64,000 bases of DNA. Source: Planctomycetes bacterium syqfu. GTDB lineage: Bacteria > Planctomycetota > Phycisphaerae > Phycisphaerales > Phycisphaeraceae. Every line of letters starts with the position of its first letter. Position 1 is the first letter of the stretch. The notes beneath the pieces were generated by a model. The model had not been told where the DNA came from. It saw only the letters and a program-made list of their open reading frames with translations, and ran no database searches. Shown in pieces: positions 1 through 64,000 of the stretch. The translations under genes and the position numbers were made by a program. Location: positions 3,224,001 to 3,288,000 of the forward strand of contig CP087563.1 in NCBI GenBank assembly GCA_020974905.1. Direction: 5' to 3'.

Positions 1-144
1 GCAGGCGATGATCAGGAAACCCCGATTTTCATTGCCGGTGATCAGGCATCGGACCTTGGAATTTCATTGAAGGTGTTGGATCGACTGCGTGGTGCTGGAT
101 ACAAGCGTGTGTCGTTTGAGTTGGAGCAGGAAAGACCGGAATGA
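1..144 (+). CDS. ExbD/TolR family biopolymer transport protein, C-terminal fragment
   Basis: The window opens inside a gene. Frame 1 reads 47 codons to a TGA at 142-144. The segment IFIAGDQASDLGIS followed by KVLDRLRGAGYKRVSFELE matches the end of the periplasmic domain of ExbD/TolR proteins, in which a helix is followed by an 'aG...v.f' strand. These small single-pass proteins form the proton-driven motor with ExbB that energises TonB. The stop codon overlaps the ATG of the next gene (ATGA at 141-144), and that gene encodes a TonB-like protein, which supports the call. The N-terminus and membrane segment lie outside the window, so this rests on a short tail plus context. Confidence 0.62.
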   Translation, partial: AGDDQETPIFIAGDQASDLGISLKVLDRLRGAGYKRVSFELEQERPE

Positions 145-974
145 AAACATTGTGGTACATCCTTGCCTTTGGGATCAGTGTGACGCTTCACGCCTCGTTG
201 CTGTTCTTTGGTGACCCAACGCACACCGCTGAGGTGCCCCTGCAACAGGGACATGCCGCGGTGATGATTAATCTCGTTGCATCGGTCGACAGTCAGGCCA
301 TGCCACGTCCATCGCAAACCGAGCCGACACCACCGCAGCAGACGATTCCCACTGAGATGGTTGAATCGATTCTTGCCCAGGATGTTGCACTTGCCGCGCC
401 GGTGATAAACCCTGCAGACGCGGATTTACCTGCCATGACCGAACCGGTGATACGTGAGATGCAAACACAACGGTCGACGACATCCTTACCTGAAACATCG
501 CATGAGATGATAATCAAGCACAACGTTGCGAAGATTGATGTATCGGAAGTTCAGGTCAACAAAAATCAACCGGTATGCGAAACAATTAAAAAGCAAACGG
601 ACATTGAGAAATCGCAACAAACCGAGGCTCGATCTGTCTCGTCGTCAAATGAAGCAAACACATCTCCCCGACCTCAAGGCATTACCACCGAAGCTCGCAT
701 ACCTGACTCCATCGATGATCTGGTTAGAACTTTTTATCCCTTGATCTATCGCAGACGTGGCGTTGAGGGAACGGTTCGGGTTGAAGTCAACATTGATTCA
801 AACGGTAAAGCGAATCAGATTACCGTCCTCAAAAGCAGCGGTCACAAGTTGATGGATAAAGCTGCAATTAAAACCTGTCGCCAAATTCCATATCGACCTG
901 CATTGAAAAACGGTCATCCAGTGGAATCAATCTTTTCTCATGACGTTGTCTTCCGTTTGCAAAGCGACTCGTAA
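141..974 (+). CDS. TonB family protein
   Basis: A 277-residue protein with a single N-terminal membrane segment (about residues 5-22), a long low-complexity linker rich in Pro, Thr and Gln, and a C-terminal TonB domain from about residue 190. The domain shows YPLIYRRRGVEGTVRVEV and, further on, ITVLKSSGHKLMDKAA, the usual TonB C-terminal pattern. TonB transmits energy from the ExbB/ExbD motor to outer-membrane receptors. The start overlaps the stop of the preceding ExbD-like gene by four bases, so the two are translationally coupled. The substrate of the receptors served cannot be told from the sequence. An alternative is a TonB-domain protein not tied to transport, but the ExbD neighbour argues against it. 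Confidence 0.85.
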   Translation: MKTLWYILAFGISVTLHASLLFFGDPTHTAEVPLQQGHAAVMINLVASVDSQAMPRPSQTEPTPPQQTIPTEMVESILAQDVALAAPVINPADADLPAMTEPVIREMQTQRSTTSLPETSHEMIIKHNVAKIDVSEVQVNKNQPVCETIKKQTDIEKSQQTEARSVSSSNEANTSPRPQGITTEARIPDSIDDLVRTFYPLIYRRRGVEGTVRVEVNIDSNGKANQITVLKSSGHKLMDKAAIKTCRQIPYRPALKNGHPVESIFSHDVVFRLQSDS

Positions 975-1095
975 TTTATAATAATTCTAAATTGCATCAC
1001 GCCTTCATTTGGGAATAATCAGATGTTGGTGTGGGTAAGTCGTGTAACACAAACAATCGTATTTCAGCAATGACAAGGCAAAACAAGGTATTTTC

Positions 1096-2085
1096 ATGAG
1101 CGAGCAAAACGAGAACGTCGAAAAGGTTGTCATCATCGGTTCAGGGCCCGCAGGTTGGACCGCTGCGATTTACACGGCACGTGCGAACCTCGATCCGCTG
1201 GTGCTCGAAGGCGTCCCCAAGACCAGCCCGAGCATCATCCTCCCCGGCGGTCAGCTCATGCTCACCACTGAAGTCGAAAACTTCCCCGGCTATCCCGAAG
1301 GTGTTCAGGGCCCGCAGATGATGGAAGACATCAAGAAGCAGGCCCTGCGTTTTGAGACCCGCGTCAAGTCACTGGATGTCCTTAAATGTGATCTTTCCCA
1401 ACGTCCTTTTACGCTGGAACTCTCGGATAAGTCCACCATCAAGGCGCATAGCGTCATCGTTGCCACCGGCGCGACCGCTAACTGGTTGGGCCTGGAAAAC
1501 GAAATGCGTCTGGCTACCACCGGCGGTGGTGTGTCCGCCTGTGCAGTCTGTGATGGTGCGCTGCCCATCTTCCGTGACCAGCCCCTTGCGGTGGTCGGTG
1601 GCGGTGACAGTGCCATGGAAGAAGCCAGCTATCTCACCAAGTTTGCATCGAAGGTTTACATCATCCATCGTCGCGATGAGTTCCGCGCATCGAAGATCAT
1701 GGCCGATCGCGTGCTCAACAATCCCAAGTGCGAACCGGTCTGGAACAGCACCGTCGTCGACGTGCTCGGTGAAGACAAGATCACCGGCGTGAAACTCAAG
1801 AACACGCAAACCGGCGAAGAGTCCGAATTGCCAGTCAAGGGCTTGTTCATGGCCATCGGTCACACCCCTGCCACCGGCTTCCTGAACCCGGAACAAATCG
1901 AGTTAACGGAAAAGAAATTCCTCAAACTCACCGAAGGCCAGCGCAGCCTTACTTCCGTCGAAGGCGTGTTTGCTGCAGGTGACTGTGCAGACGCAACCTA
2001 CAAGCAGGCGATCACCGCAGCGGGTATGGGATGCAAAGCCGCCATCGATGCCGAACGCTGGTTGGCTGATCAGGGCATCGATTAA
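1096..2085 (+). CDS. trxB: thioredoxin reductase
   Basis: A 329-residue flavoprotein that reduces thioredoxin with NADPH in the cytoplasm. The FAD-binding motif [16 protein letters not shown] is at residues 16-30, the redox-active Cys pair is C149-A-V-C152 followed by DG, and the NADPH-binding [10 protein letters not shown] motif follows near residue 177. A second FAD motif, [10 protein letters not shown], is near the C-terminus. The length matches bacterial low-molecular-weight TrxB. A Shine-Dalgarno-like AAGGT lies just upstream of the ATG. A strong terminator follows at 2111-2153, so the gene seems to be monocistronic. A possible promoter (TTGCAT, 16-bp spacer, AATAAT at 992-1019) is only weakly supported. 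Confidence 0.96.
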
Positions 2086-2110
2086 AAACACAAAATGAAT
2101 TGAACACCTC

Positions 2111-2153
2111 AAGCGGTCATTTCGTATAATTGCGAAATGACCGCTTTTGTTTT
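2111..2153 (+). terminator. intrinsic terminator of trxB
   Basis: A perfect 14-bp stem (2111-2124 with 2133-2146, arm AAGCGGTCATTTCG) with an 8-base loop is followed by TTGTTTTG. It sits 25 bases after the trxB stop and has no other gene between. Confidence 0.9.
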
Positions 2154-2185
2154 GCCTTGAACCATCAGACGCAAAGGCAAGGCCT

Positions 2186-2313
2186 TTGAGGCGAGCCGCG
2201 TCGTGTCGACGCGGGATTGAGCGAAGCTCAAATATTGTTAATTCGATGCGGTTAATGTGAAATGAATTTCGACTTCGTCGAATCCCGCTGTGTCACACCG
2301 CGGCTCGCTTGAA
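2186..2313. repeat. long inverted repeat, copy 1 of a dispersed family
   Basis: The ends GCGAGCCGCG (about 2191-2200) and CGCGGCTCGC (about 2301-2310) are reverse complements. Inner segments CGCGGGATT and AATCCCGC also pair. A related element at 6404-6504 shares GGGATTGAGCGA near one end and GTCGGCTCGCCTG near the other. It lies between the trxB terminator and the arsM start. It does not encode a protein and looks like a small non-autonomous or RNA-structured repeat. Confidence 0.7.
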
Positions 2314-2331
2314 GAACAAAGGATTAAAACC

Positions 2332-3195
2332 ATGTCCAACAATGCCCACAAAACTCGTGAAAAAGTCCAGGCTGGCTACACGGCTGTTGCTCAGACTTCC
2401 AGTTGCTGCTGTGGTCCCAGTTCATTCTCCGGTGGCCCGGATCAGGATCATCTGTCTGCCCAGAAACTTGCGGAGTCCATCGGCTATGACGCCCAGCAAC
2501 TCGCGTCCTTACCAGACGGCGCGAACATGGGTTTATCGTGTGGCAATCCTGCTGCGATCGCTGCACTCAAGGAAGGTCAGGTCGTGCTGGACCTTGGCAG
2601 TGGCGGTGGTTTTGATGTCTTCCTTGCCGGCCCCAAAGTCGGAGCAACCGGCCATGTCATCGGCGTGGACATGACGCCTGCGATGCTCTCCAAGGCAAGA
2701 GAAAATACGGATCACTACACCAAGACCACCGGCTTATCCAACGTGGAATTTCGTCTGGGTGAAATCGAACACCTGCCCGTCGGCGACAACACCATCGACG
2801 TGGTGATGAGCAATTGTGTGATCAACCTTTCCCCGGATAAACCGCAGGTCTGGCGCGAGATCGCTCGCGTCCTCAAGCCCGGCGGGATCGTTGCTGCATC
2901 GGACATGGCGTTGTTCAAACCCTTACCCGATGAAGCACACGACATCGCCCAATCCTATGTCGGTTGTGTTGCCGGTGCGATTCTCATGGATGCGTACAAA
3001 CAGATGGTCCAGGATGCAGGCCTCGTCAGCGTGATCCTCAAGCCCAAGCCCGAATACGTCAAAGCGCTGATGGATTCGGGTAATGAACTGTATCGCAAGA
3101 TCAACGATGTCTTACCTGAAGGCCAAACGCCAGCGGACTATCTGACGAGTGTCGGTGTTGCTGCCATCAAGCCCAAAGGTTGTTGTTGCAAATAA
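2332..3195 (+). CDS. arsM: arsenite S-adenosylmethionine methyltransferase
   Basis: A 287-residue SAM-dependent methyltransferase. It has the N-terminal Cys cluster SSCCCGPS (residues 23-30), the SAM-binding glycine motif VVLDLGSGGGFDVFLAG, and the internal cysteines in SNCVINLSPDK and SYVGCVAGA that bind As(III) in ArsM proteins. The protein ends in KGCCCK, a second thiol cluster. ArsM methylates arsenite to volatile or less toxic forms. The start at 2332 is chosen because it follows an AAAGGA ribosome site. An in-frame upstream codon at 2290 falls inside a repeat. No arsR, arsB or other arsenic gene is adjacent, so the gene stands alone here. Confidence 0.93.
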   Translation: MSNNAHKTREKVQAGYTAVAQTSSCCCGPSSFSGGPDQDHLSAQKLAESIGYDAQQLASLPDGANMGLSCGNPAAIAALKEGQVVLDLGSGGGFDVFLAGPKVGATGHVIGVDMTPAMLSKARENTDHYTKTTGLSNVEFRLGEIEHLPVGDNTIDVVMSNCVINLSPDKPQVWREIARVLKPGGIVAASDMALFKPLPDEAHDIAQSYVGCVAGAILMDAYKQMVQDAGLVSVILKPKPEYVKALMDSGNELYRKINDVLPEGQTPADYLTSVGVAAIKPKGCCCK

Positions 3196-3264
3196 ACGCC
3201 AGTTTGACGGATGTGTTGTGATGTTTATGCTGATCCACTTCCCGCTGCATTAAGGATCAAACAC

Positions 3265-3918
3265 ATGCAACGCATCAAAGATTTACTCTCCGACGGCAAA
3301 CCGCTGACCTGGCTGTTCTACGGTGACAGCATCACCCACGGTGTCGTGCACACCTTCGGGCATCGCATCTACCCCGAACTTTTCACCGAACGTGTCCGCT
3401 GCGAAATGGGTCGCTCGATGGACGTGGTCATCAACACCGCGATCAGTGGCAATAACACCAAACAGCTTCTCGATACTTTCGACCATCGTGTCGCACGCTT
3501 TAGTCCTGACGTCATCTTCCTGATGATCGGCATGAATGACTGCACGACCAATCCTGCTCAGGCGATTGCGTTGGATCAATTCACCGCCAACCTCAACACA
3601 CTTTGTGATAAGTTCGAAGCGTTGGGTGCGGTTCCCGTCTTGCAGACCACCTGTCCGATCCTGCCCGGTAGCGCGCCGGATCGTGAACCGCAATTCCCCG
3701 CATTCATGCAGGCGATTTGTGATGTTGCAGCCGAGCGTGAATTGCCTTTAGTGGACCACACCGCCTACTGGAAAGACAACAGCGACAAGCTGTATTTCTG
3801 GATGAGCAATCAGTTTCATCCTAATGAATACGGCCACCGCGCCTTTGCTGAATTGCTCTTTACAGAGATGGGCATCTGGGACCCGCAAAGCGCGACGTGT
3901 CGACTGATGATCCCTTGA
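3265..3918 (+). CDS. SGNH/GDSL-family hydrolase
   Basis: A protein of about 217 residues from the ATG at 3265, which follows AAGGA. All four SGNH blocks are visible: GDSITHG (nucleophile Ser), ISGNNTKQ (Gly), IGMNDC (Asn) and HPNEYGH (catalytic His). There is no signal peptide, so it is probably cytoplasmic. The family hydrolyses esters, often acetyl groups on sugars or short acyl esters. The substrate cannot be inferred. The gene follows arsM at about 70 bases and may be read through from it. It ends before a bidirectional terminator at 4102-4140. The name esterase is safe only in the broad sense. Confidence 0.85.
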   Translation: MQRIKDLLSDGKPLTWLFYGDSITHGVVHTFGHRIYPELFTERVRCEMGRSMDVVINTAISGNNTKQLLDTFDHRVARFSPDVIFLMIGMNDCTTNPAQAIALDQFTANLNTLCDKFEALGAVPVLQTTCPILPGSAPDREPQFPAFMQAICDVAAERELPLVDHTAYWKDNSDKLYFWMSNQFHPNEYGHRAFAELLFTEMGIWDPQSATCRLMIP

Positions 3919-3970
3919 TCGTGTTGAGTTGATTTCAAGCTTGCTCCGTATTCGTGCTGTTATGTTTTAA

Positions 3971-4068
3971 ACACGAAGGCGCAAAGAGCACGAAGGACAC
4001 GAAGAAAAGACATTGTTTCTATTTTGTCTTGGCCTTCGTGACCTTCGCGGCCTTCGTGCCTTCGCGTT
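3971..4068. repeat. inverted repeat of CGAAGG/CCTTCG units
   Basis: The left arm carries several ACGAAGG-type units (cacgaaggcgcaaagagcac onward) and the right arm carries the complementary CCTTCGTG/CCTTCGCG units, separated by a T-rich centre near 4010-4026. A similar word pattern is common in intergenic DNA of environmental bacteria. It lies between two convergent genes. Confidence 0.7.
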
Positions 4069-4101
4069 GTAAATCAGCTTCCAAATTCACCAAGAAAGAA
4101 A

Positions 4102-4140
4102 GCCAGCATTGTGGTGACACTTTGCTGGCTCTGTTTGTTT
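4102..4140. terminator. bidirectional intrinsic terminator
   Basis: The stem GCCAGCA/TGCTGGC (4102-4108 with 4123-4129) is followed by a T-rich run on the plus strand (TCTGTTTGTTTTTG). On the minus strand it is followed by TTTCTTTCTTGG. It sits between the convergent GDSL hydrolase and TrpG-type genes and can serve both. Confidence 0.75.
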
Positions 4141-4157
4141 TTGTGTTGTGCAGTCAA

Positions 4158-4781
4158 TCAAGCGGTTTGCTTGACGGGGACCTGGACGCCCAGAAAGTTG
4201 GCGAGCATTTGCGGGCCTTCCTTGGTGAGGAAGCTTTCAGGATGAAACTGCACGCCTTCGACGGGGGCATCGCCAAAGACACCGGCTTTGGCACGGACGC
4301 CCATGATTTCGCCTTCGTCGGTCCATGCGGTTTTTTCGAAACGCTCGTCATCCAACGTGTCCGGCAGGATCACCAGGCTGTGATACCGCGTACAGGTGGT
4401 CGGGTTGGAAAGCCCTGCGAACAAGCCTTTGCCATCGTGATGGATTTCGGATGTCTTGCCATGCATCACGTGCGTGTTGCGGTCGACGGTCATGCCGAAT
4501 GCGTGACCGATGGATTGATGACCAAGGCAGACGCCCAGCAGCGGGACCTTGCCAGCAAACGCTTTGATGATCTGGACGCTGACACCTGCTTCGCAGGGTG
4601 TACACGGGCCAGGGGAAACAATCACATGCGTCGGGTTGAGTTCCAGTGCTTCTTCGACGGTGATCTTGTCGTTGCGGACGACTTTGAGTTCGGGAGCATC
4701 ATCTTTGCCAACGAAAAGTTCGCCGATGCGCTGCACCAGGTTGTAAGTAAAACTGTCGTAATTATCGATGAGCAGGATCAT
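4158..4781 (-). CDS. trpG: anthranilate/aminodeoxychorismate synthase glutamine amidotransferase subunit
   Basis: A 207-residue class I glutamine amidotransferase starting [14 protein letters not shown], the typical TrpG/PabA N-terminus. The catalytic Cys is in [13 protein letters not shown], the oxyanion region in VSPGPCTP, and the His-Glu pair in [10 protein letters not shown]. It supplies ammonia from glutamine to the chorismate-using subunit for tryptophan or folate synthesis. The partner (TrpE or PabB) is not in this window, so the protein may serve both enzymes. The start at 4781 fits the family, and a longer in-frame opening would overlap the upstream sulfatase. It lies 16 bases after the sulfatase stop on the same strand and may be cotranscribed with it. 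Confidence 0.93.
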
Positions 4782-4797
4782 GCTTTTATCTCTGTGA

Positions 4798-6297
4798 TTA
4801 GCGGGTAAATTGACGGTCGTCCTGTTTGACGGGGACGACATCGCAGGTCTCTTGATACCACTGTAACATTCTCAGGCGGTGAGCGTTAATCTGCTGTTGC
4901 CAATCGGGATGGTCAATGAGATTATTCTGTTCAAACGGGTCGTTGTCCAGATCATAAAATCCGTCGGACTCACTCATGCGAGCGATGTACTTGTAATGCT
5001 CGGTCCGGCACATGGTGGCCTTGTGATGTTCGACACCACTGCCCTGCTGGAAATGCATGCGTGGGTAATACAGGTTGGATGTATCACGCAACTCCCCGCC
5101 GGGACCAAACTCCATGGCCTGATCTTCGCCGGGTAAACGTCCGCCTTCGCAGAAGACCGCATCACGATGCACATTGCTTAGCCCCGTTGCAACCGGTAAG
5201 AGTGATTTGCCAAAGTGCGTATGCTCCGGCGTGATCCCTGCAAGTTCCTCAACAGTGGCAGGCATGTCGATGAGTTCAACCATCGCATCACTGATGCCAG
5301 GTTTCACACCAAACTCCGCGGGTGGCTTAAACAGGAACGGCACACGGGTGAGACAGTCCTCAAAACCATTCTGCGATTTTTCGACCACGCTGTAATCGCC
5401 GGTGTAATCGCCGTGATCCGAAAACATGAACACCGCGGAGTCGTCGTACATCCCCGCGTCTTTAAGGGCCTGCATCACCAACGCAAACTGGTGGTCCACG
5501 CGGGCGCACATTGCATAGTACATCCGACGAAGTTCCGTCCAACGTGCTTCATCCCAATCACCCAGACGTTGCATCTGGTAAATGCCTTTGAGCATCGACG
5601 CATAGCCTGACCAATCCGCCGGTGCAGGAATTCTCGGGGGCAACTTCCGGGGGTCGATCATGTCGTAATATTCGGACTCCGCAGCATACGGTGGATGCGG
5701 GTACGTCAACGGCAGGAAAAGACACAGCGGTTTGCCCGAGTCCTTGTCATAGTTGCGGATCGTTTCAATCGCACCCATGACATTGGCCCAATCTGAATCG
5801 TGATAATGATCATGGCCATCAGAGTGTGGCAGCTTACCAACATAGAACGAGTAAAAGCTGTCGCTTTGCTTGTCGCCCCGCCATTGATCCTGCTTGTCAA
5901 TTGTCCATAACCGTTCGACTTTCTCCGATGGTTTGTAATAAACATCGCAGACGTCCTCGTGACCATCCTGACCTGCGATCAAATCGTTCTTGCCACCCCA
6001 CCACACGTGATACCCGCTGTTTTTCAGGGTCCGCAGCAGGACGGGATCATCCTTGTGCATGGAATAGTACATCGTGCGATGGCCTTGAACATGCGGATAC
6101 CAGCCGGACATGAAGGAGCATCGACTTGGCGTGCAGACCGGATTCTGACAGTAGGCATGCCGAAAGGAGACAGCGTCCGTCTTGACAAAGGCATCGAGAT
6201 TCGGCGTCACCGCAGCAGGGTTACCCATGTGCCCGAGCACATCACCACGCCACTGATCGGGATTAAACAAAATGATATGGGGTCGCTTAACAGACAT
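4798..6297 (-). CDS. type I sulfatase
   Basis: A 499-residue member of the sulfatase/alkaline phosphatase superfamily. The start [19 protein letters not shown] gives the first metal-binding Asp region, and [14 protein letters not shown] holds the C-T-P-S-R motif whose Cys is converted to formylglycine. A second metal site, [12 protein letters not shown], lies in the middle. No signal peptide is visible, so it may be cytoplasmic or exported in another way. Such enzymes remove sulfate esters from polysaccharides or glycans and are numerous in marine planctomycetes. The substrate is not predictable from this view. A second sulfatase lies 2.3 kb away, also on the minus strand. Confidence 0.93.
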
Positions 6298-6403
6298 TTG
6301 CGTATTGTAGCAATTTTAGGTGAAGGATTATGTCATCAACTTATTGAGAATGTGATACTCCGTCTCACTGAACGGATCAGGCATGCTGCGATGTGCTCCG
6401 GGG

Positions 6404-6504
6404 ACAACGTGGGATTGAGCGATGCTCTAATGAAAAAATCTCGTCATTGCATGCACATGATGACCTTCGGTCATACCCGCCGCGACACGCGTCGGCTCGC
6501 CTGA
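6404..6504. repeat. dispersed repeat, copy 2 of the 2186-2313 family
   Basis: Shares GGGATTGAGCGA(A/T)GCTC (about 6411-6427) with copy 1, and its right end CCCGCCGCGACACGCGTCGGCTCGCCTG parallels the CCCGCTGTGTCACACCGCGGCTCGCTTG end of copy 1. It lies in the 312-base gap between the divergent sulfatase and HTH genes. The rest of that gap holds a possible -10 (TATACT near 6577) before the HTH gene. Confidence 0.65.
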
Positions 6505-6609
6505 GTTGTGAATTTTTACGCATATTTACAGTCAGGCAGCATGCAATCTGATACACAGCCTAACGCCAAAGGACTATACTATCTGTAACTGGAAGATGGA
6601 GATGTTTTG

Positions 6610-7098
6610 ATGGCCAGACTGCTCGCACCGACCCTGCAAAAACTCATTGACTCAAACGCCACCACTGCCAAGGATCTTGGTGAGATGGCAGGCGTTTCCT
6701 CCTCGACAATCTACCGTTGGATCAATGGTGAAAGCGAGCCGGATTTTGACAGTATTCGCCTGATTCTCCATCATCTGCCTGATCCCAATGCCCAGCTTGC
6801 GATCCTCACCGCGTTCATCGCAGGCACGCCCTGGACGGTGACACAAAATGCCGGTGACCTGGATGTGAATCATGATGGACGCGTCGGCACAGAGGATGCC
6901 CTTGATGCAGCGATCCAATGCGTCTCGGTTGCAAGCGACTCGTTGCAGCAAATCCGAACCGCCTGCCGCGATGGGAAAGTCTCACAGGAAGAAGCTTCCC
7001 ATGTCGCCCAACTTTTAGCGGACGTCATCAACCAATGCAGCATCACACAGCAAGTCGTCATGACCATCGCCCAGCCGGAGCGCAAGAAGGCGAAGTGA
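6610..7098 (+). CDS. helix-turn-helix protein with an EF-hand/dockerin-like loop
   Basis: A 162-residue protein starting at the ATG at 6610, preceded by GGAGATG. Residues about 15-65 form an XRE-type HTH (TAKDLGEMAGVSSSTIYRWI), typical of a DNA-binding repressor fold. Further on, near residue 85, is a complete calcium-loop motif, DVNHDGRVGTED, with Asp, Asn, Asp, Gly and the final Asp in the positions of an EF-hand or dockerin repeat. The C-terminal third is predicted helical. It sits between two sulfatase genes that run the opposite way. It might regulate them, but there is no direct evidence. The pairing of an HTH with a dockerin-like loop is unusual. Confidence 0.8.
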   Translation: MARLLAPTLQKLIDSNATTAKDLGEMAGVSSSTIYRWINGESEPDFDSIRLILHHLPDPNAQLAILTAFIAGTPWTVTQNAGDLDVNHDGRVGTEDALDAAIQCVSVASDSLQQIRTACRDGKVSQEEASHVAQLLADVINQCSITQQVVMTIAQPERKKAK

Positions 7099-7111
7099 AT
7101 CTCGCACAAGT

Positions 7112-7214
7112 GACGCGCAAGCTGTCAGCTTGCGGCTATTGAAACAGCGACAAGTCATATATTCTGTGAACAGAAATCTCGTTCAACAGCCGCACGCAGA
7201 CTTGCGTGCGCGTC
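7112..7214. repeat. imperfect inverted repeat (GACGCGCA...TGCGCGTC)
   Basis: Left arm GACGCGCAAGCTGTCAGCTT and right arm ending ACTTGCGTGCGCGTC are imperfect reverse complements flanking about 50 bases. It lies between two convergent genes. A single arm of the same type occurs at 35911-35945. Confidence 0.65.
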
Positions 7215-7226
7215 GAATACCAGTTG

Positions 7227-8615
7227 TTACCGCTTGGCTTTGAGGTCTTCGTGATCACCGGCTTGATGCGTGTACTCCAGCCACGGATCAAGCGTGCGGA
7301 TGCGGAAGTCCAGCAGTTCCTGACGCATCTCTTTAACTATGTCCTTTAACTCGGGCTTGTCGATGAGATTTTCGGTTTCCATCGGATCAGCTTCAATGTC
7401 GTACAGTGCTTCACGCGGCGGGTTCTGGTAATCTTTGATATCGCGTTTGCCCAGTTGCGTGATGCCCTGCTCGCGGACATTTTTCCAGGTCAGACTGCGG
7501 AACAAGTCCGACGGTAATGGGATGGGCAACTGCCACGCGAGATTGTGCACCAGCTTGTATTGGCGGCGACGGATCACGCGGTACGGGAAGTAGTTGGTGA
7601 CTTCATGGAAAACATGCGAAGTAAACGTCTGTTCCCATTCACCGTTGCCTGGCTTCTCCGAGTCATCTTCTGCAACGGGTAACACACTGCGACCAGCAAG
7701 GGGCATGGCGTCAGCCGGATATTCAATGCCGGTCCAATCCAGTAACGTGGGATAGATGTCCACCCAGTTCATCAAGGCGCCGCAGCGCGTACCGCCCTGC
7801 TTCATGTCGGGGTGATACAGGATGAACGGGCAGCGATGGCCGGTGTCGTAACTCGATGCCTTGGCGCCGGGGTAGGGCATGGCATGATCGGTGGTGACGA
7901 TGACGAGTGTCTCATCAGCACGGCCGGACTTCTCAAGCACGTCGAGCACCTTGCCCACCGTCTCGTCATAACGTGAAATTGCCTGGTAGTAATTGGCCAA
8001 ATCGGTGCGCGTCGCTTCGTTGTCTGGCAAAAAGTCGGGGACGACCACATCCGCCGGATCGTATTTCACCGGTGTGTGATTTTCTTGTGGACCATTGCCA
8101 AACCTGGCGCCGAGCTCACCTTCACCGCCTGCGCGATGCGGGTCGCCGCTGGCAACGTGGGCGTAAAACGGTCGGTCCTTGGCGTTGACTTTCAGGAACA
8201 GTTCGAAGTGGTCGGTGATGACTTGCCCGAGATGCAAGGGCATGTCGCATCGCTTGTACTCAAAGGGATAAACGTCGTCGGGCTTGGTGTGACACTTGCC
8301 GATGAGCGCGGTGGCATAGCCGTTGTCACCCAGAAGCTTGGGCGTGGTGAGCATGTCGGGTAACGTCTGAAATCCGTGAATGCTGTGGCAGTGACCAAAC
8401 TGACCATGCGTATGGGCATGCTGGCCGGTCATGATGCAGGCACGACTCACCGCACAGGAGGGTGACGTGCAGAAAGCTTGATCGAAGACCACGCCTTTGT
8501 TTGCAAGCTTGTCGATGTTGGGGGTCTTGATGACATCATTGCCATAGCAGCCAGCGATGGGCGACCAATCGTCAGCGATGATGAACAGCACGTTACGGAA
8601 AGGTTGTTGCGACAT
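7227..8615 (-). CDS. sulfatase family hydrolase (heparan N-sulfatase-like) with variant active-site motif
   Basis: A 462-residue sulfatase from the ATG at 8615 (MSQQPFRNVLFIIADDWSPI). The double Asp of the metal site (IADDW) and the second site in VTTDHAMPYPGAK are present, and the general layout resembles the SGSH/N-sulfoglucosamine sulfohydrolase branch. The active-site segment reads TSPSCAVSRACIMTG, so the core is C-A-V-S-R with Val where Pro or Ala is expected two residues after Cys. Whether it is still modified to formylglycine is open. No signal peptide is seen. The preceding codons (up to 8651) are in frame but lack family similarity. Confidence 0.88.
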   Translation of the reverse strand: MSQQPFRNVLFIIADDWSPIAGCYGNDVIKTPNIDKLANKGVVFDQAFCTSPSCAVSRACIMTGQHAHTHGQFGHCHSIHGFQTLPDMLTTPKLLGDNGYATALIGKCHTKPDDVYPFEYKRCDMPLHLGQVITDHFELFLKVNAKDRPFYAHVASGDPHRAGGEGELGARFGNGPQENHTPVKYDPADVVVPDFLPDNEATRTDLANYYQAISRYDETVGKVLDVLEKSGRADETLVIVTTDHAMPYPGAKASSYDTGHRCPFILYHPDMKQGGTRCGALMNWVDIYPTLLDWTGIEYPADAMPLAGRSVLPVAEDDSEKPGNGEWEQTFTSHVFHEVTNYFPYRVIRRRQYKLVHNLAWQLPIPLPSDLFRSLTWKNVREQGITQLGKRDIKDYQNPPREALYDIEADPMETENLIDKPELKDIVKEMRQELLDFRIRTLDPWLEYTHQAGDHEDLKAKR

Positions 8616-8819
8616 GGAAACTAAAAATAGCAACTGATCCCGAATGTGCAAAATGACTGGGACTTGAATGCGATTTCATTGTTGCAAGTTCGAAAGCATG
8701 CAATGATCAAAGCAAACCAGCCCCGTCAGATTCACGCATGTTGGTCGTTAATCTGGCGGGTTGGATTAGTGGTGTTACTTTGTCCTAAAGCCTGACTTAA
8801 ATACAGAGATGCAACCGGA

Positions 8820-9020
8820 TCACGCGGCACGTGTCGGCTTGGTCAGTTGCTGGCCCATGGGTTCATTGAGCATTTTCAGGACACGCTGACCTTCGGCTTC
8901 CCAGTCGATGTCATCGCGTAATCCAAGCTCAATCAAATCCACAGACTCACGCCCATCAAACAACGTCTGGCCAGCCTCCTGCTTTGACCCGGGCTTGAGT
9001 TCGTCATATTGCTGTGTCAT
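8820..9020 (-). CDS. small hypothetical protein
   Basis: A 66-residue acidic protein (MTQQYDELKPGSKQEAG to the end) starting at 9020 behind a GAGGG ribosome site. It has no membrane segment and no recognised domain. A longer in-frame reading reaches 9125 but has no supporting start context. It is about 200 bases upstream of the sulfatase on the same strand. The call rests on the ribosome site and a clean reading frame only. Confidence 0.45.
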   Translation of the reverse strand: MTQQYDELKPGSKQEAGQTLFDGRESVDLIELGLRDDIDWEAEGQRVLKMLNEPMGQQLTKPTRAA

Positions 9021-9529
9021 GGTGACAACCCTCTTTTCCCGAACGTATCTCACGCTTGCTGCAATCCTGTCTCCAGACAGGTGTGCGTCGAACATGCAGC
9101 CAACGCCTTGAAATGAGATGGGCACGCTTCGCTTCTCTCGTTACGAACAACGCACCGATCGCTTCAAATATTTCCCAATATCCGAACAGTAGACGAAAGT
9201 GAAACTGTTTAAGACTTCGAGAAAACCAAAATGCACGACAAGTCACAAATACCGAGCCTGGACAAAGATCCGACAAGCCCGTCCTGAACACAAAAGGCAT
9301 GAATCGCCCTTGAAAGGTCATGTCATTATAGGACACATCGGTCAGAAAGTCGTGTATTCTGTAAAAATAGATTTTGATGAGGAGACTCACTGATCCACAC
9401 ATGGCCAGTCACCACATCAACTTCCTATCCCATCAATTCAAAGTTCCTGTTACAATACCCGACTCGATCCGCTACCTAAATGCAGGCAATGGATTGAACG
9501 ATGTTTATAACCGACTGGAAAGACCCGCT
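9021..9529. other. gap between the small gene and lepA
   Basis: About 500 bases with no supported gene. It contains the divergent start regions. An in-frame extension of lepA runs back to about 9374 without a stop, but its residues do not resemble LepA. A GAGGAG word at 9379-9384 is not well spaced from any start. Confidence 0.5.
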
Positions 9530-11326
9530 GTGAAGATCCGTAACTTCTGTATCATCGCACACATCGACCATGGCAAGAGTACGCTGGCTGACCGCATGCT
9601 CCAGGCCACAGGCACCATCACCGACCGTGAAATGCGCGAGCAATTCCTCGATGGCATGGATCTGGAACGTGAACGCGGTATCACCATCAAGGCCTCCGCC
9701 GTCACCGTGGCACACAAGTTCAACGATGAAACGTACATGCTTAACTTCATCGACACCCCCGGCCATGTGGACTTTCACTACGAAGTCTCCCGCGCCCTGA
9801 CCGCCTGTGAAGGTGCGGTCCTCGTCGTCGATGCAACGCAGGGTGTCGAAGCCCAGACCGTGGCCAACACCTACTTAGCGGTTGAAGCCGGTCTGGAAAT
9901 CATCCCCGTCATCAACAAGATCGATCTGCCGTCCGCCCAACCTGAAGAAGTCGCGTTGGAACTGGAACAGATTCTGGGTATCCCCGCTGAGGACTGTATC
10001 TTCTGCTCCGCCAAGTCCGGGCAAGGGATTCAGGAACTGCTTGATGCCATCTGCGAAAAATTCCCCGGTCCCAAGGGTGATGAAAACAAAAAAACACAGG
10101 CCCTGATCTTCGACTGTATCTATGACGACTATCGCGGCGTGGTGCTCTACTTCCGTCTGATGAACGGCAAGCTCAAGTCCACCGACCGCATTCGCATGAT
10201 GTCCACCGGCCGCACGCACACCATCGGCGAGATCGGTAAGTTCACGCCCAAGATGACGCCGATGACCAAGTACGAGTTCACCGCAGGTGAGGTGGGCTAT
10301 GCCGTGGCTTCGATTAAATCACTGGACGAAGTGAACATTGGTGACACCATCACGCTTGATCTGTATCCAGCTGATAAACCGCTGCCCGGTTACCAGGAAC
10401 CGCAGCAGATGGTGTTCTGTGACTTTTACCCAGCAGGTGATACACAGTTCGAAGTCCTCCGTGATGCCATCGAGCGTCTCCGTTTGAACGACGCTTCATT
10501 CACCTTCCAACCCAATCACTCCGATGCCCTTGGCTTTGGTTTCCGTTGTGGTTTCCTGGGTATGCTCCACATGGAGATCATCCAGGAACGTTTGGAACGT
10601 GAAGGCAAAGTCAACATCGTCCAGACCGCCCCGACGGTCACCTATGAAATTCTGCTCTCAGGTAAAGAGGTGATCCAGATCACCAACCCCGCAGATTTGC
10701 CGGACATGTCACAGGTGGTTGAGATTCGCGAACCGATCGTGCGCTGTGAGTTCATCATTCCCAATGAGTTTATTGGTGACCTGATGAAGCTCTGCGAAAA
10801 CCGTCGTGGTGTCTACAAGCAGCAGCAGTTCCTCTCTGAGACACGTCAGATTCTGCATTATGATTTGCCGCTTGCCGAAATCATTTATGACTTCTTCGAC
10901 AAGATTAAGAGCTTGTCGCGTGGCTATGCGACCATGGACTATCAACTCACCGGCTTTAACAAAGATAATCTCTGCAAGATCGACATTCTGATTAACGGTG
11001 ATAAGGTCGATGCCTTGAGCTTGATCGTTCACCGCAGCAAAGCCGAGTTCCGTGGGCGTGCGTTGCTCAAACGTCTTAAGGGTGAGATTGATCGACACAT
11101 GTTCGAAATCCCGCTGCAGTGCGCCATCGGTGGCAAGATCATTGCTCGCGAATCGATCTCGGCGATGCGCAAGAACGTGACCGCCAAGTGTTATGGTGGT
11201 GACGTCTCCCGTAAACGCAAGCTGCTCGAAAAGCAGAAGGAAGGCAAGAAGCGCATGAAGCGCATCGGCTCGGTGGACATCCCACAGGAAGCCTTCATGG
11301 CCATCCTCGAAACCGGCGACGAATAA
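9530..11326 (+). CDS. lepA: elongation factor 4 (LepA)
   Basis: A translational GTPase that acts on ribosomes and can back-translocate tRNAs. The start is placed at the GTG at 9530, preceded by GGAAAG at a 7-base spacing. It gives 598 residues, the usual LepA length, beginning V-K-I-R-N-F and entering the P-loop AHIDHGKSTLADR at once. G3 is DTPGHVDFHYEVSR and G4 is NKIDLP. The C-terminal domain ends with the lysine-rich run typical of the family (KCYGGDVSRKRKLLEKQKEG). Earlier in-frame ATG/TTG codons at 9374-9401 would add about 50 residues unlike the family. The gene appears monocistronic. Confidence 0.95.
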   Translation: MKIRNFCIIAHIDHGKSTLADRMLQATGTITDREMREQFLDGMDLERERGITIKASAVTVAHKFNDETYMLNFIDTPGHVDFHYEVSRALTACEGAVLVVDATQGVEAQTVANTYLAVEAGLEIIPVINKIDLPSAQPEEVALELEQILGIPAEDCIFCSAKSGQGIQELLDAICEKFPGPKGDENKKTQALIFDCIYDDYRGVVLYFRLMNGKLKSTDRIRMMSTGRTHTIGEIGKFTPKMTPMTKYEFTAGEVGYAVASIKSLDEVNIGDTITLDLYPADKPLPGYQEPQQMVFCDFYPAGDTQFEVLRDAIERLRLNDASFTFQPNHSDALGFGFRCGFLGMLHMEIIQERLEREGKVNIVQTAPTVTYEILLSGKEVIQITNPADLPDMSQVVEIREPIVRCEFIIPNEFIGDLMKLCENRRGVYKQQQFLSETRQILHYDLPLAEIIYDFFDKIKSLSRGYATMDYQLTGFNKDNLCKIDILINGDKVDALSLIVHRSKAEFRGRALLKRLKGEIDRHMFEIPLQCAIGGKIIARESISAMRKNVTAKCYGGDVSRKRKLLEKQKEGKKRMKRIGSVDIPQEAFMAILETGDE

Positions 11327-11419
11327 TCCTCGCCCATCCCATTCAGTGTGTTTATATCTGCCAGACTCTTGTTATGATCAAGGTACACAAACTGATCGTT
11401 GACAGGATGAAAAGTCATC

Positions 11420-12526
11420 ATGGCACCAACCGAAAAATCTGACAACCAAACCGATGGCGATCAAGTCAGCGTGTTCACATTGAATGTGTTCTTACTCGAC
11501 GGTCTCGTATCCGAATCCTTTCTGAGACAAAACCCAAGCGTGGAACGCACCATTGAGATTCGCTCCGATCAGACACTCGAAGACCTGCATGAAGCGATTT
11601 TTGCTGCCTTCGATCGCTTTGATGAACACATGTACGAGTTTCAGATCGGTGGCAAAGGCCCGCATGATCCTGACGCCAAACGATACGCTTTGCCGATGGC
11701 ATTGGAATATGAAGCGGACATGGCAACGCTGCCCTCCAAACGCAAATCTCCCAAACCCGGTACGGTCGATGCCACAATCGGATCATTGGGGCTTAAACAA
11801 AACGATATATTCGGTTATTGGTTTGATTTTGGTGATGACTGGTGGCATCAGATTGAGGTGCTGAACATCAGTTGCCCACCGGATAAGGGCCCCTACCCGC
11901 GCATCACCGAGCGAATCGGAGCCAGCCCCCCGCAGTACTTTGACCCCGATACCGATCTGGACACCAACGACGAGGATGATGATCAGGAATGGGACGGCAT
12001 CGAGCCGTTGCCCTACGGTGAAGTCCGGCCGTACAACTCGGAATTGCATCTTGAAAAACTGCTGGCCATGTACGTCGGTGTCGACAAAGAACATTTTCTG
12101 GATATCGCATCCCTGATCGACGAATGCACGGATGAACACTTGACCGACGAATACAAAATGCTCGGTTACAACCTGCTGGCTCATTTGACCATGATTCCCC
12201 AATTCCCTTGGCGTCAAGGTAAACCCCAAAGCTGGGCAGCAGGCATTCTCTATCTCATCGGACAGGCCAATTTCCTGAGTGATCCGGCTACCGAACCTTA
12301 CATGAAATCAGCCGCACTGGCCAAGGCAATAGGCACCTCCACCGGCACCATGTATCACAAAGCAGCTCGAATCAAAAATGACATCGAGATTGGCCCACTT
12401 GATCCACAATGGATTCTACCCAGCCAATTCAATGACCATCCGGTCACGCAGGCGATCAAACATATGATGTCCATGAACCATCCGGATATGATCCTTCCAG
12501 ATGACAACCCGACAAGACTGAATTGA
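11420..12526 (+). CDS. plasmid pRiA4b ORF-3-like protein with C-terminal helical domain
   Basis: A 368-residue protein. The first half (about residues 10-150) resembles the PRiA4_ORF3/IS1096_TnpR-like family: TLEDLHEAIFAAFDRFDEHMY, then a beta-rich segment with GYWFDFGDDWWHQIEV. A strongly acidic stretch (TDLDTNDEDDDQEWD) follows near 180. The C-terminal half, with LGYNLLAHLTMIPQFPWRQG and AKAIGTSTGTMYHKAARIK, looks like the DUF6398 domain and contains a possible HTH. The biological role is unknown, despite the name drawn from plasmids and insertion sequences. Nothing mobile is seen nearby. It is flanked by lepA and a convergent glycosidase gene. Confidence 0.75.
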   Translation: MAPTEKSDNQTDGDQVSVFTLNVFLLDGLVSESFLRQNPSVERTIEIRSDQTLEDLHEAIFAAFDRFDEHMYEFQIGGKGPHDPDAKRYALPMALEYEADMATLPSKRKSPKPGTVDATIGSLGLKQNDIFGYWFDFGDDWWHQIEVLNISCPPDKGPYPRITERIGASPPQYFDPDTDLDTNDEDDDQEWDGIEPLPYGEVRPYNSELHLEKLLAMYVGVDKEHFLDIASLIDECTDEHLTDEYKMLGYNLLAHLTMIPQFPWRQGKPQSWAAGILYLIGQANFLSDPATEPYMKSAALAKAIGTSTGTMYHKAARIKNDIEIGPLDPQWILPSQFNDHPVTQAIKHMMSMNHPDMILPDDNPTRLN

Positions 12527-12559
12527 TGAGCCATCATATACCGGGGTGACGAATCTGAT

Positions 12560-13951
12560 CTATTCTGCAATCGCGTTGGACTGCACCACCTGTGAATACC
12601 ACTTCATGGAGTTCTTGACGATACGCTGCTGGGTTGTGTAGTCGGTATGCACCAGGCCAAAGCGTTTGGTATAACCCCAGGCCCATTCGAAGTTGTCCAT
12701 GAAGGACCATGCGAAATAGCCACGCAGATCCACGCCATCTTCGATCGCGCCGTGCATCGCAGTGAGGTAGCTCTTGAAAAAGTCCAACCGCTGCAGGTCA
12801 TCGCAAACCCCATCAACCACCGGAACGTCATAGGCACAACCATTCTCGGTGACATAAATCGGCGGGTGATCGTAACGCTCATCAATCCATTTCAGTAACT
12901 TGGCACTGCCCCAGGGCACGACGTTCCAATCCATGTCGGTTTTCTGCCAACTCGGATCTTCAGTGAGTGTGACATTCTGATCTTCAGAAATCCCACCGTT
13001 TCCTGCAATATTACGCTCAACAACTTGATCCGTTGGTTCGCTGGCAAGCATCGTGGTGTAATGGTTCAAACCGAAGAAGTCACTTGAGCCTTTGATCATG
13101 GCCTTGTCCGCATCGGTGAACCTGGGCAAGCGATCACCGACCATATCACGCATCACCTGCGGGTAATCACCCTTGTAAACTGGATCACAGAACCAGCCCA
13201 GGAAAAACTCCAGCGAGCGTTGCGATGCTGCTTTGTCTGCATCACTGTCCGTCAGCGGTTCGCGCCAATCGCAGTTGTTGGTGATACCAATGCTGCCTGC
13301 CTGTGATTGATACTTGTTGCGATAAAGCTGTACCGCTTTGCCATGCCCGCGCAGCAGTTGATGTGCCGCCATGTACGCTTCAGCCGTATCTAACTTGCGA
13401 CATGGTGCATGTACACCGATGCCGTAACCCAATACCGCTGAACACCAGGGCTCATTGAGTGTGATCCAGTTTTTCACGCGATCACCAAAGCGATCAAAAC
13501 ACACGTCGGCATAGGCTGCAAACCAATCCGGGAACTCGGGATTGATCAGGCCATCAAACTCCGTCTGCAACACCAACGGTAAATCCCAGTGATACAGCGT
13601 CACCCACGGCGTGATCCCCGCATCAAGCAGGCAGTCAATCAACTCCGAGTAAAACGCCACGCCCTGCTCATTCACATCTCCAAAGCCTGCGGGAATGATA
13701 CGCGGCCAGGCGAGACTGAAGCGATAGGCTTTGAGCCCAAGCTCTTTCATCAACGCGATGTCTTCTTTGAAACGATGAAAGTGATCGCATGCCATATCCG
13801 CGTTGTGCCCATGGAGCACGCGGCCGGGCGTGTAACAAACCGCATCCCAAATACTCGGAGCACGTCCCCCTTCGCGAACACCACCTTCAATCTGGTAACT
13901 GGCGGTCGCGGTCCCCCAAACAAAATTTTCTGGGAACACAAGCTTGGACAT
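12560..13951 (-). CDS. GH1 family beta-glucosidase
   Basis: A 463-residue glycoside hydrolase of family 1. The start at 13951 follows GAGGAG and opens with SKLVFPENFVWGTATASYQI, the classic GH1 N-terminal signature. The acid/base Glu is in WITLNEPWCSA and the nucleophile Glu in IYVTENGCAYD. The ending SFMDNFEWAWGYTKRFGLVHTDY is also diagnostic. It cleaves terminal beta-linked glucose or related sugars from oligosaccharides, probably in the cytoplasm since no signal peptide is present. Specificity (glucosidase, galactosidase or fucosidase) cannot be fixed. It is divergent from the membrane protein gene at 14116. Confidence 0.95.
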   Translation of the reverse strand: MSKLVFPENFVWGTATASYQIEGGVREGGRAPSIWDAVCYTPGRVLHGHNADMACDHFHRFKEDIALMKELGLKAYRFSLAWPRIIPAGFGDVNEQGVAFYSELIDCLLDAGITPWVTLYHWDLPLVLQTEFDGLINPEFPDWFAAYADVCFDRFGDRVKNWITLNEPWCSAVLGYGIGVHAPCRKLDTAEAYMAAHQLLRGHGKAVQLYRNKYQSQAGSIGITNNCDWREPLTDSDADKAASQRSLEFFLGWFCDPVYKGDYPQVMRDMVGDRLPRFTDADKAMIKGSSDFFGLNHYTTMLASEPTDQVVERNIAGNGGISEDQNVTLTEDPSWQKTDMDWNVVPWGSAKLLKWIDERYDHPPIYVTENGCAYDVPVVDGVCDDLQRLDFFKSYLTAMHGAIEDGVDLRGYFAWSFMDNFEWAWGYTKRFGLVHTDYTTQQRIVKNSMKWYSQVVQSNAIAE

Positions 13952-14115
13952 CGGCAAACTCCTCAAATACTGGGTGAGAAAAGGAATATTTTGTCCGATC
14001 CTGCCCAAACAGGCAAATAGACCGTATAGGGAACAAAAAAGCCATTGTTTATCCGTTGACATCATGGTTAAATGAAGATCCCTTATCCATATCGCCTTAC
14101 TTTCGGGAGACTCAA

Positions 14116-15033
14116 ATGACTGCACTCGCTCCACCGGTAATCAGCCATCTTCAATCCTACGAACACAGCGGCAAATTGCCGATGCCCGCCATGATGATGA
14201 TGTTAATCGGCGGGACTTTGGCTGCGGTGATCTGCGGCGCGGCATACGGCGCGATCATCTGGTATCTGCCGTTTGTTTATATCTCGGTGGCGTTGACATT
14301 CGGTATCGGATTTCTGGCCGGTTACATGATGGGACACATTGGCAAAAAGTTTCACTGCCGAAACAACGCTGCGATGATCATCATGGGACTCGTTGCTGGT
14401 TTTGCAGCCTGGTACGGCGCTTGGGTTGGATGGACCGCTGCGGCATCCGAAGGCCAGATCATCACTTTCTCACCACTGGCTCAGGCTGCTGTCATGCTCG
14501 GCGTGATGCAGGAAGGCATATGGAATGTCTTCGACTGGACTCCTACGGGCGTCTGGCTTGCCGGGATCTGGGCTTTGGAATTCCTGATCATCATGGGCAT
14601 GTCCTTCGTCTTTGCCAAAGCCGCGATTGAAGGCAAAATTTACTGTGAAAGCTGCCAACAGTGGCTCAAAACAGACTGCTCATCACCTGCGTTGACGCGC
14701 ATGGAGCAACCCAGCGAATTGAACCATCAACTCCTATCCGGCCAATACCATTCACTGTTGTCACCCCATCCGGAGAAACATGATGCAAGCCAATACATGT
14801 CCGCCGAGTTGACCACTTGCCCGGCATGTCAGCAAGTCTGCTATCTGACTGTCAACCACATTGACGTCACGGTCGACAAAGAGGGCAAGGTACACGCCAA
14901 CAACAGCAACCTTCTTCAAAATGTGATCATCCCGCCGGAGACTTTTGTCGATCTCAAAGCCAACTGGGAAATCATGTTTGAACAGCGCGAAGAGGAACAA
15001 CCGATGACTGATGACACGACGCAACAGTCATAA
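14116..15033 (+). CDS. membrane protein with cysteine pairs, unknown function
   Basis: A 305-residue protein starting at 14116 after GGGAGA. It has three or four membrane segments between about residues 20 and 170, including MMMMLIGGTLAAVICG and IWALEFLIIMGMSFVF. A soluble C-terminal part follows, with CESCQQW and CPACQQVC. Two such C-x-x-C pairs suggest a zinc ribbon or redox site. No family was recognised. The gene converges with another multi-pass membrane protein gene. The start in the middle of a longer open frame (14056) is preferred because of the ribosome site. Confidence 0.7.
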   Translation: MTALAPPVISHLQSYEHSGKLPMPAMMMMLIGGTLAAVICGAAYGAIIWYLPFVYISVALTFGIGFLAGYMMGHIGKKFHCRNNAAMIIMGLVAGFAAWYGAWVGWTAAASEGQIITFSPLAQAAVMLGVMQEGIWNVFDWTPTGVWLAGIWALEFLIIMGMSFVFAKAAIEGKIYCESCQQWLKTDCSSPALTRMEQPSELNHQLLSGQYHSLLSPHPEKHDASQYMSAELTTCPACQQVCYLTVNHIDVTVDKEGKVHANNSNLLQNVIIPPETFVDLKANWEIMFEQREEEQPMTDDTTQQS

Positions 15034-15064
15034 GCCGTTGATCTCCAATTCCAATTCAACCTGA

Positions 15065-16765
15065 TCAGTGATTGGCAATCTCTCTGGAGCGATGCCAACT
15101 CACCAACATGCCCACGAGTAAAAGCAGGAAACTCGCTGCTACCATCTGCCAGCCCGGCTCACCGCGCGTGATCCAATACATCACTGAAAACAAGGGAACC
15201 AAGCCCGGCAAAACCAACAGCCACCGGCGATGCGACCACGCCAAAACCACCGACCATGCCAACGCAACCAGACTCCAGTTCGTCGCAAGCATGTCCGTCT
15301 CGACACCTTCAATCAGAATCATCACACACATCTGACCAAGCAACAGAAGTGCCACCGTCAAGCGCATCGGCACGGTCCGCCTGTAACAACACAGCGTCAA
15401 TGAACACAACACCGTCGGCATCAAAAACCAAAACACCCACGCGCTATCCGATGACTGTTCAAACCACATCCCAATCACCGGCAATGTCAGGATCGTCAAA
15501 CCACCCGTCACCGACACCAGCAGACGCATAAGATAATGACGCAAGCCGATCGCAAGAATCGCTGAGATCACAAAGCTTGCCCATATCCATTGCTTGGGTG
15601 TCAAACCAAACTCACTGATCCGATTCGGCCAGACATATACTGCTGCAAGAAAATAACATCCAGCAAGCGATGTCAGTAACCACCACGGATACCGCCTTGC
15701 CAAAATCAAAACCAATATCCCCGAGATCGCAATCGCGACCACAGGCTGGGCAATCATCGACCAGACCGACGTGATCGGCACAGTCAAATCCAACAGGAAA
15801 TCAATCAACACAACCGTGATCCCCGGCAACAACAAGGCCAACACATAAAACCAATCCGCCACCCGTTGTGTGACACCCGACCAGGCAACCACCACAATCA
15901 CCAGTAACGGCCAGGCAATGATCAAGTCCGGCAAGCCACCCTTGAGAAAAAATGCCCACTGCATCGCCCATTGCTGACCGATACTCGCAATGACAATGAC
16001 CCCCAGAAACACCATCCGGAAATTGCTGCTGCGGATCACCGGCGTGGTGAATGTCGGGAAAAACAGTTCCAATTCGTTGGTCATCGCTGCAATGCACAAC
16101 ACCAGTAAACCCACCACCGTCCAACACCAACCCATGTACCAAAGCTCGTGGAGTTGGCCATTGGTCCCGTCGTTGGATTGGGCGTACCCCATGATGCCCG
16201 GCAGCGTGAGATTGGCAGCCATGAGGATACCGATGATCAATAACGGCATGAGCTTGAATCGCCCGACCACGAATCGCCGGATCATCGCCAGCTTCACAGC
16301 ACACAGCAACATCCCCCCCGCCCCAAGTCCAATGACCACCCATGGCAGTTGTGCAGCCACCACGTTGAGTGTCACCGCCGAGGCAACAAGAAATGCAGCG
16401 ACCAATGTTGCCAGCGACACCGCATCGTCATACACCTTCCGCCACATCACCAACAGCAACACCACAAGCAATCCCAACTCATAGACATTGATCGCACCGA
16501 CCGACCACAGCTTCTCGGTCAGCTTGCCATCCGCATCGAAAATCGGCACGAGAATTTTGGTTAACCCAATGAGAATGCACGCAGCACTGAATAAATAAAA
16601 CAAACTCCCCGTGAGTTTCAAGCCGTGCAATGGCGTTGATCGTCCCATTCCCGGACTTGTTGCGACAACGTTCGCCGCTTCAGAACTTGTCGAGGCAACA
16701 CATTCCTGCTCCGATAGCCCGTCGACATCACCCGAAACCCGCTCCGGAAAAACCTGATCAGACAT
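15065..16765 (-). CDS. multi-pass membrane protein, unknown function
   Basis: A 566-residue protein with a soluble N-terminus of about 50 residues and then many hydrophobic helices (roughly 14 to 16), for example LFYLFSAACILIGLTKIL and VALLLLGQMCVMILIEGV. No charged motif of a known transporter was recognised. It could be a DUF2157-like or unclassified integral membrane protein. The ATG at 16765 follows a GGAGAT site. The gene converges with the membrane protein gene at 14116, with 31 bases between the stops. Confidence 0.7.
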   Translation of the reverse strand: MSDQVFPERVSGDVDGLSEQECVASTSSEAANVVATSPGMGRSTPLHGLKLTGSLFYLFSAACILIGLTKILVPIFDADGKLTEKLWSVGAINVYELGLLVVLLLVMWRKVYDDAVSLATLVAAFLVASAVTLNVVAAQLPWVVIGLGAGGMLLCAVKLAMIRRFVVGRFKLMPLLIIGILMAANLTLPGIMGYAQSNDGTNGQLHELWYMGWCWTVVGLLVLCIAAMTNELELFFPTFTTPVIRSSNFRMVFLGVIVIASIGQQWAMQWAFFLKGGLPDLIIAWPLLVIVVVAWSGVTQRVADWFYVLALLLPGITVVLIDFLLDLTVPITSVWSMIAQPVVAIAISGILVLILARRYPWWLLTSLAGCYFLAAVYVWPNRISEFGLTPKQWIWASFVISAILAIGLRHYLMRLLVSVTGGLTILTLPVIGMWFEQSSDSAWVFWFLMPTVLCSLTLCCYRRTVPMRLTVALLLLGQMCVMILIEGVETDMLATNWSLVALAWSVVLAWSHRRWLLVLPGLVPLFSVMYWITRGEPGWQMVAASFLLLLVGMLVSWHRSREIANH

Positions 16766-16973
16766 TTGAAATCTCCTTCACCATTGAAATGAATTAATAA
16801 ATGACAGCCGTGTCGTCCGTAAGACAACATACTGGCCAGGTGAAGAGAGTTAGAGGCCAACTTTATTGTACGATTGGTTGCTGAAAGTCCAAAGGAAAAT
16901 CAGGGAACAAATGACGAATGCTGATTGATTACCACATCAGCCCGAACTTTAATCTCCATTCGCCATCAGACAT

Positions 16974-17058
16974 CGTCATTCCCGCGCAGGCGGGAATCCA
17001 TTGGCATGCAGTTGACGCTTGTACATATCACTGGACTCCCGCCTGCGCGGGAGTGACG
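16974..17058. repeat. GTCATTCCCGC palindromic repeat, copy 1
   Basis: Starts CGTCATTCCCGCGCAGGCGG and ends in the near-complementary CCCGCCTGCGCGGGAGTGACG, with about 40 bases between. The same design occurs at 35784, 36940, 56542 and 60542. The rest of the gap 16766-17120 shows no gene. Confidence 0.9.
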
Positions 17059-17120
17059 GATCGTTGTATTTTTTAACTGCTCAGTTTCACTGACATGTGA
17101 TGAAACACATCAATCAAAGG

Positions 17121-17810
17121 TCAATCATAATTCGCTTTAATCCCCGACTGTGACGGTTCAATGCCTTCGTGATACAGATGTGGCAAAGCGCCATAATACA
17201 GACACCGCGGAACCGCGATGCCCGGCTTGCGTTCGTCAAACAAAATGCATGTCACCGATGTGGTATGCATGAAAAACCCCGACCACATCAAAGGCAAGGG
17301 AATCTCCAACAGCGATGCGACCCACGCACTACCAAACCCGCCGTGACAGAACATGGCAATACGTTTACCGTTGGGCTCAGTCACACGATAAACACCATTT
17401 TCACGGACATACCCAAGCTTGGCTAAAAATGCGTCGGAGTCTTTGCGGATCGTGGTCTGAATCGACTCAAGCCAATCCGGGTCGATGGTCGGGACTTTGT
17501 CATACGCATGCAGGTCCGCCAGGTAGTCGTCGTTGCGAATGTCGTGGCCATGCGCATCCCATTCGCAATACCCGTGCTTACATAACGGATGTAACTCCGT
17601 CGTCCAGTCTTCGGTGGTAAACGACTTACCCATGAGATTGGCTGTGTAGCTGGCGGTCTCCTGGGCTCGACCGCGTGGCGAAGCGTAAAGTTCATCGACC
17701 TGTTCGTGCTTCATGAAGTTGGCAAGTGCCTTGGCTTCGGGAATGCCCCGAGCGGTTAAGGCATCGTCTGCATAATTGGGATCGCCATGTCGGAGAATGT
17801 AAATGCGCAT
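17121..17810 (-). CDS. histidine phosphatase family protein
   Basis: A 229-residue protein of the phosphoglycerate mutase-like superfamily. The catalytic RHG motif is at the N-terminus (IYILRHGDPNY), a second conserved region is LYASPRGRAQETA, and the second catalytic His is in IAMFCHGGFGSAW. It probably removes phosphate from a small molecule or cofactor precursor in the cytoplasm. The substrate is unknown and the name mutase should not be used. It is followed on the same strand, after about 60 bases, by nothing coding toward lower coordinates until the repeat. Upstream lies the FhcA-like gene, whose stop is 57 bases away, so the two may form a transcription unit. Confidence 0.88.
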   Translation of the reverse strand: MRIYILRHGDPNYADDALTARGIPEAKALANFMKHEQVDELYASPRGRAQETASYTANLMGKSFTTEDWTTELHPLCKHGYCEWDAHGHDIRNDDYLADLHAYDKVPTIDPDWLESIQTTIRKDSDAFLAKLGYVRENGVYRVTEPNGKRIAMFCHGGFGSAWVASLLEIPLPLMWSGFFMHTTSVTCILFDERKPGIAVPRCLYYGALPHLYHEGIEPSQSGIKANYD

Positions 17811-17867
17811 GTTCTGTCTTTCACTACTTGGTTAAACAAGCTAACGAGTATACGCATCGAAGGTGCA

Positions 17868-19307
17868 TCAGAGAAATCGGCCGTCGATCATGACGTGTGT
17901 TGGTGTCTGTGAAAAGTCGCCCGTCTTTGAGATGCTATCGGGGTAGATCACCAAATCCGCATCACTGCTGAGATTCAAATTCCCCTTGTTTTCCAGGCCC
18001 AACGCATGTGCGGGTGAGATGCGGGTGAGTTGGAGAATTTCATCAAATGACAGTTGGCGCGTGATCTGTTTGAGATTCGTTGCCTGTGTTGCTGCCGGAT
18101 GAGCTTTGGCAAGTAGCGCATCGCGGTAGGACTTGTCCATCAAGCATCGAATGAGTTGTGGGTAACTGGCAATCGCACCGCCGTTGGGATAGTCGATGCT
18201 CAGCGACAGTTGATTGAGATTGTCCGCAAGCAGGATCAGTTCCAATCCCGTTGCCCACTGCATGGCATAGCCCAGGTTCTGCGGATCACGATCAAGCGGT
18301 TGAAGTCCGAAGCTGGTGCGCCCTTCCCATTGGAATCGCAAGGTCGGGCCAACCTCATCACCAAACAGTGCAACAAGTCGATCATGTAGCGCCAGGTCCG
18401 CGGTCATCCCATACGCAGGACCAAACGCCGTGAGTCCGACATCAGCGGTGATCTGCGGGTTGTCATTTAAATGTTTGAGCACACACTCGACATCACTGCG
18501 CAGGTACCAATCCTCGTCGTAGGCATAACAGTGATATTGCAGATGCGCGATGTGAGCGCGTCGACCGACCATCGCATCGAGCCATTGGCAAGTGGTCGGC
18601 GAACTGTCGGGCGTGCCGAGTTGGGGTAAATGAATATGCACCGGGTGTGCGATATTGAGTTTGTCCGAGAGATCAAGAAAAAACGTGAGGACTTGGCGCG
18701 GTGTTGCCTGCATGCCTTCGACAGCTTGATCAATGTCCAACACATCCAGCGCCGGACCATCCATGGTTTGCATCGAGCCGGGGTTGACGAGCTTGATCCC
18801 CATCGCCGTGGCATTGCGAAACAACTTGATTGCCAACTCGGTTGCAGCCTCCACATCTCCGGCATTGATCAAGGACAACAAGTCCGCGTGATGCGAGAGC
18901 AGCAGCAAAAAGCCTGTGTTTAAAGGCTCAAGTTCACGTAAGCCAAGTTTGGCAGCAGGTGCATCTCCGGGGGTGATGGCAGCGTCAATGGCGGTGGTAA
19001 TGCCCAATTTGAGATATTCATCACGCAACCATGTTGGGCTGCCGATGAGTTGGTCGGAGATTACGTCGCGGATGACATGTTGCTGCAACGTTCGCAGCGC
19101 AGACATGGCTGGTGTGACCAGATGCGTGTGCATGTCGATGCCGCCGGGGAGGATGGTGTGCCCGGTGAGATCGATGGTTTGCTTGGTGTGTTGATCAGCA
19201 GGTTGAGCGATGATCTTACCATCATGGATGTAGAGATCGCGCGGCGGATCGGGTTGAGCAGGATCGATCACGGTGGCATTGGCAAGATGGATGATGGGCG
19301 TGGTCAT
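17868..19307 (-). CDS. formylmethanofuran dehydrogenase subunit A-like amidohydrolase
   Basis: A 479-residue metal-dependent amidohydrolase. Its pattern matches FmdA/FwdA/FhcA: ILPGGIDMHTHLV (H60, H62), MGIKLVNPGS with the lysine (K172) that is carboxylated in FwdA, AHPVHIHLPQLG (H221-H226), RRAHIAHLQYH and LSIDYPNGGAIASYPQLIR (D372). In methanogens and in methylotrophs using tetrahydromethanopterin, this subunit hydrolyses or forms N-formylmethanofuran. All metal ligands appear intact. The protein is shorter than FhcA (about 540-570), and no fhcB, fhcC or fhcD gene lies nearby, so function in one-carbon metabolism is inferred. A different formamide or amide hydrolase is the main alternative. 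Confidence 0.75.
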   Translation of the reverse strand: MTTPIIHLANATVIDPAQPDPPRDLYIHDGKIIAQPADQHTKQTIDLTGHTILPGGIDMHTHLVTPAMSALRTLQQHVIRDVISDQLIGSPTWLRDEYLKLGITTAIDAAITPGDAPAAKLGLRELEPLNTGFLLLLSHHADLLSLINAGDVEAATELAIKLFRNATAMGIKLVNPGSMQTMDGPALDVLDIDQAVEGMQATPRQVLTFFLDLSDKLNIAHPVHIHLPQLGTPDSSPTTCQWLDAMVGRRAHIAHLQYHCYAYDEDWYLRSDVECVLKHLNDNPQITADVGLTAFGPAYGMTADLALHDRLVALFGDEVGPTLRFQWEGRTSFGLQPLDRDPQNLGYAMQWATGLELILLADNLNQLSLSIDYPNGGAIASYPQLIRCLMDKSYRDALLAKAHPAATQATNLKQITRQLSFDEILQLTRISPAHALGLENKGNLNLSSDADLVIYPDSISKTGDFSQTPTHVMIDGRFL

Positions 19308-19336
19308 GCTGTGATGGACATGATAACGCACAGGGT

Positions 19337-19358
19337 CCCTGGGGTTAAAACCCCAGGG
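19337..19358. repeat. perfect 10-bp hairpin CCCTGGGGTT/AACCCCAGGG
   Basis: A perfect palindrome with a two-base loop 30 bases upstream of the FhcA-like gene, followed by GCTTTAG. It has no T-tract on either strand suited to termination. A sister hairpin with the same trailing CTTT word is at 38430-38453. Confidence 0.6.
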
Positions 19359-19467
19359 CTTTAGTTCCAGTGAGTTGGTAAGTTGGTGATTGCGGTTGTC
19401 ATCAGATCATTGATGCTCCGAGCGCGCGGTGGATCGGATAATACGTGATCGATCACATGTGGGTTAT

Positions 19468-19489
19468 CGCGCTAAACCGCAAGCGGTTT
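19468..19489. repeat. AAACCGCAAGCGGTTT palindromic repeat, copy A
   Basis: The unit GCGCTAAACCGCAAGCGGTT recurs at 21441, 60468 and 61338, and a variant at 60714. Here it lies 10 bases after the aldo/keto reductase stop on the minus strand and may form its terminator, although the T-tract is short. Confidence 0.75.
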
Positions 19490-19499
19490 GCTGGTGATG

Positions 19500-20522
19500 T
19501 TATGCGTTACAGATGTCGTTGAGTAACTTCAGTTCATCGCCGGTGAACTTGGTGTTGCTTAGCGCTTTGACATTCTGCTCGATCTGTTCGGGCTTGGAGG
19601 CACCGATCAGACAACTGGTCACGCGATTGTCACTGAGGACCCATGACAGCGCCATCTCGGCAAGGGTTTGGCCGCGACTGCGAGCGTGGTCATTGAGCTT
19701 GTGAAGCTTGCCACGCATTTCGGTGGTGATGCGGTCAGCCTTGAGGAAGCTGGTGGCATCTGCAGCGCGGGAGTCCTTGGGAATTTCGCCGCCGAGATAT
19801 CGATCGGTGAGCATCCCCTGGGCTAATGGGCAGAAACAGATGACGCCCACACCGTTGGTCTTGGCGGTTTCGAACATGTCTTCGCGCGGACCTTGTTGAA
19901 GCATGTTGTAGCAGACCTGATTGATCAGCAGCGGGTTGGCTTTGATGGACTTCATTTTCTTGACACTGCGGAGCAGTTGGTTGCCACCGTAATTGCTCAC
20001 ACCTGCGTAGAGTGCCTTGCCGGACTTGACGGCCTGATCCAAGGCGCCCATGGTTTCATCCAATGGCGTTTTGGGGTCCCAACGGTGATGGTAGAAGATG
20101 TCCACGTAATCGAGTTTCATGCGTTTAAGTGATGCGTCGAGCGATGAGAGCAGGTACTTGCGTGATCCCCAATCGCCATAGGGTCCGGGCCACATGGTGT
20201 ATCCGGCCTTGGTGGAGATGACGAGTTCTTCACGGGGCAGATGCTTGAGAATCTTACCGAACCGGCTTTCAGCACTTCCGGGAGGCGGGCCGTAGTTGTT
20301 GGCAAGATCAAAGTGGGTGATGCCACGATCAAATGCGGTAAAACAAAGTCGGCGGGCGTTGTCGGCTTTGGCGGCATCCCCGAAGTTATGCCAAAGTCCG
20401 AGACTGATGGCAGGCAGCAACAGACCGGTTTTGCCACAGCGCCGGAACCAATCTTTTTCGACACGATCATAGCGATCGCTTGCCGGTTCGTAGGTGACTT
20501 TGGGTGTTTTGCCTGTTGCCAT
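19500..20522 (-). CDS. aldo/keto reductase
   Basis: A 340-residue NADPH-dependent oxidoreductase with the family's TIM-barrel pattern. It resembles the YghZ branch (L-glyceraldehyde 3-phosphate reductase). The catalytic region is FDLANNYGPPPGSAE (Asp and Tyr), followed by the Lys in ELVISTKAGYTMW and the His in YVDIFYHHRWDPKTPLDETM. NADP-binding residues lie in SCLIGASKPEQIEQN. No export signal. It probably reduces small aldehydes or ketones. The ATG at 20522 is preceded by GGGAGA. The gene is separated from the upstream FKBP gene by that gene's terminator, so it has its own transcript. Confidence 0.92.
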   Translation of the reverse strand: MATGKTPKVTYEPASDRYDRVEKDWFRRCGKTGLLLPAISLGLWHNFGDAAKADNARRLCFTAFDRGITHFDLANNYGPPPGSAESRFGKILKHLPREELVISTKAGYTMWPGPYGDWGSRKYLLSSLDASLKRMKLDYVDIFYHHRWDPKTPLDETMGALDQAVKSGKALYAGVSNYGGNQLLRSVKKMKSIKANPLLINQVCYNMLQQGPREDMFETAKTNGVGVICFCPLAQGMLTDRYLGGEIPKDSRAADATSFLKADRITTEMRGKLHKLNDHARSRGQTLAEMALSWVLSDNRVTSCLIGASKPEQIEQNVKALSNTKFTGDELKLLNDICNA

Positions 20523-20575
20523 GGATTGTCTCCCGTTGTGTTACAGATTGATGAGCGAGAAGCCATGATAAACAA

Positions 20576-20606
20576 AAACCGCTTCGTTTGTGAGACGAAG
20601 CGGTTT
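20576..20606 (-). terminator. intrinsic terminator of the FKBP gene at 20742
   Basis: On the minus strand, AAACCGCTTCGT pairs perfectly with ACGAAGCGGTTT (20595-20606 with 20576-20587) and is followed by TTGTTT. It lies about 135 bases past the FKBP stop, before the aldo/keto reductase start. Confidence 0.88.
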
Positions 20607-20741
20607 TGTTTTGGATTGGTTGGTGTTTTAACAGTGTGAGAAGCATCAGTGAGATGCTGTGTCGCAGCTATTGTTTTGAATCACAGTGTTATCAGCGAAG
20701 AATCACATCACAAGTGATGCGGCTAAATGTTCACAGTGATA

Positions 20742-21344
20742 TTAGCGGACTTCGAGGAGTTCGACTTCGAAGAGCAGTGTTGCGCTGGGCGGAATTTCGC
20801 CACGTCCCTTGGGACCGTAAGCCAGGTCACCGGGGATGTAGAGTTCGGCTTTGCCACCTTCGTTGAGCAGTTGGAGGCCTTCGGTCCAGCCGGGGATCAC
20901 GCCGTTAAGCGGGAACTCAGCGGGACGACCGCGGTCGTAAGAGCTGTCGAACTGCTGACCATCGACGAAGGTGCCCTTGTAGTGGACGACGACGGTGTCT
21001 TCGGGGCCGGGCTTTTCGCCATCGCCCTGCTTGGTGATTTTGTACTGGAGACCGGATGCGGTGGTCTGGACGCCATCCTTTTGGGCGTTGGCTTCGAGGA
21101 AGTCCTTGCCGATCTTTTCGTGAACTTTGCCTTGTTCTGCAGCCTGTTCTGCCATCTGGGCTTCGAGTGCCTGGAAGGAGGCCTGCATTTGCTCCGGGGT
21201 GAGTTTGGGCACGCGTTTGTTCAGTGAGTCGGACAGGCCTTCGACGAGTGCATCAAAATCGAGGCTCAGGCCCTGGCTGTTGAGATTTTGGCCCATGCTG
21301 ATACCAATGCTGTATGCAGCCTGCTGGAGGGGGGTCATTTCCAT
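20742..21344 (-). CDS. FKBP-type peptidyl-prolyl cis-trans isomerase (cytoplasmic form)
   Basis: A 200-residue isomerase of the Mip/FklB type. The N-terminal third (residues 1-80) is helical and forms the dimerisation domain (QAAYSIGISMGQNLNSQG). A catalytic FKBP domain follows from about residue 92: TTASGLQYKI, DTVVVHYKGTFVDGQQFDSSYDRG, GVIPGWTEGLQLL and the ending ATLLFEVELLEV. There is no signal peptide, so it acts in the cytoplasm on proline peptide bonds of folding proteins. It is a paralogue of the next upstream gene, which is exported. Each has its own terminator, so they are probably separately expressed. Confidence 0.94.
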   Translation of the reverse strand: MEMTPLQQAAYSIGISMGQNLNSQGLSLDFDALVEGLSDSLNKRVPKLTPEQMQASFQALEAQMAEQAAEQGKVHEKIGKDFLEANAQKDGVQTTASGLQYKITKQGDGEKPGPEDTVVVHYKGTFVDGQQFDSSYDRGRPAEFPLNGVIPGWTEGLQLLNEGGKAELYIPGDLAYGPKGRGEIPPSATLLFEVELLEVR

Positions 21345-21440
21345 GTAAGTGTTTTTTCTGTCGGTTAAAAGTTAGCTGTCTAATCCGTGCTTAGGCGTAC
21401 AGGGTAACGGATATCGGGGGTAAACGAAAATGCACGGGAG

Positions 21441-21458
21441 CGCTAAACCGCAAGCGGT
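21441..21458. repeat. AAACCGCAAGCGGT palindromic repeat, copy B
   Basis: Reads CGCTAAACCGCAAGCGGT and is one member of the five-copy family. It sits between the two FKBP genes, next to the terminator of the upstream one. Confidence 0.7.
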
Positions 21459-21463
21459 ATAAA

Positions 21464-21501
21464 GAAAAACACACCGCGCGATGGGTATCACACGGTGTGT
21501 T
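21464..21501 (-). terminator. intrinsic terminator of the exported FKBP gene
   Basis: On the minus strand, AACACACCG (21501-21493) pairs with CGGTGTGTT (21476-21468) and is followed by TTTCTTT. It lies about 25 bases past the stop of the gene at 21527. Confidence 0.85.
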
Positions 21502-21526
21502 ATTGATGATATTGGATGAATTGCAG

Positions 21527-22324
21527 TTACTTGACTTCGAGGAGTTCGACTTCGAAGATCAGGGTTGAACCGCCGGGGATCGGGCCGGAGGTGCGGTTGC
21601 CATAACCAAGATCACTGGGAATCCAGAGGATGGCCTTGGAGCCTTCCTTGAGAAGCTGGAAGCCTTCTGTCCAACCGGGGACGACCTGGTTTAAGCCGAT
21701 TTCAATGGGTTCGCCGCGGTCATAGGAACTATCGAACTTGGTGCCGTCGATGAGGGTGCCCTTGTAGTGAGCGAGGACGGTTGAGGTCGCGGTGGGTGAC
21801 TTGCCTTCGCCTTCCTTGATGATCTTGTACTGGAGGCCGGATGCGGTGGTTTTGACACCTTCCTTCACAGCATTTTCAGCCAGGAACCTCTTGCCAGCTT
21901 CAATGTTGCCTTTGCTCGATTCGGCATCCTTGGCACCCATCTTCGACTGCATGGCAGCGAAGGCGGTCTGGAACTGTTCCTGAGTCACCTTGGGAGCATT
22001 GCCCTTGGCTGAGTCGATGATGCCCTTGAGCAGGGTCTGGAAATCAAGCACGTCACCGAGGCCAGCGAGTTGCTGCCCCATGCTGTAACCGATGCCGTAG
22101 GAGGCCTTTTGCGTACTGCTCATTTCCACGTCGGCCATCGCCTTTTCAGCGAGATCTATAGGATTGGCCTTGGCTTCCTTGGCAGGTTCGACGTGATCGA
22201 GCCCGGTATGTTCAGCATGATCATGACCTGCGTGATCGTCTTTAGCCTTCTGACCTTCCTCTCCGCAGGCAACAGCAGTAAAGAGGCAAAAGACCAGAGC
22301 AATGGTGGACAGTTTTTTAAACAT
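21527..22324 (-). CDS. exported FKBP-type peptidyl-prolyl isomerase, probable lipoprotein
   Basis: A 265-residue protein with a signal peptide (MFKKLSTIALVFCLFTAVAC) that ends in a weak lipobox, so it is probably anchored to a membrane facing the periplasm. Directly after the Cys comes a His-rich segment, DDHAGHDHAEHTGLDH, which may bind metal such as nickel or zinc. Residues about 65-140 form the helical Mip-type domain (QKASYGIGYSMGQQL). The catalytic FKBP domain has STVLAHYKGTLIDGTKFDSSYDRG and VVPGWTEGFQLL. It likely assists folding of exported proteins. It and the cytoplasmic paralogue at 20742 are close in sequence and probably arose by duplication. Confidence 0.92.
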   Translation of the reverse strand: MFKKLSTIALVFCLFTAVACGEEGQKAKDDHAGHDHAEHTGLDHVEPAKEAKANPIDLAEKAMADVEMSSTQKASYGIGYSMGQQLAGLGDVLDFQTLLKGIIDSAKGNAPKVTQEQFQTAFAAMQSKMGAKDAESSKGNIEAGKRFLAENAVKEGVKTTASGLQYKIIKEGEGKSPTATSTVLAHYKGTLIDGTKFDSSYDRGEPIEIGLNQVVPGWTEGFQLLKEGSKAILWIPSDLGYGNRTSGPIPGGSTLIFEVELLEVK

Positions 22325-22340
22325 GGGATTCCTTGGGTAA

Positions 22341-22463
22341 GGGATTAGTGATTAGTGATTAGGGATTGGGGATTGGGGATTGGGGATTAGGGAAAGGCAT
22401 TTTTAATTGGGGACAACTGGCGAATATCCAGCCCTAATCCCTAATCACAAATCCCTAATCCCT
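22341..22463. repeat. GGGATTA/GGGGATT tandem units with inverted partner
   Basis: From 22341 to about 22392, seven-base units (ggattag/tgattag/ggattgg) repeat. From about 22432 to 22463 the complementary AATCCCTAATC units appear. Transcribed, the two halves could fold into one long hairpin. It lies between rny and the exported FKBP gene. Confidence 0.75.
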
Positions 22464-22471
22464 GAACGAAT

Positions 22472-24085
22472 TTACTTGGCATATTCCACGGTTCGCATCT
22501 CACGCAACACGGTCACGCGGATTTCGCCAGGGAAGGTCATCTCATCGCTGACACGCTTGGCAATATCGCGGGCGATGTACACGCAGTTGGCATCATCCAC
22601 CACCTGCGGATCGACAATCACGCGGACTTCACGGCCTGCCTGGATCGCGTAAGCCATCTTCACACCGTTGTGACCGGTTGCGATTTCTTCAAGCTGCTGC
22701 AGACGTCGGACATATTTTTCCAACGTTTCACGACGGGCGCCAGGACGGGCACCGCTGATGGCGTCGGCTGCCATGACGATCGGCGTGTAAGGACTCGTTG
22801 CCGGGATGTCATTATGGTGACCGCCGATGGCGTTGAGCACTTCGTCACGTTCGCCGAACTTCTTGCAGAAGTCCATACCGATCTGCGGGTGACCGCCTTC
22901 GACTTCGTGGTCCATGGCTTTACCGATATCGTGCAGGTAACCGCAGCGACGTGCCAGTTCACCGTCAAGGCCAAGCTCATCAGCAATGACCTGACAGAGG
23001 AAGGCCACTTCGATGGAGTGCCGGAGAATGTTCTGGCCATAGCTGGTGCGATAATGCAGTCGGCCCATGGCTTCGGAGATTTTGGGATGCAGGCCTTGGA
23101 TGTTGGCTTCGATGGCAGCATCTTTGCCGAACTTGATGATGCGCTGTCCCATTTCCTTTTCCATCTGCTCGACGATTTCCTCGATGCGCGATGGGTGAAT
23201 TCGACCATCATCCAGCAGCTTGGCAAGTGCTTCAGCAGCGATCGCACGACGAACCGGATCAAAGCAGGAGACGACCACAACACCGGGGGTGTCATCGACG
23301 ATAACATCCACGCCGGTTGCCTTTTCAAATGCGCGAATGTTACGGCCTTCACGACCAATGACGCGGCCCTTCATGTCGTCAGACGGGATGGGGATGGCAT
23401 TGACGGTGGTGTCCGCGGTGTGTTCCGAAGCGTAACGCTGAATCGCCTGGAGGGTGATCTTCAGGGCGTTGTCCTTGGCTTCTTCCTCAGCACGCTGGGT
23501 GGATTGCTGGATAAGTTGGGCGGCCTCGTGCTGAACTTCCTGTTCGATCAAACGCAGGCTTTCGCGGCGGGCGTCTTCCTCGGACATGTTGGCCATGCGG
23601 AGCGCGATCTGCTTCTGCTCCTGTCGGGCCTTATCGAGCAGTTCCTTCTTCTCAGTCAGCACATTGTCCAGTTCCGCTTCCTTGGCAGCAACCGACTTCT
23701 CACGGCTTTTGATCTTGGCGTCCAAATCATCAAGGTATTTCTCCTTGGTGGTGAGTACGTCAAGTTTGCGATCGAGGTTATCCTCACGTTTTTGTAAGCG
23801 GCGTTCGGTTTCCTTGACTTCGTTGCGGGAACCTTCCAGTTCACGTTCAAAGTTTTCGCGGCGTTTGGCAAGCTCGTTACGGGCGTCGAGTTCGATCTGT
23901 TTCTGGGTTGTCTGGGCATCGGACTTGGCGCGAGAAAGAATTTCCTCAGCCTGTTTCTTGGCATTACCAAGTGTCTGGGCACCCATGAATTTGGAAACGA
24001 AAATCGCGGCGACCGCACCGACGACCAGCCCCCCTGCCGCAAACCCGAGTTGGGCTGCGCCGACTTCTGCAAGATACATCATCAT
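22472..24085 (-). CDS. rny: ribonuclease Y
   Basis: A 537-residue membrane-anchored endoribonuclease that starts mRNA decay. After an N-terminal membrane helix ([19 protein letters not shown]) comes a long charged coiled coil to about residue 220. Next is the KH RNA-binding domain ([20 protein letters not shown]). The HD phosphohydrolase domain carries [19 protein letters not shown] and the metal-binding [12 protein letters not shown]. The protein ends with the conserved [11 protein letters not shown] and [10 protein letters not shown]. The start is one of three consecutive ATG codons at 24085-24077, preceded by GGAAAGG. An earlier in-frame opening to 24142 lacks a ribosome site. A 7-bp hairpin (CTCAAGG/CCTTGAG at 24123-24148) lies in the 5' leader. 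Confidence 0.96.
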
Positions 24086-24800
24086 GTTTTCAGGCCTTTC
24101 CCTGTGGACACTGCATTGAATCCTCAAGGCCAACGACAGCACCTTGAGACATATTCACAGCCCGCCAATGCACAAAATCTGGCCAGGTAAGCCCGATACC
24201 TACATGAAGAACTAGACTGAAACAGGAAGATTCAACACAGACAATCAGATCAGGCGCAAAGCGATTCCCACTGGCGCCAAACAGTGTTGGCGCAATGATT
24301 CGGGACTTTGGGCGATGATGTTTAAGGTGATATTCACAAAAAACTTACATTGTCGATGCAAAAAAGTTGGAAATCTTCTTCAATCTATCTGAGTTCACTT
24401 AAACCCAGCCTTCTGGGGATACACGATCCCTTAAGGTAATTCGGCCAAACCTCCAGACCTTTCAGGTCCGACTGTCAGATGGACTGAAGATAAGCAAATA
24501 AAAACAAGCTTCAGTCAACCGTCAGTGGATCAAAGATCAAGGCATGAACCGGCTGTAAACGCGTCCTCAAGCTGCCCAAATTTTATGCAAATCGGGTCGC
24601 GAGGCCATCATATTGCACTTATGTTAGCCAGCTTCAAGCCGGATCGTCAACACCGAATAGAAACAATTCTCAGAGTTTCCGACAAATCCACCCTGCCGGG
24701 CAGAGGTTATCGGTCTGAAAATCATCAACGCAAACCATGTATGCGGATGGAATTGAAACCAGATATGGTAAAGTAGCCTTACCCCCCTTCGGAGACAGAT
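24086..24800. other. 715-base gap, with a cluster of hairpins at 24404-24516
   Basis: No gene is supported between the divergent rny and TPR genes. Four short hairpins occur within 115 bases: CCCAG-CCTT-CTGGG (24404-24417), GGGAT-ACACG-ATCCC (24416-24430), GACCT-TTC-AGGTC (24456-24468) and GACTGAAG/CTTCAGTC (24482-24516). Another, GCGCCAA-ACAGTG-TTGGCGC, lies near 24275-24294. The cluster might be a structured RNA, but no known family was recognised. Confidence 0.4.
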
Positions 24801-26012
24801 ATGAAATGCACCCCGTTGCTCTCACTGCTTTGCCTGACCATCTGTGCCTGCAACTGCCCGGTCAGCCATGCGTCCAAGTCGTCGCCTGCCCCCATCGTGG
24901 TCTCCGGCGAACCTGCCGAAGCGCTGACACCACGCGAAACTGTGCAGCCCCCGCAGCCGGGAACTGACAAAAACGACACTGTTGATACACAGGATCACGA
25001 CCATGATCATGACCACGCAGCCGAGTCGGATAAGCCCAAGGTGACGTATACCGCCGAGCAGCTTATCGAGATGGTCAAAGCCGCTCGGGTTAAACGCAAT
25101 GCCGACCTGATTAAGGTGCTTACTGCATTCGATCAGAAAGTTCAGATAATCAGCATGCTCGATTCTGACAACAGGCGGGACCCATCCTACGACAAACTAC
25201 GCATGCAACTTCAAGCTGACATCGAATCGCTCAAAACCGATCAGTACATCTCCACTTTGGCAGGTACTGGTGATGGCTTCAAGTTTCCATTTCGGGTTGA
25301 AACACAGAAAGAATACGTCACCAAAACCGACGCCATTATCGACGCCTACGCCAAAGCCCTCGCTGAGGCGATCCGTCATGACCCCGAAGGTCACATCGGT
25401 GCATGGGTCAAATCGGATCTGAAAAACTGCATTGATGTCGAACTGATGTGCCAACTCAACGAGTTCTATTGGCATCACGGTCATCTGGACAACCCGCCCG
25501 GCTCCTTCGACAGCATCATCCGGATTTCCTACCGCGTGCTGGAACTCGAACCGCAGACCGCCTCGATTTATGCTGACACCGCCTGGCTGCTGTGGTCGCG
25601 CTGGGTGACCTGGAAACAGGACCCGGAGAAAATGCCCATTGGTGAGAATGATGACAAAACTGCTGTCGCCCTGCTCTTGCGTGGTCGCAAAGCCTGCCCG
25701 GACAATGCAGCGTATCACTTTGATGCAGCGATGACGGTGTGGGGGTTGGCCCGACATCACAAGCCTGAGTACTGGGGTTTTATTCTCGATTCACTTCAGC
25801 TTGCCAAAAAGACCGTCAAGCCGGAGAACCAGTGGCTTAATGTCCGTATCCGAATGACGCTGGGCCATGTGTATCGCCAGCTTGAACAATACGATGATGC
25901 CCGCAAAGCCTATCAAAGCGTATTAGAAGTCGATCCGGAAAATGCCATCGCCCAACGCCTTCTCAAGGAGATGGACGAAGCTGCCAACACGAACAACGGG
26001 CAGGAGATTTGA
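24801..26012 (+). CDS. TPR-containing probable lipoprotein
   Basis: A 403-residue protein, start ATG at 24801 behind GGAGACAGAT. The N-terminus, MKCTPLLSLLCLTICACNC, is a signal peptide with cysteines that could be lipidated. A His/Asp-rich run, QDHDHDHDHAAESD, lies near residue 70 and may bind metal. Middle residues are helical. The C-terminal part is a clear tetratricopeptide repeat: RMTLGHVYRQLEQYDDARKA followed by YQSVLEVDPENAIAQRLL. Such repeats bind partner proteins. No enzyme motif is present. It is followed at four bases by a small membrane protein gene, which shares the transcript and perhaps the function. Confidence 0.8.
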   Translation: MKCTPLLSLLCLTICACNCPVSHASKSSPAPIVVSGEPAEALTPRETVQPPQPGTDKNDTVDTQDHDHDHDHAAESDKPKVTYTAEQLIEMVKAARVKRNADLIKVLTAFDQKVQIISMLDSDNRRDPSYDKLRMQLQADIESLKTDQYISTLAGTGDGFKFPFRVETQKEYVTKTDAIIDAYAKALAEAIRHDPEGHIGAWVKSDLKNCIDVELMCQLNEFYWHHGHLDNPPGSFDSIIRISYRVLELEPQTASIYADTAWLLWSRWVTWKQDPEKMPIGENDDKTAVALLLRGRKACPDNAAYHFDAAMTVWGLARHHKPEYWGFILDSLQLAKKTVKPENQWLNVRIRMTLGHVYRQLEQYDDARKAYQSVLEVDPENAIAQRLLKEMDEAANTNNGQEI

Positions 26013-26016
26013 TTCA

Positions 26017-26340
26017 ATGGCCGGGGTTCGTATCAAAGAGCGCAAAAAAGACGATACCAAGCTCAACCCACATTGGGTGTTGCTCATACTGGGGATTATC
26101 TCCTGGCCGGGCACTTTAATCCTGTCGATGGAATTGGGTGAGGGCTGGTCAGCCTATAGTGCATTCTTTACCTTATTCGTAGCCAACGTGGTTTTGCACT
26201 GGGTGACCACGCTTTGCTACTGGATCATCGCAGGCCGATACCTTTTTAACGATCAACAACCATTGCCCACTGGCATGGTATGGCCTCTGAGTTATTACAC
26301 GGCGACCTCAACACTCACAGTCTTTCTCTATGTCGTCTAG
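26017..26340 (+). CDS. small membrane protein, unknown function
   Basis: A 107-residue protein beginning at 26017, four bases after the stop of the TPR gene, with CAGGAG as ribosome site inside that gene. It has three hydrophobic segments: HWVLLILGIISWPGTLIL, AFFTLFVANVVLHWVTTL and SYYTATSTLTVFLYVV. The N-terminus is strongly basic, suggesting a cytoplasmic start. No family was recognised. The tight spacing supports cotranslation with the TPR lipoprotein. Confidence 0.72.
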   Translation: MAGVRIKERKKDDTKLNPHWVLLILGIISWPGTLILSMELGEGWSAYSAFFTLFVANVVLHWVTTLCYWIIAGRYLFNDQQPLPTGMVWPLSYYTATSTLTVFLYVV

Positions 26341-26471
26341 CAATCGTAGCAAGAGAACCATTGCATAACATGTCACCGCACTCACGCCTGATGGGCAGGA
26401 GGCATGAAAGCTTAAAGCGACTGTTTGACCAAATGAATCCCGGCCAAGCTGACCGGACAATGTGCATATAG

Positions 26472-26490
26472 CCGAGTCATCTTGACTCGG
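26472..26490. terminator. hairpin between convergent genes, possible terminator
   Basis: CCGAGTCA and TGACTCGG pair perfectly around a TCT loop, followed by TTGCCTTGG on the plus strand. The T-tract is poor. It lies between the membrane protein gene and the convergent response regulator gene. A second small stem, AGACTG-TAAT-CAGTCT, overlaps the regulator stop at 26505-26520. Confidence 0.5.
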
Positions 26491-26513
26491 TTGCCTTGGA
26501 AAACAGACTGTAA

Positions 26514-27164
26514 TCAGTCTTCCTGCGCTGCCGTCACCAGGTTGATCAAATCCACGACACGGCGGACGTTGAATTTTTTCATGATGTTGGCACGGTGCAG
26601 CTGGATGGTCTTTTCACTGCGGTGAAGCTGTTGGGCAATTTCGCGGCTGGTCTTGCCTTCCATGACCAGGGCAAGGACTTCGTTTTCACGGGGCGTCAGT
26701 GTGTCGAGCATCTGGTGAACCTGACGAGACTGATCCTCGCGGACGCGAAGCTTGTCGTGTCGATCCACGGCCTGGGTGATGGCATCAAGCAGACTCTGCG
26801 GGCCATCGGACTTCTCAAGGAAATCGACCGCGCCGCGTTTCATGGCGGTAGTGGCAGAGCGAACCGTTCCCAACCCGCTGTAAAACAACACCGGCAAGGT
26901 TAACTGTCGCTTCTGCATCTCCTCGTGAACGGCAAAGCCATCCATGTCCGGTAATTTCATGTCCAAGACCACACACCCCAGGGTCTCGGTGGTAATGGCT
27001 TTTAAAAATGATTGGCCGTCAGCATAAATCTGGACATGCCAACCATCGGAACTGATCAGAGATTGCAGAGAATGGCGAACCGCAGGCTCATCATCAACAA
27101 CAAAGATGGTGGCTTGATTCTTGAAACGATCTGACGTTGGGGATGAATGGGACACTTCAGGCAT
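26514..27164 (-). CDS. FixJ/NarL-type response regulator
   Basis: A 216-residue two-component regulator. The receiver domain (about residues 20-135) has the acidic pair in FVVDDEPAV, the phosphorylated Asp in CVVLDMKLPDMDGF, and the conserved Lys in AVDFLEKS. The C-terminal LuxR-type HTH reads LTPRENEVLALVMEGKTSRE followed by KTIQLHRANIMKKF. It should bind DNA after phosphorylation. No kinase gene is adjacent, so the partner is unknown. The hybrid kinase at 52167 is one candidate but has its own receiver. The start is uncertain between 27164 and 27182 because neither has a strong ribosome site. Confidence 0.92.
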   Translation of the reverse strand: MPEVSHSSPTSDRFKNQATIFVVDDEPAVRHSLQSLISSDGWHVQIYADGQSFLKAITTETLGCVVLDMKLPDMDGFAVHEEMQKRQLTLPVLFYSGLGTVRSATTAMKRGAVDFLEKSDGPQSLLDAITQAVDRHDKLRVREDQSRQVHQMLDTLTPRENEVLALVMEGKTSREIAQQLHRSEKTIQLHRANIMKKFNVRRVVDLINLVTAAQED

Positions 27165-27683
27165 CAGGCCAGTACACCTCATTGCTTGGTTACTACTTCT
27201 TCATTCAATGACCGCTGATGGCCCTTACACAAGGATAACCACCAGTTGGCAGGCATGCTATTCGCTAGCGTACCGGCGCGGGACCTGTTATGTGACCTGA
27301 AAGGGGGAGTGAAGGGTAATTTTGACAAAAAACCTTCACCGGCAATGTAAAACACCAGTATTGATCGCCTGTACGATCAGTCGGCAACGCTGACGCACAG
27401 GGCTGTCACGCCAATGCCCCCCTCGTCGTTGAAGGAGAATAATGAGCAAATGCTGATACCCCCAGCAATGGCCCAACCGCATCAGTTGACATTTGATCAA
27501 GACAGAATTGACATTGCCCCAGTCAAATCAATCAGGACCTTGGTCTATTAACATCACATGCTTAAGCCGATGAATCAATAGGTGTAACACCCTAATTCAA
27601 ATATTTGTTTGATTATGGAAAATCTTTATAGACAAATGTTTGTATTGAATCTTGCACGCGCCCAGATTACCAGTTTTAACCAT
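27165..27683. other. 519-base gap without a recognised feature
   Basis: The region upstream of the response regulator and downstream of aroDE contains no open frame of credible length. Several TTGACA-like words (27486 and 27508) occur but have no matching -10. A GGAG-AATA-ATG near 27434 starts only four codons. No terminator or riboswitch was recognised. Confidence 0.4.
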
Positions 27684-29279
27684 TTACCCTAGTTTATCAA
27701 GCAGCACTTTCGTGAATGTATCCACCGGAGCCTGCTCATTCGTCCATAGGCTGTATTGCGCAGCAGCTTGACGTACAAACATTTCCGTACCCTGAATGGT
27801 GAGGCAACCTGCTGCACGCGCCTGGCGGAGTAGCAGGGTATTTCTGGGATTGTATACCGTATCAAATACCACGATACCCGGCCCATAACCTGCAAAGTCC
27901 GCAGCCAACGGGGACGATTCGACATTGGGGTGCATGCCCAGCGGGGTGCAGTTGATAAAGACCTGGCAACAGCTGTCACAGAGCTTATCCATCGGTGCAG
28001 CAACGACTTTACCATACGGGTTGGTGAACTCCTCGGCGAGTTTCTGGGCCTTTTCCAGGGTCCGGTTGTAGACGACCACGGTTGCGCCATAATGCGAGAA
28101 GCCTGCGACGATCGCCCGGGCTGCCCCCCCTGCACCGATGACTGCTACGCGTAAGTCCTTAACCTCCTCGCGGGGGATACCCATGTTCTGAACCACGGCA
28201 TCCAACGCCCCAGCATAGTCGGAGTTCGACGCATACAAGCTGCCATCATCGCGAACCGTCAGCGTGTTGGCAGCACCGATCTTCCGAGCCAACTGCTCGA
28301 CTTCGCCGCCCTGCTCGGTGACGAAGCGGATGAGATTTTCCTTATGCGGGATCGTCACCGACGCCCCCTTAAAATGCAGACTTGGTAAATCCAACCATGA
28401 ATGGACCGTGGCTTTGAATGATTCATAACTCGGTTCAATCCGCATCGGCAGGTAAACACCGTCGTAATCCTGTGCCTCAAACGCGGCATTGAAAATGGCA
28501 GGACTCATTGAATGCCCCACCGGGTGACCGATCACGCCATACACTTTGGTCTGGGCATTGATCTTGTCCCAACGGTAAAACTTTTTCAGATCACTGATGG
28601 TCGGCTGACCCGGCGCAGTCCCCGGTTGACCATCAATGGCAGCAAAAGTCAGCAGTGCTCCAAACTTCTTTGCAAGCACGCGCGAAGGCAGACCGTCCTC
28701 CCCCATACACAGCGCAATCGTCGGCTTGTACTGACTTTCGAGCACTTCAAATGCCTCGATGTTGTCCCGCAATGACCGCGCTTGCCATGCCACCTTGATC
28801 ACGCGACACGCTGCAGCATGGGCCATCGCTTCAACACGTTGATACAAGTCCACCGGCCTTTTATCAAAGTCGTGACTGGAAAGAATCAACCCCGTCTCAA
28901 CCTCGCGAACCTGACCGGGGTGATCCACCATCAACTCCACCTTCTGGCGGATGTTAAAAGACTTCTGATGCGACGCCAGTTCAAAATCCAGATATGCAGG
29001 ACGCGTCTCACCATTCAGACAGGCGTTCTCCAGGAAACTCACGCGCTGCTGATCATCACAATCACACTCGCCACCCTCCCAGGCAGCGCGACAGGTGATG
29101 ATGCAAGGTAGCGGCGACTTCTCAATGAGCGTGTTCACCAACTTGGCACCATCGGGCGCCTCAGCCAGATTGTCCACACGATATTCCACCAGGTCCGCCC
29201 CCAACTCCGCCGCTTTGGCAGCAAGAGAGAGCGCCTGATCCAGATTCGAAACCATAATGGCAGCAGCGATTTTTGTCAT
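27684..29279 (-). CDS. aroDE: fused 3-dehydroquinate dehydratase (type I) / shikimate dehydrogenase
   Basis: A protein of about 531 residues joining two consecutive shikimate pathway steps. The first half (to about residue 220) is a type I dehydroquinase: EYRVDNLAEAP, the catalytic His in LILSSHDFDKRP and the Schiff-base Lys in CRVIKVAWQAR. The second half is shikimate dehydrogenase: GHPVGHSMSPAIFNAAF, the catalytic Lys in SVTIPHKENL, NSDYAGAL and the NADP-binding GAGGAARAIVAGF. Fusion is known in plants, chlamydiae and planctomycetes. The start is uncertain (29279 or 29288), since neither has a good ribosome site. With aroF and trpG, this window holds three parts of aromatic synthesis at separate sites. 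Confidence 0.94.
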   Translation of the reverse strand: MTKIAAAIMVSNLDQALSLAAKAAELGADLVEYRVDNLAEAPDGAKLVNTLIEKSPLPCIITCRAAWEGGECDCDDQQRVSFLENACLNGETRPAYLDFELASHQKSFNIRQKVELMVDHPGQVREVETGLILSSHDFDKRPVDLYQRVEAMAHAAACRVIKVAWQARSLRDNIEAFEVLESQYKPTIALCMGEDGLPSRVLAKKFGALLTFAAIDGQPGTAPGQPTISDLKKFYRWDKINAQTKVYGVIGHPVGHSMSPAIFNAAFEAQDYDGVYLPMRIEPSYESFKATVHSWLDLPSLHFKGASVTIPHKENLIRFVTEQGGEVEQLARKIGAANTLTVRDDGSLYASNSDYAGALDAVVQNMGIPREEVKDLRVAVIGAGGAARAIVAGFSHYGATVVVYNRTLEKAQKLAEEFTNPYGKVVAAPMDKLCDSCCQVFINCTPLGMHPNVESSPLAADFAGYGPGIVVFDTVYNPRNTLLLRQARAAGCLTIQGTEMFVRQAAAQYSLWTNEQAPVDTFTKVLLDKLG

Positions 29280-29436
29280 AAGACCCATAGATTAGCGAAA
29301 AGTGAGAATTGGCACACATTTGGTACCAAAATCACCCCTTTTTACACTTCAGGCATCCATTTTTAATGACCGGAATCGGATTAATTTCAAAACCAAATTG
29401 AAAGGTACAAACATGTGAAATATTTATACGACAATA

Positions 29437-29477
29437 TTGACTTACTTTAAACTTGACGTACAATAATATTGACGTAC
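29437..29477 (+). promoter_or_regulatory. promoter of the paired-ATPase operon with three 16-bp spaced repeats
   Basis: A near-consensus sigma-70 promoter: TTGACT at 29437-29442, 16-base spacer, TACAAT at 29459-29464. Overlapping it, TTGAC(T/G)TAC occurs at 29437, 29453 and 29469, each exactly 16 bases apart. Repeats at a fixed phase around a start site suggest a binding array for a regulator. A GGAGACAG ribosome site follows at 29483. Confidence 0.72.
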
Positions 29478-29492
29478 TTAATGGAGACAGCT

Positions 29493-30704
29493 ATGAAAAC
29501 CAATCCGGGCGGTGAAATCGACCCTCAAGACGCTGTTGGTCGAGGTGAAACCGTCAAACTGCTTTGGCAACATCTCGAACAACAAAGCATCAACATGGTC
29601 TCCGAACGCAGAATCGGTAAATCCACAACCGTCAAGTGCATGCTTGACTCGCAACCCAATCAAAGAGTACTGATTGTCCGGGATGTCGAAGGTATCTCAA
29701 CGCCTCTTGAATTTGTCGAACGTGTTGCACAAGACATCGAAGCACATCTGTCCAAGACCAAAAAATATCTCACCAAGTCCCGACAGCTACTAGCACACTT
29801 AAGTGGGACTGAAGTGGCAGGCCTTCTCAAGTTCCCACCTGGCGTTGCACGAGAATGGAAATCAATTCTTGAAAAAGTCACTGAAGACCTCATCGATCAA
29901 CAAGGTGAAACAAGATACATTTTCGCATGGGATGAACTGCCCATGATGATCGATAAAATCAGTCGAAAATGTGGAACGACTGATGCGGCTGATCTGCTGG
30001 ACTTACTCAGGCACTTGCGACAAACACACCCAAGATTACGCATGCTCTACTGCGGCTCAATCGGTCTTCACCATGTACAAACCAAACTCAAACAGGCAGG
30101 GCATATCAATGATGCATGCAATGATATGCTGACATTTGAACTCACACCGCTGACAAACAGCGACGCCAAACACCTGGCATGCGAACTCATCGCAGGCGAA
30201 AATATCAACTGCCTGGAACCGCAAGCGATCGCAGCATGTATTGCCAAAGAAACCGACCAGATACCTTTCTATATCCATCATGTGATCCGGTCCATCAAAC
30301 TTAACGGACAAACACTTACCAACCAACTTGTATCAAACACTGTCCAAAATGCTTTGGAGCAGGCACAAGATCCATGGCATCTTCAACATTACCGCGAACG
30401 ACTTCCAAGCTACTACAACAATGACCGCCTGCCCATTGTCCTAAATATACTTGATAACATCGCCACACAAGAGTCACCAGTCCACTACCAATCCATTCTC
30501 AAACAAATTAAAAGCACCATGAATCCTGATGCTTCTGACTTCACCTCAAAAGTGATTCATGGCGACGAAGAAGCACTGCGCGACCTGCTGAACCTGCTGC
30601 TCAAAGATCACTACCTGGTCAAAACCAGCCAACCCTTGGGATATCAATTTAAATTCAGCATCATCAAACGCTGGTGGTGCATTCACAGGGATCTACTCCA
30701 ATGA
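29493..30704 (+). CDS. P-loop ATPase (archaeal-ATPase/AAA-like), first gene of pair
   Basis: A 403-residue protein from the ATG at 29493, six bases after GGAGA. Residues 36-45 form a variant Walker A, SERRIGKSTT, with K43 and S44 but Ser where the first Gly usually stands. Residues 141-150 (RYIFAWDELP) give Walker B D147-E148, and RMLYCGSIGLHHV resembles sensor I of PF01637-type ATPases. The C-terminal part is probably a winged helix (LLNLLLKDHYLVKTSQPLGYQF). A GGxxx-VGR pattern precedes the ATPase (GGEIDPQDAVGRGE). The stop overlaps the next start by four bases, so the products are coupled. Function unknown; a stress or defence switch is inferred. Confidence 0.72.
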   Translation: MKTNPGGEIDPQDAVGRGETVKLLWQHLEQQSINMVSERRIGKSTTVKCMLDSQPNQRVLIVRDVEGISTPLEFVERVAQDIEAHLSKTKKYLTKSRQLLAHLSGTEVAGLLKFPPGVAREWKSILEKVTEDLIDQQGETRYIFAWDELPMMIDKISRKCGTTDAADLLDLLRHLRQTHPRLRMLYCGSIGLHHVQTKLKQAGHINDACNDMLTFELTPLTNSDAKHLACELIAGENINCLEPQAIAACIAKETDQIPFYIHHVIRSIKLNGQTLTNQLVSNTVQNALEQAQDPWHLQHYRERLPSYYNNDRLPIVLNILDNIATQESPVHYQSILKQIKSTMNPDASDFTSKVIHGDEEALRDLLNLLLKDHYLVKTSQPLGYQFKFSIIKRWWCIHRDLLQ

Positions 30705-33682
30705 AAGAAACATTCCTTTCACGCTTCACCCCAAGTCTGCTTACACAACAAAGCCTTGAAGCCATGTTCGTACAACGCGAACCGCTGGCAAGAAGTATTG
30801 TCGAAGGCATTGTCGAAAGCGCCAACACCGGCAACAAGCATTACTACTTGGTCGTCGGGCCACGCGGTATCGGCAAAACCCATCTGGTCTCGTTGATCTA
30901 TCACCGTATCGCCACCAACGAGCAACTGGCCGACAAGCTACTCATTGCATGGCTACGTGAAGAGGAGTGGGGCGTCGCCTCCTATCTGGATTTCCTGCTA
31001 GTCATCCTTCGTGCCATGGCCAACGAAACCAATGACAAGCAACTCCAAGAACAACTAGCAAACATCATTGCCACCGGCGATGCCAAACTGGCTAAAGACC
31101 AATGCGAAGAGCTTCTACTCAAAACCATAGGCAAGAAAACACTGCTGATACTCACCGAGAACCTGGATCAAATCTTTGAAGGCCTCGGCTCGGATGGACA
31201 GGAACAACTTCGCGCATTCATACAGAACAACCCCATCTTCACCATACTGGCTACCTCGCAAAGCCTCTTTGCCGATGTCACCGAACGCAACAATACGTTC
31301 TACGGCTTTTTTGATACACAGCATCTTCCCGCGTTAAGCCTCGACGAAGCGACCTCACTTGTCACCAACATTGCCAAGCAGGAAGGCGATGAAGAACTTT
31401 TCAACGCACTTCAAACCACCAAGGGCCGCGCCCGCATGCGCGTCGTTCACCATTTAGCAGGCGGAAGTCCACGCATCTATGTCGTCTTCTCACAGTTTTT
31501 AACCTGCAAAAAACTCGATGAACTGGTCGAACCACTACTCAAATCCCTAGACGAATTAACCCCCTATTACCAATCCCGCATGAACGAACTGTCGCCACAA
31601 CAGCGAAAGATCGTTGAATACCTTTGCGATCAAGGCGGCGCAATTGCAGTCAAACAAATTGCCTCAGCAAACTTCATCACTCACCAAACCACCTCAAGCC
31701 AACTGGGCAAACTTGCTGAACTGGGATTCACCCGCTCCATCCAACGCGGTAGAGAATCCCTCCACGAACTGCGCGAACCCTGGCTGCGTCTAACCCTGGA
31801 AGTCAAAAAACAACGCGGCGGCCCCATCAGCCTGATCATCGAATTCTTACGGTTGTGGTATTCGATTGATGAACTGAAACAAAAACTGTCGAATTTACCC
31901 AAAGACGCAGAAACAGATCGTTTCTATATTAATCATGCGATTAACAATATCGACCTTACAGACAAATTCAGCATTGAAAAAATATGTGAAACAGACATCA
32001 AAACTTACTTGAATGAAAACAAAAAATCTGAAGCAATTAAAGCATACCAAGACTTGATTGTCACCAGAAATAATCTAGGTGACAAAGTTAACCTAGCCTA
32101 TCTACTGGGAGATACGGAACGGTTTACCGAAGCACGTGATGTATTAACGGATATTATCGAAAACAATCGACTTTCAGAGCAACAAAAAACGCATTACTTA
32201 TACGCGAGAGGCTATGCAAAAGGGAAAACGGGTGATACTAAAGGAGAAATTAGCGATTATTCCGACGCAATAAGCAACTGCAAATCTCCGTCAAAGATAA
32301 TTTCTTCAGTTTTATACCACCGAGCAATTGCAAGAACTAACGAGGGGGCTATCGAAAGCGCAATAGAAGACTACACAAGAATTATCAACATGCAGAACAT
32401 TGATAACAACCAAATTGCCCAAGCACTTGTAAACCGAGGATATCTCTTAGAGGAAGAGGGAAGAACAAATGACGCTACCAATGACTTTACAACAGCAATT
32501 AACAACAAAGAAATATCCCAAGAAGTAAGAGCAAGAGCTTATATTGCTCGTGGCCAGTCTTATCTCGAATCAAATAAACCAGAATGTTCTATTGATGACT
32601 TTTCACAAGTCATTGAATCAGACTGCATAAATTCAACTGACAAAGCAACGGCACACTACAATCGGGCTATTGCTCTATGGGACCTTGGCAACATACAGGG
32701 CGCGATAGAAGATTTCACGCAAGCAAATAACATTTCCGACTCATTACCTGACATAAAAGCACTATCCATATACAATCGCGCCGTCCTTAAGGGACATTTA
32801 GACAACTATCAAGATGCGGAGAATGATTATTCTTACGTGATTAACCTTTCCGGCGTCAGCAACAAATATATCGCAGATGCATTGATCAACCGCAGTTTTT
32901 GCCGACTGCTTCTTGGTCATCCCGAAGGCAGTCTGGATGATTACAAAACCGTGATTAAAATGACAGCAGTCTCCTTAATCCAAAAAGCACAAGCATGGAA
33001 CGGAATGTGTGCTATTTATCTTGAAACGGGCTATATGGACAAAGCCCTTGATGCAGTCAACCAATCAATCGCTTGCGATCCCAATGCCGCTCTGGCTCAT
33101 GCCAACAAAGGTGAACTACACTATTGCATGAGACAATATTCCCAAGCGTTAGCGTCACTGCAACATGCACAGAAAATTTCCAAGAGACCTAAATTTGGAA
33201 TCGAATCTCACATCGCTGCAACATATATTGCTAGTGGAAAAAAGAAACTTGGTGCCCAGCAGCTCAACAAATCAATTCACCTACTGGCAACAAAAGATGA
33301 CGATGAATACAGTTCCAATATAGCGATTATTCGAACATTACTACTCAGAACACGAGATCAAGCTGAGTGGAAAACTATGATAAAAATATTTATTGATGCC
33401 TTTGAAGTAAACTTACAAATTGCACAATTAGGCCAAGGCCTTGTCCAGTCCATTCGTACCATGAAAATCGACAGCTTAACCAATGCGGATCGGAAAGCGT
33501 GGGTGGATGTCTGGAAAGAATTGGCTGGATCGTATGACTCCATGAAAATTCCGCTGCAAATACTGGAAGCGGCGATGATCTACCTCAATGATAACGATGA
33601 CCGCGCTTTGCTACGATTACCTATTGAGCAACGTCGTATTGCAGAACCACTTGTTGGTGCAGATACAGGCAGTCTGGATTGA
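30701..33682 (+). CDS. large P-loop ATPase with winged helix and tetratricopeptide-like repeats, second gene of pair
   Basis: A 993-residue protein. Residues 53-60 are a classic Walker A (GPRGIGKT). Walker B is probably LLILTENLDQIF near residue 150, with a sensor-like FTILATSQSLF further on. A winged-helix segment (LSPQQRKIVEYLCDQGGAIA) follows near residue 300. From about residue 440 to 880 at least nine TPR-like helical repeats occur, such as HYNRAIALWDLGNIQGAIED and AHANKGELHYCMRQYSQALA. The plan ATPase-winged helix-TPR resembles STAND-type signalling ATPases in which repeats sense a ligand. Bases about 31,880-33,480 are visibly more AT-rich than the rest. No toxic effector domain was found. 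Defence function is inference only. Confidence 0.72.
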   Translation: MKETFLSRFTPSLLTQQSLEAMFVQREPLARSIVEGIVESANTGNKHYYLVVGPRGIGKTHLVSLIYHRIATNEQLADKLLIAWLREEEWGVASYLDFLLVILRAMANETNDKQLQEQLANIIATGDAKLAKDQCEELLLKTIGKKTLLILTENLDQIFEGLGSDGQEQLRAFIQNNPIFTILATSQSLFADVTERNNTFYGFFDTQHLPALSLDEATSLVTNIAKQEGDEELFNALQTTKGRARMRVVHHLAGGSPRIYVVFSQFLTCKKLDELVEPLLKSLDELTPYYQSRMNELSPQQRKIVEYLCDQGGAIAVKQIASANFITHQTTSSQLGKLAELGFTRSIQRGRESLHELREPWLRLTLEVKKQRGGPISLIIEFLRLWYSIDELKQKLSNLPKDAETDRFYINHAINNIDLTDKFSIEKICETDIKTYLNENKKSEAIKAYQDLIVTRNNLGDKVNLAYLLGDTERFTEARDVLTDIIENNRLSEQQKTHYLYARGYAKGKTGDTKGEISDYSDAISNCKSPSKIISSVLYHRAIARTNEGAIESAIEDYTRIINMQNIDNNQIAQALVNRGYLLEEEGRTNDATNDFTTAINNKEISQEVRARAYIARGQSYLESNKPECSIDDFSQVIESDCINSTDKATAHYNRAIALWDLGNIQGAIEDFTQANNISDSLPDIKALSIYNRAVLKGHLDNYQDAENDYSYVINLSGVSNKYIADALINRSFCRLLLGHPEGSLDDYKTVIKMTAVSLIQKAQAWNGMCAIYLETGYMDKALDAVNQSIACDPNAALAHANKGELHYCMRQYSQALASLQHAQKISKRPKFGIESHIAATYIASGKKKLGAQQLNKSIHLLATKDDDEYSSNIAIIRTLLLRTRDQAEWKTMIKIFIDAFEVNLQIAQLGQGLVQSIRTMKIDSLTNADRKAWVDVWKELAGSYDSMKIPLQILEAAMIYLNDNDDRALLRLPIEQRRIAEPLVGADTGSLD

Positions 33683-33709
33683 ATTGAAGCAGACCAAGCC
33701 CCAACCTGA

Positions 33710-34141
33710 TTATGCCATTTCGACGTGATCAACATACCGGCGTTCAGATGCGTCAATCGGGATGTCGTTGGCACTCATGTCGCGCTTGGCCATCAGGCCG
33801 TCTTCGTCGAACTCCCAGAGTTCATTGCCATGCGTTCGGAACCATTGGCCGTCGGCATCATGCCACTCGTACTCAAAGCGGACGCCGATGTGGTTGTCCG
33901 TGAATGCCCAGAGTTCCTTGTACAGGCGATAGTCCAGTTCCCTGTTCCACTTGTCAGTGAGAAACTTGACGATGGCTTCACGACCGGTGAAAAACTGATC
34001 ACGGTTACGCCATTGTGAGTTGGGTGAATATGCCAGACTCACCCGCTTAGGGTCACGTGAGTTCCATGCATTTTCCGCTGCCTTGACCTTGGCCAAAGCG
34101 GACTCGCGGGTGAAAGGTGGTTTGATGTCGCTGGGGTTCAT
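33710..34141 (-). CDS. DUF1348/NTF2-like protein
   Basis: A 143-residue protein starting at 34141 after AAGGAG. Its sequence ([40 protein letters not shown] and [20 protein letters not shown]) matches the DUF1348 branch of the NTF2/SnoaL-like fold, a small cone that often binds a hydrophobic ligand. Family members are often near oxidoreductases, but the role is not settled and no partner gene is apparent here. The gene is convergent with the large ATPase, with 27 bases between stops. Base composition is back to that of the general window. Confidence 0.88.
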
Positions 34142-34216
34142 GTGAAGTCTCCTTGTTGGGTGTTGGTGTAGCTTTATTGAAAACCGCTGCGTTTTTGCCC
34201 AATACAGTGAAGCAGA

Positions 34217-34304
34217 ATCTCACGCCAAGCTCGCAAAGTCGCAAAGGCTATCAACATGTCATCACTTGGCGTCTTTGCATCTTGAGCGAAGCGGGTGTGA
34301 GATT
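34217..34304. repeat. inverted repeat with AATCTCACGCCAAG/CTTGGCG...GTGAGATT arms
   Basis: The left arm AATCTCACGCCAAGCTCGC (from 34217) and the right arm CTTGGCGTCTTTGC with GTGAGATT ending at 34304 form an imperfect inverted repeat with CGCAAAG words. It lies between the DUF1348 gene and the TetR-controlled gene. Confidence 0.6.
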
Positions 34305-34346
34305 GGTTTGGCCATACGAGCTTCAACACAGTCTTTTAACGTAGGT

Positions 34347-34745
34347 TCAAATATCGATCAGCAACCGGCGTGAAGTCTGTTGCTGCTGGGTCTGGTAGGT
34401 TGACCAGGCATGCCTGGCGTTCTCAGACATCTGCTCCAATGCCGCCTTGCTTTGCCTGTGCTGCTCGGTCATGTGTTCGATGAAATCGGCCAAGGGTAAC
34501 GGCGATGCGTGGTCGGTCTCACAGGTGATTGACTCATCAGCCATCGGCAACGCGGCAGGTAACGATACCCCCATGCGCCCTGGTATCGGCCCGTGATATT
34601 GCATCGGCAAAAGCGGGCTCACCTGGCTGTATTGCTGTGGCTGGGACTTGTCGAAAAACAGCAGGTCCACTGCCATCCACGACGCAGCGAAAATGAATGT
34701 CACCATCAGCAAGTCAATCAATGTCAATTTCGAGAAGCGATACAT
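34347..34745 (-). CDS. single-pass membrane protein, putative TetR target
   Basis: A 132-residue protein starting at 34745 behind a GGGG-rich ribosome site. It has one membrane helix near the N-terminus (LTLIDLLMVTFIFAASWMAV) and a soluble C-terminal part with many Gln residues (HMTEQHRQSKAALEQMSENA). No family was recognised. It may sense or bind something outside the cytoplasm, or anchor a complex. Its promoter (34789-34818) has a TetR-like operator between the -35 and -10 elements. The regulator gene is divergent, with matching site, so this protein is likely induced by the ligand of that regulator. Confidence 0.68.
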   Translation of the reverse strand: MYRFSKLTLIDLLMVTFIFAASWMAVDLLFFDKSQPQQYSQVSPLLPMQYHGPIPGRMGVSLPAALPMADESITCETDHASPLPLADFIEHMTEQHRQSKAALEQMSENARHAWSTYQTQQQQTSRRLLIDI

Positions 34746-34788
34746 AAAAGACCCCTTTGTTGTCTTGGTTTATTTTGCGACGCTTTTG

Positions 34789-34818
34789 TTTATACTTACC
34801 AGTCAGTATATATGTCAA
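34789..34818 (-). promoter_or_regulatory. promoter of the 34347 gene with embedded TetR-type operator
   Basis: On the minus strand: TTGACA (34818-34813), 18-base spacer, TATAAA (34794-34789). A 20-base palindrome, TATACTTACCAGTCAGTATA, at 34791-34810 fills the spacer. Its half-site ACTGACTG also occurs in the divergent promoter. Binding there would block RNA polymerase. Confidence 0.78.
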
Positions 34819-34896
34819 GTCTTTTTGTTCGGCTTTTTATTTCATGATCTCGAATAAAAACTAGACTAAATGCGTAATATTGTTGTTAATAAGACT

Positions 34897-34943
34897 TTGA
34901 CCTGATCCAAGGAACAGGCTAGAATTTTAGACTGACTGATCTA
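34897..34943 (+). promoter_or_regulatory. promoter of the TetR gene with second operator
   Basis: TTGACC (34897-34902), 17-base spacer, TAGAAT (34920-34925). A second operator-like site, TAGACTGACTGATCTA (34928-34943), covers the predicted start of transcription and shares ACTGACTG with the other site. This predicts autorepression. Confidence 0.75.
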
Positions 34944-35105
34944 TTTGGACGTTGTCCGGGTCATGCCGTTGTGACGAAACGCGTTTTCATCGCAACAGGT
35001 AACAACCTCGCTGACATCAAGACAACCGGACTGACACAGTCCGGCTCGCCAAGACAGGGTGAGATCGATCGTCAAAGACGTAACGCAGAACACACGGAGA
35101 CCAAC

Positions 35106-35690
35106 ATGCCCCCCAGCCGTCGCGAAGAACTCATCGACTCTGCCATGAAGGTGTTTTATGCACACGGGTTTCACAACACCGGCCTGGACATGGTGCTTGC
35201 TGAGAGCAACATCAGTCGCATGACGCTTTACAACCATTTCAAGTCCAAGGACGAGTTGATCGTTGCAGCGTTACTGCGTCGTGATGAGATGTTTCGTTCG
35301 AGCCTGATGGACTACGTGTCCAAACAGCCGGCGGACCCGATCAAGCGATTGCTTGCGATTTTCGATTGGCATGAGAAATGGTTCACCGGCAAGGATTTCA
35401 ACGGCTGCATGTTCATCAACGCATCTTCCGAGTTTTTCGAACCCAACGATCCGGTGCGTAAAGTTGCTGCTGAACACAAAAGCGCCATCCTGCGCTACAT
35501 CACCGAACGCTGCGAGTTGGCCAACCTCAAACGCCCCAAAGAACTTGCAAGCCAATTAATGCTGCTCATCGAAGGTGCCATCGTCATCGCCCACATCCAC
35601 GGCTCAACGGGTCACGAAGGCGCCAAACCCGGCGACGCAGCCAAGACCGCCAAAGCCGCTGCGAAGAAATTGATTGATGGCGCGAAGTGA
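35106..35690 (+). CDS. TetR family transcriptional regulator
   Basis: A 194-residue regulator starting at 35106 after CGGAGACC. The N-terminal HTH domain is typical of TetR proteins: EELIDSAMKVFYAHGFHNTG, then VLAESNISRMTLYNHFKSKDEL. The C-terminal helical region (about 60-185) binds a ligand that is not known. It ends in an Ala/Lys-rich tail. Operators in its own promoter and in that of the divergent membrane protein gene suggest it represses both until a ligand releases it. An earlier in-frame codon at 34971 overlaps the promoter region and is rejected. The gene is monocistronic as far as can be seen. Confidence 0.92.
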   Translation: MPPSRREELIDSAMKVFYAHGFHNTGLDMVLAESNISRMTLYNHFKSKDELIVAALLRRDEMFRSSLMDYVSKQPADPIKRLLAIFDWHEKWFTGKDFNGCMFINASSEFFEPNDPVRKVAAEHKSAILRYITERCELANLKRPKELASQLMLLIEGAIVIAHIHGSTGHEGAKPGDAAKTAKAAAKKLIDGAK

Positions 35691-35783
35691 TTAAAAGTCG
35701 GTGACAAGCTCACGCGGTGAACATCATAGACACACGAACGATCTTTTCGCAGCTTTCGAACTTCAAACAATCAGCTTTACTTT

Positions 35784-35868
35784 CGTCATTCCCGCGCAGG
35801 CGGGAATCCAGTGGCATTCTGTGCGCACTTGCATGTACCACTGGACTCCCGCCTGCGCGGGAGTGACG
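35784..35868. repeat. GTCATTCCCGC palindromic repeat, copy 2
   Basis: Begins CGTCATTCCCGCGCAGGCGG and ends CCTGCGCGGGAGTGACG, nearly identical to copy 1. It lies after the TetR gene, in the gap to the next gene at 35981. Confidence 0.9.
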
Positions 35869-35910
35869 AAGAATCATGAATCATCAATGAAAGTGTTGTG
35901 TTGATTGAGT

Positions 35911-35945
35911 TCTTCAATCGCCGTACGCATACTTGCGTGCGCGTC
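35911..35945. repeat. partial repeat related to the right arm of the 7112-7214 element
   Basis: Reads TTCTTCAATCGCCGTACGCA followed by TACTTGCGTGCGCGTC, which parallels the right arm at 7181-7214 (GTTCAACAGCCGCACGCA followed by GACTTGCGTGCGCGTC). The left arm is not obvious here. Confidence 0.5.
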
Positions 35946-35980
35946 TTCTGAATATTTCAACACAGAATGCTTAAACACGA

Positions 35981-36253
35981 TTATTTTTCACCCCACCGCC
36001 AACCTGCGGGTTCGCCTTTGAAATAACAGACAATCAGCAACAACATGCACATCCCCCATGTGATACCCAGGAAGCATAACAATGTGTGAACTTGTTGAAG
36101 ATTCGTCAAAGGCAGGCAAGTCCACATTAGGAGCAAAGCCAACAGCCAAGCGATCATAAAAACCCAACCCTGCCAACTGCAAGGCATTGACCAACCATAA
36201 CCATACTTCTTAGCTTTAAACCAATAGACCTTGGGCGTGTCTTTCTGATCCAT
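35981..36253 (-). CDS. small membrane protein
   Basis: A 90-residue protein with two membrane helices (WVFMIAWLLALLLMWTCL and LCFLGITWGMCMLLLIVCY). A basic N-terminus (MDQKDTPKVYWFKAKKYG) precedes them, and the end is GWRWGEK. No known family. It starts 30 bases after the stop of the VOC protein gene on the same strand and is probably cotranscribed with it. The residues give no enzymatic clue. Confidence 0.6.
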   Translation of the reverse strand: MDQKDTPKVYWFKAKKYGYGWSMPCSWQGWVFMIAWLLALLLMWTCLPLTNLQQVHTLLCFLGITWGMCMLLLIVCYFKGEPAGWRWGEK

Positions 36254-36283
36254 TGCATGGTCCCCGGGAAAATTTGTATTGGA

Positions 36284-36694
36284 TCACCAATCCACGACAC
36301 AGGGCTCGCCGGTGACCTGGCAGCTTTTTTCGGTGTATTGGTGGAGTTCGATGAGGACGCCGTTGGGGTCGGTGACCCAGGATTGCCAGCAGCCGTCGGT
36401 GCCGACTTTCTTTTCAGCCACATCGTAGCCGCCATCGCGCAGGGCTTTGATCACAGCATCCATGTCGGTGACTTCCAGGGCGAAGTGCTTGATGTTGCCT
36501 GCCATATCGGTGGGGTTTTTGTTGGTGAAGACTTCGATGAAGGTGGTGTTACCAAATTTGATGTAACAGCCGATCATCTCACCCTTGCGGTCGAAGGTGA
36601 ATGCTTTTTCCAGGCCGAGGGTTTGGCAATAGAAGTTCAAAGTCTTTTCCAGATTTCTGGTGTGTACGCAGATGTGTGCCAGTTGTTTGATCAT
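36284..36694 (-). CDS. glyoxalase/VOC superfamily protein
   Basis: A 136-residue protein starting at 36694 after AAGAGGT. It has the vicinal-oxygen-chelate fold pattern: IKQLAHICVHTRNLEKTLNF with the first metal-binding His, FIEVFTN with a Glu, GNIKHFALEVTDMDAV with the second His and DPNGVLIELHQYT with the last Glu. All four ligands of a glyoxalase I-like metal site therefore appear present. It could be lactoylglutathione lyase or another VOC enzyme acting on small molecules. A longer in-frame reading to 36886 is unlike the family. A small membrane protein gene follows. Confidence 0.9.
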   Translation of the reverse strand: MIKQLAHICVHTRNLEKTLNFYCQTLGLEKAFTFDRKGEMIGCYIKFGNTTFIEVFTNKNPTDMAGNIKHFALEVTDMDAVIKALRDGGYDVAEKKVGTDGCWQSWVTDPNGVLIELHQYTEKSCQVTGEPCVVDW

Positions 36695-36939
36695 GATGAG
36701 ACCTCTTGGAAAAAAACTTGGCCGGACAGTGAAATTGTACGATGAAATGTCGAATTCGTCATTCGAGAATGGGGAAGAACCGAAAGTCTTAGCAACAAAA
36801 AAGCCGTATCGCTGCTGTGGCATGGGTGATTGGCTGACATGATCAACAAGGTACCCCGTGAACTGCTGACGCAGCTTCAGCGACACGCCTTCGCGGACGT
36901 GTCGCAGCGAGGAGTATCCAAGAATTAATCTTCACACGC
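36695..36939. other. gap with a hairpin at 36880-36905
   Basis: No gene is supported. GCGACACG and CGTGTCGC pair around CCTTCGCGGA (36880-36905). It precedes repeat copy 3 in the stretch up to the subtilase stop at 37122. The stretch 37022-37121 also shows no gene. Confidence 0.45.
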
Positions 36940-37021
36940 CGTCACTCCCGCGCAGGCGGGAGTCCAGTGATATGTGCAAGCGTCAACAGAATGCCACTGG
37001 ATTCGGGCCTTCGCGGGAATA
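36940..37021. repeat. GTCA(T/C)TCCCGC palindromic repeat, copy 3
   Basis: Begins CGTCACTCCCGCGCAGGCGG and ends near GCCTTCGCGGGAATAAG. The central part (ATATGTGCAAGCGTCAACAG then AATGCCACTGGATTC) is the reverse complement of the centre in copies 1 and 5, so it is inserted in the opposite orientation. Confidence 0.85.
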
Positions 37022-37121
37022 AGGCAACCCGTGCCCCGGGAGGGACACGGCTTTGGGGGTGGGACAACCGCTTACCGCGTGCGCGGCTCTTTGTACGATG
37101 TCGTTGGTGATGAACGATGAA

Positions 37122-38489
37122 TTACTCGGGCTTGCCCCACCAGGCCAGGGCGGCGTCCCATGTGGTGTTGAGTCCATCTTTACGGCCGACCTGGATTTCG
37201 TATTGGCCGGCTTCGAGTTGGGGGACGTGGATGAGTTCGACGTTATCGACTTTGCTGTGACTGGAAGCGACCTGGCCTTTCTCCAGACTCACGAGCTTGA
37301 TGTCGAGGTCGGCAAGGTATGGCGTGTCGATCCAGATGGTCTTGCGAGTGATGCCATCGGAGAGTTGCCGGCCGTCGATGCGGCGATGCCAAACAAGTAC
37401 GAGGGTGGCATCGGTGAGAGGCTTTTTAACATCCCAATACCAACTGTGCAACTGGCGGGGTGTGATTTCAAAGTAACTCCAACCGGTGTCCTTCTGAATC
37501 ATGCCGGGCGCGGTGGCAGGTTGGATGAGAATGTCATAGCTGTGATCGACATTGACAACACCAGCCCCCAGATGCACATCCAACGGATGGTCAGGGTAAT
37601 GCTTCCAGTGTTCGGATTTGCGGGCCCCCGCCATGAGTGCTGCCTTGATAACCTGTGGCTTGCGAGCCCATTGGGTTTGGGGATGGGACTTGGCAATCTG
37701 GACCATGTACGCTGCAGCAGCGGTGACCGCAGGTGTACAGAAGCTGGTGAGGGCGCCGGGTGCAACGAGATCGGGTTTACCGCGTCCCTTGCCTTCGACC
37801 TGTGTGCGCCCGCCTGAGGATTGCCCGTTATCACGTCCGACAGCGATGCCGTTGTAGCTGCTTGCCATGAGGGGCGGGACAGGGTTTTCCTTGCCGTTGT
37901 TCACGCCGATGATGGCAAGGGTGTCGGTGGTGTCAATGAGATAGTCGAGTCGGCGGAGGGCTTTGCTGGTGAAGGGTGAATCGTCGCCTGCGATCCAGCT
38001 ATGGTTGAGGATGTCCGAGCCGTCGGCTTTGGGGGGTTGATTGGTGCCGGTGAAAAGGCAGCCTTCTTTGAGCCAAGTTCCTGCGAAGTAGCAGTTGACT
38101 TGTCGGATACCGGGCGCCAGACCTTTTGGGCCGTAGATGACTTTGGCGGTGGCATGGGCGTGGCCACCGATTTCGGAGATGCCGCTGCGGTAGGCGAATT
38201 TAACGCCATCAAACAATGGATCACGGACGTGGGGTGCGTAGGCTTTGGGTTTACCACCTTCGACATGTCCGACGACAACGCCAAAGCCGGTGGGCATGTC
38301 GATCGGGCCGAGGCGTTGCTTTAACGCATGAATACCGATGATGGTGCTTGGGGCATCGGGGTTGGGTTGGGCGTTGGTGGTGGATGTTAGCGTGAGAATC
38401 GAGAGTAACAGTGCAAACAGCGCGTCAATGCACGGGGTCTGAAGCCCCCGTGCTTTGGGTGTAACATCGTTGGTTGTGGTTAATTGCAT
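37122..38489 (-). CDS. subtilase-like exported protein with altered Asp region
   Basis: A protein of about 455 residues with a signal peptide (IDALFALLLSILTLTSTTNA, then Q). The subtilase pattern is visible: the His in IGGHAHATAKVIYG, the oxyanion Asn in ILNHSWIA and the Ser in LVAPGALTSFCTPAVTAAAA. At the position of the catalytic Asp (usually VAVIDTG) the sequence reads VVVGHVEGG, so Asp is replaced by His or by a nearby Glu. The protein may be a divergent peptidase or a non-catalytic relative. The C-terminal 130 residues have beta-strands and no known domain. A possible TTG start at 38531 extends the N-terminus. The 38430-38453 hairpin lies in the signal region. Confidence 0.72.
   Translation of the reverse strand: MQLTTTNDVTPKARGLQTPCIDALFALLLSILTLTSTTNAQPNPDAPSTIIGIHALKQRLGPIDMPTGFGVVVGHVEGGKPKAYAPHVRDPLFDGVKFAYRSGISEIGGHAHATAKVIYGPKGLAPGIRQVNCYFAGTWLKEGCLFTGTNQPPKADGSDILNHSWIAGDDSPFTSKALRRLDYLIDTTDTLAIIGVNNGKENPVPPLMASSYNGIAVGRDNGQSSGGRTQVEGKGRGKPDLVAPGALTSFCTPAVTAAAAYMVQIAKSHPQTQWARKPQVIKAALMAGARKSEHWKHYPDHPLDVHLGAGVVNVDHSYDILIQPATAPGMIQKDTGWSYFEITPRQLHSWYWDVKKPLTDATLVLVWHRRIDGRQLSDGITRKTIWIDTPYLADLDIKLVSLEKGQVASSHSKVDNVELIHVPQLEAGQYEIQVGRKDGLNTTWDAALAWWGKPE
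38430..38453. repeat. hairpin within a coding sequence (GCACGGGG...CCCCGTGC)
   Basis: GCACGGGG (38430-38437) and CCCCGTGC (38446-38453) pair perfectly around TCTGAAGC and are followed by TTTGGGTG. It lies inside the N-terminal coding part of the subtilase-like gene, just before the hydrophobic core of the signal peptide. Confidence 0.55.
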
Positions 38490-38527
38490 GGGCAAGGTTT
38501 GGAGATTAAATACTTCCGGGGGCAACT

Positions 38528-39640
38528 TCAAGACCGTCCTGCCAATCGTTGATAGAGTTCGAGGGTGGCGGCAACCTGCTGATCAAAACGCAGGCTCTCT
38601 CGTACATGGTCGGCAGCCTGCTCGCCCATCTTGACCAAACGCTGCCGATCTGCCAGAAAACTCAAAGATTCTTCGATAAAGGTGTCATGATCCACGGGGA
38701 CGCTCACGCCGGTAACACCTTCGACGATCTGCTCATGATAGCCGGCAGTCTGGGTTCGCAGGACAGGTAAGCCGCAACTCATCGCTTCACAGCAAGACAG
38801 GCTGAACCCCTCAGCAGCGGAGGGTAAGAGCAGTGCATCAATCGCGTGATAAAGCATCAATGGATCACGGTAACTGAGAATGCGCAGGTGATCGAAGAGA
38901 TGGTTTTGGTAGAGTGCATCGCGAAGCTTGCCGGTGTCCGGGCCGTCACCTGCCATGAGAATCATCACCTCGGGCATTTGCTTGCGACATGCGATGGCAA
39001 GGTCGATAAGCCACATGTGATTTTTGGGGACATCAAAGCGGCCGATGTATCCGCCGATCGTGCGATCCGGTGGGAGGACGAGATTGGTTCTGGCTTCGGA
39101 TCGTTTGGTCGGCGTAGCAGGCAGGAACCGCTGGGTATCCACGCCATGGGGGACCACGGTGATTTGCTCATTAGGCAGGCGTGCGACGGACATCAGCCAT
39201 TCTTTTGCCAACTTGGAGGGGGCATGGGTGTGATCACCAAAATCACTGAGCCAACGCCAGGGCAGGTTCATGGGGATGTCGGTTAAATGCAGGGTAAAGA
39301 GCATGGGGATATCCCACTGCCGAGCGAGTTGGCGACCGACCATGGCAGATTTGCGATAGTGGGCGCAGATTAAATCGAAGTGTTCATTTTCCAGAAGTCT
39401 GCCGAGGTTTCGCCCGGTGCGTCGGAGCGTGAGCAGGTCCCCTGCCATGGGTGCGTCGATCCATTTGATATTGGCCTGGAGGAACGCTTCATGCCAGGCG
39501 CCCTGCTGTCCGGCGATGGCGACTTCGTGGCCGTGCTGCTGCGTTGCGCGACAGATATCCAGCAAGTAACGGCTGATCCCGCCCAGGTCCGACCCGGCTG
39601 TGAGATGCAGAATGCGAAGCGAAGATTGCGATTGGGGCAT
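38528..39640 (-). CDS. glycosyltransferase family 4 protein
   Basis: A 370-residue GT-B fold enzyme. The N-terminal domain opens with SSLRILHLTAGSDLGGISRY, the Gly-rich loop typical of GT4. The C-terminal nucleotide-sugar domain has TIGGYIGRFDVPKNHMWLID and DALLLPSAAEGFSLSCCEAM, including the E-x(7)-E region. It transfers a sugar from a nucleotide donor to a glycan, polysaccharide or lipid acceptor in the cytoplasm. Its stop lies just upstream of the subtilase-like gene, on the same strand. The nearby polymerase and other glycosyltransferases (43-48.6 kb) point to an exopolysaccharide locus, but they lie across a large exported protein gene. Confidence 0.9.
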   Translation of the reverse strand: MPQSQSSLRILHLTAGSDLGGISRYLLDICRATQQHGHEVAIAGQQGAWHEAFLQANIKWIDAPMAGDLLTLRRTGRNLGRLLENEHFDLICAHYRKSAMVGRQLARQWDIPMLFTLHLTDIPMNLPWRWLSDFGDHTHAPSKLAKEWLMSVARLPNEQITVVPHGVDTQRFLPATPTKRSEARTNLVLPPDRTIGGYIGRFDVPKNHMWLIDLAIACRKQMPEVMILMAGDGPDTGKLRDALYQNHLFDHLRILSYRDPLMLYHAIDALLLPSAAEGFSLSCCEAMSCGLPVLRTQTAGYHEQIVEGVTGVSVPVDHDTFIEESLSFLADRQRLVKMGEQAADHVRESLRFDQQVAATLELYQRLAGRS

Positions 39641-39896
39641 AAGCGATAACCTGAACCAAACGTATGCAGTCGGTAAGCGACCGTGGAACCGTGCAGGGCA
39701 AAGTTGGGACCTGTCTGTTGGCGGTGATGACAGGTATCGTTTGTGTTGACATGGCGTCAGTTGAAGAAAGGGTCACTGCGCCGATGCCGTGCGTCTTTAT
39801 TTTGATCCGCCAGATGATTTCACCGTGAGATGACACGATGATGATGCCTCTGGCGGTCTGTGCTTTTGCTTGACCCAAACGCAAGTTCAGGAGGGT

Positions 39897-42728
39897 TTAC
39901 TGTGCTGTGGCGCCCACCTTGACGGGGATGAGTTTAAGCTGGGCCTGAATCACCTGAGCCCCATCACCGATGGTAAAGGCGCCCTTCCAGTTGCCGTTTT
40001 CCTGGAGCGTGAGTTTGACGGGCATGGTCACACTTTTAAGCGGGATCTGTGCCAGGTCTTCGCTGGGGAAGTTGGCCAACTCCGCAGGCTTGCCGATGGT
40101 GATCGAATGGTAATCCTCACCGATGGCCGGTTCGAGTTGATCATGGGTCAGGCTCAGGGACTTGGTGGTTTCGTCGATGCGGAACTGCACGACACCTACG
40201 GGAATCTCACGCATGGGAATGTTGAGCTGACCGCCGTAGTCATCGCCTTCAGCGACAAACAAGGCCATGCGGTAGTGACCTTCAAAACGCTTGAGCTGGC
40301 TGGCAAAGAGTCCCTTCTTGGTCTCACTCCATGCCTGGGCGACGGACGCTTCGGTCTGGTCAGGCAGCAGACGGACTTTCTCGCGGAAAGCCAACGCATC
40401 ACGGTCACGACCCCCAATGGCCGAGATCATGACGGCAGCAGCACCCTTGGCCAGCGCTTCGTCATTGGAAGCCACGAGTTCAAGCAGTTGACCTTCACTT
40501 TCAAACTGGTTGATCCACGCGGAGGTCGAGGGAATCTCACCCTTGGCCACCTCATCACCAAACCAACGGGCGACGGGGTTGTTGGCTTCACGGCGACGCA
40601 ACACGTTAACCACCAATGGCGGAGACACGTTGGCACCCAGGTCATAAACGAACATCGCAAAACCCTGGCGGTCACCGGGGGACATATCGAGCATGACATT
40701 ACCCAAAGGCGCCTTACAGCCAATCAACGCACGCACCGAAGCCACCTGCACCTGGGTCGAACCGCGAAGCACGATCTGTAACAGACATTCTGCGACGCGC
40801 ATCTTGTTGGGCTGACGTTCCAGGAAAGTCACAATGCCCGGGGGTGTGGTGAGCATGTCCAAAGCGGTGTTGGTGAGAATCTGGTAACGATCCGAATCCT
40901 TATCCGGCGGCGTGACACCTTCTTCCAATGGCGGGATGGTAAAGCGCGGCAAGGACCGCCAGGCCAGATTGCGAATATCACTGTTGCCATGTTGCAGGGC
41001 ACGGTAAATCCCGTCATAGGGCGTGAGAATCGGGATCGGCAGACGCATGCGTGCCTTACGCAGCGTACTTTGCTCTGAGCGGGTCGGCTGACCAAAAAGC
41101 TTGTTGACCGCCCAGTTGAACATCGGGCCAAGATCGCGGGCACCAGTGTCGGCTTCAGCGATCACCGTCAATGTTTTGATTAACAATGTCGGATTGGCCG
41201 CACCCAGAAAATGCTCATTCAACCAACCGGTCGCCAACGGTTCGGCACCGGCGTTCTCGACAATGAAGACCAATGCATCGTTCAAACGCGATTCGGGCAG
41301 CGACTGAAAGCGAATCGACTGAATAAAGGAACGCCGTAAATCAATATTATCACGTGTCGGTTCAAACAAGGGACCCAGTAAAACCGCAGGGGCGGCACCA
41401 TCTTCATTGGCCAACATCGCATTGACGGTTTGAGCAGTCGAAGACGCCTGCTCGGGATTGTTCTTTAATCCCTTGAGCATGGATTTAAGAGCATCTTCCT
41501 TGGCCTTGGCGTCCCCGGCAACGTTGATCACCACCAATTTGGCCAGCTCCAGGGTGACACTTGTAGGCGGGAAAGTCTGCCGTAACTCGGCCATGATGTA
41601 ATCCCGCGCCATCTTGTCTTTACTTTCCAGAATCGCCTTGAGCAGGAAAAACTGGGTGTCACCGAGATTGGCGTAACCGACCATGTTGGTCATGCTCACG
41701 ACCAGTGAAGCCAACTGCAGGTCATAGGGATGACGTTTTTCGATGAGCTTGGCGAGCATGATGATCGCATCGGCATGTTCGAAACCCAATCGCTTCACAC
41801 CATTGACATCTTCCTGCCCCGTGGCCTGCTTGCCGGAAATATCACGCAGTTGCGACAGGATTTCGGTCTTGATTTCCCAAGGTAAAGGTTTGGGGCCTGA
41901 CAGACTCAACTCGTCGAGGGTTTGATCGACTTCAAAGATCGCCCAGATGCGCGTGGGTTTATCGATCTCAATGTCCTTGGACAACGCGCGGGCACTCTTG
42001 CCCAATTCACGATAAGCAGCTGATTCCTGACGGTACTGGTTATAAGTCGCCTGGAAGGCCAACTGGGCTTCACGGCTGCGATCCGACGGACGCTCCGGAG
42101 CTTCTGGCCGCATTTCCTGGTACTGACGGATACCGATTTTGAGTTTGTAAAGGCTGTCCCCTTCACTGTAGTCCGCCACTTCACAGTACTGGTTGTTGAC
42201 GACGGTGGCGGCGGCGTACTGCACTTTGCCGTTGGGCAACAGGACAAACTTCTTGGTGATCACCGGGGGGGCGGTAGTCAGGTCCGGTCCACGTGCATCA
42301 CGCTGATTGCCTGCATCGAATTGACGTTGATCAGCCTTGGCCTGTTCGAGGAGTTCTGAAGCAGCACCAAAGTCATCCAGGCGGTAACAGATAAACCGAC
42401 CCCGGGATACTTTGAGATACGAATTGGAGATTTCAACAGGTTTGTCGCCCGGCTCAAGCAGAATCGGAATCTGCAGCAGAGTCTTGCCAAACGAAGCATT
42501 GGCTGAGGTGGTCCAGACCGGTCCTTCGACTTTGTCCACGAAGAGTTGATCACTGGTCAGGACCTTGTAGGTGTCGATGGCAAATTCGACGCCTGCTTCT
42601 TCTGGTGTTGCTGCTAACTGTGCAGGATCAACAGGTTGCGCCCATATGACTGAACTGATCAGAAACAGACTCAGCCCAAAGGTTACTTGTTGAATCATCC
42701 ACAACGATTTGCATTTCGTTTTGAACAT
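39897..42728 (-). CDS. large exported protein, unknown function
   Basis: A 943-residue protein with a signal peptide (TFGLSLFLISSVIWAQ). The first third contains beta-strand segments. The middle (about residues 300-720) is a series of helical pairs such as RHPYDLQLASLVVSMTNMVG and RVAECLLQIVLRGSTQVQVA, which look like HEAT/ARM-type repeats. The end (about 780-943) returns to beta-rich sequence. No catalytic motif was recognised. It is probably periplasmic or surface-bound, perhaps a scaffold. The ATG at 42728 follows AGGTGGGA. The gene is divergent from the polysaccharide operon starting at 43082. Function cannot be named. Confidence 0.78.
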   Translation of the reverse strand: MFKTKCKSLWMIQQVTFGLSLFLISSVIWAQPVDPAQLAATPEEAGVEFAIDTYKVLTSDQLFVDKVEGPVWTTSANASFGKTLLQIPILLEPGDKPVEISNSYLKVSRGRFICYRLDDFGAASELLEQAKADQRQFDAGNQRDARGPDLTTAPPVITKKFVLLPNGKVQYAAATVVNNQYCEVADYSEGDSLYKLKIGIRQYQEMRPEAPERPSDRSREAQLAFQATYNQYRQESAAYRELGKSARALSKDIEIDKPTRIWAIFEVDQTLDELSLSGPKPLPWEIKTEILSQLRDISGKQATGQEDVNGVKRLGFEHADAIIMLAKLIEKRHPYDLQLASLVVSMTNMVGYANLGDTQFFLLKAILESKDKMARDYIMAELRQTFPPTSVTLELAKLVVINVAGDAKAKEDALKSMLKGLKNNPEQASSTAQTVNAMLANEDGAAPAVLLGPLFEPTRDNIDLRRSFIQSIRFQSLPESRLNDALVFIVENAGAEPLATGWLNEHFLGAANPTLLIKTLTVIAEADTGARDLGPMFNWAVNKLFGQPTRSEQSTLRKARMRLPIPILTPYDGIYRALQHGNSDIRNLAWRSLPRFTIPPLEEGVTPPDKDSDRYQILTNTALDMLTTPPGIVTFLERQPNKMRVAECLLQIVLRGSTQVQVASVRALIGCKAPLGNVMLDMSPGDRQGFAMFVYDLGANVSPPLVVNVLRRREANNPVARWFGDEVAKGEIPSTSAWINQFESEGQLLELVASNDEALAKGAAAVMISAIGGRDRDALAFREKVRLLPDQTEASVAQAWSETKKGLFASQLKRFEGHYRMALFVAEGDDYGGQLNIPMREIPVGVVQFRIDETTKSLSLTHDQLEPAIGEDYHSITIGKPAELANFPSEDLAQIPLKSVTMPVKLTLQENGNWKGAFTIGDGAQVIQAQLKLIPVKVGATAQ

Positions 42729-43081
42729 GCATTCCCACCTGATTGGCTTAAGGATTCACAAAACATGCGGGTCGGGGAACAATTGAGATCGTCCAAACAC
42801 GACAGTCATCTCAATCGATATCCTCCCCAATAATAATAGATGGTAACCGCCACGGACGTTGCATTCCACCGCAACCGGTGTCTGAATTAGTGCAAATCGT
42901 GCTCCATACGCTCATTTGGGGGTTATCCAGACGTTACAAACGTCCGTTTTGACACCTTAAACGGCCATTGAGGCAGGTTCTGATAAAGATGGGACCATGA
43001 TCAACCGATCCCATAACGTATGTGAACCTGCATCAAATCGCAGGCCAAGACACACCCAAGACGCTAGAGACAGGACGAATC
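42729..43081. other. 353-base divergent gap with a palindrome
   Basis: No gene is supported. GACGTT-ACA-AACGTC at 42930-42944 is a perfect palindrome between the divergent exported protein and polymerase genes, and could be an operator. TTTTGACACC at 42948 has no good -10 partner. Confidence 0.4.
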
Positions 43082-44644
43082 ATGTCCGACATCGCCATCC
43101 AAGCAGGCTCAGCCAACCAATCGTCACGTGTTGACGACTGGGGCTATCTCAAGCGATCACACTACGCGCCTTTTGCTTTTCTGATGCCAACGCTGCTCTC
43201 AGGCCTGAGTTGGCTGGCGGGTGGGCAGGCCTGGTTAACCGACATTGCCTTTTGTTTTCTCACCGCCATCTGCGTGGTCTACCTGATTCTGGAACTCTAC
43301 AACTTCCCCAAACGCTTCGGCATTGCGGGTGTGATTCTCTATGCAGGCGTGATCATCTGGTTTTCCCACGACTATTTCAGTCACTGGATCGGCCATGGTG
43401 TGGACATCTCCGTTGATGCCTTTGAACCGATCGTCATCGCCAAGGCCACCTTCTGTCACAGCCTCTTTATCATGGCCATGTGCTGGGGGCTGTATCTGCC
43501 GTTTTACAAGACGGCGGTGAAAATCGTCCATATCGTGCCCGAACCCAACACCCGTGTGTTCTACGTCTGGATGCTCGGCGGGTTGTTTGTCATGGGTCTA
43601 CTGCCCTACCTGCTGTTCACCCGTGAATCATTCCTGGTCTCGATCTGGCGTGACATGGTGGCCATGCGTTCAGGGGGTACCAAGTGGACCGTCGGGCGAA
43701 CCGGTAACATTAACTTCAACTTCGGTGCCTACGTCTCACTGCTGGTGCAGATGGGACAGATCGGTGGCCAGTTGGCGGTGTTCTACGCCCTGCTGATCGC
43801 GCGTAATCCGTTAAGCAAAATCCTGGCCTGGGCGATCTGGGCTTTCTGGATGGCCATGGCATTTGGTAGTGGTACCCGCGGTGAAGTGCTCTTCATGGGA
43901 CTGCCTGCCATCGGCTTGCTGTATCTGAAATATCAGTCCATCGCAGCCAGTTGGATGCAGCGATTCAGCGCTCGTGCTTACATCTACGCAGCCTTGTTCA
44001 TGTTGATCACCCTTTTCCTCGTGCAGTTCCAGGGTTACTTTCGTAACACCGGTTTCCAAACCGAGAAGGTCGGCGATGTGAAAGTCTTCCAACTCAAGGG
44101 CAACACCATGTTCTCCGAAGGTCTGCTCGGTTACATGCTCGTCCCTGAACAGATGGACTTCTACTACAACAACCGACCCGGTGAAATGATGGTCCGTCCC
44201 ATCCCCCAAACCATCTACTGGTTTGCCGTCGGCCCGATCCCGCGCGCTTTGTGGAACGGTAAACCCATCGATCCGGTGTGGAGTTGGTACAACTATCAAT
44301 ACACCGGCACCGATGCCACCGTCCGAGGCACGACCGTCGCCCAGGGACTCGTCGGCTACTGGTACTTCCGGTACGGACTCAGCGGTATCATCCAGGGCGG
44401 ACTGCTGCTGGGCTGGCTCATGCTCGTCTCGGAAAAAGCACTCCAACGTAGTGCCGGCTCCCCCATGCACCTGATGTTCAGCCTCGCTTTGGCAACATGG
44501 CTTTTCCGCTGTTTCCGTGGTGTGAACTTCAATGACTTTTACCCGATCCTCATCGGGGGCGTGATGCTCTACTTCGTCATCAGCTTTATCAACCTGGCAA
44601 CCGCACCACCCGCAACCGCCCAGCCGCAACTGCGAACCCAGTAA
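43082..44644 (+). CDS. oligosaccharide repeat unit polymerase-like membrane protein
   Basis: A 520-residue protein with about 10 to 12 membrane helices. A large loop (MFSEGLLGYMLVPEQMDFYY, then RPIPQTIYWFAVGPIPRALW) contains the Arg-Pro-Ile-Pro-type residues often seen in Wzy-like polymerases, and GSGTRGEVLFMGLPAIG is a further typical motif. It probably links polysaccharide repeat units at the outer face of the inner membrane. Start at 43082 follows CAGGA. It is followed by two glycosyltransferase genes on the same strand, which supports a polysaccharide role. Without a wzx gene in view, EPS versus O-antigen-like product is open. Confidence 0.75.
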   Translation: MSDIAIQAGSANQSSRVDDWGYLKRSHYAPFAFLMPTLLSGLSWLAGGQAWLTDIAFCFLTAICVVYLILELYNFPKRFGIAGVILYAGVIIWFSHDYFSHWIGHGVDISVDAFEPIVIAKATFCHSLFIMAMCWGLYLPFYKTAVKIVHIVPEPNTRVFYVWMLGGLFVMGLLPYLLFTRESFLVSIWRDMVAMRSGGTKWTVGRTGNINFNFGAYVSLLVQMGQIGGQLAVFYALLIARNPLSKILAWAIWAFWMAMAFGSGTRGEVLFMGLPAIGLLYLKYQSIAASWMQRFSARAYIYAALFMLITLFLVQFQGYFRNTGFQTEKVGDVKVFQLKGNTMFSEGLLGYMLVPEQMDFYYNNRPGEMMVRPIPQTIYWFAVGPIPRALWNGKPIDPVWSWYNYQYTGTDATVRGTTVAQGLVGYWYFRYGLSGIIQGGLLLGWLMLVSEKALQRSAGSPMHLMFSLALATWLFRCFRGVNFNDFYPILIGGVMLYFVISFINLATAPPATAQPQLRTQ

Positions 44645-44710
44645 CACCGCCCAACCGATCGTCACGCGTCAAGCAACACGCACCACCAACCTCAACGTGA
44701 ACTTCGGCAA

Positions 44711-45970
44711 ATGACCCACTCCCCGCACACAGACCGATCCCGCCTCAAGGTCGCCATGATGCAGGATGGCTCGCGACGTGCCTACGCATTGCCCATCGCA
44801 TTACACAAGGCGGGCGCGCTGCAGGTCATGTACACCGACTGGTATGACCGATCCGGTTCACTGGACAATCTGCTTGCTACACTGATCTCACCTTTCATGA
44901 GTCGCGCGGTGAGTAAACTCCGAACGCGCAAGTCAGACGACCTGACAGGTGCACCGATCTGCTCCTGGCCGATCACCACACTGCGCAATCGACGTCTCAG
45001 TAAAGTCTATGACTCCGAAGCTCAGTTCTTTCTGGAAGTCGCCAAACGCGACCGCGCGCTGATCAACAAACACAACTTCCACAACGCCAACATGCTCCTG
45101 GGCTGTATCCGAAATTTACATCCGGATTTGATTGCAGACGCTCATGCCAAAGGTATCATCACCGTCGGTGATCAAATCATTGCACCGGCAGCAGAGGAAA
45201 TCGAACAAGCCAAGCGACAATCCCAACGCTGGCCGGATTGGCAACCGGATGTCATTGAGAAAAATGTCCGCGCGTTCGTGGACTTTGAAGAACAGTCCTG
45301 GGCGAATCTGGACCACATCCTGAGTATGTCCGAGTACGTCAAGCAGTCACTGATTAAACACGGTGTCGATGAAAGTCGCATCACGCTGCTGCCTTACCCC
45401 ATGGACATGTCAGCCTACAATCCGCCGGACCGCTCGACACGTCCCAAGGACCGTCCGATCCGCGTGGGCTTTGTCGGCGCGATCAATCTCCGTAAAGGTG
45501 CGCCGGAGTTTCTTGAAACGGCCAAGCGATTCGACAAGCGTGTCGCCGAGTTTGTCATGGTCGGTGCCAATCATCTCAACCCCGACAAACTCGCAGCCTA
45601 TCAAGACCACGTCACCTTCACCGGCAAGTTACCGTTGACAAAAGTCCGCGAAAAACTCGGGGAATTCGACATTTTCTTCTTCCCAACCACATGCGAAGGC
45701 TCGGCTGGCAGTGTTCTTGAAGCCATGGCCATGGGCTTACCCATCGTCACCACACTCAATGCCGGCTCACAGGTACGCGATGGCAAAGAGGGCTTGATTG
45801 TTTCCTGTGGCGACATGGATGGTTATCATGAAGCCATCAGCAAACTCATTGCAGAACCCAACACGCGATTGGCCATGGGCAATGCCGCACGTGACCGGGC
45901 AATGACGTTTGACATGACCTGGTATCAGGACGCACTGGTCAGTACTTTGGAGGCATTCCTGCACGCATGA
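44711..45970 (+). CDS. glycosyltransferase family 4 protein
   Basis: A 419-residue GT-B enzyme. An N-terminal domain (DGSRRAYALPIALHKAGALQ) precedes the C-terminal donor-binding half, with IRVGFVGAINLRKGAPEFLE and FDIFFFPTTCEGSAGSVLEA, where the two conserved Glu residues occur. It probably adds one sugar in building the polysaccharide polymerised by the product of the upstream gene. The start has no clear ribosome site, and a later Met (MMQDG) is possible. The stop overlaps the next start by four bases (ATGA at 45967-45970), so the two are translationally coupled. Confidence 0.9.
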   Translation: MTHSPHTDRSRLKVAMMQDGSRRAYALPIALHKAGALQVMYTDWYDRSGSLDNLLATLISPFMSRAVSKLRTRKSDDLTGAPICSWPITTLRNRRLSKVYDSEAQFFLEVAKRDRALINKHNFHNANMLLGCIRNLHPDLIADAHAKGIITVGDQIIAPAAEEIEQAKRQSQRWPDWQPDVIEKNVRAFVDFEEQSWANLDHILSMSEYVKQSLIKHGVDESRITLLPYPMDMSAYNPPDRSTRPKDRPIRVGFVGAINLRKGAPEFLETAKRFDKRVAEFVMVGANHLNPDKLAAYQDHVTFTGKLPLTKVREKLGEFDIFFFPTTCEGSAGSVLEAMAMGLPIVTTLNAGSQVRDGKEGLIVSCGDMDGYHEAISKLIAEPNTRLAMGNAARDRAMTFDMTWYQDALVSTLEAFLHA

Positions 45971-47196
45971 AATTGTTGTTCATCAACCAGTACTACTGGC
46001 CGGATATGGCTGCGACTTCACAGATGATGACCGATCTGTGCCCAAGACTGGTGCGTGCTGGACATGAAGTGCATGTGCTCTGCTCATTGGGTCAATACGA
46101 CGACGGCACCGGCACCCCCGGAAGCCCCGCCCCCAAATACGAAGTCGTCGATGGCGTGCATATCCATCGCGTCAAGGCCACCGGCTTCGGTAAAAAAAGC
46201 ATGTTCGGCCGCGTGATCGACTATTTGAGTTTTCACCTGATCGTCGGACTGCATACGCTGCTCAGTGGTTGGAAATATGGTGCGATCATCACACTCACCA
46301 CGCCACCCCTCATCGGACTCTATGCCACGTTCGTCAAATGGATCATGGGCACCAAACATGTCTGCTGGGTGATGGACCTGCACCCGGACTGTGAATTTGA
46401 GTTAGGCGTCTTTAAACGTGATGCGATCCTGCCCCGCTTTTTCGACTTCCTCAACGGCATGCATTTCCGGCATGCTGACCGCTGCGTCGTGCTCGGTTCC
46501 TGCATGGCGGATCGTTTGCGAAACAAAAAAGTCAAAGACTGTCGCCTGATTCAAATCCCGGTATGGGGACATCAACTTGAAGAAGCAGACCCCGCCCCCC
46601 TGCGCGAAGAACTGGGTTTGACGGGTAAAACCGTGCTGATGTACTCAGGCAATGCAGGCTTGATCCACACCTTCGACGCACTCTGTGAAGCAGCCTTGCA
46701 GTTGCGCGACAACGACCAATACGTCTTCCTGTTTGTCGGCGGTGGCAAACGCATTGACCAGATCAAAGCATTCGCTCAAGAACATCAATTAACCAACATC
46801 ATCGTGCGGGGCTACTTCCCACGCGAGCAGTTGGCCCAATCCCTGCGCTTGGCCGACGCCCATCTGATCACACTCCGAGATGGCATGGAAGGTGTTGCCG
46901 TGCCATGCAAACTCTATGGCATTATGGCAGCCTCCAAACCCTGCATCTTCATCGGCCCGCAAAACTGCGAAACCGCCCAGACCATCAGTCAGTACGATGC
47001 AGGCGACATCATCAAAACCAATGATGTCACCAAGCTGAAACAAACAATCCAGAGTTTAGGACAGGACACCGAACGCTGGGAACAACGCGGCAAGAACGCC
47101 TGCAACGGCTATCACGCTGAGTTCAATGCCGACCACTGTGCGCATCTGTGGTTTAACGTGATCTATGAAATCGACCCCAATCTCAGCAAGCATTGA
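45967..47196 (+). CDS. glycosyltransferase family 4 protein (WcaI-like)
   Basis: A 409-residue GT-B enzyme beginning MKLLFINQYYWPDMAATSQ, the start typical of WcaI/colanic-acid-type transferases. The C-terminal half contains VLMYSGNAGLIHTFDALCEA, FLFVGGGKRIDQ and GVAVPCKLYGIMAASKPCIF, with P-x-K-x-Y as a donor-site signature. It acts on a membrane-linked acceptor in exopolysaccharide synthesis. Its start overlaps the stop of the previous glycosyltransferase gene. It ends 32 bases before the convergent stop of a membrane glycosyltransferase gene. Confidence 0.92.
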   Translation: MKLLFINQYYWPDMAATSQMMTDLCPRLVRAGHEVHVLCSLGQYDDGTGTPGSPAPKYEVVDGVHIHRVKATGFGKKSMFGRVIDYLSFHLIVGLHTLLSGWKYGAIITLTTPPLIGLYATFVKWIMGTKHVCWVMDLHPDCEFELGVFKRDAILPRFFDFLNGMHFRHADRCVVLGSCMADRLRNKKVKDCRLIQIPVWGHQLEEADPAPLREELGLTGKTVLMYSGNAGLIHTFDALCEAALQLRDNDQYVFLFVGGGKRIDQIKAFAQEHQLTNIIVRGYFPREQLAQSLRLADAHLITLRDGMEGVAVPCKLYGIMAASKPCIFIGPQNCETAQTISQYDAGDIIKTNDVTKLKQTIQSLGQDTERWEQRGKNACNGYHAEFNADHCAHLWFNVIYEIDPNLSKH

Positions 47197-47228
47197 CCCG
47201 TATTTAGCCGCGTTGCCTGCGACGTGTT

Positions 47229-48626
47229 TTACTCTTGGATCATCGGTCTATCCCGAATATCAAGCATATTCTCAGGCTTGGCCAACGGTTCAAAAATCTG
47301 CAGCAAGCGCACTTCGCGCATCATCACCTGATCCATTTCCACCGGCAGACCATTATCCAGGGCGTAGCGATAGGTCATTTTCGCAGACCCGTTGCCATAG
47401 ACTTCGCTGAATTGCCTTCCTGCCAGCGAGATCCGGGTGCTGAAGATCAGCGCGACAACACCCAGCCCGACAACGCCCAGCATGTACGCTCCAATGGCAA
47501 AACGAAGCCTGGGCAAACGAACCTGTATCTGGCTCAACGCAACCCACATCATAAGCCCGATCACCGGCAACATGGGGATCCAGAACCGCGCATCGAAATA
47601 GGGCCAACAAAGCATCATGCACGTATAGCTCAGCATATACCAGGAAACCGGGCGTAACATCGGATGTCGCAACAACACGAAAGAGCCACGAATCAAAAGT
47701 AACCATGTCAATACACCAGCAGCGTAAAACACAGGTGATAAATGCGGCAATCTGGTCCAGGGGACATTACAGAAAATCTCCCCCATCTCGATGAGTCGGA
47801 ATTTAAGCGTATGCACCATGTGCATCAGTAAACCATCACGTTCGATTGCAACGATCAGATTCTGGAAATAACTGCTCGAATCCATGAATTGTGATTTAAA
47901 CCACGCCGACTGAATCAGAAGATTCATCGGGTAAATCCCAAGCAATACCAACACGGCCAGACCAATGATTAACTTGCCTTGATGCTTGACCAACCTGCCA
48001 GTTAATCTGGCATGTTCGGGGTGAATCAGCAGACACATGCCCAGCACAGGCAATAATGCCACGCCCGTTGTCCGACACATCAACGCCATCCCCGTCAGAA
48101 GCACAGAGGCTGCATACCAACCCCATTTGCAGATTCCCTTTGCCCGACAGAACAGGCACATCAGGTGGACCGTCAACATGGACAGCCCCATGTATACCGT
48201 ATCCGTCAGTGGGATGGTGATATGCTTGACCAGGACCCAGGAACTGAGCACAAAGATCATCACCAGCATAGACCATGATCTGCTCAGAGCCTGTAAACAC
48301 CAGTGATAAAGCACCCCAAGTCCGATGGCCAAACTCAGCAGATTCAAAAGGACAAGTGAATGGGAATTGGCAATACCCAATTGCAGCATGCTCTTGATGA
48401 TCCACGGATAAGCCGGCGGGAATTGATCGGCTTTGCCATCAACAAGAAAGCCCTGACCTTGATGAGCAGAGACGGCCATGGATAACAGTCGGTAAGAATC
48501 CGTGTTGATACGCAGCGGTGATAATGCCTGAATGAGATATACAACAGACAACAACACGATCCAAGCTGCGAGCAACCGTCGCAAGGATGCATTGTCTTTG
48601 CCCGGCTGTAAGCAGTTCTGATCCAT
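47229..48626 (-). CDS. ArnT/PMT-like membrane glycosyltransferase
   Basis: A 465-residue protein with about 11 membrane helices. An N-terminal acidic loop after the first helix (LRINTDSYRLLSMAVSAHQG) and a FPPAYPWI motif resemble GT-C enzymes such as ArnT and mannosyltransferases, where the acidic residue binds the sugar-lipid donor. It would transfer a sugar from a polyprenyl carrier to a target outside the cytoplasm. The acceptor is unknown. The gene runs opposite to the polysaccharide operon and converges with it. It starts 163 bases from the terminator of the SPFH operon. Confidence 0.78.
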   Translation of the reverse strand: MDQNCLQPGKDNASLRRLLAAWIVLLSVVYLIQALSPLRINTDSYRLLSMAVSAHQGQGFLVDGKADQFPPAYPWIIKSMLQLGIANSHSLVLLNLLSLAIGLGVLYHWCLQALSRSWSMLVMIFVLSSWVLVKHITIPLTDTVYMGLSMLTVHLMCLFCRAKGICKWGWYAASVLLTGMALMCRTTGVALLPVLGMCLLIHPEHARLTGRLVKHQGKLIIGLAVLVLLGIYPMNLLIQSAWFKSQFMDSSSYFQNLIVAIERDGLLMHMVHTLKFRLIEMGEIFCNVPWTRLPHLSPVFYAAGVLTWLLLIRGSFVLLRHPMLRPVSWYMLSYTCMMLCWPYFDARFWIPMLPVIGLMMWVALSQIQVRLPRLRFAIGAYMLGVVGLGVVALIFSTRISLAGRQFSEVYGNGSAKMTYRYALDNGLPVEMDQVMMREVRLLQIFEPLAKPENMLDIRDRPMIQE

Positions 48627-48717
48627 CAGTGCATTCCCCGTTAGACGCGCACGACACCATGCATTTTATCGGGCATTTATTCCCAGGACATAAATGAGAC
48701 CGATTATCACCTATACA

Positions 48718-48758
48718 CGAAAAAAAACGCAGGAACAAAGCGAACTTCATTCCTGCGT
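48718..48758 (-). terminator. intrinsic terminator of the SPFH operon
   Basis: On the minus strand, ACGCAGGAA (48758-48750) pairs perfectly with TTCCTGCGT (48735-48727), followed by TTTTTTTT. It lies about 30 bases past the stop of the gene at 48790. Confidence 0.92.
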
Positions 48759-48789
48759 CATCGTGTATTTCATCAAGCCCAGCTGTGGA

Positions 48790-50370
48790 TCATTTTTTAT
48801 CCTTGATCATCTTGCCCATGACCGCCGGGGCAAACTCCTTGAGGTCCGTCCAGAAGGTCCCTTCGCCGGCGTAGATGAGTTTGAGCTTCACATGTTCAGG
48901 TAAATTCGATGCAAAAATCCAGCGGTTATAGGCTTCAGGTGTTCCGAATGCAGCAACGGCGAGTTTGAACTTCTGAGCACGTGCTTCGGCGGAAAGCTTC
49001 TCGGATTCGGCGTTGGCCTGACCGATCACCACCGTCGCCTGGGCCTGAAGCTCGGCAACCTTGCGGTCAATCTCGGCAACCAGCTTGCCCGTCTGGGCAT
49101 GTGTTTCACCAACGGTCTTATGCCCATCGGCAATGGCGGCGGCAACCATCTTCTCAGTCTCTGCACGAATCTTCTCACGCTCAAGCTGGACTTTCTGTTC
49201 GGCTTCCTTGAGAAGCGCTTCCTCCCTGGCGGTGAGTTGTTCCTGATCACGCGTGAGCTTTAATTCATCGGCAACAAAGGCATTTTGAATCGGTTCGCGG
49301 ACTTCGCGTGGGATGTAGATGTGACGAACCAAACCATAAAGCAATGAAATATGTTTTTCCTCTAACACTGTTTCGAACGCCTTGGCCACTTCGTTCTGGA
49401 ACTTCTGCCGATCCTCGCCGACCAGCAAATCCACCGCAGCATGTGACGAACCGTTATTACGGCAGATACTTTCAATCTGAGGTAAAACGACCTTGTCCTG
49501 CACCGCTGAAACATTACCAAACGTGCGGATGATGTCCGGCGCGGCAACGGGCATCACACCCCAGATCGCGGTGTAGTCCATGTGAATATCAAAGCCGTCA
49601 TTGGAAGGGAAGTTAATCCCGGACTTCACGTTCTTGATCATCGGTTCACCAGCTTCGTCCAATCGGACATGGCCTTGTCGGTCAATATCTTTTTCAACTG
49701 CAACCGAAGCGACGCGATAACCGATTTCGATGATGTCGACCTGCTGCTCCTTGGTGTTGATCGGATAGATGCCCGGGGGCAGGACCTGATCCTGAATACC
49801 GGCCTGGGCACCGGTCAACGGATTGGATGCCAGGTTGGTCACCACGCCGACATAGCCTGTTGGAATGTGGACCCAACCCGAATGTTTGATCTGGCCCCCC
49901 ACACGTTCCTTGACGGTTTGGATGACATTAAATTCGTATGCGTAGGGATTGACGCGATAACGACCGGGACCGAAGACTTTTCGGAGAATGCCTTTGAACT
50001 GGGTCTTGCCCAGATCACCGTCAACAAGGTATTGGCCTTCAGGCAGATCGTTACCGAGCATGGATCGGACAACCGCCACCTCGCCGGGTTTGATGATCTG
50101 ATCAGGCACCACGGTCCGTTCCCACCAGATGGGACAATAAAAGTGACGCCCGGGTCCACGAAGATTGGCCAGAATACCGATCTCCCCTTCCTTGGCGAAG
50201 TGTCCGGGCTGAGCTGTATTACGATCACCGAAAATAAGCGGTCCCTTGTAACGCAGCAGTAACGAGTAATTCACCGGCACGTAAACACGATTGACCGTCC
50301 AGGCGAATGCCAGGAATCCAATCGTACCGATCAGTGCCAGTACCACGATGATTTTGATTGCTTTGAACAT
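48790..50370 (-). CDS. SPFH/band 7 domain protein, second of tandem pair
   Basis: A 526-residue protein starting at 50370 after GGAGAG. One N-terminal membrane helix (IIVVLALIGTIGFLAFAW) anchors it. A beta-rich part and an SPFH domain follow (about residues 150-340). A charged coiled coil comes next (TARE to VQLEREKIRAETEKMVAAAI). The end (WIFASNLPEHVKLKLIYAGE) resembles the C-terminus of flotillin/prohibitin-like proteins, which form large ring assemblies in membranes. It is the paralogue of the upstream gene product. The two probably form one hetero-oligomeric complex. Their client is not known. Confidence 0.88.
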   Translation of the reverse strand: MFKAIKIIVVLALIGTIGFLAFAWTVNRVYVPVNYSLLLRYKGPLIFGDRNTAQPGHFAKEGEIGILANLRGPGRHFYCPIWWERTVVPDQIIKPGEVAVVRSMLGNDLPEGQYLVDGDLGKTQFKGILRKVFGPGRYRVNPYAYEFNVIQTVKERVGGQIKHSGWVHIPTGYVGVVTNLASNPLTGAQAGIQDQVLPPGIYPINTKEQQVDIIEIGYRVASVAVEKDIDRQGHVRLDEAGEPMIKNVKSGINFPSNDGFDIHMDYTAIWGVMPVAAPDIIRTFGNVSAVQDKVVLPQIESICRNNGSSHAAVDLLVGEDRQKFQNEVAKAFETVLEEKHISLLYGLVRHIYIPREVREPIQNAFVADELKLTRDQEQLTAREEALLKEAEQKVQLEREKIRAETEKMVAAAIADGHKTVGETHAQTGKLVAEIDRKVAELQAQATVVIGQANAESEKLSAEARAQKFKLAVAAFGTPEAYNRWIFASNLPEHVKLKLIYAGEGTFWTDLKEFAPAVMGKMIKDKK

Positions 50371-50417
50371 GTATCTCTCCATCCGTCGATCAGAAGTCCG
50401 ACGGCTTTGTGATTGAT

Positions 50418-52022
50418 TTATTGTGCAGGCTTGGAAACGGACTGATCCTGAAGCGATTTGAAGACATCCATCATCGGCGAATCGGCGGTGTTGACCATGA
50501 TGTTGTCATAACCGGGCGCCATCGCGCGATAGAGGATGTACCGGGCAAAGGCGTTGCCATCACCACCAAAGGCGGCAACGGACTCGCGCCAACCGGCGGC
50601 TTCGGCCTCGTTCTGGAACACAATCACATCCGCATCGGCTTTACCACGCGCAACAATGGCGGCCGCTTCGTCTTTGGCGGCTTCGAGTTTGAACTGAGCA
50701 ACGCCCAGTGTTTCGTTGGCCTTGGTCACTGCGACTTCCTGTTCACGTTTGGCCTGTACCGTCATGGTGACCACTTCCTGATCCGCCTGAACGAGTAACT
50801 TGCTGCGATTGACCAGTTCCTTTTCGACTGCCAGTTTCATTTCCGATTGTTGCTGTAGAATCTGTTGCTTGAACTGATTGAGTTGCTGGCGGGCGACTTC
50901 ACGTTTACGCACAGGTTCGGCAATTCGCTGCGGCGGATTGATCTCGGTGATCAAAGCCTGAATGATTTCGATGCCCAATGGATCGCAGGCCTGGCGCATG
51001 GCTTTCTGGAATTCGTTCTGGAATTTGATGCGTGTTTCACCGCCAATAAAATCCCGGCCGGAGTTGTTGGAACCCAGTAGGCGACAGAAGCTTCGCGCGT
51101 TGGGCATGATGATTTTGTTGCGGATCTCCTCATCGATGCGTTCACCGTTTTTGTCATCATTACTTGCATCGTTGTAGATCACGAAGACTTCCGCAGCATG
51201 TTCGGGCTTGACGCGAAATTCGATAATCCCGTCAAGACTGACCCAAAAGCCATCCTTCGAGGGAAAGCCCATGTCTTCCAGGTCCGCCAGGTTAAAGCGT
51301 TGGCTGCGACAATCCACCAGTGAAACATGCGTCACATACGGATTGACATACACTGTCCCCGGATTGTACGTCGTCGCTTGAACACCACGCGTATCAGGTT
51401 CTATGGAAACAGGCACGTTGGGATTCCTGGGCATCGGCGCAGAGAGCAATGTCTTAACCCCCTTGTAGCCGGCAGGAACGATCACCGGATCGTGAAGCTC
51501 GATCTTTTCCAGATACGGATTGATCGGATATCGACCGGGGCGCAAGACCTCAGGGACAATCCCCTTTTCGTTCTCATTGCGAGCAATGATCTGAGCATAT
51601 CCAAGATCGTCACCTTGCAGACGAATGCGCACACCCAGCTTGTTGTCAGGCACCTCAATCATGGGCACTACTTCCCAATCCCAGTGATAAGGATTGTAGA
51701 AGTAACGGCCTTCAGAGAGCACCTGCTTTTGAATGCCCTTGTGATCGGCATCGGGTGCCAGTTCCTGATGGTTTTCGATATCAAGCCCCGTCTTCTTGAT
51801 CAGCACGGCGATGTGTTTGGCGGGTACTTCAATGCGACAACTGGTATAGGCAAACCAGGCAAAAAGTGCGGCAAACAGAATCAGGAAAAAAAAGGAACCC
51901 AGACCGGTGTACAGCTTCCAGGGCTTTTTGCGCCCTGGGGGTGGTGTCTTCCACTGGATTTTGGGTTCCTGAGATTCGAAGGGTTTCTCAATGGAGAAAT
52001 CATCATTGTTGCTGTCGTTCAT
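50418..52022 (-). CDS. SPFH/band 7 domain protein, first of tandem pair
   Basis: A 534-residue protein starting at 52022 after GGGAGGCG. After a proline-rich, probably cytoplasmic N-terminus, one membrane helix (LGSFFFLILFAALFAWFAY) is followed by repeated GRYPINPYLEKIE and GTVYVNPYVTHVS motifs. An SPFH domain lies at about residues 220-380, then a coiled coil (KQQILQQQSEMKLAVEKELV). The gene is 47 bases upstream of the second SPFH gene and shares its direction. The similar GRY-x-x-NPY elements in both proteins show common ancestry. Probable function is organising a membrane microdomain or a ring around proteases. Confidence 0.88.
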   Translation of the reverse strand: MNDSNNDDFSIEKPFESQEPKIQWKTPPPGRKKPWKLYTGLGSFFFLILFAALFAWFAYTSCRIEVPAKHIAVLIKKTGLDIENHQELAPDADHKGIQKQVLSEGRYFYNPYHWDWEVVPMIEVPDNKLGVRIRLQGDDLGYAQIIARNENEKGIVPEVLRPGRYPINPYLEKIELHDPVIVPAGYKGVKTLLSAPMPRNPNVPVSIEPDTRGVQATTYNPGTVYVNPYVTHVSLVDCRSQRFNLADLEDMGFPSKDGFWVSLDGIIEFRVKPEHAAEVFVIYNDASNDDKNGERIDEEIRNKIIMPNARSFCRLLGSNNSGRDFIGGETRIKFQNEFQKAMRQACDPLGIEIIQALITEINPPQRIAEPVRKREVARQQLNQFKQQILQQQSEMKLAVEKELVNRSKLLVQADQEVVTMTVQAKREQEVAVTKANETLGVAQFKLEAAKDEAAAIVARGKADADVIVFQNEAEAAGWRESVAAFGGDGNAFARYILYRAMAPGYDNIMVNTADSPMMDVFKSLQDQSVSKPAQ

Positions 52023-52166
52023 GTCGCCTCCCATTTCAAGCATTGACGGCAGTATTCACAGCGACATTGTAACAGCCAGTCAAACACAGAACTGTGAATC
52101 GGCTATGCAATTCATGCGTAAATGGGATTGTGGGTTGGGTAGATCAAAAGACCTGGGTTACAGGCA

Positions 52167-54164
52167 TTAAATCACACGGATGAGAGGATGTTCAAGCCAG
52201 TGACGGACGTAGCGCGTGAACATGGCCGGATCGATGGGTTTGCACATGTAATCATCACAACCGGCATCCAGACATTTCTGCCGATCTCCCTGTAATGCAT
52301 GAGCCGTCAGGGCGACAATCGGATACTGATAGCCTTGCAGGCGCAACTGGCGTGTCGCGGAATAGCCATCCATCACCGGCATCTGCATATCCATGATCAC
52401 CAGGTCATAGGGTTGATCATTGAGATGCGACCGCATGGCCATATCCAGGGCAATCTGCCCATTGTCAGCCACATCCACTTGAATACTGATATGTTCAAGG
52501 AGTGTTCGAATCAGCTTCTGGATTTCCGGGGTGTCTTCTGCCACCAAGACGCGGATGCGTTTTCGCTTTTCAGGAAACTGCGGGACATGTTGGGCTTGGT
52601 TTGTTGACGCACCCGTGTTCTGCCGTTTCGAATCATGCATATCACATGGCAGATGTACCAACACCGTTGTGCCGATTGATGGTTGGCTGGTAATGCTGAG
52701 TTTGCCGCCCATGTATTCAATCAGTCGTTTGCATAAAGCCAACCCGGTTCCTGTCCCGCCATGGACACGTGTGATGGAATCATCACCCATCTTGAAAAGT
52801 TGGCCGGCTTGCCGGATCAGTTGGGATGACATGCCGATGCCGGTGTCTTTGATTTCAAAAATGAAGTATGCATCATCCTCTGTTTTATCGCAACGAAGTT
52901 GGACATGCCCCTCGTTGGTGAACTTGATGGCATTTTCGATCAGGTGATAGAAGACCGATTGCAGTCGCTGCCAATCCGCAATGACCTGATAATCTCGACC
53001 GGGTTCCAGGGACACGATGATTTGCAGTTGCTTGTCATTTGCCATGGGGGTGAACTGCTCGACGAGTTCATCCATCATTTCAGTCAAGGAGACCGGGGCC
53101 AAATCGAGCTTGATCTGATTGCATTCAATCTCTGTGAGTTGCAGCAGGTCATTGACGATTTTCAACAGATGCTGACCACTGCGGGTGATCGCTTCGACGG
53201 ATTGTTCCCTGACGGAATCCTCATCGAGCAGTTCTGCAAACCCGAGAATGGCAGTCAGCGGCGTTCGCAACTCATGGCTCATGTTCATGAGAAATCGCGT
53301 CTTGGCATGATTGAGTTGATCGGCAGTGGCTTTGGCCTCGATGAGTTTTTTCTCGTTACTTTCCAAACGTTGGGCCATCTGGTTGAAGGTGATTGCCAAC
53401 TGTCCCAGTTCATTGTCGGGAAAATCCTCGCTGAGCCGGCAGGCCAGATTGCCATCGCGTAACTGCCCGGTCGCATGTTTAAGTGACTTGATCGGATCAA
53501 CAATACGCCTGGGGATGATCAACAGCGCAAACAAAGACAGAACCATGATGCAAGCCATGATCATGCTGATGACTTTTTGAACATTGTCCGCCTGGGTCAG
53601 CAGGTTCTGCTGGTTGATTCTTGATATGGCAAACTCGTGATCAAAAACGGAGAAGCTGTTGATGATAATGCTGCGGATGGTGTTTTTACTGGGTGTGATC
53701 GCCATGTTGGCCTGATGCGGCGTTGTGATCCGACCCTCACGGATATCGGTGACAATTTCAAGCATTTCAAACTGATAGACGCTGACACTGGCTAACCATT
53801 TTTCAGCAATGAATACCTGCTGTGGATCATCACTGCTCTGACGGTACTCAGCGATACTGTGGGTCAAGGCATCCACCGTCGTTGACCAACGTACAAAATA
53901 GTCTTCAAACCGTTGGCGATCAGCCACATTGAGAAACATATCTTTTTCATACCGTCGGCATTGCAGTGTCTGTACGGAGATATGTGCCGTTGGACGGGTG
54001 AGTTTTTCGTGTTGAACAATTTGATGGTTGATAGCTTGTTGAATATGTGTCAGTGAGATGTAGCAGACAATCCCAAGTGTCAGACACATGACAAGCACCA
54101 CAAACATGGCCAGGCGCACCTGCCATGTCAAGCTGGTATTGGATAGTTTTCTTAAGACTTTCAA
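52167..54164 (-). CDS. hybrid sensor histidine kinase
   Basis: A 665-residue membrane kinase. Two membrane helices (VRLAMFVVLVMCLTLGIVCY near residue 20 and SMIMACIMVLSLFALLIIP near 200) frame a periplasmic sensor of about 160 residues, followed by HAMP (DPIKSLKHATGQLRDGNLAC). HisKA has an intact phosphoacceptor His in FLMNMSHELRTPLTAILGF. The ATPase domain has DTGIGMSSQL and GGTGTGLALCKRL. The C-terminal receiver has the Asp in DLVIMDMQMPVMDGYS and the Lys in DYMCKPIDP. It should autophosphorylate and relay to its own receiver. The cue and output partner are not in view. It has a real His box, in contrast to the fusion protein at 56869. Confidence 0.95.
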   Translation of the reverse strand: MKVLRKLSNTSLTWQVRLAMFVVLVMCLTLGIVCYISLTHIQQAINHQIVQHEKLTRPTAHISVQTLQCRRYEKDMFLNVADRQRFEDYFVRWSTTVDALTHSIAEYRQSSDDPQQVFIAEKWLASVSVYQFEMLEIVTDIREGRITTPHQANMAITPSKNTIRSIIINSFSVFDHEFAISRINQQNLLTQADNVQKVISMIMACIMVLSLFALLIIPRRIVDPIKSLKHATGQLRDGNLACRLSEDFPDNELGQLAITFNQMAQRLESNEKKLIEAKATADQLNHAKTRFLMNMSHELRTPLTAILGFAELLDEDSVREQSVEAITRSGQHLLKIVNDLLQLTEIECNQIKLDLAPVSLTEMMDELVEQFTPMANDKQLQIIVSLEPGRDYQVIADWQRLQSVFYHLIENAIKFTNEGHVQLRCDKTEDDAYFIFEIKDTGIGMSSQLIRQAGQLFKMGDDSITRVHGGTGTGLALCKRLIEYMGGKLSITSQPSIGTTVLVHLPCDMHDSKRQNTGASTNQAQHVPQFPEKRKRIRVLVAEDTPEIQKLIRTLLEHISIQVDVADNGQIALDMAMRSHLNDQPYDLVIMDMQMPVMDGYSATRQLRLQGYQYPIVALTAHALQGDRQKCLDAGCDDYMCKPIDPAMFTRYVRHWLEHPLIRVI

Positions 54165-54326
54165 TGCCTAATCATCCAATCCGTACGGAACCCACTGTGT
54201 TCTCATCGACCTGATCGGGGCTGTGCATAAGCGAATGAATTGTCCTGAAGGGTGAAAAACTCGCGTAAAAATCCCTGTATTTGTCAATGCAGACCAATAA
54301 CCATGACAAAGACCGCATAACAAGCC

Positions 54327-54354
54327 TTTACATTCTCAAAACAGTGTCTAAATT
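54327..54354 (+). promoter_or_regulatory. candidate promoter of acs
   Basis: TTTACA (54327-54332), 16-base spacer, TAAATT (54349-54354), about 90 bases before the acs start. The match is moderate, so the call is tentative. Confidence 0.4.
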
Positions 54355-54454
54355 AACCGCATGGGGATTGCTTTCTCACCCGCCAATAGAAGCAATCATC
54401 AGACACCCTTTCTTTTTTCCAATTGGCACGCATGACAATCAAGGAGACGTTTTA

Positions 54455-56407
54455 ATGACCCAATCCAACACGGGTAGTTCCGCAATCGCTCCACCCGCCG
54501 ACTTTGCAGCCAATGCGTACGTGGGCAGCCTGGCTCAATATCAGCAGATGTACGATCAATCCATCGCTGACCCGGATAAGTTCTGGGGGGAAGTGGCTTC
54601 GCAATTCCATTGGGATAAAAAGTGGTCCCGCGTTCGCGACTTTGACTGGACGGACAAGATCACCACGCAATGGTTCACCGAAGGACAGACCAACATCTGT
54701 TACAACTGCCTGGACCGACATCTCGAATCGCGTGGCGATCAGGTTGCTGTTCTCTGGGAAGGCAACGAACCGGGCGATGATGCCAAGATCACCTACAAAC
54801 AGTTGCACGAGGAAGTGTGTAAGTTCGCCAACGTGCTCAAGACGCTGGGCGTGACCAAGGGCGATCGCGTGTGTCTGTACATGCAGATGATCCCGCAGGC
54901 CGCCGTGGCGATGCTCGCCTGTGCACGCATCGGTGCGATTCACTCGGTGGTGTTTGGTGCGTTCAGCGCGGACTCACTGCGTGATCGTGTCAACGACTCA
55001 CTGTGCAAAGTGATCATCACCCAGGACACCGCTTTGCGCGGCGCCAAGAACGACATCCCGATGAAAGCCAATGCCGACAGCGCAGCAGGACAATGCCCAA
55101 GCATCGAGCACATCATCACCGTCAAGCGCACCGGCAATGAAGTCAACATGACCACCGGCCGCGACGTCTGGTATCACGAAGCGATGGAATCCGCTTCCGC
55201 CGACTGCCCCGTCGAATGGCTTGATGCTGAAGACCCGCTGTTCATCCTCTACACCTCCGGTTCCACCGGTAAGCCCAAGGGTGTCCTGCACACCACCGGC
55301 GGGTACATGGTCTGGACAGCAACCACCTTCAAATACACCTTCGACTATCACGACGGAGACATCTGGTGGTGCACTGCCGACGTCGGCTGGATCACTGGCC
55401 ACAGCTACATCGTCTACGGCCCGATGCTCAATGGCGCGACGCAGGTGATGTTCGAAGGCGTGCCGACTTATCCTGATGCCGGTCGCTTCTGGGCGGTCTG
55501 TGAAAAGTACAAGGTCAATCAGTTCTACACCGCCCCCACCGCCATCCGCGCGTTGATCAAAGCCGGTGATGAATTTGTCACCAAGCACGATCTGTCCAGT
55601 CTCAAAACGCTGGGCACCGTCGGTGAACCGATCAACCCCGACGTGTGGATGTGGTATTACAACGTGGTCGGTGGCGGGCGCTGCCCCATCGTCGACACAT
55701 GGTGGCAAACCGAGACCGGCGGACACATGATCACCGCTCTGCCGGGCGCGATTACACTCAAACCCGGTTCTGCATCGCGTCCATTTTTTGGTGTCGAGCC
55801 GGTCGTCGTGGATGACAAAGGCAACGAAGTGCCTGACGGTGAATCGGGCAAGCTCTGCATCAAAAAACCCTGGCCGGGCATCATGCGCACCACATGGGGT
55901 GATCACAGCCGCTTCGTCAACACGTACTTCTCCACCTACCCGGGCATGTACTTCACCGGTGATGGTGCACGCAAAGATGAAGACGGTGATTACTGGTTAC
56001 TCGGTCGTGTCGATGATGTGATCAACATCTCCGGTCATCGCCTGGGGACTGCGGAAGTCGAATCAGCGTTGGTTGCACACCCTGCCGTCGCCGAAGCTGC
56101 TGTCGTGGGTTGCCCGCATGAGATCAAAGGCCAGGGCATTCATGCCTACGTCACCCTCAAGTCCGGCGTGGAAGGCAATGACGAACTCAAAGACGAACTG
56201 ATCAAAACCGTCCGCGACATTATCGGCCCGATTGCCACCCCCGATGTCATCCAATGGGCACCGTCACTGCCCAAGACACGCTCGGGTAAAATCATGCGTC
56301 GCATCCTGCGCAAGATTGCAGAAGGTGAAAGCGACAAGGTTGGCGACATCTCCACGCTGGCTGACCCGTCCGTCGTTGCAGACCTCATCGACAACAAGCC
56401 CGAATAA
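54455..56407 (+). CDS. acs: acetyl-CoA synthetase
   Basis: A 650-residue adenylate-forming enzyme that converts acetate, ATP and CoA to acetyl-CoA. Start at 54455 after AAGGAG gives the normal length. Motifs: the P-loop-like [20 protein letters not shown], the ATP site in [33 protein letters not shown] (hinge and CoA region) and the Lys in [18 protein letters not shown], which is acetylated for control in this family. No patatin-like or acetyltransferase gene lies next to it. It allows growth on acetate or scavenging of acetate. Its terminator follows at 56440. Confidence 0.97.
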
Positions 56408-56439
56408 CCAACCCACTGACAATCCAACAAACCGATCAG

Positions 56440-56475
56440 CCACGCTTGCGATATGCAGGCGTGGTTGTTTTTTCA
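56440..56475 (+). terminator. intrinsic terminator of acs
   Basis: CCACGCTTGC (56440-56449) pairs with GCAGGCGTGG (56455-56464), with one G-T wobble and a short GATAT loop, followed by TTGTTTTTTC. It lies about 33 bases past the acs stop. Confidence 0.85.
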
Positions 56476-56541
56476 TTGGTCTGCGATTATCGGCTGTCAT
56501 TTTGAAACCTTGAGCAGTTAAAACAATTCATCTCCATCTCC

Positions 56542-56633
56542 CGTCACTCCCGCGCCCCCGGAAGACGGGAGTTCAGTGAAATTTGTCATTTTCAACTGCA
56601 TGCCACTGGATTCCCGCCTTCGCGGGAATGACG
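56542..56633. repeat. GTCA(T/C)TCCCGC palindromic repeat, copy 4
   Basis: Starts CGTCACTCCCGCGCCCCCGG and ends CCCGCCTTCGCGGGAATGACG. It is a more diverged copy. It is found in the 461-base gap between acs and the Amt-kinase gene, where no other gene is seen. Confidence 0.85.
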
Positions 56634-56868
56634 AAAAACATCATGCTATGGAGACAATTTTTTTGAACGGCTCTAAACAGCAAAAAACAGTTCAAGAGAC
56701 GAGACGGTCTGTTAAACGCAAGTAGATTTCCTGACTCGAATAAATCGTTTTTAATAATCCCTTTTGCTAATAAACCGACACACAGAATCAACCGATAACG
56801 AGACTAACTGTCCACAAGGTGGGTCCAAAAAGTAGTAACAGGAGCTCCCGCCGGAGTGTTGTGTCAAT

Positions 56869-59496
56869 ATGCTTGCAAAGGTTGATTTAACCGTGTTAGA
56901 AGCATCATCACTGGATATGATTTGGGTTCTGCTGTGCAGTGCATTGGTCATGCTCATGCAGGCGGGTTTCTGCTGCCTGGAGTCTGGCCTCTGTCGTACC
57001 AAGAACAACATCAACGTTGCGCTGAAAAACCTGATGGACTACTGCATCACCGGCATGGTCTTCTGGGCGGTCGGCTTCTGGTTGATGTTCGGCAGTTCGG
57101 AACATGGCCTAGTCGGCCTGATTCGTGCACCGATTGGTGAAGACGCCAGCCCTGCCCTGCTGACGTTCTTCCTGTTTCAGGTCACCTTCGCAGGCACCTC
57201 TGCAACGATCATCTCCGGCGCGGTTGCTGAACGTGTTCGCTTCTCGGCCTATGCCTTTACCACGCTCGTCATCGGCGCGCTGGTGTATCCGATCATCGGA
57301 CACTGGTGCTGGGGCGGCGCTTTCACAGGCACCAATGTCGGCTGGCTACAAAAAATGGGCTTCGTCGATTTTGCAGGTTCCACCGTCGTGCACTCCGTCG
57401 GCGGTTGGGTGTCACTGGCAGCTTTGATCATCATCGGTCCGCGCAAGGGACGATTCGGTGCTGGCGCCAAACCCATACAGGCCTCCAACGTCCCCATGGC
57501 GGTGCTCGGCGTCATGATTCTCTGGTTCGGTTGGTTTGGCTTTAATGGTGGGAGCACCATGGGTGTTTCCAATCAGATCCCGCGCATCATGGTCAACACC
57601 TCGCTGGCTGCCGCTGCCGGTAGCTGTGCGATGCTTGCGATTGCGTTTATCTCACGCGCCCAACCCACGGTCGACCGCCTGATCAATGGCGTGGTCGCCG
57701 GTTTGGTTGCCATCACCGCCGGTTGTCACGTCGTTTCGCCGATCTCCGCGGTGATCATTGGCGCAGTGGGTGGCATGGTCTGCTCGTTTGTCACACAACT
57801 ACTCATTCGCTGCCGCATTGACGATGTCATTGGTGCCGTCCCCGCTCATGCCGGTGCCGGTGTCTGGGGTACGCTGGCGGTCGCCTTGTTCGGCAACCCC
57901 GAACTCATCGGGACGGGTCTGTCCTGGACGCAGCAACTGCTGGTGCAAGTCACCGGTGTGACCTCTGCTTTCGTCTGGTCTTTCGGTGTCGGCATGGTGG
58001 TGCTTTACACCGTCGACCGCATCACGCCCCTGCGTGTCAAGGCGGAAGACGAAATCAAGGGCCTGAATGTCGCTGAACACGGCGCGAGCTCTGAACTCTT
58101 TGACCTCATGTCGCAGATGAATCACCATCGCGTCACCGGCAATCTCAACCAGTCCGTCGACATCGATCCCAACTCCGAAATCGGTCGCATCGGCATGCAG
58201 TACAACGCCGTGATCCAACGCATCAATCAGGATCAACGCGTCATGCAAACCGCATCACGCGAGATTGCAAAGATGAATCAGGAACTGGTTGCAGCAAGAA
58301 GCAAAGACCAGAAACAATCCCAAATCAAAACCCAGTTCCTGGCGCATCTTGAAAAAGAAATCCGCAAGCCCATGGAAGTCATTCAGCAGCACAATGACCA
58401 GATGCGTGAGAATCACTCGTCTGACTCCACGTGCATGCAGTACATCGACCAGATCGAAGAAGACAGCAAACACCTGCTGCACCTGCTTGATGACATCATG
58501 CATCTGACCGCGTTAAACTCCGATGACTTTAAGCTTCATGAAACCAAGGTTCCCATCCGCGATCTCCTTGAAGAGGTGTCCAAAAAGTATGCTTCACAAG
58601 CCGCTGCCAAGCATATTGAAATGCAAACGCAGATTGGTCCCAATGTCCCCATGATGATCTTTGCAGATGAAGACCGCCTGCGTCAGATTCTCGATCACCT
58701 GGTCCACAATGCTGTTCGCTACACCAAACAGGGCTACGTGCACATCATGGCCAAGGCGATCCCGCAGGGTGAATACAACATGATTCTCCGGCTGACGGTT
58801 GAAGACTCCGGCATCGGTATCAAGCCTGAACTGCAGGAACAGATTTTCAATCCGTTCTGCAAACTCTCCGTGGACCATGAAGCCGAGTTACTTTCCGAAC
58901 CGGCGGGCACGGGCATGGGACTGACCATTTGTCGTCGACTTGCCTGGGCCATGAAGGGTAACCTCACGGTTGGTTCGGTCCCGGATCAGGGTTCGGTGTT
59001 CTGCCTGACCATCGCCACCCGTGCCGACCGACCCGTCGTGCCACTTCCTGAATGGAACAAGGACGACTCGGGTGAATACGAGCTGTCGAGTATTGATCTG
59101 TCAGGTAAGCGAATTCTCTATGTTGAAGATCAATATGAGATGCAAAAGCTCATGCAGAAAATCATGCACAAGGTCGGCGCAAAAGTCGACCTGGCGGACA
59201 ACGGCAAAGTCGGGATGGAAATCGCCTTGGCAGCATGGAAGACCGGCCGCCCGTATGATATGCTCATCGTTGACCGTTGCATGCCCGTGATGGATGGCAT
59301 CACCGCAGTCACCAAGTTGCGCGAGCAAGGCTTTGCCCAACCGATCCTGCTGCTCTCTGCCAATGCCTCCAATGACCGGGAAAAATGTCTTGCCGCGGGT
59401 TGCAGTGCGCTGCTGACCAAGCCTGTCGACCGTGACATGCTTTTGCGAATGACGCACAAGTTTTTATCAAAGCAATCTGCTGCTCAGCCAGTGTAA
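56869..59496 (+). CDS. ammonium transporter fused to histidine kinase-like and receiver modules
   Basis: An 875-residue protein. Residues 1 to about 390 are an Amt ammonium channel: GFCCLESGLCRTKNN, DFAGSTVVHSVGGWVSLAA (with Asp and first pore His) and VPAHAGAGVWGTLAVALF (second pore His). A linker and coiled coil follow. The HisKA-like box at about 489-500 reads FLAHLEKEIRKP, where Lys 496 stands in place of the phosphoacceptor His. The ATPase domain keeps EDSGIGIKPEL and GTGMGLTICRRL. The receiver keeps the Asp in LIVDRCMPVMDG and the Lys in LLTKPVDRDM. The layout resembles the Ks-Amt5 sensor of anammox bacteria. It may sense ammonium without normal self-phosphorylation. An AraC gene follows at 21 bases. 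Confidence 0.93.
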   Translation: MLAKVDLTVLEASSLDMIWVLLCSALVMLMQAGFCCLESGLCRTKNNINVALKNLMDYCITGMVFWAVGFWLMFGSSEHGLVGLIRAPIGEDASPALLTFFLFQVTFAGTSATIISGAVAERVRFSAYAFTTLVIGALVYPIIGHWCWGGAFTGTNVGWLQKMGFVDFAGSTVVHSVGGWVSLAALIIIGPRKGRFGAGAKPIQASNVPMAVLGVMILWFGWFGFNGGSTMGVSNQIPRIMVNTSLAAAAGSCAMLAIAFISRAQPTVDRLINGVVAGLVAITAGCHVVSPISAVIIGAVGGMVCSFVTQLLIRCRIDDVIGAVPAHAGAGVWGTLAVALFGNPELIGTGLSWTQQLLVQVTGVTSAFVWSFGVGMVVLYTVDRITPLRVKAEDEIKGLNVAEHGASSELFDLMSQMNHHRVTGNLNQSVDIDPNSEIGRIGMQYNAVIQRINQDQRVMQTASREIAKMNQELVAARSKDQKQSQIKTQFLAHLEKEIRKPMEVIQQHNDQMRENHSSDSTCMQYIDQIEEDSKHLLHLLDDIMHLTALNSDDFKLHETKVPIRDLLEEVSKKYASQAAAKHIEMQTQIGPNVPMMIFADEDRLRQILDHLVHNAVRYTKQGYVHIMAKAIPQGEYNMILRLTVEDSGIGIKPELQEQIFNPFCKLSVDHEAELLSEPAGTGMGLTICRRLAWAMKGNLTVGSVPDQGSVFCLTIATRADRPVVPLPEWNKDDSGEYELSSIDLSGKRILYVEDQYEMQKLMQKIMHKVGAKVDLADNGKVGMEIALAAWKTGRPYDMLIVDRCMPVMDGITAVTKLREQGFAQPILLLSANASNDREKCLAAGCSALLTKPVDRDMLLRMTHKFLSKQSAAQPV

Positions 59497-59517
59497 ACCT
59501 GCAGAGAAAGTTCGCAC

Positions 59518-60366
59518 ATGAGCGATGAACTGGTCCTGATTCCCGCACGATTCCTTCGCGATGACATTGCTTATCGCAGTGTGAGTCTCACCGGCCAGTC
59601 CGTGGTGATCTTCTGTGGCTTCCAGACTGCCGATCACATGGAAAAACCGCAGGACGGTTACGTCGAACTCATTCAATGGCAACTGCTCTACGTCCTTGAA
59701 GGCCAGGCCGTCTACCAACTGCATCCCAACGGCCAACGCATCACCATTCAGGCAGGTGATGTTCTGCAAATCCCTGCTGGGACACGCTACCGCCTCATGC
59801 CCGACGAGAACTCCGGCTGGGCTTGTGTCCGACTGGGACTCGATGCGGACTTTGCCAACCAACTGGTCAAGATGCGCATCATCAATCATGACCGTTTTGT
59901 CATGCATGTGGGCGTGCAACTGCCACTGGTTGAAACCTTCGATCAAATCACGCATGCACTGCGCAACAGTCCCGATGACGCGCTGCCATGGGCTGCGTTA
60001 TCCGCCCAGCAGTTGATCATGGAACTGACACATCAACCGGCGCGGGAAGATGATTTACTGCCGATCTGTCGCAATTACCTGATGGATCATCTGGATCAAC
60101 CCATCAAGATCGAAGAACTGGCGAAACTCAGTAACATCCCCTCAAGCCAGCTGCGCATCACCTTCTCCAAACGCACCGGCATGGAACTCGTCGAGTACCA
60201 GCAGCGGTTGCGCATCGACCGCGCGATCAGCATGCTCGGTGACTACAGCATCAGTCTCGAAGACATCGCCCACAAACTCGGTTACGACAACACCGGCGAC
60301 CTGGGCGTCCAATTCAAACGCATCACCGGCCAAAGCCCCCTGCAATACCGCCAACGGTTGTTTTGA
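59518..60366 (+). CDS. AraC family transcriptional regulator
   Basis: A 282-residue regulator. The N-terminal half is a cupin-like sensing domain (GQAVYQLHPNGQRITIQAGD then VLQIPAGTRYRLM). The C-terminal half has the two HTHs of AraC proteins, with IKIEELAKLSNIPSSQLRIT and EDIAHKLGYDNTGDLGVQFK and the ending ITGQSPLQYRQ. It begins 21 bases after the Amt-kinase fusion gene on the same strand, so it could be the output regulator for ammonium signals, although it is not a receiver protein. Alternatively it controls sugar genes, the commonest role of the family. The DNA targets are not visible. Confidence 0.92.
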   Translation: MSDELVLIPARFLRDDIAYRSVSLTGQSVVIFCGFQTADHMEKPQDGYVELIQWQLLYVLEGQAVYQLHPNGQRITIQAGDVLQIPAGTRYRLMPDENSGWACVRLGLDADFANQLVKMRIINHDRFVMHVGVQLPLVETFDQITHALRNSPDDALPWAALSAQQLIMELTHQPAREDDLLPICRNYLMDHLDQPIKIEELAKLSNIPSSQLRITFSKRTGMELVEYQQRLRIDRAISMLGDYSISLEDIAHKLGYDNTGDLGVQFKRITGQSPLQYRQRLF

Positions 60367-60400
60367 TTTCGGATTGCACTTCGAGCCGCCTGCGGCGTCA

Positions 60401-60456
60401 GATTTCGGATTTCGGATTTCGGATTTCGGATTTCGGATTTCGGATTTCGGATTTCG
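60401..60456. repeat. heptamer tandem repeat (GATTTCG x 8)
   Basis: Eight perfect copies of GATTTCG in a row, preceded by an isolated copy near 60365. It lies directly next to palindrome copy C and upstream of nothing coding. Confidence 0.9.
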
Positions 60457-60467
60457 TCCGAATCATA

Positions 60468-60489
60468 AAACCGCTTGCGGTTTAGCGCG
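60468..60489. repeat. AAACCGCTTGCGGTTT palindromic repeat, copy C
   Basis: Reads AAACCGCTTGCGGTTTAGCG then CG, identical to the core of copy D at 61338. It follows the GATTTCG tandem and lies about 100 bases after the AraC gene. Confidence 0.8.
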
Positions 60490-60541
60490 ACTTACGCTTT
60501 GACAACCATTCACACAATTGACTTCCAAACTGCTTGGATTT

Positions 60542-60626
60542 CGTCATTCCCGCGCAGGCGGGAATCCAGTGGCATTCTGTTGACGCTTGCAGATGTCACT
60601 GGACTCCCGCCTGCGCGGGAGTGACG
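60542..60626. repeat. GTCATTCCCGC palindromic repeat, copy 5
   Basis: Starts CGTCATTCCCGCGCAGGCGG and ends CCTGCGCGGGAGTGACG. Together with the heptamer and copy C, it fills the gap between the AraC gene and the ACT gene (60367-60773). Confidence 0.9.
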
Positions 60627-60713
60627 GAGGCCAGACACGACATCGCATGATTTGATTGTGTTGTAATTTTGCGTGACTTGCGCTTTTGAACTTCCATTTC
60701 ACGAACAAAAAAA

Positions 60714-60743
60714 ACGCGCTCAACCGCAAGCGGTTCAACGCGT
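60714..60743 (-). terminator. intrinsic terminator of the ACT-domain gene (palindrome copy E)
   Basis: On the minus strand, ACGCG...AACCGC pairs with GCGGTT...CGCGT, followed by a run of eight T. Its centre AACCGCTTGCGGTT is a variant of the repeat family. It lies 30 bases after the ACT gene stop. Confidence 0.88.
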
Positions 60744-60773
60744 ATTTAATATTTGAATCTTGACGACCAACGA

Positions 60774-61301
60774 TTACACCGCAGCGTCGACATCCACATC
60801 GCAGTTGAGTTCATCACAGAGTTTTTCCAACTCCTCACGTACCTGCTTCACAGCCACATCACGGGGAATCGTGATGAGCATGTTCATGGTAAACAGCGGG
60901 GTCCCCGAATAGGAACCGGCGGAAAGCGTGGTCTGCAACTCTTCGATGTTCACCTTGTTCTGATGCAGCAGATGCGTCACGCGATGCACAATACCCGGCT
61001 GGTCCATGGCAAAGACCTTCACGCGGTAAGGCTGCCCCTGCATGCGGGCTTCGATCTTGCGGTCTCCTGCAACACGGACTTCCAGGCCGACTTCATTGCC
61101 CGCATCGACCGCGTCGTTGGCAATCTTGCGGATCACATCTTCATCGTCAGCTTCCACGAGAATCAGAATTGCAAATTGGCCCCGCAGGTTGATCATGCGC
61201 GAGTCGGCGATGTTGGCACCCGCATCATGCAAATAGCCGGTGAATGCATCGACCAGACCCGGGCGGTCGGAACCTACTGCGGTGATGACGAGTTGTGACA
61301 T
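60774..61301 (-). CDS. tandem ACT-domain protein (GcvR-like)
   Basis: A 175-residue protein with two ACT domains, at about residues 1-80 and 90-170. The first has VITAVGSDRPGLVDAFTGYL and the second VKVFAMDQPGIVHRVTHLLH, both with the D-x-P-G loop that binds amino acids. It resembles glycine cleavage repressor GcvR-like proteins, which act by protein contacts and not through a DNA-binding domain of their own. It lies about 100 bases after the DAHP synthase gene on the same strand, separated from it by a terminator. It may sense an amino acid such as glycine or an aromatic one. No direct link to the aroF control is shown. Confidence 0.88.
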   Translation of the reverse strand: MSQLVITAVGSDRPGLVDAFTGYLHDAGANIADSRMINLRGQFAILILVEADDEDVIRKIANDAVDAGNEVGLEVRVAGDRKIEARMQGQPYRVKVFAMDQPGIVHRVTHLLHQNKVNIEELQTTLSAGSYSGTPLFTMNMLITIPRDVAVKQVREELEKLCDELNCDVDVDAAV

Positions 61302-61331
61302 GTGCGAGCCCTTCTTGATTTCGAATTTCGG

Positions 61332-61370
61332 AATAAAAAACCGCTTGCGGTTTAGCGCGACAAGCGGTTT
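61332..61370 (-). terminator. intrinsic terminator of aroF (palindrome copy D)
   Basis: On the minus strand, AAACCGCTTG (61370-61361) pairs with CAAGCGGTTT (61347-61338), and the T-tract continues to 61335. The loop holds the rest of the repeat unit, CGCGCTAAAC. It lies about 30 bases after the aroF stop. Confidence 0.85.
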
Positions 61371-61401
61371 TAAATGTTATGCCAGATTATAACCTAATCG
61401 C

Positions 61402-62418
61402 TCACATCGAACGATCAATCGCTGCAGCAACGCGGGTGCAACTCTTGATGATGTCGTTAAGTGCCTCTGGTGTGATCGACTGGGCGCCGTCGGTCCAGGC
61501 ATGTTCGGGGTCCGGGTGCATCTCAATGGCCAACGCGTCACAACCGGCAGCCACCGAAGCGCGAGCCATGTCCGCAACCAGACGTGCGTGTCCCGTGCCA
61601 TGTGACGGATCACTGACGATCGGCAGATGTGATCGCTGATGCAATTCTGGAATCGCAGACAAGCTGAGCGTGTTACGCGTGTGATCTTCGAATGTACGGA
61701 TACCGCGTTCGCAGAGAATCACATTGGGATTGCCGGCTGAGAGAATGTACTCAGCAGCCTGAAGCAGTTCGTCGATGGTCATTGCCATACCACGCTTAAG
61801 CAACACCGGCTTGGGCTGTTTGCCAACGGCTTCGAGGAGTTTGTAGTTGGCAGCGTTGCGCGTCCCGATCTGCAGGCAGTCGGCATATTCGCTGACCACA
61901 TCCACGTCATCGACGGAGAGCACTTCGGTGACGATGGCCAAACCCGTTTCATCGCGAGCAGCAGCAAGCATCTTCAAGCCGTCAACGCCATAACCCTGGA
62001 AACTGTAGGGATTGGTACGCGGCTTGAACGCACCACCACGCAGGGCATGTCCGCCAGCAGCACGCACGGCCTTGGCGCTGGTGATGATTTGTTCTTCACT
62101 TTCAACCGAGCAGGGCCCCGCGATCACGGGTACGTGCTGACCGCCAATGACACATTCGTCACTGATACGGATCACCGAACGCTCGGACTTGGTTTCGACA
62201 GCTGAGAGTTTATACGGCGCAAGAATCGGTACGACGCGGTCCACGCCGGGCAGGTTCTCCAGAACCGTGCTGTCTTTCTTGCGGTCATCGCCAATGACGG
62301 CGACGACGGTCAGTTCGCTACCTTGAATTGGATGGTCTGTGAGTCCCATTTCTCGGATCAACTCCTTCACGTGGTTGATCTGATCCTCGGTCGCGCTGGC
62401 TTTCATGACTACGATCAT
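61402..62418 (-). CDS. aroF: 3-deoxy-7-phosphoheptulonate (DAHP) synthase, type I-beta
   Basis: A 338-residue enzyme that joins phosphoenolpyruvate and erythrose 4-phosphate, the first committed step to Phe, Tyr and Trp. Residues 1-70 form the ferredoxin-like N-terminal domain of this subclass ([20 protein letters not shown]). The catalytic barrel has [57 protein letters not shown] and [13 protein letters not shown]. The ribosome site AGGAGAC precedes the ATG. Its 5' leader carries a leader peptide and terminator that predict attenuation by aromatic amino acids. It ends before its own terminator. Confidence 0.97.
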
Positions 62419-62474
62419 GACTTGTCTCCTAAGTCGGTGTTTTCAAACGGTGGCGGGTGAATGCCGTATAAAAC

Positions 62475-62505
62475 AAAAAAACCCCGACGGTGTCCGCGTC
62501 GGGGT
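62475..62505 (-). terminator. attenuator terminator in the aroF leader
   Basis: On the minus strand, ACCCCGACG (62505-62497) pairs perfectly with CGTCGGGGT (62489-62481), loop CGGACAC, followed by TTTTTTG. It lies between the leader peptide stop and the aroF ATG, 57 bases before the ATG, so transcripts that end here contain no aroF. No gene lies upstream on this strand except the leader peptide. Confidence 0.93.
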
Positions 62506-62562
62506 CAGATTCTTGGTTCAATGCTTTATTGATTTAGAACGAGCCCCTCGCGGTATGTCCGC
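62494..62562 (-). promoter_or_regulatory. aroF attenuator: regions 1, 2 and 3
   Basis: Minus strand, 5' to 3'. Region 1 GCGG (62562-62559) can pair with CCGC of region 2 (62553-62550) around ACATA. Region 2 as CCGCG-A-GGGG (62553-62544) can instead pair with region 3, CCCC-GA-CGCGG (62504-62494), nine pairs with a small internal loop. Region 3 is also the first half of the terminator. These three pairings are mutually exclusive, as in trp- or pheA-type attenuators. A ribosome stalled at Phe 14 would cover region 1 and free region 2 to block the terminator. Confidence 0.82.
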
Positions 62563-62608
62563 TGGTAAACCAGAAATAACCAAAAAAGCCGTAGGTGCTG
62601 TTCTTCAT
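62534..62608 (-). CDS. aroF leader peptide rich in aromatic residues
   Basis: A 24-codon frame, ATG at 62608-62606 and TAA at 62536-62534. Residues 1-10 are MKNSTYGFFG and 11-20 are YFWFTSGHTA, followed by RGSF. Seven of the nine residues from 6 to 14 are Phe, Tyr or Trp. It is predicted to be a regulatory peptide: scarcity of charged tRNA for aromatic residues should stall the ribosome before region 1 of the attenuator. There is no strong ribosome site, and the predicted transcription start is only about five bases upstream of the ATG, so the mRNA might be translated almost without a leader. A longer in-frame opening toward 62917 overlaps ubiX and is rejected. Confidence 0.85.
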   Translation of the reverse strand: MKNSTYGFFGYFWFTSGHTARGSF

Positions 62609-62619
62609 AGCGGGGATAA

Positions 62620-62647
62620 GTATTACGAGATACTGTGAACTTGTCAA
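62620..62647 (-). promoter_or_regulatory. promoter of the aroF leader
   Basis: On the minus strand, TTGACA (62647-62642), 16-base spacer, TAATAC (62625-62620). A second candidate -10, TATAAT, lies farther upstream (62666-62661), with a weak -35 TTCGTC at 62689-62684. Either would start transcription before the leader peptide. Confidence 0.7.
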
Positions 62648-62668
62648 GTGTGATGTTTTGATTATAAA
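62641..62668 (+). promoter_or_regulatory. divergent promoter toward ubiX
   Basis: Plus strand TTGTCA (62641-62646), 16-base spacer, TATAAA (62663-62668), giving a start near 62676 and about 137 bases of 5' leader before ubiX. It overlaps the -35 of the aroF promoter on the other strand, so the two may compete. Confidence 0.6.
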
Positions 62669-62812
62669 CCCCAAACGTCCGATGACGAAGTATTTTTGAA
62701 TTTTGTTGTGGTTCTGTTTTTGATATTCAGCTGCATGGCTTGCGACTCGCGTTATCAGAACACGGCGGGAAAGCGCATCGCAAGCGACGCGGCTAAATAC
62801 TACAATACGCAG

Positions 62813-63412
62813 ATGTCTGAACCCAATCGCATCATTGTCGGAATCAGCGGTGCCAGTGGCGCGCTTTATTCTCAACGGCTGGTTCGCTGTCTGCTGGCAG
62901 CGGGAACGCAGGTCCATCTTGTGGTCTCACCTTTGGGCCAACGTCTGCTTCATGATGAGTTGGGTTACGAGTCACTGGACCTTGAGCAGCTTGCAGGCGA
63001 CGAAGATGTCAACGGCATTACGCTGCATCAATATCGCGATGTCGGGGCGTCCATTGCCAGCGGGTCTTTTCAGACCAGGGGGATGGTGATCTGCCCGTGT
63101 TCGAGTAACTCGCTGTCTGCCGTTGCCACCGGTGCGTCGAACAATCTCATGCATCGTGCTGCACAGGTGGTTCTCAAGGAACGGCGTCGGTTGATTCTGC
63201 TTCATCGCGAGATGCCGTTGTCGTTGGTGGACATTCGGAACATGCAAGCAGCCACCGAAGGCGGTGCGATCATCGCGCCCGCCAATCCGGGTTTTTACCT
63301 CATGCCACAGTCCCTTGATGACATCGTTGACTTTGTGGTTGCGCGACTTCTGGATTTACTTCAAGTCGAACATACGCTCGGTCAACGCTGGAAGGAAGAA
63401 TCCCCGTCTTGA
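62813..63412 (+). CDS. ubiX: UbiX-family flavin prenyltransferase
   Basis: A 199-residue protein starting at 62813. It has the flavin-binding IIVGISGASGALYSQRL, the PCSSNSLSAVATGASNNLMH region and VLKERRRLILLHREMPLSLV, with Arg and Glu of the active site. UbiX adds a dimethylallyl group to FMN to make the cofactor of UbiD-type decarboxylases. In bacteria using the futalosine pathway for menaquinone, a UbiX-like (MqnM) and UbiD-like pair do this step. The next gene overlaps by four bases and encodes a prenyltransferase of the same route. An upstream frame with a hydrophobic stretch (62696) is likely not used. Confidence 0.93.
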   Translation: MSEPNRIIVGISGASGALYSQRLVRCLLAAGTQVHLVVSPLGQRLLHDELGYESLDLEQLAGDEDVNGITLHQYRDVGASIASGSFQTRGMVICPCSSNSLSAVATGASNNLMHRAAQVVLKERRRLILLHREMPLSLVDIRNMQAATEGGAIIAPANPGFYLMPQSLDDIVDFVVARLLDLLQVEHTLGQRWKEESPS

Positions 63413-64000
63413 ATACTGCCTCCGACCAACCCGCCCCGCCATCCAAACTTTTGACCCTGGCAAGTGACATCAAACTCAGTCACTCGATCTTCGCCCTGCC
63501 GTTTGCGGTGTTGGGTGCTTATCTTGCAGCAGCGGACAAAGGACAATTGCTGCATGAGGATTGGGTGAGTCTGCTGTTGATTCTGCTGTGCATGTTTTTC
63601 GCGCGCACCGTTGCGATGACGATCAATCGGTTAGCCGATCACAAGATCGACATCCTCAACCCACGGACCAAAGGTCGGGCGATTCCCAGTGGTCGGCTGA
63701 GTTTCAGTTATGTGATGCTGGTGACGATTCTGTGCAGCGTCTGCTTTGTCCTCAGTGCAAGCGGGTTCTGGTTTTTGCGAGAGAATTTTTGGCCGGTGCT
63801 GCTCAGCCCCATCGTGTTGATCTGGCTCTCAGCGTATAGCTTCATGAAAAGATTCACTGCGTTGTGCCACATTTTCCTGGGCTCGGCACTGGCGATCAGT
63901 CCACTGGCAGCAGGCATTGCCATCAACCCTGAGTCCATTGGTCACCCCACGCTGTGGCTGCTTGCAGGCATGGTGCTCTGCTGGGTCGCAGGCTTTGATG
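63409..64000 (+). CDS. UbiA-family prenyltransferase (MqnP-like), N-terminal part
   Basis: The gene is cut by the window end after 197 codons. It probably starts with the TTG at 63409, overlapping the ubiX stop (TTGA), with GGAAGGAAG upstream. It opens SKLLTLASDIKLSHSIFALP and has the Asp-rich prenyl diphosphate site INRLADHKIDILNPRT followed by KGRAIPSG, which is typical of UbiA/MqnP. At least five membrane helices are seen. It attaches a polyprenyl tail to an aromatic acid in quinone synthesis. With UbiX next door, the futalosine type of menaquinone synthesis is likely, though ubiquinone synthesis cannot be excluded from the fragment alone. Confidence 0.85.
   Translation, partial: MNTASDQPAPPSKLLTLASDIKLSHSIFALPFAVLGAYLAAADKGQLLHEDWVSLLLILLCMFFARTVAMTINRLADHKIDILNPRTKGRAIPSGRLSFSYVMLVTILCSVCFVLSASGFWFLRENFWPVLLSPIVLIWLSAYSFMKRFTALCHIFLGSALAISPLAAGIAINPESIGHPTLWLLAGMVLCWVAGFD

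Follow-up and report, generated by a model that had tools for sequence, protein, structure and literature searches.

The window, as the whole stretch of 64,000 nucleotides analysed here is called, carries on its minus strand between 62647 and 61402 an ordered series of elements: a sigma-70-like promoter, an open reading frame of 24 codons, a predicted terminator hairpin with a T-run, a Shine-Dalgarno sequence and aroF. The aroF gene (62418-61402; Shine-Dalgarno AGGAG at 62430-62426) encodes a type I DAHP synthase of 338 aa with a ferredoxin-like regulatory domain. Its product matches NF006421 (E 5e-138) and TIGR01361, each above the cut-off, as well as PF18152 (the ferredoxin-like domain); among solved structures, its nearest chains are 4grs, 1rzm and 1vr6 (E about 1e-93). 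The genome has 7.38 Mb and a tool-estimated completeness of 95.8%; its one further match to DAHP_synth_1 is a KDO8P synthase, and a search for type II DAHP synthases gave none, so that aroF is the apparent sole entry to the shikimate pathway, and a single DAHP synthase appears to feed all three aromatic pathways in this genome. Downstream of aroF and on the same strand lies the gene of a two-ACT-domain protein (61301-60774; weakly GcvR-like), with a terminator-like hairpin (61353-61338) between the two genes. Further on, tandem copies of ATTTCGG (60402-60456) precede a CGTCATTCCCGCGCAGGCGGGAATCCAGTGG-type repeat present as two copies that face each other (60400-60630 region); a nearly identical repeat stands ahead of a different gene of this genome (L167). 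On the other side, the intergenic region of the aroF promoter is shared with divergent plus-strand genes, one encoding a UbiX-family flavin prenyltransferase (62813-63409) and the next (63409-64000) a protein which, from its appearance, we take to be UbiA-like.

The open reading frame upstream of aroF (62608-62534, minus strand) encodes the aromatic-rich peptide MKNSTYGFFGYFWFTSGHTARGSF, followed by a stop codon, and contains Y6, F8, F9, Y11, F12, W13 and F14, exactly as a preliminary description of this DNA had listed them for a 24-codon minus-strand leader. The promoter consists of TTGACA (62647-62642), a 17 nt spacer and AATACT (62624-62619), leaving 10 nt between it and the leader ATG. About 40 nt upstream of this promoter lies another promoter-like match, TCGTCA-16-TATAAT (62688-62661, minus strand).

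Relatives of aroF were collected from 201 genomes of the order and a named genome collection. The closest survey set comprised 50 genomes of the window's own family (f1) and its sister family (f6) in which aroF was matched from residue 1 to at least residue 331, and the partial aroF genes of G154, G038 and G139 were left out of the upstream reading. An aromatic leader lies upstream of aroF in 43 of these 50 genomes, 42 of the leaders being distinct after removal of L003 as a near-duplicate of L001; also outside the 42 are L018, which has 77 nt of upstream sequence, and L056, whose leader has diverged. Five of the 50 genomes (G118, G085, G011, G088, and G031) have aroF without a leader, which indicates that the leader is dispensable, and in two of them, G118 and G085, a tRNA-Leu gene is located directly upstream of aroF. 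In the remaining f1/f6 genomes the contig ends too early (G151) or the leader has diverged (G097). All 42 leaders contain Phe, 38 contain Tyr and 37 Trp, with the three residues together in 34. When any short open reading frame in the last 340 nt before aroF was considered, the best count of Phe, Tyr and Trp within nine residues was six to eight in 37 of the 42 related loci, while among 210 shuffled upstream regions a count of five was reached in two and a count of six in none.

The position of the promoter is conserved together with the leader. A promoter-like pair matching at least 9 of 12 bases occurs within 70 nt upstream in 41 of the 42 aligned loci, as opposed to 2.4% of shuffles, and in 40 of them the -10 box ends 6-11 nt ahead of the leader ATG. 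A Shine-Dalgarno-like match of at least 5 of 6 bases precedes aroF in 31 of the 42 loci and the leader in 3. Because the -10 box lies close to the leader ATG and a Shine-Dalgarno sequence is mostly absent before the leaders, the transcript probably starts at the AUG or a few bases before it, and the aroF leader mRNA is probably leaderless or nearly so, with the leader translated from it.

Downstream of the aromatic codons, the window contains the complementary segments of a candidate attenuator. The preliminary description had proposed three mutually exclusive pairings, 1:2, 2:3 and 3:4. Region 2 (CCGCG-A-GGGG, 62553-62544), the 5' half of the putative antiterminator, lies within the last leader codons, and its start is 16 nt from that of the F14 codon. 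It is complementary to region 3 (CCCC-GA-CGCGG, 62504-62494), which is common to the antiterminator and to the predicted intrinsic terminator, a hairpin at 62506-62480 with a T-run to 62475. This hairpin was picked up by the terminator scan, and folding and covariation also point to it; the stretch 62473-62536 folds with a z-score of -4.2, which none of 200 shuffles equalled. The scan itself, however, reported 6 sites in 4 kb where shuffles gave 5.0, and the leader without region 4 (62500-62610) has a z-score of -0.76, with 39 of 200 shuffles as good; the window alone is therefore no proof of an alternative fold. Folding of the whole leader (z -2.4, 2 of 200 shuffles as good) was set aside, as it mixes competing structures.

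Comparison among relatives argues much more clearly for two of the three pairings. The 42 loci were aligned with MAFFT from the leader start to the T-run (alignment A1), with regions 2, 3 and 4 in register; a strict terminator script missed 7 of the 42 terminators and mis-called that of L106, but all are visible in A1. In the antiterminator 2:3, 82.1% of cells are paired and two-sided changes occur in 9 of 11 pairs; none of 500 shuffles scored as high on any of five measures, and slid controls reached at most 44.4% paired cells. For the terminator 3:4 the corresponding values are 90.4% and 7 of 11 pairs, with 1 of 500 shuffles matching one of the five measures. These shuffles ignore relatedness, for which only a count on the aroF protein tree corrects, and that roughly: it gives 12 pair-keeping double changes in the antiterminator and 12 in the terminator, as against 0, 0, 0 and 2 in a slid control run for the antiterminator alone. 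Cognate 2:3 duplexes have an energy of -20.45 kcal/mol compared to -17.72 kcal/mol when region 2 is swapped between loci (0 of 10,000 permutations; 1 of 42 region-3 anchors, that of L090, was misplaced). The comparison with relatives by which the preliminary description had proposed to check its claim thus finds the aromatic codons and both stems, 2:3 and 3:4, kept with compensatory changes, and leaves the claim standing. The third pairing fares differently. The segments GCGG (region 1, 62562-62559) and CCGC (62553-62550) exist in the window and could pair, but in the one fixed register tested in A1 the 1:2 helix has no two-sided change, and its 66.3% of paired cells was reached by 114 of 500 shuffles. 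Likewise, in the last 42 nt of the leader open reading frames (n=42) folding is on a par with shuffles (mean z -0.27, with 9 of the 42 below -1).

A covariance model built from A1 was run on 397 genomes of the class. It gave one strong match per genome (E < 1e-7) in 17 of them, each time ahead of aroF; every one of the 17 had also contributed to the model, which means that the search revealed no second copy and no new carrier. Thirteen loci with weak matches (E 0.002-0.1) were read, of which L136 and L130 look real, while the other 11 showed no amino acid gene preceded by an aromatic leader.

The spacing between the codons and the RNA is kept in most loci. Counted from the start of the last aromatic codon, region 2 lies 16 nt away in 27 of the 42, and the stop codon starts 8 nt beyond the last base of region 2 in 28 of the 42. 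If the ribosome extends some 12-14 nt past the start of its A-site codon, then at this spacing one on the last aromatic codon would leave region 2 free, while one at the stop codon would cover it. The following sequence of events may thus be envisaged: transcription would begin on the leader AUG or no more than a few bases from it, which would let a ribosome start on the leader at once. When charged Phe-, Tyr- or Trp-tRNA is short, the ribosome would stall in the aromatic run, the last codon of which lies 16 nt before region 2; region 2 would be exposed and pair with region 3, no terminator would form and aroF would be transcribed. When charged tRNAs are plentiful, the ribosome would move on to the stop codon, which lies shortly after region 2, and cover that region, the 3:4 pairing would form and transcription would stop before aroF. 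The stalled-ribosome logic claimed for this locus in the preliminary description is supported by the conserved aromatic codons, the covarying 2:3 and 3:4 pairings and the fixed spacing, and aroF is very probably controlled by a ribosome-mediated transcription attenuator. That the terminator ends merely 61 nt from the aroF ATG in the window would also suit a leader acting mainly on translation or mRNA decay, yet a covarying hairpin with a T-run stands directly before aroF and the aroF Shine-Dalgarno sequence lies outside the hairpins, and this alternative is very improbable.

Codon choice in the leaders differs from that in the aroF genes. Phe is encoded by TTT 132 times and by TTC 57 times in the leaders, whereas the aroF genes show the reverse preference (33 to 191). 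The last aligned aromatic column is Phe in 40 of the 42 loci, with TTT in 40 of 42, and Trp stands one codon ahead of it in 28. TTT could be kept to avoid RNA structure instead of slowing the ribosome.

Beyond f1 and f6, 73 new distinct loci were read upstream of aroF, and 24 passed a filter of at least five aromatic residues in nine. Family f11 accounts for 17 of these passes (18 loci read), f9 for 6 (9 loci) and the remaining 46 loci, 8 of them from f17, for one (L164), which was judged a chance occurrence. The f11 leaders read FGFWFxGYFYP, and the region 2 that goes with them, GCGTCCTGAG, is not that of f1/f6: it includes the TGA stop codon and pairs with CTCAGGACGC. The f11 antiterminator is 87.1% paired with covariation no greater than in shuffles; the terminator covaries, three of five measures being at 0 of 500 shuffles, and in the swap test 13 of 5000 permutations were as good. 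The last aromatic codon lies 18 nt from region 2 in 11 of 17 loci. Promoter matches of at least 9 of 12 bases were found in 12 of the 17 f11 loci, fewer in proportion than before aroF in f1/f6. Judging from the sequences, the predicted attenuator logic is kept in f11 with a different RNA. This bears on the notion that a constitutive terminator happens to follow a chance open reading frame, without regulatory reading by ribosomes. Terminator-like sites do arise by chance, as the scan of the window showed, but a chance frame would hardly have conserved aromatic codons with a reversed codon bias at a fixed spacing to a covarying antiterminator, nor would relatives in f11 keep the logic with another sequence, and of the explanations considered we regard this as the one with the least credibility.

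A narrower question is which of the amino acids is sensed. The codon content suggests that all three aromatic residues may be. It is possible, although we consider it doubtful, that the same attenuator answers mainly to Phe (perhaps Trp), with the Tyr codons as passengers; this is a sub-case of the attenuator reading and, for this reason, does not compete with it. The dominance of Phe in the last aligned aromatic column and the frequent Trp just before it point in this direction, as does the Phe-Tyr-Phe leader of Corynebacterium glutamicum, which responds when Phe, but not when Tyr, is limiting (PMC11802643). On the other hand, Tyr is found in nearly all f1/f6 leaders, the last aromatic codon of the f11 leaders is Tyr in 15 of 17, and one DAHP synthase apparently serves all three pathways.

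In f17 the arrangement is different again. In all 8 genomes read, aroF is preceded on its own strand by a serS-like gene (3 of the 8 are model-confirmed as serS, the rest being assigned by similar N-termini), with a gap between serS and aroF of 0 to about 470 nt as judged from coordinates. In 5 of the 8 loci (L295, L296, L297, L299, and L142) a leader and a terminator are present ahead of serS, and in four of these leaders several Ser codons stand amid the aromatic ones (SSFAYSFWFYWYRR, SSYYFWYSFS, SLYSYSSWFWYS and SLFSYYSWFWFS), while in the fifth, that of L142, a single Ser is found at the run. The remaining three genomes have a tRNA-Arg gene directly upstream of serS, and no leader was seen there. 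Where Ser codons are mixed with aromatic ones before serS-aroF, a single f17 leader would sense four amino acids.

Terminator/antiterminator pairs are likewise a feature of riboswitches, T-boxes and TRAP, and a ligand-binding, T-box or protein-bound (TRAP-like) leader that acts without translation of the open reading frame might therefore be considered. Amino acid leader families in Rfam include Trp_leader, Phe_leader and Leu_leader. At gathering score, no Rfam family was found in the whole window, and no leader family in six other loci either; in a permissive search of 62400-62700 the best weak match was to an unrelated sRNA (E 0.068), and the sole leader family reported was His_leader, on the other strand (E 6.9). 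In addition, conservation tracks the codons, and in four of the five leaders ahead of serS several Ser codons have joined the run, which makes such a leader highly unlikely.

Other leaders of this kind occur in the same genome. A Leu-rich leader, MKQQTTYSNIHSDSKDLLGLLLLSVRG with its stop codon, is located with a promoter and a terminator before leuA (G000:C1:6949806; locus L166, upstream of 1483), and an Ile-rich one, MNQSQTIIIASMIISTPQPR with its stop codon, with a terminator before the citramalate synthase gene cimA (TIGR00977; G000:C1:434676-434749, minus strand; loci L110, L168). For each gene, 30 of 46 matching genomes were read, and leaders picked by eye were present at 24 of 30 leuA and 22 of 30 cimA loci; an automatic count of Ile/Val/Leu open reading frames before cimA (30 of 30) was rejected as inflated. 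Promoter matches of at least 9 of 12 bases were found in 22 of 24 leuA and 12 of 22 cimA leaders, the latter, like those of f11, weaker than leuA and than aroF in f1/f6. The predicted leuA antiterminator (23 loci after L286 was dropped from the 24; L156 was trimmed by hand for alignment A4) overlaps the stop codon and is 87.6% paired; the covariation score and the paired cells are both at 0 of 500 shuffles, two-sided changes occur in 4 of 11 pairs, a value reached by 14 of 500 shuffles, and the swap test gave 0 of 5000. Taken by itself, the 2:3 duplex of leuA in this genome is no better than chance (156 of 1000 shuffles as good), and the leuA leader is accepted because of the family comparison. 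The cimA duplex of this genome alone was equalled by 1 of 1000 shuffles; in the cimA swap test 297 of 5000 permutations were as good, a weak result due in part to some 5' arms that the terminator finder had placed wrongly. CTT and CTA make up 74 of 161 Leu codons in the leuA leaders and 114 of 887 in the longest downstream frame. No end-product leader was seen in the 350 nt read upstream of trpE or of a second PF04715 protein, or in the about 260 nt read upstream of hisG. The match found in the literature for a leader before cimA concerns, in its accessible part, valine production.

Taken together, the comparative sequence evidence lends good support to the aroF switch as a candidate attenuator. 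Its logic is of the trp type; it pools the aromatic codons and probably starts leaderless, its antiterminators end near or at the stop codon, and the 1:2 hairpin is unsupported in the register tested. We lean, if only slightly, toward the wider view that leaderless ribosome attenuators may be clade-wide in the Phycisphaerae (aroF, leuA, cimA), that their control codons would follow the operon, with the f17 leader reading four amino acids for serS and aroF, and that the RNA half may have been replaced between families while spacing and logic were kept. Ribosome-mediated attenuation would thereby enter the Planctomycetota with strong comparative support. Since leader codons, RNA pairing and target operon vary independently, these loci would form a natural series of switches in which the rewiring of attenuators and the role of leaderless initiation can be asked about.

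In E. coli, trpL and pheL combine leader codons with a region 3 common to antiterminator and terminator, include a 1:2 hairpin in the mechanism and have a leader Shine-Dalgarno sequence. The planctomycete aroF leader shares the leader codons and the region 3 logic with them, but its 1:2 pairing is unsupported in the register tested and most of the related leaders are without a Shine-Dalgarno sequence. The preliminary description had framed the locus by the trp, pheA and his attenuators of Proteobacteria; the trp-type logic holds, but leader attenuation of a DAHP synthase gene is also known outside that phylum, in C. glutamicum. The attenuator there, formed by the aroR leader before aroF, is reportedly that of Neshat et al. 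2014. According to the accessible parts of two papers, its Phe-Tyr-Phe leader acts by ribosome stalling and responds to Phe, not to Tyr (PMC11802643; PMC4046766). The likeness, namely that a DAHP synthase gene follows a short aromatic leader frame on which a ribosome would stall, is in function only: C. glutamicum has two DAHP synthases, whereas in the planctomycete one was found, with a longer aromatic run, Trp in most relatives and another phylum as host. In Acholeplasma a predicted motif ahead of aroF, uORFC-13-1, combines a uORF containing Phe codons with a terminator and possible promoter elements (PMC8632094), but it is confined to Acholeplasma and environmental sequences, its U-runs encode at least one Phe and its structure is unlike that of the planctomycete leader (PMC8632094). 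In Streptomyces lividans the leader frames trpL1, leuL1 and ilvL are transcribed leaderless upstream of amino acid genes including leuA (PMC8079986); these leaders belong to Actinobacteria, several are without a clear terminator, and aroF goes unmentioned in the main text of that paper (PMC8079986). The preliminary description had known of no such leader in this phylum, and none described for planctomycetes appeared in the accessible text of the open-access literature searched, a scope outside which most subscription papers lie. Set beside these systems, the phylum, the pooling of Phe, Tyr and Trp codons and the repertoire of leaders appear to be new.
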